Of a stretch of DNA of 47,146 bases, positions 1-47,146 are shown piece by piece. Origin of the DNA: Eubacteriales bacterium. GTDB taxonomy: Bacteria > Bacillota > Clostridia > Christensenellales > UMGS416. Every line of letters starts with the position of its first letter. Within the stretch, counting starts at the first letter, position 1. A program made the translations under genes and the position numbers. The notes below the pieces were generated by a model, which saw only the letters and a list, made by a program, of their open reading frames with translations, was not told the origin of the DNA and did not search any database. The DNA is taken from positions 1-47,146 of the forward strand of contig JAQUVY010000008.1 of assembly GCA_028693155.1 (NCBI GenBank), given 5' to 3'.

Positions 1-1
1 T

Positions 2-307
2 AAGGTATACCTGGCCGAGGGCGGCGTGGATTGCTACTTGTGCTATTTCGGTGAGGAGCCCGTGGGCAGCTGCGATCTGCTGGTATGGGACGGCATGGCC
101 AAAGGGGAGGATTTCACCATCTGCTCCCAGTGGAGAAAGCAAGGCTTTGGTTCGGCTGTGCTGGCGCAGCTGGCGGCCATCGCCCGGGAGAAGGGCGCGC
201 AGACGTTTTATGTCATGACCGATGAAGACGACACCGCCTGGCAGATGTACCGCAAATGCGGCATGGAGAGAGTGGGCGGCCGTCAGGAATGGTTTTTTAC
301 ATGGTAA
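2..307 (+). CDS. GNAT-family N-acetyltransferase, 5' partial
   Basis: The frame is open to the left edge, so the true start lies outside the window; a GTG at 26 is an internal codon rather than a convincing start. The visible 101 residues form the C-terminal half of a GCN5-related acetyltransferase: the acetyl-CoA-binding loop reads QWRKQGFGSAV, followed by the helix of that motif and a typical closing segment MYRKCGM. GNAT enzymes move an acetyl group from acetyl-CoA to an amine; the acceptor cannot be told from this fragment. A strong intrinsic terminator follows 17 bases after the stop, so this gene ends its own transcription unit. Confidence 0.8.
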   Translation, partial: KVYLAEGGVDCYLCYFGEEPVGSCDLLVWDGMAKGEDFTICSQWRKQGFGSAVLAQLAAIAREKGAQTFYVMTDEDDTAWQMYRKCGMERVGGRQEWFFTW

Positions 308-323
308 GCCCCAAGGAGGCGGG

Positions 324-354
324 AAAGGCGCGGCGATATGGCCGCGCCTTTTTT
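324..354 (+). terminator. Intrinsic terminator after the GNAT gene
   Basis: Perfect 11-bp stem: 324-334 (AAAGGCGCGGC) pairs with 341-351 (GCCGCGCCTTT), loop of 6, then a run of T. Confidence 0.85.
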
Positions 355-377
355 ATGCAAACCGGAGCGCCAAGGGG

Positions 378-406
378 CAGACAAAGCCGAACAAAGCTGG
401 TATAAT
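378..406 (+). promoter_or_regulatory. Promoter of the MFS/PHP operon
   Basis: TATAAT at 401-406 is preceded by TGG, giving an extended -10. CAGACA at 378-383 sits 17 bp upstream as a weak -35. It lies between the GNAT terminator and the next gene. Confidence 0.6.
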
Positions 407-455
407 GCGGCCTGTATCAAGCTGCGGCCAATGAATGCCCGCGCGGGAGGAAAGT

Positions 456-1655
456 ATGAACGCAATGCAGCGGCGCACCTTCGCCGCCTGTTTTATCGCC
501 TATACGGGTGCCTATATCGCCCGGTACAACTGGGCAGCGGCTTTGCCCGCGCTGATGGAGCAGCTGAACCTGACCGGCGCGCAGGCCGGCCTGCCCGCCA
601 CGCTGTTCGCGGTGGTTTATGCGGCGGGGCAGCTGGTGAGCGGTGCGGTGGTGGATCGCGTGCGCGCCAGAGATTTTCTGGTGGCGGGGCTGGCGGTTTC
701 GGCGCTGTGCAACCTGGGGATCTCCTTTTGCCGCAGCTTCGCACTCATTACGGTGCTGTGGTGTGTAAACGGCGCGGCACAGGCCATGCTGTGGACGCCC
801 ATCGTGAAGCTGTTTGCGCTGCGCTACAGCGGCGCGGCGCGGGCCAAGGCGACCTTTGGCATTTCGTTTTCGCTGGTGATCGGCCAGCTGCTGGCCTGGG
901 CGGGCGCCGGTGCGCTGAGCCAGGCGGCGGGTTGGCGCTGGGCCTTTGCCGTGTCGGCGGCAACGGCGCTGCTCAGCGCAGTTGCGGCCTTTTTTCTGCT
1001 GGGCGGGGATGTGGGTGATGAGAGTGCCTATACTGCGCGGCAGCGCCGGGAAGGCGGGGCGATGCCGCTGAAGAAAATGTTTTTCGCCACGGGACTTGTG
1101 GCGCTGCTGCTGGCCTGCGTGGCCAACGGCTTTGTGCGCGACAGCGTGATGACCTGGGCACCCAATATTTTGAGCAAGCTGAGCGGCGGCTCGTCCTCCG
1201 CAGTTTCGCTGATGATCCCCTGCCTGAACATGGCGGGGCTTTTGCTGGGCAAGCTGTGCCTGCGCCGCTTCGGCGGGGGCGCGCGCCGCACCACGGCTTA
1301 TGTGACGGCGTTTTGCGTGCCCTTTACGCTGCTGCTGGGGTTGGTGCGGGGCGGCTCGGTATGGCTGACAGCGGTGCTGCTGAGCGCGTGCTCGGCGCTG
1401 ATGTACGGCGTGAATCCGCTGATGACCTCGCTGATCCCCATGGAATACGACAAGGCCAAGCGGGTGGGGCTGGTGGCCGGGCTGATGGACAGCGCCATTT
1501 ATTTGGGCTCGGGGCTGTCGGGCGTGGCCACCGGCGCCATGCTAGATAACCTGGGCTTGAACGTGACCGCGCTGCTGTGGAGCGCGGCGGCGGTGCTGGC
1601 AGCTGCGGCAACGTTTTTTGCCGCCGCGAAAAAATGGAAGACGGCGCTGGAGTGA
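456..1655 (+). CDS. Major facilitator superfamily transporter
   Basis: A polytopic inner-membrane protein of 399 residues with about 12 hydrophobic segments, the usual MFS layout of two six-helix halves. The charged loop GAVVDRVRARDF after the second helix corresponds to the MFS motif A region, and RYNWAAALPALM in the first helix resembles organophosphate or sugar-phosphate transporters of the GlpT/UhpT side of the superfamily. The start at 456 is chosen because GGGAGG lies five bases upstream; an ATG at 435 in the same frame has no ribosome site. The PHP-domain gene follows after 28 bases, probably in the same operon, which may mean that the hydrolase acts on the imported compound (inference). 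Substrate not determinable by eye. Confidence 0.85.
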   Translation: MNAMQRRTFAACFIAYTGAYIARYNWAAALPALMEQLNLTGAQAGLPATLFAVVYAAGQLVSGAVVDRVRARDFLVAGLAVSALCNLGISFCRSFALITVLWCVNGAAQAMLWTPIVKLFALRYSGAARAKATFGISFSLVIGQLLAWAGAGALSQAAGWRWAFAVSAATALLSAVAAFFLLGGDVGDESAYTARQRREGGAMPLKKMFFATGLVALLLACVANGFVRDSVMTWAPNILSKLSGGSSSAVSLMIPCLNMAGLLLGKLCLRRFGGGARRTTAYVTAFCVPFTLLLGLVRGGSVWLTAVLLSACSALMYGVNPLMTSLIPMEYDKAKRVGLVAGLMDSAIYLGSGLSGVATGAMLDNLGLNVTALLWSAAAVLAAAATFFAAAKKWKTALE

Positions 1656-1683
1656 CCCGGCGCGCGCAATAGGAGGGATACGG

Positions 1684-2628
1684 ATGTTGATTCGTCAAGC
1701 CGCGTTTGAAAACGCGGGCAAGCTGCTCAAGGGTGCGCTGCACTGCCACACCACCCGCTCGGACGGAAAGGGTACGCCCGAAGAAGTGATTCGCCTGCAT
1801 GCCCAAAACGGGTATCAGTTCATGGCGATCACCGACCACCGGTATTATAACTACACCAACTTCGCACCCGATGTGCCCATGACCCTGTTGGGCGGCATGG
1901 AGTTCGACAACCATTTTGACGAGGATGCGGATTTTCACTGGGGAGATGGCTTCCGCTGCTTCCATATCGTTTCCGTTGGCCCCTCTCCAGAAGAGGGAAA
2001 CGGGTTTGAGCAGGATTTCCGCTGCGCCAGCGGCACGGCGAAGGATCAGCAGGCCTTCCAGCCTTACCTGGATTGGCTGCATGAGAACAACAACCTGACC
2101 GTTTATTGCCACCCCGAATGGAGCTCCACCCCGGCCAGATATTTTGACCAAATGAAGGGCAACTTCGCCATGGAGATCTGGAACTCGGGCTGCGCCATGG
2201 AAAACGCCATGGACACCAACGCCGCCTACTGGGACGAGCTGCTGGGTCAGGGGCAGCGTATTTTCGGCGTGGCCAGCGATGACGGCCATGCCATGGAACA
2301 GCATTGCCGTGGCTGGGTGATGGTCAACGCCGCCAACGACAGGCTCTCCATCTTAAAGGCGCTTAAAGCGGGGGCGTTTTATTCCTCCTGCGGCCCGCAG
2401 CTGACGGATTTTTATGTGCAGGACGGCAAAGTGGTCGTGGAATGCTCGCCCTGCGCGCAGGTGCGCCTGCTGTGCGACCGGCACCCGGCGATGATGATGC
2501 GCGACGCAGAAAACGGCATCACCCATGCCGCGTGGGACATTCCAACGGCGGCTTACCCCTATGTGCGGGCGGAAGTGATGGACGCGCAGGGACGACGCGC
2601 CTGGAGCAACCCTATTTTCCTGAGATAA
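1684..2628 (+). CDS. PHP-domain metal-dependent phosphoesterase
   Basis: A 314-residue protein of the polymerase-and-histidinol-phosphatase (PHP) superfamily, expected to hydrolyse a phosphoester using a di- or trinuclear metal centre. Metal-ligand motifs are in order: HCHTTRSDGK near residue 20, ITDHRYY near residue 46, a Glu in GGMEFDNH, HPEWSS near residue 146 and SDDGHAMEQH near residue 199. The last ~80 residues form a beta-rich tail (EVMDAQGRRAWSNPIF) common in stand-alone PHP proteins. AGGAGGG lies just upstream of ATG 1684. Co-transcribed with the MFS gene before it. The natural substrate is unknown. Confidence 0.85.
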   Translation: MLIRQAAFENAGKLLKGALHCHTTRSDGKGTPEEVIRLHAQNGYQFMAITDHRYYNYTNFAPDVPMTLLGGMEFDNHFDEDADFHWGDGFRCFHIVSVGPSPEEGNGFEQDFRCASGTAKDQQAFQPYLDWLHENNNLTVYCHPEWSSTPARYFDQMKGNFAMEIWNSGCAMENAMDTNAAYWDELLGQGQRIFGVASDDGHAMEQHCRGWVMVNAANDRLSILKALKAGAFYSSCGPQLTDFYVQDGKVVVECSPCAQVRLLCDRHPAMMMRDAENGITHAAWDIPTAAYPYVRAEVMDAQGRRAWSNPIFLR

Positions 2629-2641
2629 AAGGCTCGGCAAA

Positions 2642-2671
2642 AGAAAAGCTCCCCGAAGTTTCGGGGAGCTT
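2642..2671. terminator. Bidirectional terminator between convergent genes
   Basis: AAAAGCTCCCCGAA pairs with TTCGGGGAGCTTTT around a two-base loop; the flanking A and T runs let it work in both directions, for the PHP gene (+) and the MATE gene (-). Confidence 0.85.
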
Positions 2672-2689
2672 TTCTGCTGCGGCTGCGGG

Positions 2690-4084
2690 TCAAGCGTCAA
2701 CTTGCCCCTGCACTGGCGTGTGTTCTATGCGGCGCATCGCCTTTTTAAACTGAATGGCAAAGAGGATGGCAGTGGTGGTTACTGCAAGCACGTCGGCCAC
2801 CGGCTCGGCCAAAAACACCGCGTCGGTCTTGGGGATGGGCAGCATGGCCGGCAAAAGATAGATAAGCGGGATCAGTAGCACAACCTTGCGCAGAACGGCT
2901 AAAAACAGCGAGTAGGGCGCGTTACCGATGGCGATGAAGGTTTGCTGGCAGGCCAGCTGTACCCCAAAGACAAAGGCCGTGGACATGTAGATGCGCATGG
3001 CGTGCGATGAAAAGGCGAGCAGCTGCGCGTCGGAGGTGAACATGTGTACGAACACCTGGGGAAAGAGCATGGCGGCCAGCCACAGCAGGCAGGAGTAGAT
3101 CACGCTGGAAATCAGCAAAAGATTGAAAGCCTTTTTGACTCTCGGCGCGCTGCCCGCGCCGTAGTTATAGCTGACGATGGGCTGCGCGCCTTGGCTTAAG
3201 CCCATCATTGGCATCATGGAAAACTGCATCACGATGGCCAAAATACTCATGGAGCCCACCGCCACATCCCCGCCGTATTTGAGCAGGGAAGCGTTGAAGC
3301 ACATGGTGATTACGCTTTCGGTAAACTGCATGATGAAGGGGGACAGCCCCAGCGCCAGGCAGGGCAGAATGATGTGGGGAGCAAGGCGCAGATTGCGCGC
3401 CCGCAGGCGCAGCGTTGTTTTCTTCCCCGTTAAAAAAACCATGACCCACGCGGCGGATACGGCCTGCGAAAGGATGGTGGCCAGCGCGGCTCCCGATACG
3501 CCCATTTTGAACACGAAGATAAAAATGGGATCCAGCACAATGTTGCACACCGCGCCGATGAGTACGGTGAGCATGCTGATCTTTGCGAAGCCTTGGGCGG
3601 TGACGAAGGCGTTCATGCCCAGCGTCAGCTGCACAAAAAGCGTGCCGATGCTGTAAATGCGCAGATAAGCCGAGGCATAGGGCAGCGTGTTTTCGCTGGC
3701 GCCAAACAGCACCAGCAGCCTGTCGCCAAAGAGAAGAAACACTGCCGTCAGCACCAGCGACAGCGCCATCTGCAGCGCGGCGCAGTTGCCCAGCGTTTTT
3801 TCGGCGTTGTCCTTTTCCCCTTTGCCCAGGTAAATGGAGGCGCGGGGGGCACCGCCCATGCTGACCAGCGCGGCAAAGGCGGAAATGACCATGATAAGCG
3901 GCATGCACACGCCCACGCCAGTCAGCGCCAGCGGACCGGTGCCTTCCATGTGGCCGATGTACACGCGGTCCACCATGTTGTAGAGCAGGTTGACCACCTG
4001 CGCCGTGATGGCGGGGACTGCAAGCTGGAACAGCAGCTTCCCGATGCTGCCTTTCCCCAGCAGCTCGGTTTTGTTTTGATCCAT
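2690..4084 (-). CDS. MATE-family multidrug/cation antiporter
   Basis: A 464-residue, 12-helix membrane exporter of the MATE (NorM/DinF-like) family, which uses Na+ or H+ gradients to expel organic cations or drugs. The N-terminal repeat shows the family signature PAITAQVVNLLYNMVDRVYIG, and the second half shows MGLSQGAQPIVSYNYGA, the equivalent repeat motif. Start: ATG at 4084 (MDQNKTELL) has AGAGG about 12 bases upstream; an earlier in-frame ATG at 4096 directly abuts that site and is less likely. Transcribed divergently from the MarR gene at 4203, with a shared dyad between them, so export is probably induced when MarR binds a compound. Confidence 0.9.
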   Translation of the reverse strand: MDQNKTELLGKGSIGKLLFQLAVPAITAQVVNLLYNMVDRVYIGHMEGTGPLALTGVGVCMPLIMVISAFAALVSMGGAPRASIYLGKGEKDNAEKTLGNCAALQMALSLVLTAVFLLFGDRLLVLFGASENTLPYASAYLRIYSIGTLFVQLTLGMNAFVTAQGFAKISMLTVLIGAVCNIVLDPIFIFVFKMGVSGAALATILSQAVSAAWVMVFLTGKKTTLRLRARNLRLAPHIILPCLALGLSPFIMQFTESVITMCFNASLLKYGGDVAVGSMSILAIVMQFSMMPMMGLSQGAQPIVSYNYGAGSAPRVKKAFNLLLISSVIYSCLLWLAAMLFPQVFVHMFTSDAQLLAFSSHAMRIYMSTAFVFGVQLACQQTFIAIGNAPYSLFLAVLRKVVLLIPLIYLLPAMLPIPKTDAVFLAEPVADVLAVTTTAILFAIQFKKAMRRIEHTPVQGQVDA

Positions 4085-4123
4085 AAGTCGATTCATCCTC
4101 TTTCTTCTCGGGTAGGGCGGAGA

Positions 4124-4152
4124 TTGACATTGCTCCGTTTCCCGCGTAAAAT
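4124..4152 (+). promoter_or_regulatory. marR-family gene promoter
   Basis: Perfect -35 TTGACA (4124-4129), 17-bp spacer, -10 TAAAAT (4147-4152). The -10 overlaps the left arm of the dyad at 4150-4186. Confidence 0.8.
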
Positions 4153-4186
4153 AGTTTACAACAAAACGGTTTATCTGTAAACTATT
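4150..4186. promoter_or_regulatory. Probable MarR operator overlapping both divergent promoters
   Basis: Perfect 11-bp inverted repeat AATAGTTTACA (4150-4160) and TGTAAACTATT (4176-4186), 15-bp gap. On the minus strand the same arms supply a -35-like TTTACA (4181-4176) and -10-like TAAACT (4158-4153) 17 bp apart, which is the likely MATE promoter. Binding here would block both genes. Confidence 0.7.
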
Positions 4187-4202
4187 CAGCGCGAGGTGTG
4201 TC

Positions 4203-4658
4203 ATGAGTGACAACATACGGCGGATCGGCGGTTACATCACCGCCACCCGGCGCACGAGAGCACTGTACGAGAAGATGGCCGAGAAAACCGCCTCTGCCTT
4301 GGGCATCACCAAGCCCGAGGCTGATGTGATCCTTTTTCTGGTCAACAATCCCGGGCTGGATACGGCCACCGACGTGGTGGCTTACCGAGGGGTGTCCAAG
4401 GGCTATGTATCCAAGGCGGTGGAGCTGCTGGTTGGCAAGGGGCTGCTGGCGGTGCAGCCCGATGCGCACGACCGCCGGGTGCAGCGCATGACGCTGCAAA
4501 AAGATGCCGCGCCGCTGGTGGAAGCGCTGCACGCCATGCAGGACAGCTTTTTCGCGCAGCTATGCCGCGGCATATCCCGGCAGGAGCTGGAGGCATACTG
4601 GGCAACCCAGCAAAAGATGCTGAAAAACGTGGAGCGCGCGGCCACAGCACCGGAATAA
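4203..4658 (+). CDS. MarR-family transcriptional regulator
   Basis: A 151-residue winged-helix repressor. The DNA-binding part runs from about residue 35 to 105: KPEADVILFLVNNPG, then the recognition region GVSKGYVSKAVELLVGKGLL, then the wing with DAHDRRVQRMTL, which matches the D-x-R-D-x-R-type wing of MarR proteins. MarR proteins act as dimers and release DNA when they bind small, often aromatic or antimicrobial, ligands. GAGGTG lies upstream of ATG 4203. Divergent from the MATE exporter and placed directly beside the dyad at 4150-4186, so it very likely controls both itself and the pump. Confidence 0.9.
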   Translation: MSDNIRRIGGYITATRRTRALYEKMAEKTASALGITKPEADVILFLVNNPGLDTATDVVAYRGVSKGYVSKAVELLVGKGLLAVQPDAHDRRVQRMTLQKDAAPLVEALHAMQDSFFAQLCRGISRQELEAYWATQQKMLKNVERAATAPE

Positions 4659-4666
4659 TCGGTTTC

Positions 4667-4705
4667 AAAAAAGGATGTTGTACGGCTGAACAACATCCTT
4701 TTTTT
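4667..4705. terminator. Terminator between marR and the convergent GNAT gene
   Basis: AAAAAAGGATGTTGT pairs with ACAACATCCTTTTTT, short loop; symmetrical A/T runs allow use in both directions. Confidence 0.85.
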
Positions 4706-4719
4706 GCGCATTGGCTTTG

Positions 4720-5316
4720 CTATAAACCTTCCTCAATAAAATGATTTTCGTACTTTTCCCAATACTTCCAAAAAACACGTTGGCGGCTGCCGTCAAAATT
4801 CAACTGATACATTCTGAAGGTTACGGGAAAATCTTTCGGCTGCCACTGCTCCACATAGGAATACTGATACGCCATGCCGATTTTTTTCATGACGCCGCCG
4901 CTGTGCGGATTGTTCACATCGTGCGTTGCCGTAATATAGGGATAGCCTGCGGTTTTGATGCGCTCCGTGACGGCTTTTGCGCCCTCGCTGATGAGGCCCT
5001 TGTGCCAAAATTCCTTTTTGAGCCCATAGCCCAAATCGTTGCTTTCAGCATCGGACAGGCAGATATAGCCGATGGGCCGGTTGTCCGCTTTGCGGCAAAC
5101 GGCATAACGGTAGGCACTTGGCTTGCCGTAATCGTCCAAAAAATTCTTCGCCAAAAAGGAGCGCGCCTGCTCCATGTTTTCAAGCGGGAACCAGGGCAAA
5201 AAGGTGTTTACCTCTTTGTCACTCAAAATATCAAACAGTGCCGGCGCATCCCCTGCCTCAAACTGACGCAGGATAAGCCGCCGGGTCATGATGGTCGGTG
5301 TGTTCTCGTTTATCAT
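4720..5316 (-). CDS. GNAT acetyltransferase, RimJ/RimL-like
   Basis: A 198-residue GNAT protein of the RimJ/RimL (Acetyltransf_3) type, whose members acetylate N-terminal residues of ribosomal proteins or other amines including antibiotics. Features: TRRLILRQFEAGDAPALFDIL near the N-terminus, the typical opening of this family; RPIGYICL in strand 4; LGYGLKKEFWHKGLISEG as the acetyl-CoA loop; and NPHSGGVMKKIGM, the usual S-x-x-x-x-x-K-x-G segment. Start at 5316 (MINEN) is preferred, since GCGAGGCGG lies about 11 bases upstream, over an in-frame ATG at 5355 without a ribosome site. Acceptor substrate unknown. Confidence 0.85.
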   Translation of the reverse strand: MINENTPTIMTRRLILRQFEAGDAPALFDILSDKEVNTFLPWFPLENMEQARSFLAKNFLDDYGKPSAYRYAVCRKADNRPIGYICLSDAESNDLGYGLKKEFWHKGLISEGAKAVTERIKTAGYPYITATHDVNNPHSGGVMKKIGMAYQYSYVEQWQPKDFPVTFRMYQLNFDGSRQRVFWKYWEKYENHFIEEGL

Positions 5317-5365
5317 AGGGTTTGCCGCCTCGCTTGAAAAAATTTGCCCCGTCATCCATCACAAA

Positions 5366-5394
5366 GGCGGATGAAAACAACCGTTTCATCCGCC
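5366..5394 (-). terminator. Likely terminator of the CoA-disulfide reductase gene
   Basis: Perfect 11-bp stem (GGCGGATGAAA with TTTCATCCGCC, 7-base loop). On the minus strand it is followed only by TTTGTG, so efficiency may be modest. Confidence 0.55.
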
Positions 5395-5429
5395 GGGTTA
5401 AGGAGATGTCAGCCTCGCGTTTTGGAGGC

Positions 5430-7874
5430 TTAAATAAAGAGATTTACGTTGGATTCCTCGGCGTCGCCCAGATAAGCGCCCACGCCGCCCAGTTCTACGC
5501 CCTCTATAAGCTCGTCTTCCTTGATGCCCATCACGTCCATGCTCATGGTGCACGCCACGATGCGCACGCCGTGCTCCATGGCCTTTTGAATCAGCGTTTC
5601 CAGAGAATCCACGTTCTTGTCGTTCATGATCTTTTTCATCATGGCCGTGCCCATGCCCGCCATGTTCATGCGGGAAAGCTTCAGCTTTTTGCTGCCCCGG
5701 GGGAGCATGGCACCGAACATCTTCTCGATAAAGGCCTTTTGAACCGGCTGCTTCTTGGCCTTGCGCAGCACGGTCAGGCCCCAGAAGGTGAAGAACATGG
5801 TCACCGGCCGCCCCATGGCGGCGGCGCCGTTGGCGATGATAAAGCTGGCCAGCACCTTGTCCAGATCGCCGGAAAATACGATGATGGTCTTGCCCTGGGG
5901 CGTGTCGCGCACAGCGGGAGCCGCGCAGGCGCCGCCCTTTTTCACCCGGGCAATGTAATCGGTGTTTTCGTGTCGGGTGTCAAGGAGCGTGTTGCCGGTG
6001 CGGCGGCACCAGGCGCCGATGTCCCGCACAAAGCCGGGATCGGAAGCGCAAACCTCCAGCGTGTCCCCGTCCTTGAGCTCCTTCATGGCTTCAAACACCT
6101 TCATGATAGGCCCCGGGCATTGCAGCCCGCTGCAATCCACCCGCACCGAGGCGGCTGCTACATTCTTTAGAGGCGCGGCATCGCCTGTCGGTTGGCTGCC
6201 CTGGGGCTGCCCGGCGGTGGAGGTGTGAACCGACTGATAGAAGCGCACCCCGCCGGGATAGATAAGCACGTGCGCAAACCCGCCCTGCATGAGGATGCGC
6301 GCGGCGTTGTAGGCGCGCACGCCCACCGCGCAGAACACCACATAGGTCTTGGCGCGATCCAGCTCGTCCAGCCTGCTTCGCAGCTGCCCCAGCGGAATAT
6401 GCACCGCGCCGGGCAGAGAAAAGGCCATCAGCTCCGCATCTTCGCGAACATCCAACGCCACAGCCTGGGGCTGCGTCTCCAGAGCGTCCCAAGCGGCAAA
6501 GCGCGCCAGCCCGTTGAGCACGTTTTCGGCCACGAAGCCCGCCATGTTCACCGGATCCTTAGCCGAGGAGTAGGGAGGGGCGTAGGCCAGCTCCAGCTGG
6601 CGCAGGTCGCGCACGCCGCCGCCCAGGCGCTGCGTGACGGCAATGGTGTCAATGCGCTTATCCACGCCGTCCCGCCCTACGATCTGCGCGCCGAAGATCT
6701 TTTTGCCGTCGGCGCTGAAGAGCAGCTTCAGGGCCATGGGCACCGCGCCGGGGTAGTAGCCCGCGTGGGAATTCTGGGTGATGAGGATGCTCTCATAATC
6801 TTTTCCTTTGACCATGCCGCGGCGCAGCAGCGCTTTTTCGTTGGCGCCGGTGCTTGCCGCCGTCAGGTCGAACACCTTGGCCACCGAGGTGCCCTGGGAG
6901 CCGGTGTAGGCGTCCTGAAGGCCGGCGATGTTGTTTGCGGCGATGCGACCCTGCTTGTTTGCCGGTCCGGCCAGCGGGATCATGGTGCGATCCCCAAAAA
7001 CCAGATCCTGCACCTCGATCACATCGCCCACGGCGTAGATGTGGGGATCGGAGGTGCGCAGGGCTTCATCGGTCACAATGCCGCCCCGGGCGTTGACCGC
7101 CAAGCCGGCGCTTTTGGCCAGCTGCGCGTTGGGGCGCACGCCGATGGCCAGGATGACCAGCGAGGCGGTGAGCGAAGCACCGCTTTTCAGACGGATGGAG
7201 ACTTGGCTTTCCGTGTCCTCAAAGGAATCCACGCCATCGCCCAGGTAAAGCTGCACGCCGTTTTCCAGCAGGTTTTCGTGGAGCAGCTGCGCCATTTCAT
7301 AATCCAGCGGTGTCATCACCTGATCCTGCGCTTCGACGATGCTGACCTCCAGCCCGGCGTGGCGCAGGTTTTCCGCCATTTCCAGCCCGATAAACCCGCC
7401 GCCCACGATCGCCGCCGAGCGGATGTTCTCTTCCTGCACCTTTGCGCGGATTCGATCCGTATCCGGCACCGTCCACAGCGTTTCAATGCGCGGGGAAGAG
7501 ATGCCGGGGATGGGCGGGCGCAGGGGGGAAGAGCCGGTGGCGAGCACCAAAACATCGTAGGGCTCGGTATAAGTTTCGCCGCTCTCCAGGCGCTTTACCG
7601 TGACGGTCTGTTGTTCGCGGTCTATGCTGACCGCCTCGTTTTTGACCCGCACGTCGATGTTGAACTTGGCCTTCATGGCCTCCGGGGTTTGCAGCAGCAG
7701 CGCACTGCGGGATTTGATCACGCCGCCTACATGGTAGGGAAGTCCACAGTTGGCATAGGAAATGTATTCCCCGCGCTCCAGCAAGACGATCTGCGCCTCG
7801 GCGTCCAGCCGCCTAAGCCGGGCCGCGCAGCTGGCGCCGCCCGCCACACCGCCGATGATGACCACTTTTTTCAT
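5430..7874 (-). CDS. CoA-disulfide reductase-like FAD enzyme fused to rhodanese, TusA and DsrE domains
   Basis: An 814-residue cytoplasmic four-domain protein. Residues 1-450 form an FAD/NAD(P)H disulfide reductase of the CoADR/Nox family: FAD motif GGVAGGASCAA, Cys43 in SYANCGLPY (the position of the redox Cys that cycles with CoA), NAD motif IVGGGFIGLE near 160 and the closing FAD motif IYAVGD near 280. Residues ~465-550 form a rhodanese domain with active-loop Cys515 (CAVGVR). Residues ~575-645 form a TusA-like sulfur carrier with the CPGP motif at Cys586. Residues ~660-814 form a DsrE/F-like domain with Cys775. The order suggests persulfide or polysulfide reduction with sulfur passed between domains in one chain. 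GGAGG upstream supports ATG 7874. Monocistronic by context. Confidence 0.9.
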   Translation of the reverse strand: MKKVVIIGGVAGGASCAARLRRLDAEAQIVLLERGEYISYANCGLPYHVGGVIKSRSALLLQTPEAMKAKFNIDVRVKNEAVSIDREQQTVTVKRLESGETYTEPYDVLVLATGSSPLRPPIPGISSPRIETLWTVPDTDRIRAKVQEENIRSAAIVGGGFIGLEMAENLRHAGLEVSIVEAQDQVMTPLDYEMAQLLHENLLENGVQLYLGDGVDSFEDTESQVSIRLKSGASLTASLVILAIGVRPNAQLAKSAGLAVNARGGIVTDEALRTSDPHIYAVGDVIEVQDLVFGDRTMIPLAGPANKQGRIAANNIAGLQDAYTGSQGTSVAKVFDLTAASTGANEKALLRRGMVKGKDYESILITQNSHAGYYPGAVPMALKLLFSADGKKIFGAQIVGRDGVDKRIDTIAVTQRLGGGVRDLRQLELAYAPPYSSAKDPVNMAGFVAENVLNGLARFAAWDALETQPQAVALDVREDAELMAFSLPGAVHIPLGQLRSRLDELDRAKTYVVFCAVGVRAYNAARILMQGGFAHVLIYPGGVRFYQSVHTSTAGQPQGSQPTGDAAPLKNVAAASVRVDCSGLQCPGPIMKVFEAMKELKDGDTLEVCASDPGFVRDIGAWCRRTGNTLLDTRHENTDYIARVKKGGACAAPAVRDTPQGKTIIVFSGDLDKVLASFIIANGAAAMGRPVTMFFTFWGLTVLRKAKKQPVQKAFIEKMFGAMLPRGSKKLKLSRMNMAGMGTAMMKKIMNDKNVDSLETLIQKAMEHGVRIVACTMSMDVMGIKEDELIEGVELGGVGAYLGDAEESNVNLFI

Positions 7875-7976
7875 GGGTAACCTCCGCTCTATTTTCCAAA
7901 CATTGGGTTTGCACGCCGCCCAAGGCGGCTCAGCAAATGTTAATGATGTCCACTGACAATATACCCGCGAACGGGA

Positions 7977-7986
7977 CGTTTAAACG
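7977..7986. repeat. Short palindrome upstream of the disulfide reductase gene
   Basis: CGTTTAAACG is a perfect 10-bp palindrome about 100 bp upstream of the gene starting at 7874. A TATATT on the minus strand lies nearby (about 7960). Operator role is only a guess; a second small hairpin (GCCGCC-CAA-GGCGGC, 7915-7929) lies in the presumed leader. Confidence 0.3.
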
Positions 7987-8030
7987 GCGAAAAAGAGGCA
8001 AAGTGCATTTCCCTTTGCGGCGGGGCGGCG

Positions 8031-8067
8031 CAAAAAAACGGAAGCTGCTGAAAACAGCTCCCGTTTT
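8031..8067 (-). terminator. Terminator of the GH127/glycyl-radical operon
   Basis: On the minus strand AAAACGGGAGCTG pairs with CAGCTTCCGTTTT (one mismatch) around a short loop and runs into a T tract. Confidence 0.8.
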
Positions 8068-8079
8068 GCGCAGGGCGGC

Positions 8080-9756
8080 TTAGCCCTCGGCTTTGTCTAT
8101 CACCGGATATACGCTGAAGGGTTCATCGCGAACATCCGCATAGGCGCGGTATTCGTGGCACGCATCGCCCCGTATGGAAAAGCCGGGCTTGGAATCGTTC
8201 AGCGGCGTCAGCCATTTTTCCGGGTGGGTCACGTCCCAGCGCAGTTGCACCGGGTTTGGCGCGCCCAGCGCGGCGTAGAGCAGCGGCCCGTGTTCCACCG
8301 CATAGCGTTCCTGATGCGGCAGCTCTTCGCCGCCGGTATAGTGGGTCACGCGGAACGTCCTGGGCAGATCCAAATGGAACACATCCCCCGCGCGCATCCC
8401 TTCGTGTGTCCGATAATAGGACTTGCCGTCGGGCACCGCCCAGCGCGGAATGCGCAGATGAAGCGCAAAGAGGTGAGTGGCTTCCTCCACCGTGATGGTG
8501 ACACGGCCGTCCTCGGGCAGATCGGTGTCGCAGCGCAGCGTCACCCCGCAGGGCAGGGCGGCGTGGCTGGGGGCGTACATGTCGCAATAAACATGCTCCT
8601 CGTTATAGCTATATAGAAACTGGGGCAGCAACCCCATCAAGCGGGTGCCCAGGCTGGCGCAGCAGGTGGCGCGGTCCAGATAGCGCCAGTCCTTGCCGCG
8701 TTCCAGAAAGTTCAGGTAGTGATACCCCACATCGTCCACCTGCGCGGCCAGCAGCACGTTGTACAGCGAATTTTCGATCTCATCGGCATAGTGGGCGTTG
8801 TCCGGCTCCAAGCGGTGCATCCGCTGGTTCAGCAGCATCCAAAAATTGGTGGAGCACAGCTCGTTGTAGTTATGGCTGGGGGACAGCCAGTTGCACCCGG
8901 GGTAGAAAGAGTCGTTTTCGCACATGTTGATGCCCCCGCCCACGTGCTGCCATTTGTCCTCATACATCCCCAGAGCGGCCTTGACCGTCTGCAAATAAAG
9001 GGGAGTGCCCGTGGCGCGGTACAGGTCGCAGTAGCCCTCCAGCGCGGTGAGCAGCGTGGAGTGCGGGTGGTTGCCGGGGTGATCGTAAATGGCGCGGTGA
9101 TCGCCGCGGATCACCTGCTCCAGCCACCAGGTTTCCTGATAATGGTCGATGGCCACCTGAATGTCGTCCCACTTGCCGTTGGGCGCGTCGTACATGCGGG
9201 TGTTGGCGAGGATGCCCTGAAAGCCCAGGTTCAGATCCTTTACATAGGGCAAAACCGGGCAGGTGTTGAAATAATCCGCCATGCCGCGAGCCAGCGCAAA
9301 GGCATCGTCTTCCCCGGCGTAGCCCGCGTCCAGCAGGCCGAAGGTGATCCACGCGCGGGTGTAGTTGGGATATTCCTTGCCGGAAAACTGCTCTCGGGGA
9401 ATGGGGATGAGAAAGCCGTCGCTGTCCTTGCAGGCGGCGATCTCCCCAAGCACGGTGCGCATCATGGCGCGCAGCGTTTCGTCCTCCTGCCACAGCAGGG
9501 CGGTGCCCGCGCCCATCAAAAATTCCCCGGCCGTTTGCCCCTTGAGATTGTTTTCAAAATGCCCCGCGTCGGCGGCGTAGGGTGCCCCGGGCGCGGGCTT
9601 ACCCGCGTGTACCCGATACCAGTACAGGAGGTGGTTTACATCAAACCCCTTAAGGAAAGAGAGGTTGTTGTCAAAGGCTTTTTTCAGCCGGCCGCCGGTG
9701 AGGCGCACCCCGCCGGTGGGTACATCCAGGCAATAAGGCACTGCATATTTCTTCAT
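8080..9756 (-). CDS. GH127-like (DUF1680) beta-L-arabinofuranosidase
   Basis: A 558-residue (alpha/alpha)6-barrel glycosidase of the DUF1680/GH127-GH146 group, whose founding member HypBA1 removes beta-L-arabinofuranose using a zinc-held cysteine nucleophile. The metal/catalytic set is present: Glu299-Leu-Cys301 (the E-x-C of acid/base plus zinc ligand), the adjacent pair Cys365-Cys366 in RATCCASLG, and a candidate zinc-binding Glu280 in MCENDS. The C-terminal ~150 residues form the usual beta-sandwich (FALHLRIPRW, VEHGPLLYA). No signal peptide, so it acts in the cytoplasm on imported sugar chains. GGAGGA supports ATG 9756. It is the last gene of an operon, 20 bases after a glycyl-radical enzyme; this pairing is not the classic hypBA order. 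Exact sugar specificity is not known. Confidence 0.85.
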   Translation of the reverse strand: MKKYAVPYCLDVPTGGVRLTGGRLKKAFDNNLSFLKGFDVNHLLYWYRVHAGKPAPGAPYAADAGHFENNLKGQTAGEFLMGAGTALLWQEDETLRAMMRTVLGEIAACKDSDGFLIPIPREQFSGKEYPNYTRAWITFGLLDAGYAGEDDAFALARGMADYFNTCPVLPYVKDLNLGFQGILANTRMYDAPNGKWDDIQVAIDHYQETWWLEQVIRGDHRAIYDHPGNHPHSTLLTALEGYCDLYRATGTPLYLQTVKAALGMYEDKWQHVGGGINMCENDSFYPGCNWLSPSHNYNELCSTNFWMLLNQRMHRLEPDNAHYADEIENSLYNVLLAAQVDDVGYHYLNFLERGKDWRYLDRATCCASLGTRLMGLLPQFLYSYNEEHVYCDMYAPSHAALPCGVTLRCDTDLPEDGRVTITVEEATHLFALHLRIPRWAVPDGKSYYRTHEGMRAGDVFHLDLPRTFRVTHYTGGEELPHQERYAVEHGPLLYAALGAPNPVQLRWDVTHPEKWLTPLNDSKPGFSIRGDACHEYRAYADVRDEPFSVYPVIDKAEG

Positions 9757-9776
9757 GTCGATTTCCTCCTGCGGTG

Positions 9777-11792
9777 TTAGATGGTATAGGACGTGCGCGC
9801 GATGATCTGATCCTGATAGGCCTTGTCCAGCTGCACAAAATGCCCGCTCCAGCCCCACACGCGCACGATGAGGTTTCGGTGCGCCTCGGGGTGCGCCTGG
9901 GCGTCCAGCAGCGTGTCCCGATCCACGGCGTTGAGCTGGAGTTGGTGGCCGCCCAGCTGAATGAAGGAACGCACCAGCTGCGCCACCTTGGTCATGCCCT
10001 CCTGATTTTGAAACACGGTGTCGTGCAGCTCCAGCGTCAGCGGCCCGCCGTTCATCACCCGGGGCAGACCCGGCCGCGCCATGGCCTGAATGACCGAAAG
10101 GGGACCGGCGTCGCGCACCAGCAGCGAGGGGGACAAGTTGGCACAAAGCACCTCTCCGGCGCGATGGCCGTCGCTCAGCGCGCCTAAGTCTTTGGCGTGC
10201 CACAGGTAATACATGGCCGAGCCGGTGCCCGGGCGGAAGATGCCGCTGCGCTCGTTTTTGCGCCCCTCCCAGGAGCCGGCAAAGGCGTCCAGCAGCGCGT
10301 CGGCGATGGGCAGGCACTCGGTGTCACGCCCCAGCTTGGGCGCGTCCTCCCGCAGCAAATGCAGCAGCGGCGCAGCGCCTTCAAAATTTTGCGCCAGCGC
10401 GGCCAGCAGCGCGTCGGGGCAGAGTGTCTTTTGCTCAAACACGTATTTTTTCACCGCGCAGAGCTGATCCACCGCGTCGGCAAAGCCTGTGCCGTGAATG
10501 CCGTAGTTGTTGTATTTCGCGCCTTGAGAAATGTCATGGCTGTAATCGCACATGAGGACGGACTGGTAGGGCGCCGGTTCCATCCACAGGGGCTTCACCG
10601 AGGCCTCCAGGGTGTCGGCGCGGGCGGTCAGCTCCGCCTTTACCCGGGCAAATAGCGTGTCGTAATCGGGGCTGTCCTTCAGGTGGGCGGCAATGGCGTC
10701 GCGAACGGCCTTGGCCAGCGAGACCGCGCCGATGTTGGGAATGTCCATCGCCGTGCCGGGAACGATGAACTCCCAGCAGGCGGCGACGGTATAATTGCGG
10801 GCATCCTCGGGCGCGTAGCCCCAGCGGATAAGCGCCGGGATCACCACGTCGTCGTTGGCGTACTGGGGGAAGCCCAAGCCCTGCCGGGTAAGCGCGGTGC
10901 AGCGCTCAAAAAGCTCCAGCGGCGTATCCCGGGTCACGCGCAGGTTGATCTTGGGGTCGATGCAGCGGTTGCGCAGGCTGGCGGTGAGGCAAATGCCGGT
11001 CAGCGCGTTGACGGCGCAGTTTCCCTGGGCGTCGCAGCCGCCCAGCATGAGGCTTTGGCCGTTGTCGCCCTGCTGCATGCCGCTGTACAGGTCGCTGTCC
11101 CGGTTAAAGGAGAGAAAAAACTCCTCGGTCAGCGCTTGGGCGTCCTCGGGGGTGAGCCGCCCGGCTTCCATATCGGCCTGATAATAGGGGAACATGAACT
11201 GATCGAACCGTCCCACCGTGTTGTGATACACATTGCTGGCCCACAGGCAAAAATGCAGCATGCGGAAGGCCTGCAGCGCTTCTTCGTAGGTGCGCGCGCC
11301 ATGGCGCACCGCGTGGGAAAGCCCTTGCCACTCGTAGCGGTCGGCATAGGCGAGCACCGCGTCAATGCAGGCGATGGCAGAGGTGAGATAGTCGGCGTCG
11401 CCTTCCTTTTGGGCAAGCAGCGCGCAAAGCCGATCCCGCCGGGGCAGCAGGCCATCGCGCAAAGCACCCTCCCAGTCGCTGGAAATGTTGCACACCCGCC
11501 CCTGCTCATGGATATAATGGCCGGCCTGCAGCCCTTCCTTTTCGCCCGGGGCGTACAGGTCGGGAAAGCTGATCAGCGTGCGCCAGCAGGGAATGCGCTC
11601 GCCGGGACGCCGCACGATGGTCTCCTCCTCCAAAAAGAGGCGCAGGCGCAGGGCGGCGCGGCGAGGCAGCGTCAGCGAAGGGGTCTGAATGCGGGCGGAA
11701 AGCTCCTGCCAACGCTGGGGAGAAAGCTCGCGTCGGCGGGCGCGGTGCGCGCCGCTTTGCAGATAACTGCGCTCTTGATCCAGATTGCTCAT
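9777..11792 (-). CDS. Glycyl-radical enzyme (pyruvate formate-lyase superfamily), unassigned reaction
   Basis: A 671-residue member of the glycyl-radical superfamily, shorter than typical lyases and dehydratases (about 780-850). The active-site thiyl Cys is Cys339 in AACWEF; the Cys-x-Glu arrangement (Glu341) is that of glycerol/diol dehydratase, choline lyase and hydroxyproline dehydratase, not the Cys-Cys of pyruvate formate-lyase. The C-terminal radical loop reads RVWGWSGHF with predicted radical Gly647, followed by DQIIART. The usual form is RVxGY, so Trp replaces Tyr and the x is also Trp. It starts one base after the activase stop (TAGCATG), so translation is coupled. Neighbours (activase, GH127, LacI) suggest a sugar- or glycoside-derived substrate. 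The reaction cannot be named from sequence. Confidence 0.85.
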   Translation of the reverse strand: MSNLDQERSYLQSGAHRARRRELSPQRWQELSARIQTPSLTLPRRAALRLRLFLEEETIVRRPGERIPCWRTLISFPDLYAPGEKEGLQAGHYIHEQGRVCNISSDWEGALRDGLLPRRDRLCALLAQKEGDADYLTSAIACIDAVLAYADRYEWQGLSHAVRHGARTYEEALQAFRMLHFCLWASNVYHNTVGRFDQFMFPYYQADMEAGRLTPEDAQALTEEFFLSFNRDSDLYSGMQQGDNGQSLMLGGCDAQGNCAVNALTGICLTASLRNRCIDPKINLRVTRDTPLELFERCTALTRQGLGFPQYANDDVVIPALIRWGYAPEDARNYTVAACWEFIVPGTAMDIPNIGAVSLAKAVRDAIAAHLKDSPDYDTLFARVKAELTARADTLEASVKPLWMEPAPYQSVLMCDYSHDISQGAKYNNYGIHGTGFADAVDQLCAVKKYVFEQKTLCPDALLAALAQNFEGAAPLLHLLREDAPKLGRDTECLPIADALLDAFAGSWEGRKNERSGIFRPGTGSAMYYLWHAKDLGALSDGHRAGEVLCANLSPSLLVRDAGPLSVIQAMARPGLPRVMNGGPLTLELHDTVFQNQEGMTKVAQLVRSFIQLGGHQLQLNAVDRDTLLDAQAHPEAHRNLIVRVWGWSGHFVQLDKAYQDQIIARTSYTI

Positions 11793-11793
11793 G

Positions 11794-12639
11794 CTATAAA
11801 ATACCTGCCTTTATTCCATATTTTGCAAAAATCTCCACATCCGCGCGGGGAGGAATGTTTTCCGGGAAGGAGGGGCGGTACGCCATGCCCAGCGAGGCGT
11901 ACTTGCCGCCGGCGGCGCGGTGGTAGGGCAGCAGCTCCACCTTTTCCAGCTGGGGGGCATCGGTCAGCAATTTCGCGGTCGCTTCGAGGTTTTCCTGCGT
12001 GTCGTTCACGGTGGGGATGAGCGGAATGCGCACCCGAAAGGGAATGCCTGAGGCTTTGAGCGCCTCCAGGTTGGCGAGGATGAGGGCGTTGTCCGCGCCG
12101 GTATAGCGCTTGTGCAGCGCCGTGTCCACCAGCTTGATGTCCAAAATCACCAGATCCATCTCCCGGCACACGCGCAGAAAGTCTTCCTTGGGCGCATAGC
12201 CGCAGGTCTCAATGCAGGCGTGCACATCGGGCAGCGCCCGCCGCACCGCCAGCACAAAATCGCTTTGCATCAGCGCCTCGCCGCCGGTAAAGGTGACACC
12301 GCCGCCGTTCATGGCCAGCAGCGGTGCCACGCGGCGAATGCGCGCGGCGACCTCCTCGTGTTCCGTGAGCTGCCCGGCGATGCGGATGCAGCCCTGGGGG
12401 CACCCCGGCACGCAGGCCCCGCAGGCGGTGCAGCCTTGCGGCGTGGGGCATACGGCGCGGCACTGCCCGCAGTGCGCGCACAGCGACTGCGTAACCACGC
12501 GCTGGGGCAGCGGGGAAAGCCCTTCCGGGTTGTGGCACCATTCACACCGCAGCGGGCAGCCCTTTAAAAACACGGCGCAGCGAATGCCCGGCCCGTCATA
12601 CACGGCGAATTCTTCCAGATCAAAAACCATACCCTTCAT
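11794..12639 (-). CDS. Glycyl-radical enzyme activating enzyme (radical SAM)
   Basis: A 281-residue radical-SAM activase that would install the glycyl radical on the enzyme encoded next. The SAM cluster motif is GCPLRCEWC (Cys28, Cys32, Cys35; C-x3-C-x2-C), and FTGGEALMQ is the GGE SAM-binding motif. Between them lies a two-cluster ferredoxin insert with Cys at about 54, 57, 60, 64 and 70, 73, 76, 80, the form found in activases of dehydratase- and decarboxylase-type enzymes. ATG 12639 is preferred because GAGG lies six bases upstream; a TTG at 12651 in frame would sit inside the operator. First gene of the operon, running into the glycyl-radical enzyme with a one-base gap. Confidence 0.92.
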   Translation of the reverse strand: MKGMVFDLEEFAVYDGPGIRCAVFLKGCPLRCEWCHNPEGLSPLPQRVVTQSLCAHCGQCRAVCPTPQGCTACGACVPGCPQGCIRIAGQLTEHEEVAARIRRVAPLLAMNGGGVTFTGGEALMQSDFVLAVRRALPDVHACIETCGYAPKEDFLRVCREMDLVILDIKLVDTALHKRYTGADNALILANLEALKASGIPFRVRIPLIPTVNDTQENLEATAKLLTDAPQLEKVELLPYHRAAGGKYASLGMAYRPSFPENIPPRADVEIFAKYGIKAGIL

Positions 12640-12650
12640 TGCAAGCCTCA

Positions 12651-12668
12651 AATATTAACGTTAATATT
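12651..12668. promoter_or_regulatory. LacI-type operator
   Basis: AATATTAACGTTAATATT is a perfect 18-bp palindrome with the central CG typical of LacI/GalR operators. It lies 7-24 bp downstream of the predicted transcription start and just upstream of the activase start codon. Confidence 0.8.
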
Positions 12669-12681
12669 TTAAGATAAAATA

Positions 12682-12710
12682 AACATAGCACACCACGCTT
12701 CCCTTGTCAA
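12682..12710 (-). promoter_or_regulatory. Promoter of the activase/glycyl-radical/GH127 operon
   Basis: On the minus strand TTGACA (12710-12705), 17-bp spacer, TATGTT (12687-12682). The -35 overlaps the stop codon of the lacI-type gene, so the enzymes have their own promoter. Confidence 0.8.
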
Positions 12711-13678
12711 CGCACATGGGGCAGCGCCAGGTGCACAGGGAGCGTATGCAGCGTAACGGGGGCGTCGGGCTGCTCGATGCGCGCCAGCAGCAGCGCCACG
12801 GCCTGCTGCGCCTCCGCCTCCATATCCGCCGCGACGGAGGGCAGGGCAAAGGGCACGTTCAGGGCGGCGGCGATGTGGTCGAAGCCCACCAAGGGGAAGC
12901 CGGCAGGCAGCGCGCCCGCGCTTTCCCAGGCCAGCAGGTCGTTAAAGGCGAAGACCCCGTCAAAGCCGCCGTCCAGCGTTTTGAGCACGGCGGCGGCATC
13001 CCGCCCCATGGGGGACAGCTCGCGAACCAGCGCGGCGTCGTACGCGACCCCGGCCTGGGCCAGTGCCCGGGCGTAGCCCTGCCCGCGCAGCCATGCGCTG
13101 GAGATGCAGCGGGGCGCGGACAGGTAAACGATGCGCCGGCAGCCCCGCTGCAAAAGGTAGCGGGTGGCCAGATAGCCTCCCTGCTCATCCTCCCAAACTA
13201 AAGTATCCTCCTGCAGGGCGGAAAATTGGCGCCCCAGCAGCAGACAGGGCACCCCGTGCCTGCGCAGCAGATCGGGACCCTCGCGCCCTTGCTGGCAGGG
13301 GCACAGGATGACGCCATCGGCCTTGCGCTGGATGGCCAGGCGCAGCACGGCCTCCTCCTGCGCGGGATCCTCGTTGGTGTTCAGGATCATCACCTGATAG
13401 CCCCGGGCGCGCAGCGCTGCCTCCAGACGCTTGGTTTTCTGAGCGAAAAGCGGGTTGCCGATGTCGCCAAAGGCCAGCGCCACCGTGCGGCTGCGCCCCG
13501 AGCGCAGCGACGCGGCCAGCACGTTGTGAACGTATCCCTGCGCCCGCGCTTCCTCGCGGATGCGCTCTTTGGTGGCCGGTGCCACCAGCGGGGAATCCCG
13601 CAGCGCCAGCGACACCGTGTTGGCCGTGACGCCAACGGCCTGCGCAATGGTTTTCAGGGTGGGACGGATGTCGGGCAC
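12707..13678 (-). CDS. LacI-family transcriptional regulator
   Basis: A 323-residue LacI/GalR repressor. The N-terminal helix-turn-helix and hinge read TLKTIAQAVGVTANTVSLAL and then RIREEARAQGYVHN, followed by a sugar-binding periplasmic-binding-protein-like core (VALAFGDIGNPLF, DGVILCP, GRQFSAL, GVFAFNDLLAWE, PLVGFDHI). GTG start at 13678 with AAAGGAG nine bases upstream. It lies directly upstream of the activase operon and faces the palindrome at 12651, so it probably represses that operon until a sugar binds. A small dyad (TGCCG-AAA-CGGCA, 13694-13706) lies in its own leader. Confidence 0.92.
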   Translation of the reverse strand: MPDIRPTLKTIAQAVGVTANTVSLALRDSPLVAPATKERIREEARAQGYVHNVLAASLRSGRSRTVALAFGDIGNPLFAQKTKRLEAALRARGYQVMILNTNEDPAQEEAVLRLAIQRKADGVILCPCQQGREGPDLLRRHGVPCLLLGRQFSALQEDTLVWEDEQGGYLATRYLLQRGCRRIVYLSAPRCISSAWLRGQGYARALAQAGVAYDAALVRELSPMGRDAAAVLKTLDGGFDGVFAFNDLLAWESAGALPAGFPLVGFDHIAAALNVPFALPSVAADMEAEAQQAVALLLARIEQPDAPVTLHTLPVHLALPHVR

Positions 13679-13719
13679 GGTGCAGCACTCCTTTGCCGAA
13701 ACGGCAGTCTATTTCTTTC

Positions 13720-13748
13720 ATCATAAGCCCAACGCCGGGCGGCGTCAA
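13720..13748 (-). promoter_or_regulatory. Promoter of the LacI-family gene
   Basis: Minus strand TTGACG (13748-13743), 17-bp spacer, TATGAT (13725-13720). Confidence 0.75.
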
Positions 13749-13825
13749 GGGCGGTAAAAGTCCGTTTTATGGGACGGAGCATCCGATAGAATAAACGGGT
13801 AAACAGGCAAAGGAGTGAAAAGCAT

Positions 13826-14311
13826 ATGCGCAGACCGGCGGCGGTTCGTTTTGTTGGCAACGGACAGGGTGAAAATGGAAAATCAGACCCAAACTTTACG
13901 CTTGGCAGAGTCTATCCGGCCTATTTTTTGGAATACAGCCGGGGGAGACGCAGCGCGCTGCACGTGAGCTGCGATGGAGGAACGGTGTTCTGCGGGGCGC
14001 CGCTGGAGCGCTTTGAGGTGATCCTCGATCTGGACGGGGCGCTGACCACGCCCGAAGCGGTGGTGCGCTGCGTCAAACCGGCGCGGGGGAGTCTGACGCC
14101 GGGGCGGATGTACCGCGCGCTGGGGTACGAGCGCGGCCGAGACGGTTCGCCGGTCTATCTGGTGGAGGACGACAGCGGGCGCAGCCAATTTTATCCGGCA
14201 CAATGCTTTGAGATCTTGGTGGATCATCAGAGCGTTTTGGCGGTGGGGAGCGGCATAGAAATTTACGCGTATGAGAGGCTGTTTTGCCGCCGGCGGCGGC
14301 AGTGCGGATAA
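13826..14311 (+). CDS. Small protein with two SH3-like repeats, function unknown
   Basis: A 161-residue soluble protein with no signal peptide or membrane segment. Two related units are visible: residues ~26-66 (LGRVYPAYFLEYSRG...PLERFEVIL) and ~90-131 (LTPGRMYRALGYERG...YPAQCFEIL). Each has a pattern of T/LxGRxY, a hydrophobic strand and a closing Y/L-P-x-x-x-F-E, like small beta-barrel repeats found in many clostridial proteins of unknown role. AAAGGAG upstream of ATG 13826 is strong. It ends 89 bases before the next gene, which has its own promoter. Function cannot be assigned. Confidence 0.7.
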   Translation: MRRPAAVRFVGNGQGENGKSDPNFTLGRVYPAYFLEYSRGRRSALHVSCDGGTVFCGAPLERFEVILDLDGALTTPEAVVRCVKPARGSLTPGRMYRALGYERGRDGSPVYLVEDDSGRSQFYPAQCFEILVDHQSVLAVGSGIEIYAYERLFCRRRRQCG

Positions 14312-14340
14312 AAGCGCAGGCCGTTCGCAAAAGAAAATCT

Positions 14341-14368
14341 TTGTATTTTCGCCTTTTTGGTGTAAAAT
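14341..14368 (+). promoter_or_regulatory. Possible promoter of the ywlC/Sua5 gene
   Basis: TTGTAT (14341-14346), 16-bp spacer, TAAAAT (14363-14368), 32 bp before the TTG start. Confidence 0.5.
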
Positions 14369-14400
14369 ACATTAGATTGTGTCGAATAGGGAGCGGTGTT

Positions 14401-15438
14401 TTGAAAACGATATTATGCAATGCAGATGAGCAGGCGCTGGCGCGGGCGAAGGATGCGTTGACGCGGGGAGAGGTCGTGGGCATCCCCACCGAGACGGTAT
14501 ACGGCCTGGCGGCCAACGGGCTGGACGCAGCGGCGGTGTGCCGCATCTTCCAGGCCAAGGGTCGCCCTGCGGATAACCCTCTTATTTTGCATGTGGCGGA
14601 GTTGGAGCAGGCAATCCCCCTGTTTACACAGGTTGAGGAAACGGCTCGCCGCCTGATGGAGGCGTTTTGGCCGGGTCCGTTTACCATCGTGCTGCCTGCG
14701 GCGGCGCAAGTGCCGCGGGAGGTGCGGGCGGATCTGCCCACGGTGGCGGTTCGCTGCCCTTCTCACCCCTGGGTTCATGCGCTCATTGCCCGGTGCGGCT
14801 TTCCGCTGGCCGCGCCCAGCGCCAACCTGAGCGGCAAACCCAGCCCCACCACGGTGCAGACCGTGTGGGACGACATGAACGGGCGCATTCCGTTGATCGT
14901 GGACGGAGGCCCGTGCAGCGTGGGGGTGGAGTCCACGGTGGTGGCGGTGAAGGACGGGCGCGTGCGCCTGCTTCGCCCCGGCGGCGTGACGGTGGAGCAG
15001 CTTGCGGCGGTGGCGGGGGAGATCACGGTGGACGAAGGCGTGCTGCACCCCTTGAGCGCCGGCGCGCGCCCGGCTTCGCCCGGCATGAAATACCGCCACT
15101 ATGCGCCCAACGCCCATGTGGTGCTCTACGAAGGGGCGGCCGAGGCGGTTCGGCGCGCGGTGTGCGCGGCTTACGACGAGGCCGACGAGGCACAGAAAAG
15201 ACCCGTGGTGATCGCCTGCGGCGCGCCGCAGCGCTATGGCGAGCGGCGGGTGTTTGACGCGGGCGGCAGCGCCCAGGTCTATGCGCAGCGCATTTTTTCG
15301 CTGCTGCGCCAAGCCGATGCCCAGGAGTGCACGGAGGTTCTGGCAGAGATGCCGGATGAGACGGGGATGGGGCTGGCGGTGCATAACCGTATGCTGCGTG
15401 CCGCCGGATTTCAGGTGAAAAACGTATCAGATCAGTGA
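14401..15438 (+). CDS. ywlC: Threonylcarbamoyl-AMP synthase (Sua5/YwlC)
   Basis: A 345-residue enzyme making threonylcarbamoyl-AMP from threonine, bicarbonate and ATP, the first step of t6A37 synthesis in ANN-decoding tRNAs. The YrdC domain (residues 1-~205) shows GEVVGIPTETVYGLAAN, KGRPADNPL, FWPGPFTIVL, RCPSHPW and PSANLSGKPSPT. The following ~130 residues form the Sua5 C-terminal domain, with PGMKYRHYAPNA at the junction, so this is the long Sua5 form rather than short TsaC. TTG start at 14401 fits GGAG seven bases upstream; no ATG fits. Followed after 9 bases by the YwlE-like phosphatase, the same order as in Bacillus. Confidence 0.93.
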   Translation: MKTILCNADEQALARAKDALTRGEVVGIPTETVYGLAANGLDAAAVCRIFQAKGRPADNPLILHVAELEQAIPLFTQVEETARRLMEAFWPGPFTIVLPAAAQVPREVRADLPTVAVRCPSHPWVHALIARCGFPLAAPSANLSGKPSPTTVQTVWDDMNGRIPLIVDGGPCSVGVESTVVAVKDGRVRLLRPGGVTVEQLAAVAGEITVDEGVLHPLSAGARPASPGMKYRHYAPNAHVVLYEGAAEAVRRAVCAAYDEADEAQKRPVVIACGAPQRYGERRVFDAGGSAQVYAQRIFSLLRQADAQECTEVLAEMPDETGMGLAVHNRMLRAAGFQVKNVSDQ

Positions 15439-15447
15439 GGAGTTTGG

Positions 15448-15894
15448 ATGAAGATCATATTTGTTTGCTCGGGAAATACCTGTCGCAGCCCCATGGCCGA
15501 GGCGCTGCTTCGCAGCGCACTGGTCACCCGGGGCAGCCATAACATCGAGGTGGATTCGGCGGGGATCTCCTGCCAGGGAGAACGCGCCTCCGCCGAGGCG
15601 GTGCGCGCCATGCAGAATTATGGCTTGGACATCAACTTCCGCATGTCCAAACAGCTGGACGGCGCCATGATACGCACCTGCGGGCTGGTCTTGACCATGA
15701 CCAACGCGCAAAAGCAGTATCTGCTGGAGGAGCTGCCGGGGTATGAGGACATTATCTTTACCCTGGGGGAGTTCTGCGGCACCGGGGAAGAAGTGGCCGA
15801 TCCCTACCGAATGGGCTACGAGGAATATGTGCGCTGCGCGGATCAGCTTGACCGGCTGACCCAGTGCGCGGCGGAAAAGCTGAGCAGGGAATAG
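15448..15894 (+). CDS. ywlE: Low-molecular-weight phosphatase, probable protein-arginine phosphatase (YwlE-like)
   Basis: A 148-residue LMW-PTP-fold phosphatase. The P-loop is CSGNTCRS: Cys7 nucleophile, Arg13 phosphate binder. The general acid is Asp in ADPYRMGYEEY. Position 11 is Thr. In Bacillus YwlE, Thr at this place favours phospho-arginine, while classical tyrosine phosphatases carry Ile (GNICRS), so arginine-phosphatase activity is predicted, opposing a McsB-type kinase that marks proteins for Clp degradation. The gene order after ywlC supports this. No mcsB lies in the window. A long hairpin with a T tract follows. Confidence 0.88.
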   Translation: MKIIFVCSGNTCRSPMAEALLRSALVTRGSHNIEVDSAGISCQGERASAEAVRAMQNYGLDINFRMSKQLDGAMIRTCGLVLTMTNAQKQYLLEELPGYEDIIFTLGEFCGTGEEVADPYRMGYEEYVRCADQLDRLTQCAAEKLSRE

Positions 15895-15909
15895 ATTGCC
15901 GGACGGCAA

Positions 15910-15973
15910 GCCGTTTTGACAGGAGGGAAAAAGCGCAAGCATTTCCATATTTTCCTGTGAAGGCGGCTTTTTT
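15910..15973 (+). terminator. Long imperfect terminator after ywlE
   Basis: GCCG (15910-15913) pairs with CGGC (15964-15967), with inner ACAGGA/TCCTGT and GGAAA/TTTCC pairings, followed by six T. The mnmA -10 begins four bases further on. Confidence 0.5.
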
Positions 15974-15976
15974 GTG

Positions 15977-15982
15977 TATAAT
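15977..15982 (+). promoter_or_regulatory. -10 element of the mnmA promoter
   Basis: Perfect TATAAT, 33 bp before the mnmA start. No good -35 is seen at the expected distance. Confidence 0.5.
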
Positions 15983-16014
15983 AGAGTTATCTTATCATAG
16001 CGCAAGGAGAGAGC

Positions 16015-17082
16015 ATGACGAAGCGAGTGGTCGTGGGGATGTCCGGCGGGGTGGATTCGGCAGTGGCCGCATACCTGATGAAGCAGCGGGGATTTGACCC
16101 GGTGGGCGTATTCATGAAAAACTGGGAGGAAAAGGACGACGGCGTGTGCACCGCCGCGCAGGATTTTGAGGACGTGAAGGCGTGCTGCGCCGTGCTGGAT
16201 ATGCCCTATTACGGCGTCAATTTTTCTAAGCAGTACATGGAAAGAGTCTTTTCTTATTTTCTGGAGGAGTACCGCGCGGGGCGCACGCCCAACCCCGACG
16301 TGCTGTGCAACCGGGAGATCAAGTTTAAAGAGCTGCTGGATATGGCGCTGAAGCTGGGCGCGGATCATCTGGTGACCGGCCATTACGCCCGCGTCACCTG
16401 CCAGGACGGCCTTTACCACCTGCGCAAAGGGCTGGACGGCAATAAAGATCAGAGCTACTTTCTCTATATGCTGGGTCAGAACGCGCTCAGCCGCGCCGTG
16501 TTCCCCTTGGGGGAGATGGAAAAACCCGAGGTGCGCGCCATTGCCTGCCGGGAAAACCTGCCCGTGGCCAAAAAGAAGGATTCCACCGGCGTGTGCTTCA
16601 TCGGTGAGCGGGATTTCAAGGCGTTCCTGCAAAACTATTTTCCCGCCCAGCCGGGAGACATGGTGACCCCCGAGGGCATCCACATCGGCCGGCATGACGG
16701 CCTGATGTTCTACACCATCGGCCAGCGCAACGGCATGGGCATCGGCGGGCGGCCGGGCATGTCCGAGGAGCCGTGGTTCGTGGTGGGCAAGGATATGGAG
16801 CACAACCGGCTTATTGTGGCGCAGGGTAAGCATAACCCGCTGCTGTATCGCCAAAGCTGCGAGGTGGAGCAGCTGCACTGGACGCTGGGAAGCGCACCGG
16901 GGGAGGACTTCGACTGCCAGGTGAAGATCCGCTACCGGCAAAGCGATCAGGTCGCCCATGCTTCCATCCGCCGGGGCGTGATGACGCTGACCTTTGCCCA
17001 GCCCCAGCGCGCCGTGACCCCCGGCCAGTCGGCCGTCGTCTATTTGGGCGACGAATGTCTGGGCGGCGGCATCATCCGATAG
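16015..17082 (+). CDS. mnmA: tRNA 2-thiouridylase MnmA
   Basis: A 355-residue enzyme that adenylates U34 of tRNA-Lys/Glu/Gln and inserts sulfur to give 2-thiouridine. The ATP loop SGGVDS is at residues 10-15. Catalytic Cys98 lies in NPDVLCNREIKF and the persulfide-carrying Cys194 in STGVCFIGERDF; their spacing matches E. coli MnmA. NKDQSYFLY is the conserved tRNA/ATP segment, and the C-terminal part is the usual beta-barrel. ATG 16015 follows AAGGAGAG. Leads an apparent run with rarA, tldD and pmbA. Confidence 0.96.
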   Translation: MTKRVVVGMSGGVDSAVAAYLMKQRGFDPVGVFMKNWEEKDDGVCTAAQDFEDVKACCAVLDMPYYGVNFSKQYMERVFSYFLEEYRAGRTPNPDVLCNREIKFKELLDMALKLGADHLVTGHYARVTCQDGLYHLRKGLDGNKDQSYFLYMLGQNALSRAVFPLGEMEKPEVRAIACRENLPVAKKKDSTGVCFIGERDFKAFLQNYFPAQPGDMVTPEGIHIGRHDGLMFYTIGQRNGMGIGGRPGMSEEPWFVVGKDMEHNRLIVAQGKHNPLLYRQSCEVEQLHWTLGSAPGEDFDCQVKIRYRQSDQVAHASIRRGVMTLTFAQPQRAVTPGQSAVVYLGDECLGGGIIR

Positions 17083-17092
17083 GAGGAGAAAT

Positions 17093-18409
17093 ATGGATCT
17101 GTTTTCCTTTCAGGCGCAGAGCCGCGCGCCGCTGGCCGACCGCATGCGTCCCCAAAAGCTGGACGATTTTGTGGGTCAGGAGCATCTCATCGGCCGGGGC
17201 AAGCTGCTGCGCCGCGCCATCGAGGCCGACCGCCTGACCTCTTCCATCTTTTTCGGCCCCCCGGGGACGGGAAAGACGACCCTGGCTACCATCATCGCCC
17301 ATACCACCAACGCGGCCTTTGAAAAGCTCAACGCCGTGACCAGCGGTGTGGCTGACGTGCGAGAGGTGATCAAGCGCGCCGAGGATCGGCTCAAGATGTA
17401 CGGCCAGCCGACCTATCTGCTGCTGGACGAATGCCACCGGTGGAACAAGGCGCAGTCGGACAGCATCCTGCCCGCGCTGGAGAAGGGGACCATTCGCTTC
17501 ATCGGCTCCACCACCGAAAACCCCATGATCGCCATGACCCCGGCCATCGTCAGCCGTTGCCGGCTGTTTCGCTTTGAGGCGCTGGGCAAGCAGGACGTAA
17601 AAAAGGCCGTGCTGCGCGCCATCGCCGCGCCGGGTATCGGCTTTGGCGATCTGGATATCCTCATGGAGGAGGACGCGCTGGAGCATATTGCCAGCGTGGC
17701 CAACGGGGATGTGCGCTCGGCGCTCAACGCGCTGGAGCTGGCGGCGCTCACCACCGACCCGGACAGCACCGGGCGCATCCATATTACGCTGGAAGTGGCG
17801 GAGGAAAGCATCCAGAAACGCGTGGTGCGCTGCGATGAGAGCTATTTTTACGACATGCTCAGCGCTTTTTGCAAGAGCCTGCGCGGGTCGGACAGCGACG
17901 CCGCGCTGGCCTGGGCTTCCCGGCTGCTTTATGCGGGGGTGGACCCGCGCATCATCATTCGCCGGGTCATCGCCCACGCGTCCGAGGACGTGGGGCTGGC
18001 CGATCCGCAGGCCATGGTGCAGGCGGTGACGGCTGCCCAGAGCCTGGAGCTGCTGGGCATGCCCGAAGCGGGCTTAAGCATCACTCAGGCCATCATCTAT
18101 GTGTGCGAGGCACCCAAGTCCAACAGCGTGGCCATCGCCAAGGACAAGGCCGCTCACGACGCGCAAAACGCCGAGTATCAGAGCGTGCCCGTGCATTTGC
18201 AGGACACCAGCTATCAAGGCGCCGAGCGCTTGGGAAGCGGCAAGGGCTATCAGTATCCCCACAACTTCCCCGGCCACTGGCTGCCCCAGGAATATCTCCC
18301 GCGGGACGCCAAGGAAGCGCCCTTTTACGAGCCGGGCGAGCTGGGTTTTGAGGCTGAGATCGCCCGGCGGCGTGCCGCGCGGCAGGCGATCCGTGAAACG
18401 GAAAAATAA
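17093..18409 (+). CDS. rarA: Replication-associated recombination ATPase RarA (MgsA)
   Basis: A 438-residue AAA+ ATPase of the RarA/MgsA/WRNIP1 family that acts at stalled replication forks. Walker A is GPPGTGKT (residues 55-62); Walker B is LLLDECHRWNKAQ (Asp111-Glu112), where family members usually read DEIHRFNK; sensor 1 is GSTTENP; the arginine finger region is TPAIVSRCR. The C-terminal half carries the MgsA tetramerisation domain, with HASEDVGLADP and the closing segment YQYPHNFPGHWLPQEYLP. Spacing of 10 bases from mnmA and 12 bases to tldD suggests one transcript. Confidence 0.96.
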   Translation: MDLFSFQAQSRAPLADRMRPQKLDDFVGQEHLIGRGKLLRRAIEADRLTSSIFFGPPGTGKTTLATIIAHTTNAAFEKLNAVTSGVADVREVIKRAEDRLKMYGQPTYLLLDECHRWNKAQSDSILPALEKGTIRFIGSTTENPMIAMTPAIVSRCRLFRFEALGKQDVKKAVLRAIAAPGIGFGDLDILMEEDALEHIASVANGDVRSALNALELAALTTDPDSTGRIHITLEVAEESIQKRVVRCDESYFYDMLSAFCKSLRGSDSDAALAWASRLLYAGVDPRIIIRRVIAHASEDVGLADPQAMVQAVTAAQSLELLGMPEAGLSITQAIIYVCEAPKSNSVAIAKDKAAHDAQNAEYQSVPVHLQDTSYQGAERLGSGKGYQYPHNFPGHWLPQEYLPRDAKEAPFYEPGELGFEAEIARRRAARQAIRETEK

Positions 18410-18421
18410 GGAGGAGCTTTT

Positions 18422-19813
18422 ATGATGACGACGCAAACTGTCCGCAGGGTGCTGGAGGAGGCCTCCGCCCGAGGCGCGGATTTCGCCGAGATCTACTTGG
18501 AGGACGGCGAGAACAACAACATTTCCATGACCTCCGGGCGGATCGAAAACGCGCTGTCCGGCCGCAGCGTGGGCGCGGGTGTCCGCGTGATCAAGGGGCT
18601 GCAATATGTTTATGTTTATACCAACGACGTGACGGAGCAGGGGCTGCTGCGCGCAGCCAGGCAGGCGGCCGCCGCGCTGCCCGAGGCGCAGGCGAAGGGG
18701 TGCGATCTTGTGCTGCGCGCCGAGGTTATGCCGCAGAACAGCCCGGTGCGCATCTCCCCCGCGCAGGCGGCCATCGCCCGCAAGACCGATGTGGTGCGCG
18801 CCGCTTATGCGGCGGCGGCGGACTACGACGCCTGCATTGCTCAGGTGCGGGTCAACTATATCGAGTGGAACAAGCGCGTGCAGGTGGCCAACACCACCGG
18901 GCTTTTCCGGGAGGATGCGCGCACCTATACGCGCCTGGCCACCATGGCAGTGGCCGCCGAAGGCGCGCAGACGCAAACCGGCTTTGAAGGGCCGGGCGCG
19001 CAGATGGGCTTCGAATTTTTTGACACGGTGGACGTGACCCGGACGGCGCAAGACGCGGCCAAAACCGCCGTGCAGCTGCTCAGAGCGGATCTGTGCCCCT
19101 CGGGCAAAATGCCGGTGGTCATCGGCAACGGCTTTGGCGGGGTCATTTTCCACGAGGCCTGCGGCCATCCGCTGGAGGCCGCCTTTACCTCCAAGGGCGA
19201 GTCGGTGTTCGCCGGGAAGCTGGGGCAGAGCATCGCCGCGCCCTGCGTCAGTGCCGTGGATGACGGCACGCTGCCCAACGCCTGGGGCTCCTCCAACATG
19301 GACGACGAAGGGCACCCCACCCAGCGCAACGTGCTCATTGAAAACGGCGTTTTGAAAACCTATCTGGTGGATTATTTAAGCGGCCTGCGCATGGGCAGCG
19401 CCTCCAACGGCGCCGGGCGGCGTCAGTCCTACGCCTACGCACCCACCTCGCGGATGTCCAACACCTTTATTATGCCCGGGAACGACACGCAGGAAGAGAT
19501 GATCGCCACCATGGGGGACGGCCTTTACTGCTGCAAAATGAGCGGCGGGTCGGTGAACGTGCAGACCAGCGAGTTCAATTTTGCCGTGTCCGAGGCGTAC
19601 CTGGTGCGCGGCGGAAAGATATACCGCCCCGTGCGGGGCGCCACGCTCATCGGCAAGGGCAGTGAAATTCTGCCGCGCATTGACCGCGTGGGCAGCGATT
19701 TGGCGCTGGCGCAGGGCATGTGCGGCGCGGCTTCGGGCAGCATTCCCACCAACGTGGGGCAGCCGACCATCCGGGTATCCGAGATCACCGTAGGCGGGCA
19801 GAAGGGAGAATAA
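18422..19813 (+). CDS. tldD: TldD metalloprotease subunit
   Basis: A 463-residue zinc protease subunit that pairs with PmbA/TldE. The TldD/TldE dimer degrades unfolded or leader peptides and in some bacteria matures ribosomally made peptides. The metal motif HEACGH (His244, Glu245, His249; HExxxH) identifies this as the catalytic partner. GNGFGGVIF before it and GRRQSYAYAPTSRMSNTF downstream are family hallmarks. GGAGG upstream of ATG 18422. The partner gene begins 4 bases after the stop, so the complex is made from one message. No RiPP precursor gene is visible nearby. Confidence 0.95.
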   Translation: MMTTQTVRRVLEEASARGADFAEIYLEDGENNNISMTSGRIENALSGRSVGAGVRVIKGLQYVYVYTNDVTEQGLLRAARQAAAALPEAQAKGCDLVLRAEVMPQNSPVRISPAQAAIARKTDVVRAAYAAAADYDACIAQVRVNYIEWNKRVQVANTTGLFREDARTYTRLATMAVAAEGAQTQTGFEGPGAQMGFEFFDTVDVTRTAQDAAKTAVQLLRADLCPSGKMPVVIGNGFGGVIFHEACGHPLEAAFTSKGESVFAGKLGQSIAAPCVSAVDDGTLPNAWGSSNMDDEGHPTQRNVLIENGVLKTYLVDYLSGLRMGSASNGAGRRQSYAYAPTSRMSNTFIMPGNDTQEEMIATMGDGLYCCKMSGGSVNVQTSEFNFAVSEAYLVRGGKIYRPVRGATLIGKGSEILPRIDRVGSDLALAQGMCGAASGSIPTNVGQPTIRVSEITVGGQKGE

Positions 19814-19817
19814 GAGC

Positions 19818-21170
19818 ATGGAACGTGATGCATTGATACAGGCGGTCAAGGAAGGCGCGCAGCGCCGGGGCATCGCCGATTGGGAGATCTACGCGACCGC
19901 GGGAGAGAGCTTCAAGGTAAATGTTTATAAAGGCGAGGTGGAGGATTACAAGGTGAATGCCTCCCAGGGCGTGTCGCTGCGCGTGCTGCAAAACGGCCGC
20001 GTGGGCTATGCCACCACCGTGGCGATGGATGAAGACGCGGTGACCTTCCTGCTTGACCATGCCCAGGAGAATGCTTCCGTGGTGGAGACGGATGATCCTC
20101 AGCAGATATTCGCCGGCTCTTCTTCCTATGAAAAGGTGGAGGGCTGGTATCCCTCGCTGGCGGCGCTTGGCGCGGATTGGAAGATCGACGCGGCGCGGCA
20201 CATGGAAAAAGCTGCCTGGGCGGTTTCGGATCGGGTGAAAAGCGTGAGCGCCAGCACCTTGCAGAGCGGATCGGGCGAGACGCGCCTGGTCAACTCGGCG
20301 GGGCTGGACTTGCGTTATGAGGAGAACGTGCTCTTTGCCTATGTGGAGGCGGCGGTGGCAGACGGCGATGTGGTGCAGACGGCCATGGCCTACCGCTGCT
20401 ACACCGACGCGGCGCAGTTCAGCGCACAGGAGATCGCCCAGGAGGCGGTGGAGCGTGCGCTGGCCAAGTGCGCCGCCCACAAGATCCCCTCGGGCAGCCG
20501 AAAGATTGCCATGGATTCGGAAGCGTTCTGCGATTTTCTGGAAACCTTCTGCGGCGTGTTCAGCGCGGAAAACACCCAAAAGGGCATGTCGCAGATGGCG
20601 GGGAAGGAAGGCCAGGCGGTGGCCGCGCCCTGCGTAACGCTGATGGACGATCCGCTGCTGGAAAAGGGGTTGGCCGCCCGCCCCTTTGACGATGAAGGCG
20701 TGGCCTGCCGCACCAAGGCTGTCGTGAAGGACGGCGTGCTGGAGACCCTGCTTCATAACCTCAAGACCGCTGCCAAGCAGGGGGTTACGACCACGGGAAA
20801 CGCCTCCAAGGCGGGCTTGAGTGCGCCCATCACCGTGTCGCCCAGCAACTTTTTTGTCAAGCCCGGTGTGCTTGGGCAGGCCGAGCTGCTGGCGCAAATG
20901 GGCGAAGGGCTGCTGATCACCGAGCTGGAGGGGCTGCATGCCGGCGCCAATATGGTCAGCGGAGACTTTTCTCTGGCCGCGCGGGGCTTTTTGGTGGAAG
21001 GCGGCAGGAAGGGCGCAGCCGTGGAGGAGATCACGGTGGCGGGCAACTTCTACCAGCTTTTGCGGGATATTACGGCGGTAGGGGCCGACCTGAAGTTCGG
21101 TATGCCGGGCAGCGGCTGCGTCGGTTCGCCCACCGTTCTCATCTCCGCGCTGGCAATATCCGGCCAATAA
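19818..21170 (+). CDS. pmbA: PmbA/TldE partner subunit
   Basis: A 450-residue TldE/PmbA protein, the non-metal partner that forms the closed peptide-entry chamber with TldD. It shares the fold (N-terminal AVKEGAQRRGIADWEIYATAG, central SGSGETRLVNSAGLDL, C-terminal GLHAGANMVSGDFSLAARGFLVE in parts) but lacks the HExxxH motif, as expected. GAGCATG at the start follows the tldD stop by four bases. Last protein gene of the run; no clear intrinsic terminator is seen before the tRNA promoter. Confidence 0.95.
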   Translation: MERDALIQAVKEGAQRRGIADWEIYATAGESFKVNVYKGEVEDYKVNASQGVSLRVLQNGRVGYATTVAMDEDAVTFLLDHAQENASVVETDDPQQIFAGSSSYEKVEGWYPSLAALGADWKIDAARHMEKAAWAVSDRVKSVSASTLQSGSGETRLVNSAGLDLRYEENVLFAYVEAAVADGDVVQTAMAYRCYTDAAQFSAQEIAQEAVERALAKCAAHKIPSGSRKIAMDSEAFCDFLETFCGVFSAENTQKGMSQMAGKEGQAVAAPCVTLMDDPLLEKGLAARPFDDEGVACRTKAVVKDGVLETLLHNLKTAAKQGVTTTGNASKAGLSAPITVSPSNFFVKPGVLGQAELLAQMGEGLLITELEGLHAGANMVSGDFSLAARGFLVEGGRKGAAVEEITVAGNFYQLLRDITAVGADLKFGMPGSGCVGSPTVLISALAISGQ

Positions 21171-21213
21171 AAAAACCGCTGCGAAAAAAACGTGTAATAT
21201 TTATTTTTTCCTC

Positions 21214-21242
21214 TTGCAATTTCTGCCGGGATGCGTTATCAT
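21214..21242 (+). promoter_or_regulatory. tRNA-Val promoter
   Basis: TTGCAA (21214-21219), 17-bp spacer, TATCAT (21237-21242), 37 bp before the tRNA. Confidence 0.75.
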
Positions 21243-21279
21243 ATAACTCGCGTCACGGAAAACATTCCGGCAGACATAT

Positions 21280-21355
21280 GGTGCTTTGGCTCAGTTGGTA
21301 GAGCACCTCGTTCACATCGAGGGGGTCACAGGTTCGAGTCCTGTAAGCACCACCA
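21280..21355 (+). tRNA. tRNA-Val (anticodon CAC)
   Basis: 76 nt. Acceptor GGTGCTT pairs with AAGCACC; D stem GCTC/GAGC; anticodon stem CCTCG/CGAGG around loop TTCACAT giving anticodon CAC (Val, GUG); T stem ACAGG/CCTGT around TTCGAGT. The CCA end is encoded (21353-21355). Confidence 0.97.
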
Positions 21356-21380
21356 CATCGGAGCAAGCTCCGAAAACACA

Positions 21381-21413
21381 GCCTCGTGCTCATGCACGGG
21401 GCTTTTGTTTTTT
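21381..21413 (+). terminator. tRNA-Val terminator
   Basis: AGCCTCGTGC pairs with GCACGGGGCT (one G-T) around TCAT, followed by TTTGTTTTTTT. Confidence 0.85.
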
Positions 21414-21485
21414 TGCGCCGCTCGGCGCGCCTTTTGTTCGCCCCGTTGAAGCTTATTGCGGTTCCGTCCACAAAAAAGATGATGC

Positions 21486-21520
21486 CGCGCCGTTCGGAAA
21501 AGGAACGGCGCTTTTTTTGC
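21486..21520 (+). terminator. Second terminator downstream of tRNA-Val
   Basis: GCGCCGTTC pairs perfectly with GAACGGCGC around a 7-base loop, followed by seven T. It ends no visible gene; a further compact hairpin (GCGCC-GCTC-GGCGC) lies just upstream at about 21417-21430. Nothing else is seen in 21356-21616. Confidence 0.75.
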
Positions 21521-21616
21521 CGTGCAGATTGGAGCAAGCCTTTGCCTTCGGCACGGGGTGCCCGCACGCAGGGGAGAGGCTTCCGGCCTTTTTTCGGGGC
21601 AGGTGAAGGGCTGCGG

Positions 21617-21672
21617 TGCATAAAAAAATCGCCCCGCGGCCCATGCCGCAGGTTGGCATGGCGGCGGAGCGC
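21617..21672 (-). terminator. Probable terminator of the LuxR-type gene
   Basis: On the minus strand CCATGCC pairs with GGCATGG around AACCTGC, extended by imperfect GC pairing, then a seven-T run. Confidence 0.6.
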
Positions 21673-21698
21673 AGAACGATTAAAAAACCGCAAAGCAG

Positions 21699-23012
21699 CT
21701 AGAAGTTCTTGAATTTCATCGCGACCTCCGTGCGGTGTTTGCAGTCGGTTTTCTTTAAAACATTTTTGATGTGAAACTTGACCGTGTTTTCGGATATGTA
21801 CAGATCGCCGGCCATTTCCGCGTTGGAGCGGCCCTTGATCAACAGCTGCAAAACCTCCTGCTCTCTGGCGGATAAGCAGAACCGGGAAGAGAATTCTGAA
21901 AGGCGCTTTTCCTCGCGCTGCTCCCGGGTGAGAGCGGGCACATACAGCTTGTTATAAAGGGTGAAAAAGAGGATGACCGTTGCGATGAATAAAACGGCGC
22001 ACAGGCAGATCAGCGCCACATCGTGCCCCTTGAGCAAAATGCCGCCGGCCGCGCCGGCCGCATCTCCCATTCTGCCAAACAGCAGACCCAGCCCCGCCAT
22101 CCACATCAGGCCGATTTTCTTTGCTGCGACGTCGCAGAACAGGATCACGCGGTAAACGGCAAAAAAACCAAAAAAGACATACGCGGATATCCACAGTGCG
22201 GCAGACACGCCCGGCACGCCGCCCAGCGCAAAGGAAATAAACGGAAACACCAAAGCCGCCAGGCAGCAGATGGCCCCGTACTTGCGGTTTTTATCGCCAA
22301 TGAATCCCGCCGCAATCAAGCCTACGGCGTAAAACGCTCTGGTAAACTCCAGGCTGATGGTGCCGCCGATGGATTCGGACATGGGGAAATAAAAACCGAG
22401 CCCCTTCACAACGGACAGCAAAACGACCACCAGGGCGATCAACGCGAACTCGGGAGGACGAAAATCCATGGAGTTGCCCACATCGTCCAGCGTGCGCTCG
22501 TGCCCGCCCGCAGCATTTAAAACCAGGATCAGCGCGATGATGACAAAGTAAGCGATCAAAGCGTAGTTGGAATGCAAAAAGCTTTGCTCCATCGGCAGCG
22601 ACAAAAGCCATGAGCCGATGCTGCCCATGCCGTAGGCGATGCCGAAGGTCATTCCCTTTTTTTGCTGCGGGATAAACAGCGACAGCTTGGTCAGGTATAA
22701 CCCGGCAATTACGCCATGGAGCAGGTTCATGAGCAAGCCAAAGACCAACACCGCCGCCTTTGCGCCCGAAAGAACCGCAATCGCCGTCGCAATGCCGTCC
22801 GCTACAGCCGTATAGGTGAAGAAACGGCGGTTTTCCGCAAGCTGAGGCCTGCGCTTCAGGATCAGCGCCAGCAGCAAAAGCCCCGCCGCCTGGAACAGAT
22901 ACCCCACGCACTCAGACAGCCAGTCGGCTGCCGCCCCCCCGAAAACGTCCGTCAGGCGATAAAGCCATGTGATATACGCCGAGCCGGTCCAAAGAAAGCA
23001 TAGAAAAATCAA
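21699..23012 (-). CDS. Membrane-anchored LuxR-type transcriptional regulator
   Basis: Residues 1 to ~355 contain about 10-12 hydrophobic helices resembling an MFS-like membrane domain; residues ~375-437 are a LuxR/NarL (GerE) helix-turn-helix: LSAREQEVLQLLIKG, SNAEMAGDLYISENTVKFHIKNV. A DNA-binding domain tethered to a multi-helix sensor is common in gut Actinobacteria and some Clostridia; ligand and targets are not known. The start is uncertain: the frame opens only with a TTG at 23012 without a good ribosome site, while a GGGAG with two ATG codons (about 23052-23066) lies upstream in a different frame. Neighbouring lipoprotein genes run divergently and may be its targets. Confidence 0.8.
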   Translation of the reverse strand: MIFLCFLWTGSAYITWLYRLTDVFGGAAADWLSECVGYLFQAAGLLLLALILKRRPQLAENRRFFTYTAVADGIATAIAVLSGAKAAVLVFGLLMNLLHGVIAGLYLTKLSLFIPQQKKGMTFGIAYGMGSIGSWLLSLPMEQSFLHSNYALIAYFVIIALILVLNAAGGHERTLDDVGNSMDFRPPEFALIALVVVLLSVVKGLGFYFPMSESIGGTISLEFTRAFYAVGLIAAGFIGDKNRKYGAICCLAALVFPFISFALGGVPGVSAALWISAYVFFGFFAVYRVILFCDVAAKKIGLMWMAGLGLLFGRMGDAAGAAGGILLKGHDVALICLCAVLFIATVILFFTLYNKLYVPALTREQREEKRLSEFSSRFCLSAREQEVLQLLIKGRSNAEMAGDLYISENTVKFHIKNVLKKTDCKHRTEVAMKFKNF

Positions 23013-23221
23013 CAGGCATATGCGCGCCTGTGTTTTTAGCTTTTCGATATTCCATCATCTCCCAAGACTGATTTTGATATCATATTCTACCACAACACAG
23101 CGTGCCATTCCAAAGGAAACGCCTGAAAACCCAGCAAAATGGGTCGCCTACCCGAAAACTACCCTGTTGTTTTAGCCGCCTGCCCGGAATCCGGACTGGC
23201 GGCTTGGACGCTTTTCCCATA

Positions 23222-23240
23222 TTCTATTGTTGAAATAGAA
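23222..23240. promoter_or_regulatory. Inverted repeat upstream of the small-protein/lipoprotein cluster
   Basis: TTCTATT-GTTGA-AATAGAA, a perfect 7-bp dyad 23 bp before the 23263 start, in the divergent region facing the LuxR-type regulator. The rest of 23041-23221 shows no gene. Operator role is inferred only from place. Confidence 0.4.
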
Positions 23241-23262
23241 CACAGGACGGGGTGACGTTGCA

Positions 23263-23562
23263 TTGAAACAGACGCAAAAGGCATATTCCTTTGACAAAAA
23301 CATGATGCTCAATGTCATCTACGATACGCTGGAAAGATTGGGCGTTTCTGTGGGGAGCAGCAACAGCGAGTATGGAAGGATACAATTCCGAGCCAACGGC
23401 GCGGACTTCGATCTGCGGATCATTACGGTTTATCCCCAAGAGACCGTTCGGGTCATGATTTCATGGGACGAGAATCATTCCGACAGCGATTTAGCGGAGG
23501 TGCTGTTCGATGAAATGAATTCTACGATCTCTATCATTGAAGCTAAGCAGGCCATGCTTTAG
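23263..23562 (+). CDS. Small protein of unknown function
   Basis: A 99-residue soluble protein starting with TTG at 23263, with GGGGTGA seven bases upstream. No signal peptide or membrane segment. It has an alpha/beta composition (SFDKNMMLNVIYDTLERLGV, then strands RIQFRANGADFDLRIITVY, then an acidic helix). I do not recognise the family. It precedes two lipoprotein genes on the same strand, 70 bases before the first, and may be co-transcribed with them. Confidence 0.55.
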   Translation: MKQTQKAYSFDKNMMLNVIYDTLERLGVSVGSSNSEYGRIQFRANGADFDLRIITVYPQETVRVMISWDENHSDSDLAEVLFDEMNSTISIIEAKQAML

Positions 23563-23632
23563 CAGCCCCATCAGACCGAAGCAGACACGCGGCAGCGTTT
23601 CTGATTTTGACAGTGAGGAGAATGAAGCGAAT

Positions 23633-24622
23633 ATGCACAAACGAATGGACACCGTATTTCTTGTAATCGCAGCTGCAATTTTGGCAATGACGGGATGCGC
23701 GGTTCCCGGCGATACCACCAAGCACAGCCCATCCCCGATCCCAAACGCCGCAGATGAACCCCCTGCCGGGGAAAACGCACTGCCCATCCTTGAATTTGTG
23801 GCAGCGGAGCGCGCAAAGGATGAAATCTCTCTTCAAGATGCCGTTATGCTGCAAATTGCGGTAAGCTATTGCGAATATGCCGAGCCCACACAGTACATCA
23901 CCGACGAAAAAATAATTGCGCAAGCACGGGAGGCATTTTCCGACATGAAGGTCACCGGGCTTGCCGACAAGGTAAGCTCCACCGGCGGAAGCGAATCCTA
24001 CATTTTTTTGGATGCTCAGGACAATGTAGTAGGCAGCTTTTCCTTTCAAAGCGGGCTGCTGCTGGCAAAGGACGGCCGATATTCAGTGGAGGGGAGAGAC
24101 GCGCTTTGCTCCATTGAGGGGATCAAGCTGACCGACCAATGGAAGGAATATTGGGAAGCACAGGAGGAACTGAAAAGCGACTATGAATGGAATTATCAAA
24201 TTTCGTATCCCGCGTCGGTTTTCGAGCTGAGCGGCTACTCGACAAATCTGCTGTATCAGGACATCGACCTTGCGGATCTTGTTTCTATCACCGTGAGCAT
24301 CAGCCGCAGCGATGTGAAAAGCTTCACAACCACAGATAAGGAAGAGATCAAGGCCATCTATTCGGCTTTGCGCGCAATGCAGGTTACCGGGATGACGAGC
24401 TCCGGCGCAGTCGGCCAAAAATGGTACATAACCTTTGGCTATCAGGTGCCGGGGGAGAAATTTTTTAACGCCGCCTATTTGAGCTTTTACGGAAACTGCC
24501 TGATCAGCGATTTTGCGCAGGGCGGAGACACAACCTACGCCGTTTCCGGCCTGGAAGCGCTGTTTGATGCTGTCGATGCAGAGACGCTCAAATATCTGAA
24601 GGAACACCGCACGGGCAAGTGA
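23633..24622 (+). CDS. Predicted lipoprotein, function unknown
   Basis: 329 residues with a lipoprotein signal: MHKRMD, a hydrophobic stretch VFLVIAAAILA and lipobox MTGC near residue 21, then a low-complexity Pro/Ser linker. The mature part has two related halves, each containing a DVKSF/EEI-like helix and a V-T-G-hydrophobic strand (DMKVTGLADK, AMQVTGMTSS). A clear Shine-Dalgarno GAGGAG lies 12 bases before ATG 23633. I recognise no named family. It would be anchored on the outer face of the membrane. Co-directional with another lipoprotein and a zinc-ribbon protein. Confidence 0.7.
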   Translation: MHKRMDTVFLVIAAAILAMTGCAVPGDTTKHSPSPIPNAADEPPAGENALPILEFVAAERAKDEISLQDAVMLQIAVSYCEYAEPTQYITDEKIIAQAREAFSDMKVTGLADKVSSTGGSESYIFLDAQDNVVGSFSFQSGLLLAKDGRYSVEGRDALCSIEGIKLTDQWKEYWEAQEELKSDYEWNYQISYPASVFELSGYSTNLLYQDIDLADLVSITVSISRSDVKSFTTTDKEEIKAIYSALRAMQVTGMTSSGAVGQKWYITFGYQVPGEKFFNAAYLSFYGNCLISDFAQGGDTTYAVSGLEALFDAVDAETLKYLKEHRTGK

Positions 24623-24685
24623 GAGGGAATCAGGCTTTGTTGATGCGGCCGTGCTCATAAAAATGACTTTTGGAGGAATTTTGCA

Positions 24686-26128
24686 ATGAAGAAAATCATG
24701 TTGGTGATCTTAGCTGTGCTACTGCTTTTGTCCTGCGTGGGCTGCAAGCGCAGCGAATGGCCTGTCGGCAAGCATACACAAACGCCCGCGCCCACCGGCA
24801 CCCCGGACAGTACGACAACGAACTGCCATAGCAAAACGCAATGCTTTTCCTTTGACCATGATGAAAAATATTTTGTTAAGGTATCGCAAGATGGGGCTGC
24901 CACGGTGTATACCAAAAACGTAAATGAGATCCCTTACTTCACCGTATCCAGAATCGTCGGCGGCCCGTCGGCACAGGAATATCTGGAGGAAAAGAGTTGC
25001 AGCATTCAAGAGGAGCTCGGTGACGCCATCGTTACGCAGCCCAGCATTTCTCCGTACGAAACTCTGAAATCGCGCAGCGTGTATAAAATGTCCTACAAAT
25101 ACGCCGATGCCGCACAGGGGAAAGACGTTAATGTTTTATACTATGCGGAAGACCTTGCAAATGGCGGAATCGCTGTGTATAATGCGATTTATATACAGGG
25201 AGCTGATTTGGACCAAACGCGAAGAGCGATGAAATACGCCTTGACCTCTTTTTCTGTCGATGAAAATGATGCATACGCGCACAGTCTGCAAAACCAGAAT
25301 GTTCAGACGCCCGCTCCATCCGGTGCGCCCCAGCAGAACGCGAACCAGTATCAGCTTGTCAGCTATGACGGAGGGTTTTTCTCGCTGAAGGTGCCTGCGG
25401 GATGGAGGATCGAAACGACCGGGCAGTACACCGGCTTTGGTTTCCGGGCGTATGACCCCAACGACCCCGACACGCAGATCTTCTATTACGGCACGCTTAT
25501 GCCGTTTTTGAAGTCGCAAAAGGCACTGAACTTCTTTATTGATCTATACAACAACTTCCCCGGAGCGCATACGGACGAATATAAGCTATATACCGAGTTG
25601 ATCGCGCTCAATCCCGCCACAGTGGATAACCTGCTTTATAACTTTAACAACTTTGCCGCGATCTACAATAGATATGAAGCCACGCACAACTTCCCACGCA
25701 TCGACAACCTTGCCAACATGAAGGAAAGCCCCATTTCCACCTACTATGCAGGGTACGCGCAGGATGAGAAGATTATTCTTACGGATCTGACATCCACTAC
25801 CGGAGCGGCCTGCATGGGCAGCTTCCAGGCCTCCATTGTGGATGCCGGCACGTCCTATAACAACGGAATAGACACAGCGCCCAGCCGCAGCGCTTGCAAT
25901 GTCTTTGGCATCATTGCGCCCAAGGAGAAGTTCGCTTCGGTATACGCGGTGCTTGCGCAGTCCGTGTGCAGCCTTGCGTTTACGCAGGCGTATATTGACG
26001 AGGGGATCAGCTTTTCCAACGATCTGACCAAACAGACGCAGATCAGCCTTTCTCAAAACAGCGCCATGATGGACGCCATCAACAAGAATTTCATTGACTA
26101 TATCACAGGAAATGTCAGCAGCGACTGA
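24686..26128 (+). CDS. Predicted lipoprotein, function unknown
   Basis: 480 residues with signal KKIMLVILAVLLLLSC and lipobox CVGC at about residue 20, then a Thr/Pro-rich spacer. Two domains follow: residues ~45-200 (KYFVKVSQDGAATVYTKN...) and residues ~225-480, separated by a second Pro/Gln-rich linker (TPAPSGAPQQNANQ). The second domain begins with GGFFSLKVPAGWRIETTG, the usual opening of surface proteins that share a PsbP/lipocalin-like fold. GGAGGA lies upstream of ATG 24686. No known name. Placed 63 bases after the preceding lipoprotein gene. Confidence 0.7.
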   Translation: MKKIMLVILAVLLLLSCVGCKRSEWPVGKHTQTPAPTGTPDSTTTNCHSKTQCFSFDHDEKYFVKVSQDGAATVYTKNVNEIPYFTVSRIVGGPSAQEYLEEKSCSIQEELGDAIVTQPSISPYETLKSRSVYKMSYKYADAAQGKDVNVLYYAEDLANGGIAVYNAIYIQGADLDQTRRAMKYALTSFSVDENDAYAHSLQNQNVQTPAPSGAPQQNANQYQLVSYDGGFFSLKVPAGWRIETTGQYTGFGFRAYDPNDPDTQIFYYGTLMPFLKSQKALNFFIDLYNNFPGAHTDEYKLYTELIALNPATVDNLLYNFNNFAAIYNRYEATHNFPRIDNLANMKESPISTYYAGYAQDEKIILTDLTSTTGAACMGSFQASIVDAGTSYNNGIDTAPSRSACNVFGIIAPKEKFASVYAVLAQSVCSLAFTQAYIDEGISFSNDLTKQTQISLSQNSAMMDAINKNFIDYITGNVSSD

Positions 26129-26156
26129 CAAACGATTACGGGAGAGGAAATGAAAC

Positions 26157-26750
26157 ATGGCAAATGAATCCAGAATGTTCAGGCTGAGCGGAGAGGTGGG
26201 CATTGAGCGGCTGGCCGACGCGGTGAAAAGCTTTTTGTCCATCTCAAAGGGCATGGAGGTGCAGGCGTCGCCCACGTCCGAGGGATACGTGATACAGGGC
26301 AGCCAGCCCAAGGACGGGTGGAAAACCATTTCCGGCATGCGCCTGGCCATCACGGTCCAAATGGTTCAAATTGACACCACGCTGAATGTGACCATTGGCG
26401 AAGGCCAGTGGGCGGATAAAATCGGCGCGGGTGCGCTGGCGTGGTTCGTCGCGTGGCCGCTGGCGATCACCGCGGGGATCGGCGCGTATAACCAAAAGAA
26501 GCTTCCCGCCGAGATTTTCGATGTGATCGAGAAATGCATCATGTCCGGCGGGCAGACGGTGGTCATGAGCAACGCCGGTGCTGCCGTCAAGGAGGGCATG
26601 ATCGTTTGCCCGAACTGCAAGACGCAAAACCCGGAAGGCTCAAAGTTCTGCAACAGTTGCGGTGAAAAGCTGAAAAACGAATGCCCGAACTGCGGCGCGC
26701 CCATAACCGCAGGCAGCAAGTTCTGTTCGCAGTGCGGCCACGCGCTGTAA
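26157..26750 (+). CDS. Protein with C-terminal double zinc ribbon
   Basis: 197 residues. The N-terminal ~110 residues form an alpha/beta domain; residues ~85-105 are hydrophobic and small-residue rich (AGALAWFVAWPLAITAGIGAY), a possible membrane hairpin. The C-terminus carries two zinc ribbons: CPNCKTQNPEGSKFCNSCG and CPNCGAPITAGSKFCSQCG. Such C-terminal ribbons are common in Bacillota proteins of unknown role. GAGAGG upstream of ATG 26157. It follows the second lipoprotein after 28 bases, so it probably belongs to that operon. Confidence 0.75.
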   Translation: MANESRMFRLSGEVGIERLADAVKSFLSISKGMEVQASPTSEGYVIQGSQPKDGWKTISGMRLAITVQMVQIDTTLNVTIGEGQWADKIGAGALAWFVAWPLAITAGIGAYNQKKLPAEIFDVIEKCIMSGGQTVVMSNAGAAVKEGMIVCPNCKTQNPEGSKFCNSCGEKLKNECPNCGAPITAGSKFCSQCGHAL

Positions 26751-26759
26751 AGGCCGCCC

Positions 26760-26788
26760 TTGCGGGAAGAAAAGCCGTGTGGTATAAT
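26760..26788 (+). promoter_or_regulatory. Promoter of the ECF transporter operon
   Basis: TTGCGG (26760-26765), 17-bp spacer, TATAAT (26783-26788), extended by TGTGG before the -10. Confidence 0.75.
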
Positions 26789-26794
26789 TCACAT

Positions 26795-26940
26795 GTTTTG
26801 AGGAACAAAACGCCGGCGCTTTGAAGGGCGCCCATGCACCGAAACTTCGCAGCGACGAAAAACGAACATGCAGCGGATTGCCATGAAGGGAATCGCTCCC
26901 AAACGGGAGGTTTCTTTCATGGCATTTTTTTGTTGCGGGA
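26795..26940 (+). ncRNA. Structured leader of the ECF operon, candidate attenuator or riboswitch
   Basis: About 155 nt lie between the predicted transcription start and ATG 26951. Visible hairpins: GTTTTG-AGGAA-CAAAAC (26795-26811), GGCGC-8 nt-GCGCC (26815-26832), a region of possible pairing around 26846-26860 (TTCG/CGAA), and a terminator hairpin at 26879-26931. I could not match it to a known aptamer consensus by eye (TPP, cobalamin, SAM, THF, preQ1 and T-box were considered). It may sense the transported ligand. Confidence 0.5.
26879..26931 (+). terminator. Intrinsic terminator inside the ECF operon leader
   Basis: Perfect 9-bp outer stem TGCCATGAA (26879-26887) with TTCATGGCA (26916-26924), inner stem CTCCC-AAAC-GGGAG (26896-26909), then seven T (26925-26931). 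It lies before the first gene of the operon rather than after a gene, which indicates regulated read-through. Confidence 0.8.
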
Positions 26941-26950
26941 GGGGGAAAAG

Positions 26951-27775
26951 ATGGCGGTGATCAAAGGGCGGGACATTTCCTTTTCCTACGGATCTGGGAA
27001 AAAAACGCTGGATCATGCGAGTATCCGCGCCGAGGCGGGCGAGCTCATCGCGTTGCTGGGCTGCAACGGCTGCGGGAAATCCACCCTGGTGCGCCACCTG
27101 AACGCCCTGCTGCCACTGCAAAAAGGAGAGCTGCGGGTGGCCGGGCTGGACGCGCGGGCGCAGGCAAACTGCTGGCGCTTGCGGCGGCAGTGCGGCATGG
27201 TGTTTCAAAACCCGGACAATCAGTTTGTTTCCTCGGTGGTGGAGGAGGACATTGCCTTTGGGCTGGAAAACTACGAAACGCCCGAGGAAGAGATCCCGAC
27301 CCGCGTGCGCGCGGCGCTGGCGGCGGTGGGGATGAGCGGCTTTGAAAAGCGCGCGCCCCATCTGCTTTCGGGCGGGCAGAAGCAGCGCGTGGCGCTGGCG
27401 GGCGTTTTGGCGCTCAATCCGGACATCATCGTTTTTGATGAAGTCACCGCCATGCTGGATCCGCAGGGAAGGCGGGAGGTGCTGGGGATCATCGACCGGC
27501 TGCGGGCAGGCGGAAAAAAGACGCTGGTGATGATCACGCACTACGTGGAGGAGGCCGTCATGGCCGACCGGGTGTACCTGATGGCCGGGGGAAACGTGAC
27601 GGCGCAGGGTTCGCCCCGGGACATCCTGACGGACGCGGCGCTGCTGGCGCAAAACGGGCTGCTTGCACCGCTGCCCGTGCGGATGTATGAGGATCTCAAA
27701 GCCGCGGGGGTGCCTCTGGAGAGATGCCCGCTGACCAACGAGGAGCTGGTGGAGGAATTATGCCGTTTTGCTTAG
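26951..27775 (+). CDS. ecfA1: ECF transporter ATPase A1
   Basis: A 274-residue ABC ATPase of energy-coupling-factor transporters. Walker A GCNGCGKST (near residue 38), Q-loop VFQNPDNQFV (the NPDNQ form typical of EcfA), signature LSGGQKQR, Walker B IIVFDEVTAMLD and H-loop THYVEEA. It powers uptake of a vitamin or metabolite bound by the S component encoded downstream. The start at 26951 follows GGGAGGGGG; an in-frame ATG at 26834 lies inside the structured leader and is rejected. Overlaps the next gene by 16 bases. Confidence 0.95.
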   Translation: MAVIKGRDISFSYGSGKKTLDHASIRAEAGELIALLGCNGCGKSTLVRHLNALLPLQKGELRVAGLDARAQANCWRLRRQCGMVFQNPDNQFVSSVVEEDIAFGLENYETPEEEIPTRVRAALAAVGMSGFEKRAPHLLSGGQKQRVALAGVLALNPDIIVFDEVTAMLDPQGRREVLGIIDRLRAGGKKTLVMITHYVEEAVMADRVYLMAGGNVTAQGSPRDILTDAALLAQNGLLAPLPVRMYEDLKAAGVPLERCPLTNEELVEELCRFA

Positions 27776-28620
27776 AGGAGGTCTCGTTTACCTATGCGGC
27801 GGGAACGCCGCTGGCGGTGCAGGCGCTTCGCGGCGTATCGCTGCGGATGGAAGCGGGCGAGGTGCTGGGTGTCATGGGGCACACGGGCTGCGGCAAAAGC
27901 ACGCTCATCCAGCTTTTGGCGGGTCTGCTTGTTCCCACCCACGGCCGGGTGCTGCTGGACGGGCAGGACATCAACGCGCCGGGCTGCGACCGCGCGGCGC
28001 TGCGCGCCCGGGTGGGGCTGGTGTTTCAATACCCCGAATGCCAGCTTTTTGAAATCACCGTGGCAAAGGACGTGACCTTCGGCCTGAAGCACAGCGGCCT
28101 TTCCCCGGCTCAAAAAGAAGAGCGCGTGCGCGCGGCGCTGGAAACGGTGGGCTTCTCTTACGAGCGCATGGGGGCGCAATCGCCGCTGGCGCTTTCCGGC
28201 GGAGAAAAGCGGCGCGTTGCCATTGCCGGGGTGCTGGCGGCGCGGCCGGAAATTTTGATCTTTGATGAACCCATTGCCGGGCTGGATCCCATGGGCAGAG
28301 AGCGGTTTCTGGCCTTGGTGCGCCGCCTGAACGCGCAGGGAACCTCCATCGTGCTGGTGTCGCACAATGCGGATGCGCTGGCGCAGTGCGCCGACCGTCT
28401 GCTGGTTTTAAAGGATGGGTGCGTGGCGCTGGAGGGAACGGCCGAGCAGGTGTTTGCCGATGTGGAAGCGGCGCGCCGCCTGCAGGTGGACGTGAGCACG
28501 CCCCGCGCCCTGGGGCAAATGCTTACCCAACGCGGCGTGGCGGTGCCCGCTGGGGCGGTGACGTACGAAGGGTTGCTGAGCGTTTTGAAGGAGCGCTTTT
28601 GCGCGGGAGGCAATCCGTGA
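27760..28620 (+). CDS. ecfA2: ECF transporter ATPase A2
   Basis: A 286-residue second ECF ATPase forming a heterodimer with EcfA1. Walker A GHTGCGKST, Q-loop VFQYPECQLFE (the YPExQLF form typical of EcfA2), signature LSGGEKRR, Walker B ILIFDEPIAGLDP, H-loop VSHNADA. The ATG at 27760 has GGAGGAA immediately upstream and lies within the end of ecfA1, so the two are translationally coupled. Overlaps ecfT by 4 bases (GTGA). Confidence 0.95.
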   Translation: MPFCLEEVSFTYAAGTPLAVQALRGVSLRMEAGEVLGVMGHTGCGKSTLIQLLAGLLVPTHGRVLLDGQDINAPGCDRAALRARVGLVFQYPECQLFEITVAKDVTFGLKHSGLSPAQKEERVRAALETVGFSYERMGAQSPLALSGGEKRRVAIAGVLAARPEILIFDEPIAGLDPMGRERFLALVRRLNAQGTSIVLVSHNADALAQCADRLLVLKDGCVALEGTAEQVFADVEAARRLQVDVSTPRALGQMLTQRGVAVPAGAVTYEGLLSVLKERFCAGGNP

Positions 28621-29423
28621 GCGCGCTGCCGGCGGGGCAGTTTTTTCCCGGGCAGTCGGTGCTGCATGCGCTGGACGCCCGGGCAAAGCTGCTGGGCTTT
28701 TTCCTGCTGCTGGCGGGCGTGGTGTGCGCGGCCTCCCTGCCGGCCTATGCGGTGGCTTTTGCAGCGGCGGGCGCGCTGCTGGCGCTTTCCCGCTTGCCGG
28801 CGCGGGCGGTTTTGGCGCCGCTGAAGCGGCTGTGGCTGTTTTTTGTTCTCATCTTCGCCATGAACGCGCTGTTTTATGAGCGAGGGGACGCGCTGTGGAG
28901 CTGGTGGATATTTCGGCTGTCCAAGGCGGGAATGGCGCAGGGCGCCAACGTGGCGGCGCGGGTGGCGCTGATGATGGTTTTGAGCGGCGTGCTGACCGGG
29001 ACGACGGCGCCTATGGAGATCACGGGTGCGCTGAATGCGCTCTTTAAGCCCCTGGCGCTTCTGGGCATCCCCGCGCAGGAGATCGCCATGATCCTGGGCA
29101 TTGCCATTCAATTCATCCCCACCCTGCTGGAAGAAACGGATACCATTCGCAAGGCGCAGATCGCCCGGGGGGCGCGCTTTGAAAGCCGCAGCTTGTGGCG
29201 GCGCGCGGCAAGCCTGCCGCCGCTGGTGGTGCCCATCTTTCTTTCGGCTTTTCGGCGGGCCGACGACCTGGCAACCGCCATGGAGGCGCGGGGGTATCGG
29301 GGGGCGGCCAACCGCACCCACCGTCGCGCGCGCCCGCTGCGCCGGGCGGATTGGTTTGCTCTGGCGCTGTGCACGGGCGTGTGCGCCCTGCACGTTGTTT
29401 TGCGCGTTTGCGTGGCTTTTTAA
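28617..29423 (+). CDS. ecfT: ECF transporter transmembrane component T
   Basis: A 268-residue membrane scaffold linking the ATPases to the S component. About five to six hydrophobic segments; the two coupling-helix motifs with Ala-Arg-Gly are visible (ARGARFE and MEARGYRG near the C-terminal third). GTG 28617 has GGGAGG nearby and overlaps the ecfA2 stop as GTGA. With A1, A2 and the S gene next door this is a complete dedicated ECF set. Confidence 0.93.
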   Translation: MSALPAGQFFPGQSVLHALDARAKLLGFFLLLAGVVCAASLPAYAVAFAAAGALLALSRLPARAVLAPLKRLWLFFVLIFAMNALFYERGDALWSWWIFRLSKAGMAQGANVAARVALMMVLSGVLTGTTAPMEITGALNALFKPLALLGIPAQEIAMILGIAIQFIPTLLEETDTIRKAQIARGARFESRSLWRRAASLPPLVVPIFLSAFRRADDLATAMEARGYRGAANRTHRRARPLRRADWFALALCTGVCALHVVLRVCVAF

Positions 29424-29456
29424 CACGATCAATCCAACAATAGGAGGACGGTTCTT

Positions 29457-30020
29457 ATGATGAAACTTTCTTTGGTCAAACGTTCGGTTATTACTGCGGT
29501 GTGCATCGCGCTGTGTGTGGTGCTGCCCATGGCGTTTCACGCCGTGCAGAATGCCGGCAGCATTTTTCTGCCCATGCACATCCCGGTGCTGCTGTGCGGG
29601 CTGATCTGCGGCTGGCCCTTTGGGTTGCTGTGCGGGTTGGCCGGGCCGCTGCTCTCCAGCCTGCTTACCTCCATGCCGCCCATGGCGTATCTGCCGGTCA
29701 TGATGGTGGAGCTGGCGCTGTACGGCTTATTCACGGGGGTGCTGATGCGTCTGGTGCGCACGAAAAATCTTTATGCCGATCTGTACATCAGCCTGACGGG
29801 GGCGCTGCTCATCGGGCGGGTGTTGTCCGGCGTTGCCCGGGCGCTGATCTTCGCGCCGGGCAGCTATTCCATGGCGGCCTGGGCTGCGGGCTATTTTGTG
29901 ACCTGCCTGCCCGGTCTGGCCATTCAGCTGGCGCTGATCCCCACCATCGTGTTTGCACTGGAAAAGGCGCATCTGATCCCTCAGCGCTACCCCAAAGAGG
30001 AGCTGAACGAAGCGGCATGA
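29457..30020 (+). CDS. ECF transporter substrate-binding S component, ligand unknown
   Basis: A 187-residue protein with about six hydrophobic helices, the S-component size. The N-terminal region KRSVITAVCIALCVVLP and the loop FLPMHIPVLLCGLICGWPFG, followed by GPLLSSLLTSMPP, match the general ECF_trnsprt (PF12822) pattern. It lacks features by which I could name it as BioY, ThiT, RibU, FolT, QueT or NiaX. GGAGGA precedes tandem ATG codons at 29457/29460. The following methyltransferase overlaps by 4 bases (ATGA), which hints that the imported compound is methylated or that the methyltransferase acts in its pathway. Confidence 0.85.
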   Translation: MMKLSLVKRSVITAVCIALCVVLPMAFHAVQNAGSIFLPMHIPVLLCGLICGWPFGLLCGLAGPLLSSLLTSMPPMAYLPVMMVELALYGLFTGVLMRLVRTKNLYADLYISLTGALLIGRVLSGVARALIFAPGSYSMAAWAAGYFVTCLPGLAIQLALIPTIVFALEKAHLIPQRYPKEELNEAA

Positions 30021-30601
30021 ACAAAAAAGATGTGATAGCGTTTTTTGACAAGCTGGCGCCCTCCTGGGATGCGGAGATGATTCGCAGCGAGGAAACGGTG
30101 GCGCGTATTTTGAATATTGCGGGAATCACGCAGGGCGTGCGCGTGCTGGACGTGGCCTGCGGCACGGGCGTGCTGATCCCGGACTATCTGCAAAGAGGCG
30201 CGGCACAGGTCACCGGGGTGGATATTTCCGCCGGGATGATCGAGCAGGCAAAAAGAAAATTTGACGATCCGCGCGTATCGCTGCTGTGCGCCGACATTGA
30301 GACGGTGCAGCTTGAGCAGCCCTTCGACCGCTGCGTCCTGTACAATGCTTTTCCGCATTTCCCCGACCCGGAGCGACTGCTGAGCGCGCTGGCCGGCGCG
30401 CTTGTGCAGGGGGGCAGGCTGACGGTCGCTCACGGCATGAGCCGGGAAAAGATCAACGCGCACCACACGGGCAGCGCGCGGCCGGTGTCGCTGGGGCTGA
30501 TGGAGGCGCAGGAGTTGGCCGCGCTGTTTGACCGGTATTTCGCCGTGGATGCGGTGGTGTCCGATGAGCGGATGTACGCGGTGTCGGGCGTGAAGCGATA
30601 G
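30017..30601 (+). CDS. Class I SAM-dependent methyltransferase
   Basis: 194 residues with the Rossmann-like methyltransferase fold (Methyltransf_11/25 type). Motif I VLDVACGTGVL binds SAM, followed by VTGVDISAGMIEQAK (acidic residue after strand 2), LLCADIE, and FDRCVLYNAFPHFPDPERLL (motif IV). The opening KKDVIAFFDKLAPSWD is common in small-molecule methyltransferases. ATG 30017 overlaps the S-component stop, so they are translationally linked. Substrate unknown; presumably related to the ECF ligand. Confidence 0.88.
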   Translation: MNKKDVIAFFDKLAPSWDAEMIRSEETVARILNIAGITQGVRVLDVACGTGVLIPDYLQRGAAQVTGVDISAGMIEQAKRKFDDPRVSLLCADIETVQLEQPFDRCVLYNAFPHFPDPERLLSALAGALVQGGRLTVAHGMSREKINAHHTGSARPVSLGLMEAQELAALFDRYFAVDAVVSDERMYAVSGVKR

Positions 30602-30652
30602 CGGAGTCGTCAGCCGGCGGTTGGCAGCGCCGACGGCACAAAACAAAAAACG

Positions 30653-30690
30653 AACGGACAGACCGATTTTTTCGGCCTGTCCGTTTGCTT
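30653..30690 (+). terminator. ECF operon terminator
   Basis: AACGGACAG pairs perfectly with CTGTCCGTT with an inner CCGA/TCGG extension, then TTGCTTTTC. Confidence 0.75.
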
Positions 30691-30691
30691 T

Positions 30692-31089
30692 TCAGGATAT
30701 CCTGCCCCGGATTACAGGATGTATCTGATGCCTCCGGCACAGCAGCTGTGGAACTGCCAGATGGCTTATTGGATGCAGCGGGAAGAAATTAATTTGTGCG
30801 CTTTGGTGACGCAACGAGTTTGATGTGGTGCTTTGACGGCCTACCGCAAGGCGGAATGATCGCGGTGTCAACCACCGGCGCTTTGGCAGAACCGATATTC
30901 AAATGGCATCTGTTGAACGGAATCATTGAAATGCAGACAAGTGTTCACCCGAGCAGTTTGGTCGTATACGGAAGAGTTCCGTGTTCTTGGAAAAAACTTT
31001 TTGCGGGCACAAACCCATTTTTTGTCGAAAGCTTTACTGAAAAACTCAAAAGGAGTATGTTGAATGGGAAAAGGCAGAGGCGGGTATGA
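30692..31089 (+). pseudogene. Decayed DUF4417-like gene
   Basis: Two frames carry adjoining pieces of what looks like one DUF4417 protein. The first piece (to a TGA at 30821-30823) contains PDYRMYLMPPAQQLWNCQMAYWM. The second piece, from about 30796 in another frame, contains VRFGDATSLMWCFDGLPQGG, then IAVSTTG and SLVVYG. In intact relatives (from memory) a PDFS-x-Y-x-DMP-x-x-x-QIWN part is followed by a VRWGDE-x-x-x-x-FCFDG part and then VAVST and VYG. The join is out of frame and a few residues appear lost, and the N-terminal part and a start are missing. AT-rich relative to the flanking operons. The tail overlaps the next gene by 26 bases. Confidence 0.6.
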
Positions 31090-31501
31090 CAGCAAGCAGG
31101 TAAAGGATACGAATTCCAGGGGGCGCAAGGTTAAAGATCAAAACTCGGTTTTTGTCGCCGAACGGTATATTGACCAGGGGAAAGTGGTTGTGTTCCGGGC
31201 AGAGCGTCAAGGAAAGATGTTTGATTTGTCCATAAAGGACATCGGGGACAGTAAGATAGAACGCAATATCGAAGTGAAGGGTGTTATCAGCGATCGTCCA
31301 AGTCAAACTGCCGAGGATATTGCGAAAGGCTTTACGCAAGTTCCGGAAGGAGAGACTGCAGCGCGATACGATCCGAATAGAACCAAGACGGAGGCAATAA
31401 AACTTGCAGAAGCGGGATTTGCAGAGGCACTGCGAAAACACACAGTCAAAGGCACAGTAGAAGTATGGTTTCGCGATAAAACAATGATTCGAATGAACTG
31501 A
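31064..31501 (+). CDS. Unknown protein, possible CdiA-C-type nuclease domain
   Basis: 145 basic, soluble residues beginning GKGRGGYDSKQVKDTNSRGRKVKDQN, then VFVAERYIDQGKVVVFRAERQGKMFDLSIKDIG and IERNIEVKGVISDRPS. The order of a basic start, an acidic Asp, and a short E-x-K (Glu-Val-Lys) motif resembles the C-terminal nuclease modules of contact-dependent toxins and stand-alone relatives in Bacillota. This is a pattern match by eye and could be wrong. AGGAG eight bases before ATG 31064. Followed after 16 bases by a small acidic Cys-rich protein, so the two are probably one transcript. AT-rich, suggesting transfer. Confidence 0.5.
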   Translation: MGKGRGGYDSKQVKDTNSRGRKVKDQNSVFVAERYIDQGKVVVFRAERQGKMFDLSIKDIGDSKIERNIEVKGVISDRPSQTAEDIAKGFTQVPEGETAARYDPNRTKTEAIKLAEAGFAEALRKHTVKGTVEVWFRDKTMIRMN

Positions 31502-31517
31502 AAAGGAGGAACATAAC

Positions 31518-31811
31518 ATGGCAAGCTTACAGTGCAAGTGCGGGGAGAGAATGGCGAATACTGATGAGCAAAATCCATATGAATTGGTTGTAATTCATAA
31601 TCCGCTCGCTTGGCAAATAGTGGAGGACTGCGATACAATATCATTTCTTGACGGCATGGATGAGGCGTGGAAGCAGACAGGACTGGAATACTGGTATTGC
31701 CCCGAATGCAGACGCGTATCCGTTGTGCGCACAAGCACCGGTCAGGTCATCACCCGGTATATGGTGGAGGAGGACATCTCGGAGGAGGAACCGCCGAAAG
31801 ACGACAAGTAA
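31518..31811 (+). CDS. Small acidic zinc-ribbon-like protein, possible partner of the preceding gene
   Basis: 97 residues with Cys pairs CKCG near the N-terminus and CPEC in YWYCPECRRVSVV, consistent with one split zinc ribbon, between them an acidic region (VEDCDTISFLDGMDEAW) and a very acidic tail (EEDISEEEPPKDDK). GGAGGA directly upstream is strong. Position and charge fit an immunity or antitoxin partner of the basic protein before it, but no family is recognised. Confidence 0.55.
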   Translation: MASLQCKCGERMANTDEQNPYELVVIHNPLAWQIVEDCDTISFLDGMDEAWKQTGLEYWYCPECRRVSVVRTSTGQVITRYMVEEDISEEEPPKDDK

Positions 31812-31828
31812 ACACTGTGACACGAATG

Positions 31829-31854
31829 AGCAGCCCCACCAAGGGCTGCTTTTT
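31829..31854 (+). terminator. Terminator after the 31064-31811 gene pair
   Basis: AGCAGCCC pairs with GGGCTGCT around six bases, followed by five T. Confidence 0.8.
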
Positions 31855-31878
31855 ATGTGCGCGAAAAAGAAGATGCGA

Positions 31879-32250
31879 TCATTGTTTTGTGCAAAAAAAG
31901 GGACCACAGCTGGCTTCGTGCGTACGAACATATGTCCACGAAAAGTCAGTGGCCACTATATAGATGTCGCTTTCCTTAGAATTGTCGAGCGCATTTGCAC
32001 AAAGCTTCTTCCCTGTGGTCAGACCTTCCATGCTGTTAGAATATCCGCCCGAAAAACAAATTACTTCTGTGCAGGGCAGCTTGTCAAAAGCGATTCTCGC
32101 TGCATCGCCGGTGATGCAGGAAACGCCGCCCCATGTAAATAAATGCCATAAATGATTTCCATAGGAAGTAACGTGTTCCCTTATTATTTTTTCATCTACA
32201 CCTTTTCCAAAAACACCCAGCCACTTATGAATCATTTCCTTATCCGTCAT
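31879..32250 (-). CDS. DUF4275-like protein
   Basis: A 123-residue soluble protein. The C-terminal DFSWTYVRTHE followed by CGPFF is the hallmark I associate with DUF4275, with upstream features WHLFTW and ARIAFDKLPC also fitting. Start ATG 32250 has GGAGGG six bases upstream; the longer open frame reaching toward 32775 runs through the tRNA and is not coding there. Function unknown. Downstream of tRNA-Asn on the same strand, with the tRNA terminator between them. Convergent with the zinc-ribbon gene. Confidence 0.65.
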   Translation of the reverse strand: MTDKEMIHKWLGVFGKGVDEKIIREHVTSYGNHLWHLFTWGGVSCITGDAARIAFDKLPCTEVICFSGGYSNSMEGLTTGKKLCANALDNSKESDIYIVATDFSWTYVRTHEASCGPFFCTKQ

Positions 32251-32349
32251 TATTTTCCCTCCGATAAAATATCCTTCTCCGTGCCGGATCATATAAACAG
32301 TCTTGCTTGTCCAAGCCCGATTGGGCGGATTCAACATATCGCAGAAAGA

Positions 32350-32392
32350 ACAAAAAAACCATAGCATTTTCTTGGTGAAAACACTATGGTTT
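32350..32392 (-). terminator. tRNA-Asn terminator
   Basis: On the minus strand AACCATAG pairs with CTATGGTT around a 20-base loop containing pairable GTTTTC/GAAAA, then a T run. Confidence 0.75.
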
Positions 32393-32393
32393 T

Positions 32394-32468
<75 letters not shown>

Positions 32469-32497
32469 ATATGTCCCGTTCATGGAACGCAAGAATT

Positions 32498-32526
32498 ATT
32501 ATAGGTGGGATACCCTGGAAAGTCAA
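32498..32526 (-). promoter_or_regulatory. tRNA-Asn promoter
   Basis: Minus strand TTGACT (32526-32521), exactly 17-bp spacer, perfect TATAAT (32503-32498); a strong stable-RNA-type promoter. Confidence 0.88.
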
Positions 32527-32974
32527 GAGCCTTTTTAAACTTTTTTTGCCGGGCGCGTATTGTTTGCGGCAAACGGGGGATGATGGTAGAGAAGCCAAAC
32601 GGATCACCCGCCGCAAAACACGGGAAGCGCCTTTTTCAAAGCTCCATGCAGAGGTTGTTTTATCAGGAAGAACCATGTACCGGGCAAGAGAACCTGCATC
32701 AGCAGACTCAACGAAAAAAAGACGCGGGCACGTACCGATGAATTTTTCCAACGCGGAAGAAGCCATCTGTTCCATTGCCGGTTCGGTTGGCTTCTTTGTG
32801 TTTTTTTTATCAAGGCGCAGGCAAGCGACATAATTCGCCAGGATCGGACAAATATAGGGTTTATGTTTTCTTGTTTTTTGAGGACTCGTGCGCTAAAATA
32901 ACACCAGTTGCTTCAGTTTTTGTTGCGTTTTGCCCGGGATGCCGTGGTTCTGTCTGCGCGGGGTTTTCACAAGT
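32527..32974. other. Gene-poor AT-rich stretch with one terminator-like hairpin
   Basis: No coding frame here has a ribosome site, plausible composition or recognisable motif. The one clear structure is AAGAAGCCA (32757-32765) pairing with TGGCTTCTT (32788-32796), followed by GTGTTTTTTTT: an intrinsic terminator on the plus strand with no gene visible before it. It may be the leftover of a lost gene or end a small RNA. Confidence 0.5.
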
Positions 32975-35548
32975 ATGGACAAAAGTTATTTGCGGAAGAA
33001 TATTCGCTTGAGATGGGTTCTGGCGGGAATATGCATTCTGGCGGCCGGGGTTGTGCTGTCTTTTTGCTTTTTTGCCATCCGCAACGTAGACGAAAGCACC
33101 GACCAGCTGCGAACCCTTTATATGCAGTTGCAGCCGCGTTATCAAAAGATACAGACACTTTGCAATCTCATCAATAAAATGCAGAACACCTATCGCAAAA
33201 TGTACAATAACCCCGATGGCATGTTTGACCAGCGCTGGACGCTGCTCAAAGGATACATGCAGGACTGCAGGCTTCAGCTTGACGCCCTGATCGCCGATCA
33301 AACGGAGGACGCCGCGCTGCTGGAGGAGGTCAAGCTGGCCGTATGCACCCTGCAGCAGCAAATCCACGCGGAGTTGGAGCGGGGAAACGTATATTTACTG
33401 GATGGGCAGAATCACATCTCCTCTTTAAACGATAACCTTATGAAAAAGCTGGAAGCGCTGGAGCGGGAATCCTCCCTGGCCATCGACAAGGCGCTGGAAA
33501 GCAACGCGCATTACGCAAAGCAGAATATCAACAACAACATGGGTCTGGTTCTGATCATGTCGGTGTTGATGGTGTTCATCGTCGGCCTGATGGCTTTCCT
33601 TTTTTGGAACACCGCCAAGTGTTCCTATCAGGACGGGCTCATCCGGCGGATGGCCATGAGCAGCATAGATGAGGGCTTTTTTGTGGTCAATCCCCAGCAG
33701 GAAAAGGTTGAGTACATCAGTGAGCGCGTGGAAACCATTCTGGGCGTGCCGTCCAGTGTGGATCATCGGGGCTATTTGCAGTGGCGGGAATATTGCCGGG
33801 CGAGTGCCATCGAAAATACGGACATTGAGAAGCTTCTTGCCGCCCACGAGGAGGAAAGCGCTGAGCTGGATGTCTCCGCGGGAGAAGAAGGGCGGTGGAT
33901 CGGCCTGCATTTTTATCCGCTGACCTGGCCCTCGGGGCAAATGCGCTATGTTGTGAAGGTTGCCGACCAGACGCGGCGGCATATTGACCGGGAAAAGCTG
34001 GCCGATACGCTGCGGGACGCCATCGCCGCGACCAAGCAGACTGCGGAGCAGCTGTCCAGCCTGTGTCATGAGGTGCGCACGCCCCTTAACGGCGTGCTGG
34101 CCTTTGCCCGCCAGGCGAAGCGCTGCTCGGGGCAGCCGGAAAAGCAGCTGCAGGCCATCAGCAACATCGAAAGCTCTGCCGATTACCTTTTGCGGCTGAC
34201 CAAGGAAATGCTGCTCAGCGAAAAGATCCGTCAGGGGGATATGGAGCTGGTGAAGGAGGAGTTCCTTCCCGGTGCGCTGATCCGCGACGTGGCAAACCTC
34301 ATGGTGGTGCAGGTGAAAGCCAAGGATCAAAAGCTGATTGTAAACGTAAACGGCATCAGCGGGTATTGCGCGTGGGGCGATCCCCTGCGCTGCCAGCAGA
34401 TTCTTTTTAATCTTTTGTCCAATGCGGTGAAATTTGCGCCGGCAGGTGGTATAATTCAACTGACCGCAGAACTGACCCCCACCCAGGATGGGAATCTTCA
34501 TTTTGCCTTTTCCGTGCAGGATAACGGCATCGGGATGAGCGAATCCTTTCTGGAGAAGCTGTTTTTGCCCTTTACCCAGGAGGGTGACGCCTACACCCAG
34601 GCACAGGGCACCGGTTTGGGCATGAGCATTACCAAAACCCTGGTGGAGCAGATGGGCGGTTCGATCTCGGTGGAGAGCAAACTGGGCGAGGGGACGACCT
34701 TTTATGTGGAGCTGCACCTTGCGCTGGGAGCTTTGGTGCCCATCCCGCAGCTTGGCGTCTCGCCCCGGGTGCTGCTGCTGGATGATGATGTGCTGCGCGC
34801 CGGGCACACCCTGCGCAAGCTGATCGTCATGGGGGCTGCGGCAACCGGCGTAGGTGCGCAGGAGCAGCTGCAAGTGGAGCTGAGCCAGCGCAGGTATGAC
34901 GTCTGCATTTTGTGCGGGCGGGCATGCCAGAGCCCACAACGGGTGATAGAGCTTCTTCACGAGCAGGACGTTAAGGCGGTGTATGTTCCGCAGGCCTGGG
35001 CGCAGGAGCTCGAGGGAGCGGACGCATACCTGGACAGCGCGCTGCTGTATGCGGACGTTTACGCGGCGCTGTGTAAGGTTCTGGGCATCAAAGGCGAGCA
35101 GGCTCCTGCAGAGAAAATAACCCAAGATATGGTCGGGCGGCATATCCTTGTGGCAGACGACAACGCCGCCAGCCGTGACATCCTTTGCGATCTGCTGGCG
35201 CTGCGGGGCGCGGCTGCCCAGGGGATGCCCGACGGCACGAAGCTGCTGGAGGCGTATTGCCGCAGCGAGCAGGACGAGATCGATGCGGTTTTGCTGGATC
35301 TGCATATGCCCGGAGAGCTGAGCAGCTGGCAGACGGCGCTGGCCATTCGGGCCAGCCACCGCAGAGATGCGCGCAGACTGCCCATCATCGGCGTGACTGC
35401 GGGTGCCAGCCAGGAGGAATGTGCGCGCGCCATGCGCAGCGGCATGAACGCCTGCGTCATCAAACCCGTGGAAATGAAGGAGCTGTGCAAGCTGCTGATG
35501 GATTTATGGAACGAGGGAGAAGAGGATGGAAGAAAGATTTGCGGATGA
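32975..35548 (+). CDS. Hybrid sensor histidine kinase with degenerate and intact receiver domains
   Basis: 857 residues. TM1 (~13-34), an extracytoplasmic helical region of ~150 residues, TM2 (~189-211), a PAS-like region (~222-330), HisKA with His365 in SLCHEVRTPLNGVLAF, HATPase with N box NLLSNAVKFAP, G1 DNGIGM and G2 GTGLGMS (to ~585). Receiver 1 (~597-705) keeps LLLDDD but has Cys647 (ILCGRAC) where the phospho-Asp should be, so it is probably inactive. Receiver 2 (~722-850) is complete: ADDN, Asp775 in LLDLHMPG, Thr in GVTAG, Lys in IKPV. This is a BarA/RcsC-like relay needing an HPt protein, which is encoded next and overlaps by 23 bases. Start: ATG 32975; its ribosome site is weak and an upstream TTG at 32930 is possible. 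Confidence 0.9.
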   Translation: MDKSYLRKNIRLRWVLAGICILAAGVVLSFCFFAIRNVDESTDQLRTLYMQLQPRYQKIQTLCNLINKMQNTYRKMYNNPDGMFDQRWTLLKGYMQDCRLQLDALIADQTEDAALLEEVKLAVCTLQQQIHAELERGNVYLLDGQNHISSLNDNLMKKLEALERESSLAIDKALESNAHYAKQNINNNMGLVLIMSVLMVFIVGLMAFLFWNTAKCSYQDGLIRRMAMSSIDEGFFVVNPQQEKVEYISERVETILGVPSSVDHRGYLQWREYCRASAIENTDIEKLLAAHEEESAELDVSAGEEGRWIGLHFYPLTWPSGQMRYVVKVADQTRRHIDREKLADTLRDAIAATKQTAEQLSSLCHEVRTPLNGVLAFARQAKRCSGQPEKQLQAISNIESSADYLLRLTKEMLLSEKIRQGDMELVKEEFLPGALIRDVANLMVVQVKAKDQKLIVNVNGISGYCAWGDPLRCQQILFNLLSNAVKFAPAGGIIQLTAELTPTQDGNLHFAFSVQDNGIGMSESFLEKLFLPFTQEGDAYTQAQGTGLGMSITKTLVEQMGGSISVESKLGEGTTFYVELHLALGALVPIPQLGVSPRVLLLDDDVLRAGHTLRKLIVMGAAATGVGAQEQLQVELSQRRYDVCILCGRACQSPQRVIELLHEQDVKAVYVPQAWAQELEGADAYLDSALLYADVYAALCKVLGIKGEQAPAEKITQDMVGRHILVADDNAASRDILCDLLALRGAAAQGMPDGTKLLEAYCRSEQDEIDAVLLDLHMPGELSSWQTALAIRASHRRDARRLPIIGVTAGASQEECARAMRSGMNACVIKPVEMKELCKLLMDLWNEGEEDGRKICG

Positions 35549-35891
35549 AATGAAAGCCGCCGGTATTGATTTTCAGGAAGGCATGAGCAGGTTTTCCGAC
35601 AATCGTGAATTGTATATCAAATATTTGTACCGTTTTTGCGAGGATGAGGAGTACGACCGCATTCTGCTGCTGCTCCAGTCGGGCAAAAATGCGGAGGCCT
35701 CCGGGCATATCCACTCGCTCAAGGGGCTGGCGGCCAGCCTCAGCCTGAACGCCTTGCGGGACAGCTGCGCCACGCTGCAGGAGATGGTGGACGCCGGGCA
35801 GGACGTGCAGGAGGAGCTGGATCGGTTCCAGAGCGTGTTTGGGCAGACATTGGGGCTGCTTTTGCAGATGCTGCAGGAAGAACCCCAATAA
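35526..35891 (+). CDS. Histidine phosphotransfer (HPt) protein
   Basis: 121 residues, all-helical. The phospho-accepting His63 sits in HIHSLKGLAASL, matching the H-x-L-K-G HPt signature, with the following helix NALRDSCATLQEMVDAG as in other HPt four-helix bundles. It overlaps the hybrid kinase gene by 23 bases, so it almost surely carries phosphate from that kinase's second receiver onward. No response regulator with an output domain lies in the window, so the final target is elsewhere. Starts at ATG 35526 after GAGGGAGAAGAGG. Terminator follows. Confidence 0.9.
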   Translation: MEERFADEMKAAGIDFQEGMSRFSDNRELYIKYLYRFCEDEEYDRILLLLQSGKNAEASGHIHSLKGLAASLSLNALRDSCATLQEMVDAGQDVQEELDRFQSVFGQTLGLLLQMLQEEPQ

Positions 35892-35901
35892 ACGCAACGT
35901 G

Positions 35902-35931
35902 AAAAAAGCGCGGCAGACACCGCGCTTTTTT
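35902..35931 (+). terminator. Terminator after the HPt gene
   Basis: AAAAAAGCGCGG pairs perfectly with CCGCGCTTTTTT around six bases. Confidence 0.9.
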
Positions 35932-35968
35932 GTTGCGGCGGGCGCAAAAAAATCTTTTCAAGTGGGGC

Positions 35969-35998
35969 TTGCTATTCGCCCGGCAGTGTAGTACACTA
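35969..35998 (+). promoter_or_regulatory. Promoter of the amino-acid ABC operon with palindrome over the -10
   Basis: TTGCTA (35969-35974), 17-bp spacer, TACACT (35992-35997). AGTGTA-G-TACACT (35986-35998) is a perfect 13-bp palindrome covering the -10, a candidate repressor site. Confidence 0.65.
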
Positions 35999-36035
35999 TC
36001 ACTGCGCAATACTAAAGCGAATGGAGAGGGAGACT

Positions 36036-36875
36036 ATGAAAAGATTTGTAAAGCTGACCGCTGCCGTTATGACCCTGCTGCTGGTGGTTTTGTCCATGGC
36101 AGGCTGCAAGAGCGAAGCGGCTAAGAAGTATGTGGTGCTGGACGAAGCGCTGGAGGCGGAGCAGTACGGCATCGGCTTCCGCAACGGCGACATTGCTCTG
36201 GGTCTGGAAGTGCAGAAGCAGCTGGACACCATGGCCGCCGACGGTGCCTCCGCCAAGATCGCCGAGACCTGGTTCGGCACGGATAACCTGATCAAGGACG
36301 CGGCTTACCTGGAAGAGAGCGAAGCGCCGGCCGAGGACGATTCCCTGACCAAGGTGCTGGATAAGGGCAAGCTGGTCGTGGGTCTGGACGATAGCTTCCC
36401 GCCCATGGGTTTCCGCGACGAGGACAACAACATCGTGGGCTTTGACATCGACCTGGCCAAGGAAGTGTGCAAGCGCATGGGCGTGGAGCTGGTGCTGCAG
36501 CCCATCGACTGGGACGCCAAGGAGATGGAGCTGAACAGCGGCAAGATCGACTGCATCTGGAACGGCATGAGCATCGACGATGAGCGTCTGGCCAACATGT
36601 ACTTCACCAAGCCTTACATTGCCAACCGGCAGATCATCATTGTGCCCGAGGGCTCGTCCATCAAGACGATCGCCGATCTGGAGGGCAAAAAGGTGGGTCT
36701 GCAAAAGGGTTCCACCGCGCTGAGCGCCCTGACCAAGAACCCCATTTCCGAGAAGGTGACCTCCATCACCGAGCTGGCCGATAACGTCAGCGTGTTCCTG
36801 GAGCTGAAGGCCGGCCGCATTGACGCCTTTGTGGTAGACGAAGTCGTGGGCCGTTACATCATGACCAACAACTGA
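36036..36875 (+). CDS. Amino-acid ABC transporter binding lipoprotein, apparently circularly permuted
   Basis: 279 residues; signal with lipobox MAGC (Cys24). The family is SBP_bac_3 (cystine/glutamine-type): KLVVGLDDSFPPMGF, IVGFDIDLAKEV, IDCIWNGMSI, VGLQKGSTAL and FVVDEVV are all present. The order is unusual. Directly after the lipobox, residues ~31-82 (KYVVLDEAL, YGIGFR, ETWFGTD) are the segment that normally ends such proteins, and the chain then passes through an acidic linker (~83-106) into what is normally the start. The protein stops right after YIMTNN, where the moved segment would have followed. Length is near normal, so it is a rearrangement, not a duplication or truncation. A terminator-like hairpin after the stop and the permease/ATPase genes complete the operon. 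ATG 36036 is used (GGAGAGGGAG upstream). Confidence 0.9.
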   Translation: MKRFVKLTAAVMTLLLVVLSMAGCKSEAAKKYVVLDEALEAEQYGIGFRNGDIALGLEVQKQLDTMAADGASAKIAETWFGTDNLIKDAAYLEESEAPAEDDSLTKVLDKGKLVVGLDDSFPPMGFRDEDNNIVGFDIDLAKEVCKRMGVELVLQPIDWDAKEMELNSGKIDCIWNGMSIDDERLANMYFTKPYIANRQIIIVPEGSSIKTIADLEGKKVGLQKGSTALSALTKNPISEKVTSITELADNVSVFLELKAGRIDAFVVDEVVGRYIMTNN

Positions 36876-36893
36876 TTCCAAAAAATCAGCGGG

Positions 36894-36922
36894 CCCTCGG
36901 GCGTGTTCCGAGGGTCTGTTTT
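36894..36922 (+). terminator. Hairpin between binding-protein and permease genes
   Basis: CCCTCGG pairs with CCGAGGG around seven bases, then TCTGTTTTTT. Partial termination here would give more binding protein than permease. Confidence 0.75.
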
Positions 36923-36964
36923 TTGGCTTTGCGCGGGCTTTTCCGGCAGGGCGGGGAGGGTGAG

Positions 36965-37615
36965 ATGGATTATTTTTTGCAGCTGTGCGGCGCGCTGAGC
37001 GGCGGGCTGAAATATACGGTAGGGCTGTTTGCCATCACCATTGCGTGTTCGCTGCCGCTGGGGCTGGCGCTGGCTTTCCTGCGCGCAAGCGGCAACCGCT
37101 TTGTGCGCGGCATAACCGGCGGCTATGTTTGGCTGATGCGGGGCACGCCGCTGCTGCTACAGCTGTTTTTTTTCTATTTTGGCCTGACCTTTATTCCGGT
37201 TATCGGGAAATATCTGACCATGGAGCGCTTTCCCGCCGCCTGCGTGACCTTTGTGCTGAACTACGCCGCGTATTTCTGCGAGATCTTTCGCGGCGGGCTG
37301 CTCTCGGTGGATAAGGGGCAGCACGAGGCGGCGAAGGTGCTGGGCTTCTCGCGCTGGCAAACGACGCTGCGCGTGGTCATTCCGCAGATGCTGCGGGTGG
37401 CACTGCCGCCGGTCACCAACGAGGCCATTACTCTGGTGAAGGATACGGCGCTGGTTACCGCCATCGGCGTGACCGAGGTGCTGTACTTTGCCAAGTCCGC
37501 GGTCAACCGCGACGTCAACGTGCTGGCCTATGTGGTGGCGGCGGTGTTTTATCTGGTCATGACCTATGGGCTGACCCAGCTGTTTAAATATCTGGAAAAG
37601 CGCTTTAGCTTTTAA
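36965..37615 (+). CDS. Amino-acid ABC transporter permease (HisM/GlnP type)
   Basis: 216 residues with about five hydrophobic segments. The ATPase-contact loop EAAKVLGFSRWQTTLRVVIPQ is the EAA motif, and TPLLLQLFFFYFGL and NYAAYFCEIFRGG are typical of polar amino-acid permeases. Forms a homodimeric channel fed by the binding protein before it. GGGGAGGGTGAG precedes ATG 36965. The ATPase gene starts 12 bases after its stop. Confidence 0.94.
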   Translation: MDYFLQLCGALSGGLKYTVGLFAITIACSLPLGLALAFLRASGNRFVRGITGGYVWLMRGTPLLLQLFFFYFGLTFIPVIGKYLTMERFPAACVTFVLNYAAYFCEIFRGGLLSVDKGQHEAAKVLGFSRWQTTLRVVIPQMLRVALPPVTNEAITLVKDTALVTAIGVTEVLYFAKSAVNRDVNVLAYVVAAVFYLVMTYGLTQLFKYLEKRFSF

Positions 37616-37627
37616 GGGGGGGACAAG

Positions 37628-38371
37628 ATGGAGATGCTGCGAGCCGCGGGACTGTGCAAGTCCTTTGGCGAAGATGTGGTGCTGGAAAACGTCGATTTTT
37701 CGGTGGAGAAGGGCGAAACCGTGGCGGTGATCGGCTACTCCGGATCGGGCAAGAGCACCATGCTGCGCTGCCTGATCGACCTGGAGCGGGCGGACGCCGG
37801 CGACATCATTGTGGAGGGTGAGTATTTGATGAAGGGCGGCGTGTACGCGCCCGAAGTCGAGAAGCGGCGCATCTGCGCCCGCATGGGCATGGTGTTTCAA
37901 AGCTTCAACCTCTTTCCCCATGTCAATGTGCTCAACAACCTTATTTACGCGCCCATGTATGTAAAAAAAGAACCCAAGGCGCAGGCCGTCGCCCGCGCGC
38001 GGGAGCAGCTGACGCTGGTGGGGCTGGCGGACAAGGCGGACGCCATGCCGAACTCACTTTCAGGCGGGCAAAAGCAGCGCGTGGCCATCGCCCGGGCATT
38101 GATGATGCAGCCCGATGTGCTGCTGTTTGACGAGCCCACCTCCTCTTTGGATCCGCAGCTGACAGGAGAAGTGCTGGCGGTGATGAAAAAGCTGGCTGCC
38201 CAGCGCATGACCATGGTGGTGGTAACCCATGAAATGGGCTTTGCCAAGGAAGCGGCCGATCGCGTGGTCTTTATGGGCGATCACGGCATCTTGGAGCAGG
38301 GAACGCCGGCGGAGATGTTCGGCGCGCCCAAGGACCCGAGGGTGAAAAACTTTATCAGCAGCATTTTATAG
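37628..38371 (+). CDS. Amino-acid ABC transporter ATPase (GlnQ type)
   Basis: 247 residues. Walker [10 protein letters not shown] (residues ~36-44), Q-loop [10 protein letters not shown], signature LSGGQKQR, Walker [14 protein letters not shown]-loop VVTHEMGFA. The family usually couples uptake of cystine, glutamine or other polar amino acids. ATG 37628 follows GGGGGG. Completes the SBP-permease-ATPase set. Confidence 0.95.
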
Positions 38372-38374
38372 GCG

Positions 38375-38406
38375 AAAAAGCGGAGCAGGGCTCCGCTTTC
38401 TTTTTT
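38375..38406 (+). terminator. Terminator of the amino-acid ABC operon
   Basis: AAAGCGGAG pairs with CTCCGCTTT around CAGGG, then CTTTTTT. Confidence 0.85.
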
Positions 38407-38461
38407 ATTTTTCGCGCCCGCCGGGTACAATACACCCATAACGAAAGGGGAGAGGCGACAG

Positions 38462-39223
38462 ATGAAACTGATCTCGTGGAACGTGAACGGCCTGCGGGCC
38501 TGCATGAAAAAAGGATTTCCCGATTTTTTGGACGCGGCGGACGCGGATGTGATCTGCCTGCAGGAGACAAAGATGCAGCCCGAGCAGGCTGATTTTGATT
38601 TTCCGGGCTATGAAATGTATTGGAACAGCGCGGTGCGGCGGGGCTATTCGGGCACGGCGGTTTTTACCCGCGTTTCCCCGAAAAACGTGACCTATGGAAT
38701 CGGCCCGGAGGAGCACGGAAAAGAAGGACGGGTCATCACGCTGGAATTTGACCGTTTTTTTCTGGTGAATGTCTATACCCCCAATGCCCAGCGTGATCTG
38801 GCGCGCCTGGAGTACCGTATGCGTTGGGAGGACGATTTTCGTGCCTACCTCAAGGAGCTGGAGCGGGAAAAGCCCGTGGTCGTTTGCGGCGATCTGAACG
38901 TGGCGCACGAGGAAATTGACCTGAAAAACGCCAAGGCCAACCGCGGCAACGCCGGGTTTACCGACGAGGAGCGCGCCAAGATGACCGAGCTGCTGGACGC
39001 GGGCTTTGCCGACACGTTCCGGGAGAAATATCCGCTGCTGACCGGCGCCTATTCCTGGTGGAGCTACCAGTTCAACGCCCGCGCCAACAACGCCGGGTGG
39101 CGCATCGACTACTTTTTGGTATCCCGGGCGCTGCTGCCGCAGGTGCAGGACAGCTTTATTTTGCCCGAGGTTCTGGGCAGCGATCATTGCCCGGTGGGGC
39201 TTCTGCTGCGGGAGGATGATTGA
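38462..39223 (+). CDS. xth: Exodeoxyribonuclease III (AP endonuclease)
   Basis: 253 residues of the ExoIII/APE1 family; cuts DNA at abasic sites in base excision repair. Catalytic and metal residues in order: Asn in WNVNGLRA (residue ~7), Glu in CLQETKM (~36), Tyr/Asn around [19 protein letters not shown] (Asp/Asn pair), and terminal GSDHCPVGL (Asp-His). Length as in Bacillus ExoA. ATG 38462 follows GGGGAGAGG. A TACAAT at 38426-38431 is a likely -10, with no good -35. Confidence 0.96.
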
Positions 39224-39285
39224 CGGATATGCCAACGGGGTATACTTAAAAGCGGCGAAGCATCGCCGCTTTCAGGAGGCATACA

Positions 39286-40320
39286 ATGAGAAAAATTGCG
39301 TTTTATGATGCCAAACCGTATGACCGCGTTTGGTTTGATGCCCACGCGCCCGAATATGGCTTTGAGATGAAATATCTGGAGAACCGGCTGACCGCCGACA
39401 CGGCGGTGCTCAGCGCCGGGTGCGACGCGGCGGTGGCCTTTGTCAACGATACCGTCGACGCCGCGGCCCTGCAGGGGCTTTTTGACGGCGGTATACGGAT
39501 GCTGGCCATGCGCTGCGCGGGCTACAACAACATCGACTTTAAGGCGGCCTACGGCAAGATACACATTGCCCGCGTGCCTGCCTACTCGCCCTATGCCGTG
39601 GCCGAGCACGCCATGGCGCTGCTGCTGACGCTGAACCGCAAAACGCACCGCGCGTATATCCGCACTCGGGACTTCAATTTCAGCCTGAACGGGCTGACGG
39701 GCTTCGACCTGCACGGCAAGACCGTGGGCGTGGTGGGCACGGGGAAGATCGGGCGGGTGTTCATCGACATTTGCCGGGGCTTTGGCATGAACGTCATCGC
39801 CTACGATCCCTACCCCGCGCAGGATGCGTCCATTGGCTATGTATCGCTGGAGGAGCTTTGGGCGCAGGCGGATGTGATCTCCCTGCACTGCCCGCTGACC
39901 CGGGATACGCGCCATATGGTCAACGCCGCCTCGCTGGCACAGATGAAGAACGGCGTGGTGCTGCTCAACACCTCCCGCGGCGCGCTCATCGACAGCGAAG
40001 CGCTGCTGGAGGCCATCAAGACCAAAAAGGTGGGCGGCGCGGCGCTGGACGTGTACGAGGAGGAGAGTGAGGTCTTTTTTGAGGATTTCTCCAACACCAT
40101 CATCGCCGACGATGTGCTCAGCCGCCTCATTTCCATGCCCAATGTCATTGTCACCTCCCATCAGGCGTTTTTGACCAACGAGGCGCTGGAAAACATCGCG
40201 CTGACCACGCTGGAGAATCTGCGCCAGTATTTTGACGGCGATGAGATGAAAAACGAGATCTGCTACCAATGCCAGAAGAAGGGCACCTGCGACCGATCGG
40301 TCACCAAGCGCTGCTTCTGA
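39286..40320 (+). CDS. D-lactate dehydrogenase-like 2-hydroxyacid dehydrogenase
   Basis: 344 residues of the D-isomer 2-hydroxyacid dehydrogenase family, closest in pattern to fermentative LdhA (pyruvate to D-lactate with NADH). NAD motif VGTGKIGRVF near residue 149; catalytic Arg in NTSRGALIDSE, Glu in the ALDVYEEE region, His in VTSHQAFLTNEAL; substrate-side AMRCAGYNNID near residue 77. The C-terminal tail CYQCQKKGTCDRSVTKRCF adds four Cys beyond the usual end, which could bind a metal or sense redox state. AGGAGG upstream of ATG 39286. Single gene bounded by a bidirectional terminator. Confidence 0.9.
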   Translation: MRKIAFYDAKPYDRVWFDAHAPEYGFEMKYLENRLTADTAVLSAGCDAAVAFVNDTVDAAALQGLFDGGIRMLAMRCAGYNNIDFKAAYGKIHIARVPAYSPYAVAEHAMALLLTLNRKTHRAYIRTRDFNFSLNGLTGFDLHGKTVGVVGTGKIGRVFIDICRGFGMNVIAYDPYPAQDASIGYVSLEELWAQADVISLHCPLTRDTRHMVNAASLAQMKNGVVLLNTSRGALIDSEALLEAIKTKKVGGAALDVYEEESEVFFEDFSNTIIADDVLSRLISMPNVIVTSHQAFLTNEALENIALTTLENLRQYFDGDEMKNEICYQCQKKGTCDRSVTKRCF

Positions 40321-40326
40321 GCATCA

Positions 40327-40357
40327 AAGCGCCTGCCGAATATTTCGGCAGGCGCTT
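40327..40357. terminator. Bidirectional terminator between convergent genes
   Basis: AAGCGCCTGCCGAA pairs perfectly with TTCGGCAGGCGCTT around a three-base loop; no long T run on either side. Confidence 0.7.
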
Positions 40358-40372
40358 GTGTTTGAGATGGGC

Positions 40373-40987
40373 TCACTTGGTTTCTGCGGCGCAAAGATAG
40401 GTGCGGATCACATCCACCGACGCGTCCAGCCCGATGCGGCCGCTGTCCAGGCACAGGTGATAATTTTCCGCGCGTCCCCACTTTTTGCCCGAGTAGTAGT
40501 TGTAGTAGGTGGCGCGTCGCTTGTCCGTCTTGACCAGGGTAACCTCGGCCTTGCCCTGCGGCAGGCCGTACTGGCTGACCGCCCGCTCCATGCGCGCTTT
40601 CAGGTCGGCGTAAATAAAGACATTGACAACGTCGGGCTCTTCGCTGAGCACATAGTCGGCGCAGCGCCCCACGATGACACAGGGGCCTTGCTTGGCCAGG
40701 TCGCGAATGATGCCTGACTGGATCATGAACAGCTGATCGTTCAGGGGCAGGTTGGTAAAGCCGCTGGTGACGTTTCCGTCCATGGCGAGGGTATACAAAA
40801 GGCTGTTGCTGGCCTGCTCGTCCACGCTCTTGAAGATCTCCTCGTCGTAGCCGCTTTTCTTTGCGGCCAGGGTGATGAGCTCCTTGTCATAAAAAGGAAT
40901 GTCCAGAGCCTGGGCAAGCTTTTGCCCGATGAGCCGACCGCCGCTGCCGTACTGCCGACTGATGGTGATCACGGGTCTATTTGCCAT
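40373..40987 (-). CDS. Cytidylate kinase-like P-loop protein
   Basis: 204 residues of the Cytidylate_kin2 family. The opening VITISRQYGSGGRLIGQKLA is a modified P-loop (GSGGRLIG in place of the standard G-x4-GK-S/T), followed by IPFYDKELI. Later VIVGRCADYVL and the LID-like RRATYYNYYSGKKWG are family hallmarks. Members are often called cytidylate kinase-like; the substrate is not proven. ATG 40987 follows GGAGGGGG. Monocistronic, divergent from the alcohol dehydrogenase gene. Confidence 0.9.
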   Translation of the reverse strand: MANRPVITISRQYGSGGRLIGQKLAQALDIPFYDKELITLAAKKSGYDEEIFKSVDEQASNSLLYTLAMDGNVTSGFTNLPLNDQLFMIQSGIIRDLAKQGPCVIVGRCADYVLSEEPDVVNVFIYADLKARMERAVSQYGLPQGKAEVTLVKTDKRRATYYNYYSGKKWGRAENYHLCLDSGRIGLDASVDVIRTYLCAAETK

Positions 40988-41153
40988 GTTTCCCCCTCCG
41001 TTTCTGCGGTGAAGCCACCGGCGGAGCCGGGTTCCACCATTTTTTATTCGCAAGCGCGCCGCGCCTGGAAAAACAAAGGTTCTCTTATGCATAGTATACC
41101 ACCTCCCACGGCAAAATAACTTCATCGCACACTTGCGTTAGGGAGGTATTTTT

Positions 41154-42323
41154 ATGCCCAGATTTACCCTGCCCCGGGACCTGTACTTCGGTCCGGGCGC
41201 CATCCAGGAACTGAAAAATCTCAAGGGCGCCAAACGCGCCATGATCCTGACCGGCGGAAGTTCCATGAAAAAGGGCGGCTTTCTGCAAAAGGTGCAGGCC
41301 GCTATGGAGGGCATCGGCGCCCAGGTATCCCTGTTTGAAGGGATCGAGCCCGATCCGTCCATCGAGACGGTGTACCGCGGGGCGCAGGCCATGCAGGAGT
41401 TCCAACCCGACGTCATCATCGCCATCGGCGGGGGCTCACCTCTGGACGCCGCCAAGGCCATGTGGGTGTTTTATGAATACCCGGAAAAGAGCTTTGAGGA
41501 CATCAAAACGCCCTTTACCATGCCCAAGCTGCGGCAAAAGGCCATTTTTGTGGCCATTCCGTCCACCAGCGGCACAGCCAGCGAGGTGACGGCTTTCTCG
41601 GTGATCACCGATTATTCCACCAACATCAAATATCCTCTGGCCGACTTTGAAATTACGCCGGACATCGCCATTTTGGACACGGACATTCCGCTGACCATGC
41701 CCAAGACGCTGACCGCGCACACCGGCATGGACGCGCTTACCCACGCCATTGAGGCCTATGTGGCCACGGCGCACAGCGAGTTTTCCGACGCGCTGGCCAT
41801 CAAGGCCATTACCGATATTTATGACTGTATCCTGCCCTCCTACCATGGGGACGCCCAGGCGAGGGGGAAAATGCACATCGCCCAGTGCATGGCGGGCATG
41901 GCCTTTTCCAACGCGCTGCTGGGGATCGCCCACAGCCTGGCGCACAAGACCGGTGCCATGTTCGGCATTCCCCACGGCTGCTGCAACGCCGTGCTGCTGC
42001 CGGCAGTCATTCAATATAACGCGCCCGCGTGCCCGCAGCGCTATGCCGCCATCGCCCGGGCAATGGGGCTGTACGGCGGCAGCGACCGCCAGCTGGTGAA
42101 CGCGCTGGTGGACGCCGTGCGCGCCCTCAACGCCAAGCTGGACATCGCCCCGACCTATGCCGCCAACGGCGTGACCCCTGAGCGCTTTGACGCGTGCGCC
42201 GATGAGATCGCCCGCAACGCCGTGGCCGACCCCTGCACCGCCTCCAATCCCAGGCCCATTGCGGAGGCGGCGATGAAGCGCGTGCTGACCTGCGCATACA
42301 CCGGGGAAGACATTTATTTCTGA
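41154..42323 (+). CDS. Iron-containing alcohol dehydrogenase
   Basis: 389 residues of the type III (Fe-dependent) ADH family; reduces aldehydes or ketones with NAD(P)H. The metal ligands are all present with the FucO spacing: Asp193 and His197 (GMDALTHAIEAY), His260 (GIAHSLAH) and His274 (GIPHGCCNAV). The NAD loop is IGGGSPLDAAKAM near residue 92, and PSTSGTASEVT is conserved. GGGAGG precedes ATG 41154. Fits butanol/ethanol-type fermentation, but the natural substrate is not known. Confidence 0.94.
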   Translation: MPRFTLPRDLYFGPGAIQELKNLKGAKRAMILTGGSSMKKGGFLQKVQAAMEGIGAQVSLFEGIEPDPSIETVYRGAQAMQEFQPDVIIAIGGGSPLDAAKAMWVFYEYPEKSFEDIKTPFTMPKLRQKAIFVAIPSTSGTASEVTAFSVITDYSTNIKYPLADFEITPDIAILDTDIPLTMPKTLTAHTGMDALTHAIEAYVATAHSEFSDALAIKAITDIYDCILPSYHGDAQARGKMHIAQCMAGMAFSNALLGIAHSLAHKTGAMFGIPHGCCNAVLLPAVIQYNAPACPQRYAAIARAMGLYGGSDRQLVNALVDAVRALNAKLDIAPTYAANGVTPERFDACADEIARNAVADPCTASNPRPIAEAAMKRVLTCAYTGEDIYF

Positions 42324-42328
42324 ACAAC

Positions 42329-42357
42329 TTGACCCGGCGCGTATCCTTTGGTATAGT
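42329..42357 (+). promoter_or_regulatory. Promoter of the nfnAB-like operon
   Basis: TTGACC (42329-42334), 17-bp spacer, TATAGT (42352-42357). Confidence 0.8.
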
Positions 42358-42423
42358 AATTCATTAAAGGAAAAGACCGCGCAGGCGGTTTTTTCCATCT
42401 GTAGTACGGAAAGGAATGGAAGC

Positions 42424-43266
42424 ATGTACGAAATCGTGCGCAAGCAGCGCCTGAATCCCACGGTGACGCTGATGCAGATTGACGCGCCGCTGGTAGCAAA
42501 GAAGGCGCAGCCCGGGCAGTTTATCATTTTGCGGGCAGAGCAGGAGGGGGAGCGCATTCCGCTCACGGTGGCCGATTATGACCGCCAGGCGGGCACCGTG
42601 ACCATCATTTATCAGATCGTAGGCGCGACCACGCAGAAGCTGGACGCGCTGGAGGTGGGCGACAGCCTCACCGATTTTGTGGGGCCGCTGGGCGTGCCCA
42701 CCCATACCGAGGGCTTGAAAAAAGTGGCGGTGGTGGGCGGCGGCGTAGGCTGCGCCATCGCCTACCCCGTGGCAAAGAAGCTGCACGAGCAGGGCTGCCA
42801 GGTGCATTCCATCGTGGGCTTCCGCAGCCGTGAGCTGGTCATTTTGGAGGATGAATTTAAGGCGGCCAGCGATGTGCTGCGCATGATGACCGACGACGGC
42901 AGCTACGGCGAAAAGGGCTTGGTGACCAACGCCCTCAAAGCGCTTATCGACGCCGGAGAAAAATACGATGAGGTCATTGCCATCGGGCCGCTGATTATGA
43001 TGAAGTTTGTCTGCAAGCTGACCAAAGAGTACGGGATCAAGACCATGGTCAGCATGAACCCCATCATGATAGACGGCACGGGCATGTGCGGCTGCTGCCG
43101 GCTGACCGTGGGCGGCGAAACCAAGTTTGCCTGCGTGGACGGCCCGGATTTTGACGGACATCTGGTGGACTTTGACGAGACGATGGAGCGCGCCGCCATG
43201 TATCGCGACTTTGAGCGCAGCCAGCATGAGCACGCGTGCAACCTGCTCAAGAAGGGGGAGGAATAA
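42424..43266 (+). CDS. nfnA: NfnA-like FAD/NAD-binding ferredoxin-NADP reductase subunit
   Basis: 280 residues. N-terminal FAD-binding barrel (KKAQPGQFIIL, RIPLTVADYD), NAD(P)-binding domain with VAVVGGGVGCAIAYPVAKKL, and a C-terminal [2Fe-2S] Cys cluster GTGMCGCCRLTVGGETKFAC, as in the small subunit of NADH-dependent ferredoxin:NADP oxidoreductase and sulfide dehydrogenase. With NfnB it can bifurcate electrons between NADPH, NAD and ferredoxin. ATG 42424 follows AAGGAA. The partner gene begins 3 bases after its stop. Confidence 0.92.
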   Translation: MYEIVRKQRLNPTVTLMQIDAPLVAKKAQPGQFIILRAEQEGERIPLTVADYDRQAGTVTIIYQIVGATTQKLDALEVGDSLTDFVGPLGVPTHTEGLKKVAVVGGGVGCAIAYPVAKKLHEQGCQVHSIVGFRSRELVILEDEFKAASDVLRMMTDDGSYGEKGLVTNALKALIDAGEKYDEVIAIGPLIMMKFVCKLTKEYGIKTMVSMNPIMIDGTGMCGCCRLTVGGETKFACVDGPDFDGHLVDFDETMERAAMYRDFERSQHEHACNLLKKGEE

Positions 43267-43269
43267 GCC

Positions 43270-44658
43270 ATGTCGAACATGAAGCAGACCAAGAACCCCA
43301 TGCCGGTGCAGGACGCGGCTGTGCGCAGCCATAACTTTGAGGAAGTGGCTCTGGGCTATACGGCCGAAATGGCGGCCGACGAGGCGCAGCGCTGCCTGAA
43401 CTGCAAAAACAAGCCCTGCGTCAGCGGCTGCCCGGTTGCCATTGACATTCCTGGCTTTATCACCCGCGTGAAGGAAAACGACATTCAAGGCGCTTATGAT
43501 GTGATTTCCCTGTCCAGCTCGCTGCCCGCCGTGTGCGGCCGGGTTTGCCCGCAGGAGCATCAGTGCGAGGCCAAGTGCGTGCGGGGCATCAAGGGCGAGC
43601 CGGTGGGCATCGGCCGGTTGGAGCGTTATGTGGCCGATTATCACATGGCGCACGAGGAATGCGCAAGCGAGCCAGCGACGGCCAACGGCCATCGGGTGGC
43701 GGTGATCGGCGCGGGGCCGGCGGGCTTGACCTGCGCGGGCGATTTGGCCAAGCGCGGCTATGCGGTGACGGTTTTTGAGGCGCTGCATCTGGCCGGCGGC
43801 GTGCTGGTTTATGGCATTCCCGAGTTCCGCTTGCCCAAGGATATCGTTCGTCGCGAGATCGACCATCTCAAGGCGCTGGGCGTGGATGTGCGCACGAACA
43901 TGGTCATCGGCAAAGTTCTGTCGGTGGACGAGCTGTTTGACGACGGCTTTGAGGCCGTTTTTATCGGCACGGGCGCGGGGCTGCCCCGCTTTATGAACAT
44001 TCCCGGCGAAAACCTGCGCGGCGTTTACTCGGCCAACGAGTTCCTGACCCGCGTGAACCTGATGAAAGCCTATCGCGAAGGCAGCGCCACCCCCATTCAG
44101 CACGCCCAAAAGGTGGCGGTGGTGGGCGGCGGCAACGTGGCCATGGACGCCGCGCGCTGCGCCAAGCGGCTGGGCGCACAGGAGGTGTCCGTCGTTTATC
44201 GCCGCTCCATGACCGAGCTGCCCGCCCGTAAGGAAGAGGTGGAGCACGCCATGGAGGAGGGCATCGTCTTTAAGACGCTGACCAATCCCACCGCCATTGT
44301 GGGGGATGCCCATAAGCAGGTGACGGGCATGACCTGCGTGGAGATGGAGCTGGGGGAGCCGGATGAATCGGGTCGCCGCCGTCCGGTGGTCAAGGCCGGT
44401 TCGGAATTCACCATGGAGGTGGACTGCGTCATCATGGCCATCGGCACATCGCCCAACCCGCTGATCCGCACCACCACGCCGGGGCTGGAAACCAACCGGC
44501 ACGGCTGCATCGTGACCCAGGGCGAGGACGGAGAGACCACACGCCGGGGTGTCTATGCCGGCGGAGACGCGGTGACCGGTGCGGCCACGGTGATCCTGGC
44601 CATGGGCGCAGGGAAGGACGCGGCTAAGGCCATCCATGAATACCTGAGCAAGGAATAA
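43270..44658 (+). CDS. nfnB: NfnB-like / GltA-type NADPH-binding flavoprotein
   Basis: 462 residues, the large subunit. Two N-terminal Fe-S clusters (RCLNCKNKPCVSGCPVAIDIPGF, CGRVCPQEHQCEAKCV), FAD motif GAGPAGLTCAGDLAKRGYAV near residue 142, NADP motif VVGGGNVAMDAARCAKRLG near residue 280, and YAGGDAVTGAATVILAMGAGK at the end. The same fold occurs in glutamate synthase small subunits, but adjacency to nfnA favours the transhydrogenase role. ATG 43270 follows GGGGAGGAA. Terminator downstream. Confidence 0.92.
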   Translation: MSNMKQTKNPMPVQDAAVRSHNFEEVALGYTAEMAADEAQRCLNCKNKPCVSGCPVAIDIPGFITRVKENDIQGAYDVISLSSSLPAVCGRVCPQEHQCEAKCVRGIKGEPVGIGRLERYVADYHMAHEECASEPATANGHRVAVIGAGPAGLTCAGDLAKRGYAVTVFEALHLAGGVLVYGIPEFRLPKDIVRREIDHLKALGVDVRTNMVIGKVLSVDELFDDGFEAVFIGTGAGLPRFMNIPGENLRGVYSANEFLTRVNLMKAYREGSATPIQHAQKVAVVGGGNVAMDAARCAKRLGAQEVSVVYRRSMTELPARKEEVEHAMEEGIVFKTLTNPTAIVGDAHKQVTGMTCVEMELGEPDESGRRRPVVKAGSEFTMEVDCVIMAIGTSPNPLIRTTTPGLETNRHGCIVTQGEDGETTRRGVYAGGDAVTGAATVILAMGAGKDAAKAIHEYLSKE

Positions 44659-44670
44659 AGCGCATAACGC

Positions 44671-44706
44671 AAAGAGCTCCGAACGGCGAGGTTCGGAGCT
44701 CTTTTT
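44671..44706. terminator. Bidirectional terminator after nfnB
   Basis: AAAGAGCTCCGAAC pairs perfectly with GTTCGGAGCTCTTT around six bases; T run on the plus strand. Confidence 0.9.
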
Positions 44707-44747
44707 ATGCGCAGGCGGCAAAGCTAGCACTTTGAGAGGGCACCGGT

Positions 44748-45653
44748 TCAACGGGAGACCTCGGCGGCTGTTTCCAAAAGCGGGGAAAGCATGGAAACAA
44801 AGGCCGAGGCGGCGGGGGAAAGCGACGCGCGAGCCGAATGGCACAGCGCCAGATGCCTGTGGGGGATGGGCGGCTCCAGCGCCAGCTCTACCAGAGAGCC
44901 TTCCTGAAGCTCCTTTTGGGCAAACTCCCGAATGACGCAGGACACGCCCAGCCCAACGCGGGCAAAGTCCAGCAGCAGGGCGTGGGCCCCCAGCTCGGTT
45001 TCGGGCGCGAGGCTCAGCCCCTGCCGCGCGAACCACGCGTCCACGTAGTGCCGGCTGTTGGAGAGGTTTTCCAACATGATCAGGCGGCAGCGCTGCAGCC
45101 CCTCAGGGGTGACCGCGCCATGGAACTCTGCGGCCACCTCGGGGGAGGCCACGAAAACGTCGTGTACCTCCAGGCAGGGCAGAAAGGTCACATCCCGATC
45201 GAGCAGCGGCAGATTGACAAACCCCAGCTCGACTTCTCCGCTGTGCAGCAGCGTCAGAATGTCCGGGCTGGTTTTGTTCATCACCCGCAGGCGGATGTGC
45301 GGATAGGTGGCGTGAAAGCGATCCAGGCAGGGCAGCAGCAGCTTCTCCGCCACGGTGTCCGACGCGGCCAGGGAGAGCAGCCCCTCCTCCAGCGAGCGCA
45401 GCTTCTCCACCTGGCGCTGCCCGGCTTCCAGCGCCTCCATGGCCTGCTTCACATGGCTCAGCAGTGCCCGACCCTCGGCGGTGAGCGCTACGCCCCGGGG
45501 CAGCCGCGCGAACAGCGCCGCCCCCAGCTCGTCCTCCAGCAGCGACATGCTCTGGCTGACTGCGCTTTGGGTCACAAACAGCGCCTGCGCCGCGGCGCTG
45601 AAGCTGCCTCGGCAGGCCACTTCATAAAAAATTCGGTACCGCTCCAAGTTCAT
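44748..45653 (-). CDS. LysR-family transcriptional regulator
   Basis: 301 residues. N-terminal helix-turn-helix GSFSAAAQALFVTQSAVSQSMSLLEDELGAALFARLPRG in the standard LysR pattern, then a periplasmic-binding-like effector domain (SDTVAEKLLLPCL, EVELGFVNLPLL). Effector unknown. ATG 45653 is chosen since GGAGGT lies seven bases upstream; 45659 is also in frame. Divergent from the F420-ligase-family gene, which it probably controls. Confidence 0.92.
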   Translation of the reverse strand: MNLERYRIFYEVACRGSFSAAAQALFVTQSAVSQSMSLLEDELGAALFARLPRGVALTAEGRALLSHVKQAMEALEAGQRQVEKLRSLEEGLLSLAASDTVAEKLLLPCLDRFHATYPHIRLRVMNKTSPDILTLLHSGEVELGFVNLPLLDRDVTFLPCLEVHDVFVASPEVAAEFHGAVTPEGLQRCRLIMLENLSNSRHYVDAWFARQGLSLAPETELGAHALLLDFARVGLGVSCVIREFAQKELQEGSLVELALEPPIPHRHLALCHSARASLSPAASAFVSMLSPLLETAAEVSR

Positions 45654-45678
45654 AGACATTACCTCCGCTTATGGAAAA

Positions 45679-45704
45679 CATAAAATATAATCATTTTACT
45701 TATG
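45679..45704. promoter_or_regulatory. Possible LysR binding dyad
   Basis: CATAA (45679-45683) and TTATG (45700-45704) form a 5-bp dyad with an AT-rich middle in the divergent region, partly overlapping the plus-strand -35 at 45695-45700. Confidence 0.4.
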
Positions 45705-45723
45705 CCTTGTGTGAGTATATGAT
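45695..45723 (+). promoter_or_regulatory. Promoter of the F420-ligase-family gene
   Basis: TTTACT (45695-45700), 17-bp spacer, TATGAT (45718-45723), 43 bp before the start codon. Confidence 0.6.
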
Positions 45724-45765
45724 AAGAGCGAGAAAAAGACAAGCTGTCTTGAAGGAGGGCTTTCC

Positions 45766-46956
45766 ATGCCATCTTTATCCGGTACCATTGCGCGCGGGGT
45801 GCGCGCGCCCATCATCCGCCAGGGTGACGATCTGGTAAGCATTGTAGCCGATTCGGTGGCACAGGCCGCCGTGGAAGAACATTTTGAGCTGTATGACCGC
45901 GACGTGGTGGGCATCACCGAGGCCGTGGTGGCTCGCGCGCAGGGCAATTATGCCACGGTGGATCAAATCGCCCAGGATATTCGCGCCAAGTATCCCGACG
46001 GCGAGGTGGGCGTGCTGTTTCCCATCCTCAGCCGCAACCGCTTTGCCATGTGCCTCAAGGGCATCGCCCGGGGCGCAAAGCGCGTGGTCATTCAGCTGAG
46101 CTATCCCTCCGACGAGGTGGGCAACCATCTGGTCGATTTGGATGAGGTGGACGAAAAGGGCTTGGATCCCTACCGTGACGTGCTGGATGAAACCCGCTAT
46201 CGCGAGCTGTTCGGCATACGCTTGCATCCCTTTACCGGGGTGGATTATGTGCAGTATTACGGAGATCTGGTGCGCAAAGAGGGTGCGCAGTGCGACTTCC
46301 TGTTTGCCAACGCGCCCACGGCGCTGTTACAGGCCACGAAAAATGTGTTGTGCTGCGACATTCATACCCGCGCCCGCTCCAAACGGCTGAACAAGGCGGC
46401 CGGCGCGGCCATCGTGTATGGGCTGGACGAGATCCTCACCGCGCCCGTGCAGGGCAGCGGCTACAACGCCGATTTCGGTCTGCTGGGCTCCAACAAGGCC
46501 ACCGAGGAGAGCGTGAAGCTTTTCCCGCGGGGCTGCAGCGAGTTTGTGGAGGCTGTGCAGCAGGAGCTGAAGGCGCGCACCGGAAAGACGCTGGAGGTCA
46601 TGGTATACGGCGACGGCGCCTTCCGCGACCCGGTGGGCAAGATCTGGGAGCTGGCCGATCCGGTGGTCTCCCCGGGCTATACCAAGGGCTTGGAGGGCAC
46701 GCCCAACGAGCTGAAGCTCAAATATCTGGCGGACAACCAGTTTGCCGGGCTGTCCGGCGAAGCGCTGAAGGCGGCCATTTCACAGGAGATCCGCAACAAG
46801 GACGCCCAGCTCAAGGGCACCATGGCCACCGAGGGCACCACGCCCCGGCGGTATACCGACCTGCTGGGTTCGCTGTGCGACCTGACCTCGGGCAGCGGGG
46901 ATAAGGGCACGCCCATCGTGCTGGTGCAGCGGTATTTCACCAACTACACCGACTGA
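45766..46956 (+). CDS. Coenzyme F420-0:L-glutamate ligase (CofE)-family protein
   Basis: 396 residues. The N-terminal half matches the CofE fold: GVRAPIIRQGDDLVSIVADSV, then DRDVVGITEAVVARAQGN, the metal/GTP-site region of F420 ligases, and later GSGYNADFGLLGSNKATEESVKLFP. CofE forms gamma-glutamyl bonds on F420-0, but Clostridia of this type are not known to make F420 and no other cof gene is in the window, so the real acceptor is probably another carboxylate (inference). GGAGG upstream of ATG 45766. Divergent from LysR. Confidence 0.8.
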   Translation: MPSLSGTIARGVRAPIIRQGDDLVSIVADSVAQAAVEEHFELYDRDVVGITEAVVARAQGNYATVDQIAQDIRAKYPDGEVGVLFPILSRNRFAMCLKGIARGAKRVVIQLSYPSDEVGNHLVDLDEVDEKGLDPYRDVLDETRYRELFGIRLHPFTGVDYVQYYGDLVRKEGAQCDFLFANAPTALLQATKNVLCCDIHTRARSKRLNKAAGAAIVYGLDEILTAPVQGSGYNADFGLLGSNKATEESVKLFPRGCSEFVEAVQQELKARTGKTLEVMVYGDGAFRDPVGKIWELADPVVSPGYTKGLEGTPNELKLKYLADNQFAGLSGEALKAAISQEIRNKDAQLKGTMATEGTTPRRYTDLLGSLCDLTSGSGDKGTPIVLVQRYFTNYTD

Positions 46957-47033
46957 TATCCGCCGCGAAAACCCGGCCTCACCGCCGGGACACGGCACGC
47001 AGCGCCATAAAAAAGCACCCGCCTAAAGACAAG
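46957..47033. other. Short intergenic hairpin region
   Basis: CCCGGC (46972-46977) pairs with GCCGGG (46984-46989); no T run follows directly, so it is at best a weak terminator. Otherwise nothing is seen here. Confidence 0.4.
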
Positions 47034-47146
47034 TGAAGTGACCCCAAAAAGTTGGACAAATATTTTTATTAAGCAACCGAGAGGGCTTGTTGTCTGTGAA
47101 TTGCAGGTGGCAAGCCCTTTAGCTTTGCCTTGCTACGGCGGTTGTT
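47034..47146 (-). mobile_element. Right end of an IS3-family insertion sequence (partial)
   Basis: TGAAGTGACCCCAAAAAGTT at 47034 and the following GGAC have the form of IS3/IS150-type terminal inverted repeats. The minus strand then enters the transposase C-terminus. The rest lies beyond the window, so direct repeats cannot be checked. Confidence 0.8.
47069..47146 (-). CDS. IS3-family transposase OrfB, C-terminal fragment
   Basis: The last 25 codons before a TAA are visible and read NNRRSKAKLKGLPPAIHRQQ followed by ALSVA, the standard closing segment of the IS3-family integrase-core (rve) transposase. The gene enters from the right edge. It ends about 35 bases before the element's terminal repeat. 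Confidence 0.85.
   Translation of the reverse strand, partial: NNRRSKAKLKGLPPAIHRQQALSVA

Follow-up and report, generated by a model that had tools for sequence, protein, structure and literature searches.

Circularly permuted SBP_bac_3-type lipoprotein of a polar-amino-acid ABC importer, a probable case of recurrent permutation by duplication in Clostridia

Natural circular permutation is usually regarded as rare and ancient, and it is mostly reconstructed from distant structures. The gene at 36036-36875 of the DNA analysed here (the window, a stretch of 47,146 nucleotides) raises the question of whether a substrate-binding lipoprotein has been rotated so that the C-terminal part of its fold comes first and, if so, how the rotation arose, how often it has happened and what it changes in the receptor. 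The gene and its parts are located in the window as follows.

36036..36875, + strand: circularly permuted SBP_bac_3-type amino-acid-binding lipoprotein gene, 279 aa, ATG start, TGA stop
36036..36107, + strand: type II (lipoprotein) signal peptide, residues 1-23, with lipidated Cys24 (SMAGC), read from the sequence
36123..36287, + strand: moved block, residues 30-84 (KYVVLDEAL..YGIGFR..WFGTD), placed by 3hv1 193-251 and the doubled profile
36288..36356, + strand: linker, residues 85-107, between the native C- and N-termini, placed by sequence comparison
36357..36863, + strand: main block, residues 108-276, placed by 3hv1 18-190 and Pfam PF00497 (residues 113-233, E 8.6e-37)
36585..36587, + strand: Arg184 codon, profile column 75
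36837..36839, + strand: Asp268 codon (VVDE), profile column 160

The start codon, ATG 36036, has a good ribosome-binding site (GGAGAGGGAG) in front of it. In the translation, the lipobox with Cys24, a residue that all aligned permuted orthologues share, is followed by KYVVLDEAL..YGIGFR..ETWFGTD (residues 30-84), an acidic linker (85-107) and KLVVGLDDSFPPMGF..VVDEVVGRYIMTNN, after which comes the stop. In canonical SBP_bac_3 proteins, homology places residues 30-84 at the C-terminal end and residues 108-276 in the N-terminal part of about 170 residues. The match to PF00497 (126 bits at a cut-off of 26.4) covers only profile positions 1-109 of 132. When the PDB was searched with phmmer, the protein aligned with 3hv1 in two blocks of swapped order, residues 108-276 with 18-190 and residues 26-84 with 193-251, and the match was split into two swapped blocks for all of the top four single-domain chains (3hv1, AncQR 4zv1, 4ohn and 6det), the identity in the best structural matches being 34-43%. 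Nothing was lost by the rotation, since these two blocks cover both parts of 3hv1: only some two residues at the cut are left without a counterpart, and all blocks of the SBP_bac_3 fold are present. A profile built from 135 canonical proteins was then doubled, and each candidate was aligned to its single and doubled forms. Doubling brought 86 bits to the window protein and 27-172 bits to the 81 permuted ORFs of the whole set (see below), as against at most 11.7 bits for the 140 canonical ORFs. The window ORF is thus a circular permutation, neither a domain loss nor an insertion. The rotated order that the original prediction had read from the letters is borne out by the translation, by the swapped phmmer blocks and by the doubled alignment, which gave the rotated order and not the normal one, so that the permuted reading of the protein is supported. 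Its measures needed slight correction: the terminal segment at the front, put at about 50 residues, is really about 55 residues long, and the acidic linker, put at about 24 residues, has about 23. As the canonical order is absent (the tail precedes the core, and the gain is 86 bits), we regard the protein as a permuted derivative homologous to SBP_bac_3 proteins rather than as one of their ordinary members.

Both ligand residues of the family are conserved in the window protein. Profile column 75 contains Arg in 136 of the 140 canonical sequences and in 31 of the 36 permuted sequences of type A, the class of cut to which the window protein belongs; column 160 contains Asp in 136 of 140 canonical sequences and in every one of the 34 type A rows that have a residue at this position. 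Arg184 is presumably the equivalent of the arginine binding the ligand carboxylate, and Asp268 we take to be that of the aspartate binding the ligand amino group.

The chance that the rotated order is a rearrangement introduced by metagenome assembly or binning is negligible, even though the window contig belongs to a draft MAG of 175 contigs, since the contig end lies 10 kb from the gene and the expected orthologues are indeed present in separately assembled genomes, with the same order and cut in seven other assemblies (L003-L009, 44-70% identical) and several more, including a 1.3-Mb contig (G163), and with the reading frame and the junction linker kept across species, which rules out assembly error. 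One of these orthologues, L006, is truncated at its contig start. It is also extremely unlikely that the gene is a broken one, a remnant of a tandem duplication or a pseudogene still open by chance. Permutation by duplication must go through such states, and the permuted gene of L009 carries an in-frame TAG (4514-4516) where its relatives have a Tyr codon, which could be a nonsense mutation, a sequencing error or a case of recoding, so that this copy may be decaying or misread. Against this explanation, comparison of the window gene with L003 gives a dN/dS ratio of 0.20 overall, with 0.24 in the moved tail and 0.15 in the core, i.e., the window gene is under purifying selection over tail and core alike; besides, the order is retained at divergence down to 44-50% identity, Arg184 and Asp268 are retained, and the operon is conserved.

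The structure of the mature protein was predicted with AlphaFold2 from an alignment that combined permuted orthologues with separate canonical core and tail fragments. The model had a mean pLDDT of 95.2 and a pTM of 0.89, with block pLDDT values of 96-98 through the moved segment, while the canonical control L012 reached 89.4 and 0.82. After rotation, helices and strands of the model match those of the control element by element, so that the prediction, confident through the moved segment, agrees with the rotation proposed for this protein. Foldseek aligned the model with 3hv1 and 4ohn over 168-181 columns (TMt 0.53-0.59, core only) and the control with the same targets over 240-242 columns (TMt 0.76-0.81); the coverage of the model is limited because Foldseek aligns in chain order. 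Judging from the model, the moved tail probably packs at its native place, and the chain would take the two-lobed shape of an ordinary type II flytrap. A segment-swapped dimer, in which the chains fold only by trading the moved piece with a neighbour and work as an oligomer and not as a monomeric permutant, appears very unlikely, given that the native N- and C-termini of this family both lie on lobe 1, that the linker is of sufficient length and that the prediction for the single chain is confident.

In GlnBP-like folds, where both native termini are on lobe 1, lobe 2 is formed by the middle of the chain. The cut in the window protein lies in lobe 2, after VVDEVVGRYIMTNN and before KYVVLDE, just ahead of the second hinge strand. 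When tether lengths were compared by fixed anchor residues, the lipidated Cys of type A proteins was found at a median of 10 residues from their VLDE strand, and that of canonical proteins at a median of 23 residues from the first lobe-1 strand. The closeness of the Cys to the VLDE strand suggests that the membrane tether has shifted from lobe 1 to lobe 2. In this permutant, the C-terminal stretch of the canonical fold stands first, right after the lipidated Cys, and the linker connects the former C-terminus with the former N-terminus; physically, the chief difference would be a tether that leaves lobe 2, and no longer lobe 1, by a short stretch. An amino acid would be bound through the conserved Arg184 and Asp268, and the protein would dock on the permease and ATPase encoded alongside.

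The neighbouring genes, described in the original prediction as an intact permease and ATPase, indeed lie directly downstream.

about 36888..36928, + strand: hairpin resembling an intrinsic terminator, in the gap between binding-protein and permease genes, found by a scan (fold -27.7 kcal/mol, z -4.4)
36965..37615, + strand: amino-acid ABC permease (BPD_transp_1, 8e-24; closest to the cystine permease model)
37628..38371, + strand: ABC transporter ATPase of the polar amino acid type (ABC_tran, 7e-35; EhuA/TcyN/GlnQ models)

The permease ORF opens at TTG 36923, with a better ribosome-binding site at ATG 36965. The succession of binding-protein gene, hairpin and permease gene looks like the usual layout permitting an excess of the binding protein. 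Among the permuted loci with enough flanking sequence, a permease follows downstream in 74 of 79 and an ATPase in 58 of 60, and the operons of permuted and canonical genes are alike. Directly upstream of the window gene are encoded a hybrid sensor kinase with a receiver domain (32930-35548) and then an Hpt-domain protein (35526-35891), which may be connected with the transporter through signalling.

When 396 genomes of the window's taxonomic order were searched with a permuted profile, further type A proteins came to light as well as two other cut sites, one after the GSAGE helix (type B) and one right after the first hinge strand (type C). A junction profile (A3), which gives an end-to-end match only in permuted or tandem proteins, was run on 391 genomes of the class and 399 of the phylum; of the former, at least 31 contained a permuted SBP_bac_3 gene. 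In total, the doubled profile verified 81 permuted SBP_bac_3 ORFs (36 of type A, 21 of type B and 24 of type C, four truncated or partial rows being typed by hand), along with 140 canonical ones and one tandem duplicate. On the 230-column profile, the cuts cluster at about columns 164-176 (type A), 120-134 (type B) and 88-107 (type C). All three clusters are in lobe 2, which is partly a product of the search, because the junction profile is sensitive to cuts at about columns 50-200 only. For a cut in lobe 1, near column 45, a rotated profile was run on 291 class genomes, and none was found among the 66 matches listed, all of which end at or just past the native C-terminal end, without crossing into the moved front. 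Type C has independent phmmer support, as residues 167-261 of L224 align with AncQR 11-105 and residues 27-147 with AncQR 108-232. In a tree of 113 rows in canonical register, the label changed between canonical and permuted 15 times, with at least eight changes forced by well-supported branches; these changes may include losses. The window clade, nine permuted rows forming one type A clade (SH-aLRT 97), is found inside a 13-row group (95) that also has four canonical proteins.

Several proteins from these searches deserve separate mention. L229 (2087-3697, G527), which was matched by the junction profile and considered as a tandem fusion, turned out to be a type C permuted binding domain and a permease in one chain with an ordinary signal peptide, in which the permuted C-terminal end, on the lobe 2 side, runs into the membrane domain; to judge by its length, the 501-aa ORF of L256 (G694) is probably another such fusion of a type C domain to a permease. 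L239/L221, a further candidate for a tandem fusion, was rejected as such and classed as canonical. In some permuted proteins of types A, B and C (L130-L132, L146, L161, L191, L194 and others) the ligand-carboxylate Arg is lost and replaced by Ile, Val or Leu, a change that hints at ligands that are not alpha-amino acids.

As to the origin of the rotation, the mature domain would have undergone an internal tandem duplication, followed by loss of the front of the first copy and the tail of the last one (permutation by duplication). The intermediate expected from this route is exemplified by L197 (1096-2679, G1124), a single 528-aa ORF composed of a signal peptide and two full, closely similar SBP_bac_3 domains. 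It belongs to the subfamily of the window protein and is the only true tandem found, a single case and not the direct ancestor of the window gene. The duplication route also predicts that the end of the linker should resemble the region following the lipobox in canonical relatives, and the linker end of the window protein, DDSLTKVLDKG, is similar to that region; on these sequence comparisons we infer the same route for the window gene itself. The SBP_bac_3 lipoproteins of Clostridia would have taken this route repeatedly, each time cutting lobe 2 at one of three places. On the whole, it is highly probable that the window gene encodes a natural circularly permuted substrate-binding lipoprotein of a polar-amino-acid ABC importer, originating by duplication, as has recurrently happened in Clostridia.

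A recent event of this kind can be followed in the genus g194, where the same subfamily is permuted in three species (G692, G451 and G587) and canonical in seven, including G477, with amino-acid identity between the two forms of up to 83% and of about 80% between canonical G477 and permuted G587. The DNA of a permuted locus (L270) and a canonical one (L271) is collinear from the upstream flank through the signal peptide (212-3190 with 6-2996) and again from the downstream flank through the terminator, permease and ATPase (3944-5860 with 3762-5676). Between these flanks the blocks are swapped, the tail at 3191-3340 corresponding to 3576-3725 and the core at 3390-3914 to 3034-3570. The nucleotide identity of the two loci is 75-81%. 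This shows that the change happened in place. The permuted species are nested within canonical ones, their sister being the canonical G477 (100/99), which points to the direction from canonical to permuted. At the permuted g194 loci, the intergenic DNA that follows the gene has the shared terminator but shows no remnant copy of the tail. In the ORF following the binding-protein gene (L268-L274), the permeases of g194 have variable N-terminal extensions, zinc-ribbon-like and hydrophobic; the window permease is plain, without extensions of this type.

What the repeated rotations mean can be read in two ways. According to one, for which we would give almost an even chance, they are a neutral side effect of internal tandem duplications, which would be frequent, the move of the tether being functionally meaningless; the existence of the tandem L197 and of solved tandem binding domains (6h30) fits this view, as does the sameness of operons around permuted and canonical genes. 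It is opposed by the number of events and by the three clusters of cuts, all in lobe 2 (a bias due in part to the search design), as well as by the retention of permuted forms over long divergence. The other reading, which we put forward tentatively and at somewhat below an even chance, regards type II permutation as a recurrent and selected route in Clostridia, whereby independent internal duplications would be resolved with the new chain ends in lobe 2, moving the tether and changing the presentation of the receptor to the transporter; in L229, and probably in L256, it would be the fused permease instead of the tether that moves from lobe 1 to lobe 2. Within a single family, permutation has thus occurred many times and at three cut sites, a tandem intermediate exists, and one genus has both forms, canonical and permuted, at the same locus, owing to which the process is traceable at the DNA level and its functional effect is measurable; in particular, the switch between sister species of one genus makes the cause of the rotations testable.

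With type II proteins of SBP_bac_3 (PF00497), such as 3hv1, 4ohn, GlnH, LAO and HisJ, the window protein shares homology over the whole fold, the ligand residues and the permease and ATPase partners, and the canonical relatives in the genomes examined are mostly lipoproteins as well; it differs from them in that the segment of about 55 C-terminal residues comes first and that the new ends and the tether are in lobe 2. For annotation, this difference is a warning, since local matches of the Pfam kind and structure searches dependent on chain order conceal the rotation. Natural permutation of a binding protein is already known from TpMglB-2 (Tp0684) of Treponema pallidum, a glucose-binding lipoprotein of type I fold, designated 'type Ic', in which the first three strands of the N-lobe are moved to the C-terminal side with an extra hinge crossing, and which works as a flytrap and has relatives in treponemes and Gram-positive gut bacteria (PMC4990184). 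What the window protein has in common with TpMglB-2 is that both are lipoproteins and natural circular permutants of binding proteins of ABC transporters. Unlike TpMglB-2, the window protein is of SBP_bac_3 and type II, with the C-terminal part moved to the front, and falls outside type Ic as defined by the type I fold and the transfer of three N-lobe strands to the C-terminal side. Whereas TpMglB-2, a sugar binder, was described as a single permuted family with a poor sequence match in the permuted part (PMC4990184), the type II permutants show high identity, many events and several sites. The cases described here bear on the question raised by the authors of that study, whether membrane tethering drives such permutations (PMC4990184). 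Engineered circular permutants of binding proteins, made as biosensors, demonstrate that the lobes tolerate permutation (PMC9815098); unlike these man-made proteins, the window permutant is a natural one. No report of type II or repeated natural permutation of binding proteins was found in the open-access literature searched. Finally, in GlnPQ-type tandem domains (6h30), as in L197, a slice across the two domains has the order of a permutant, although these chains carry two full domains each and the window protein is a single rotated one; residues 27-262 of L224 align with 6h30 101-332 (phmmer).
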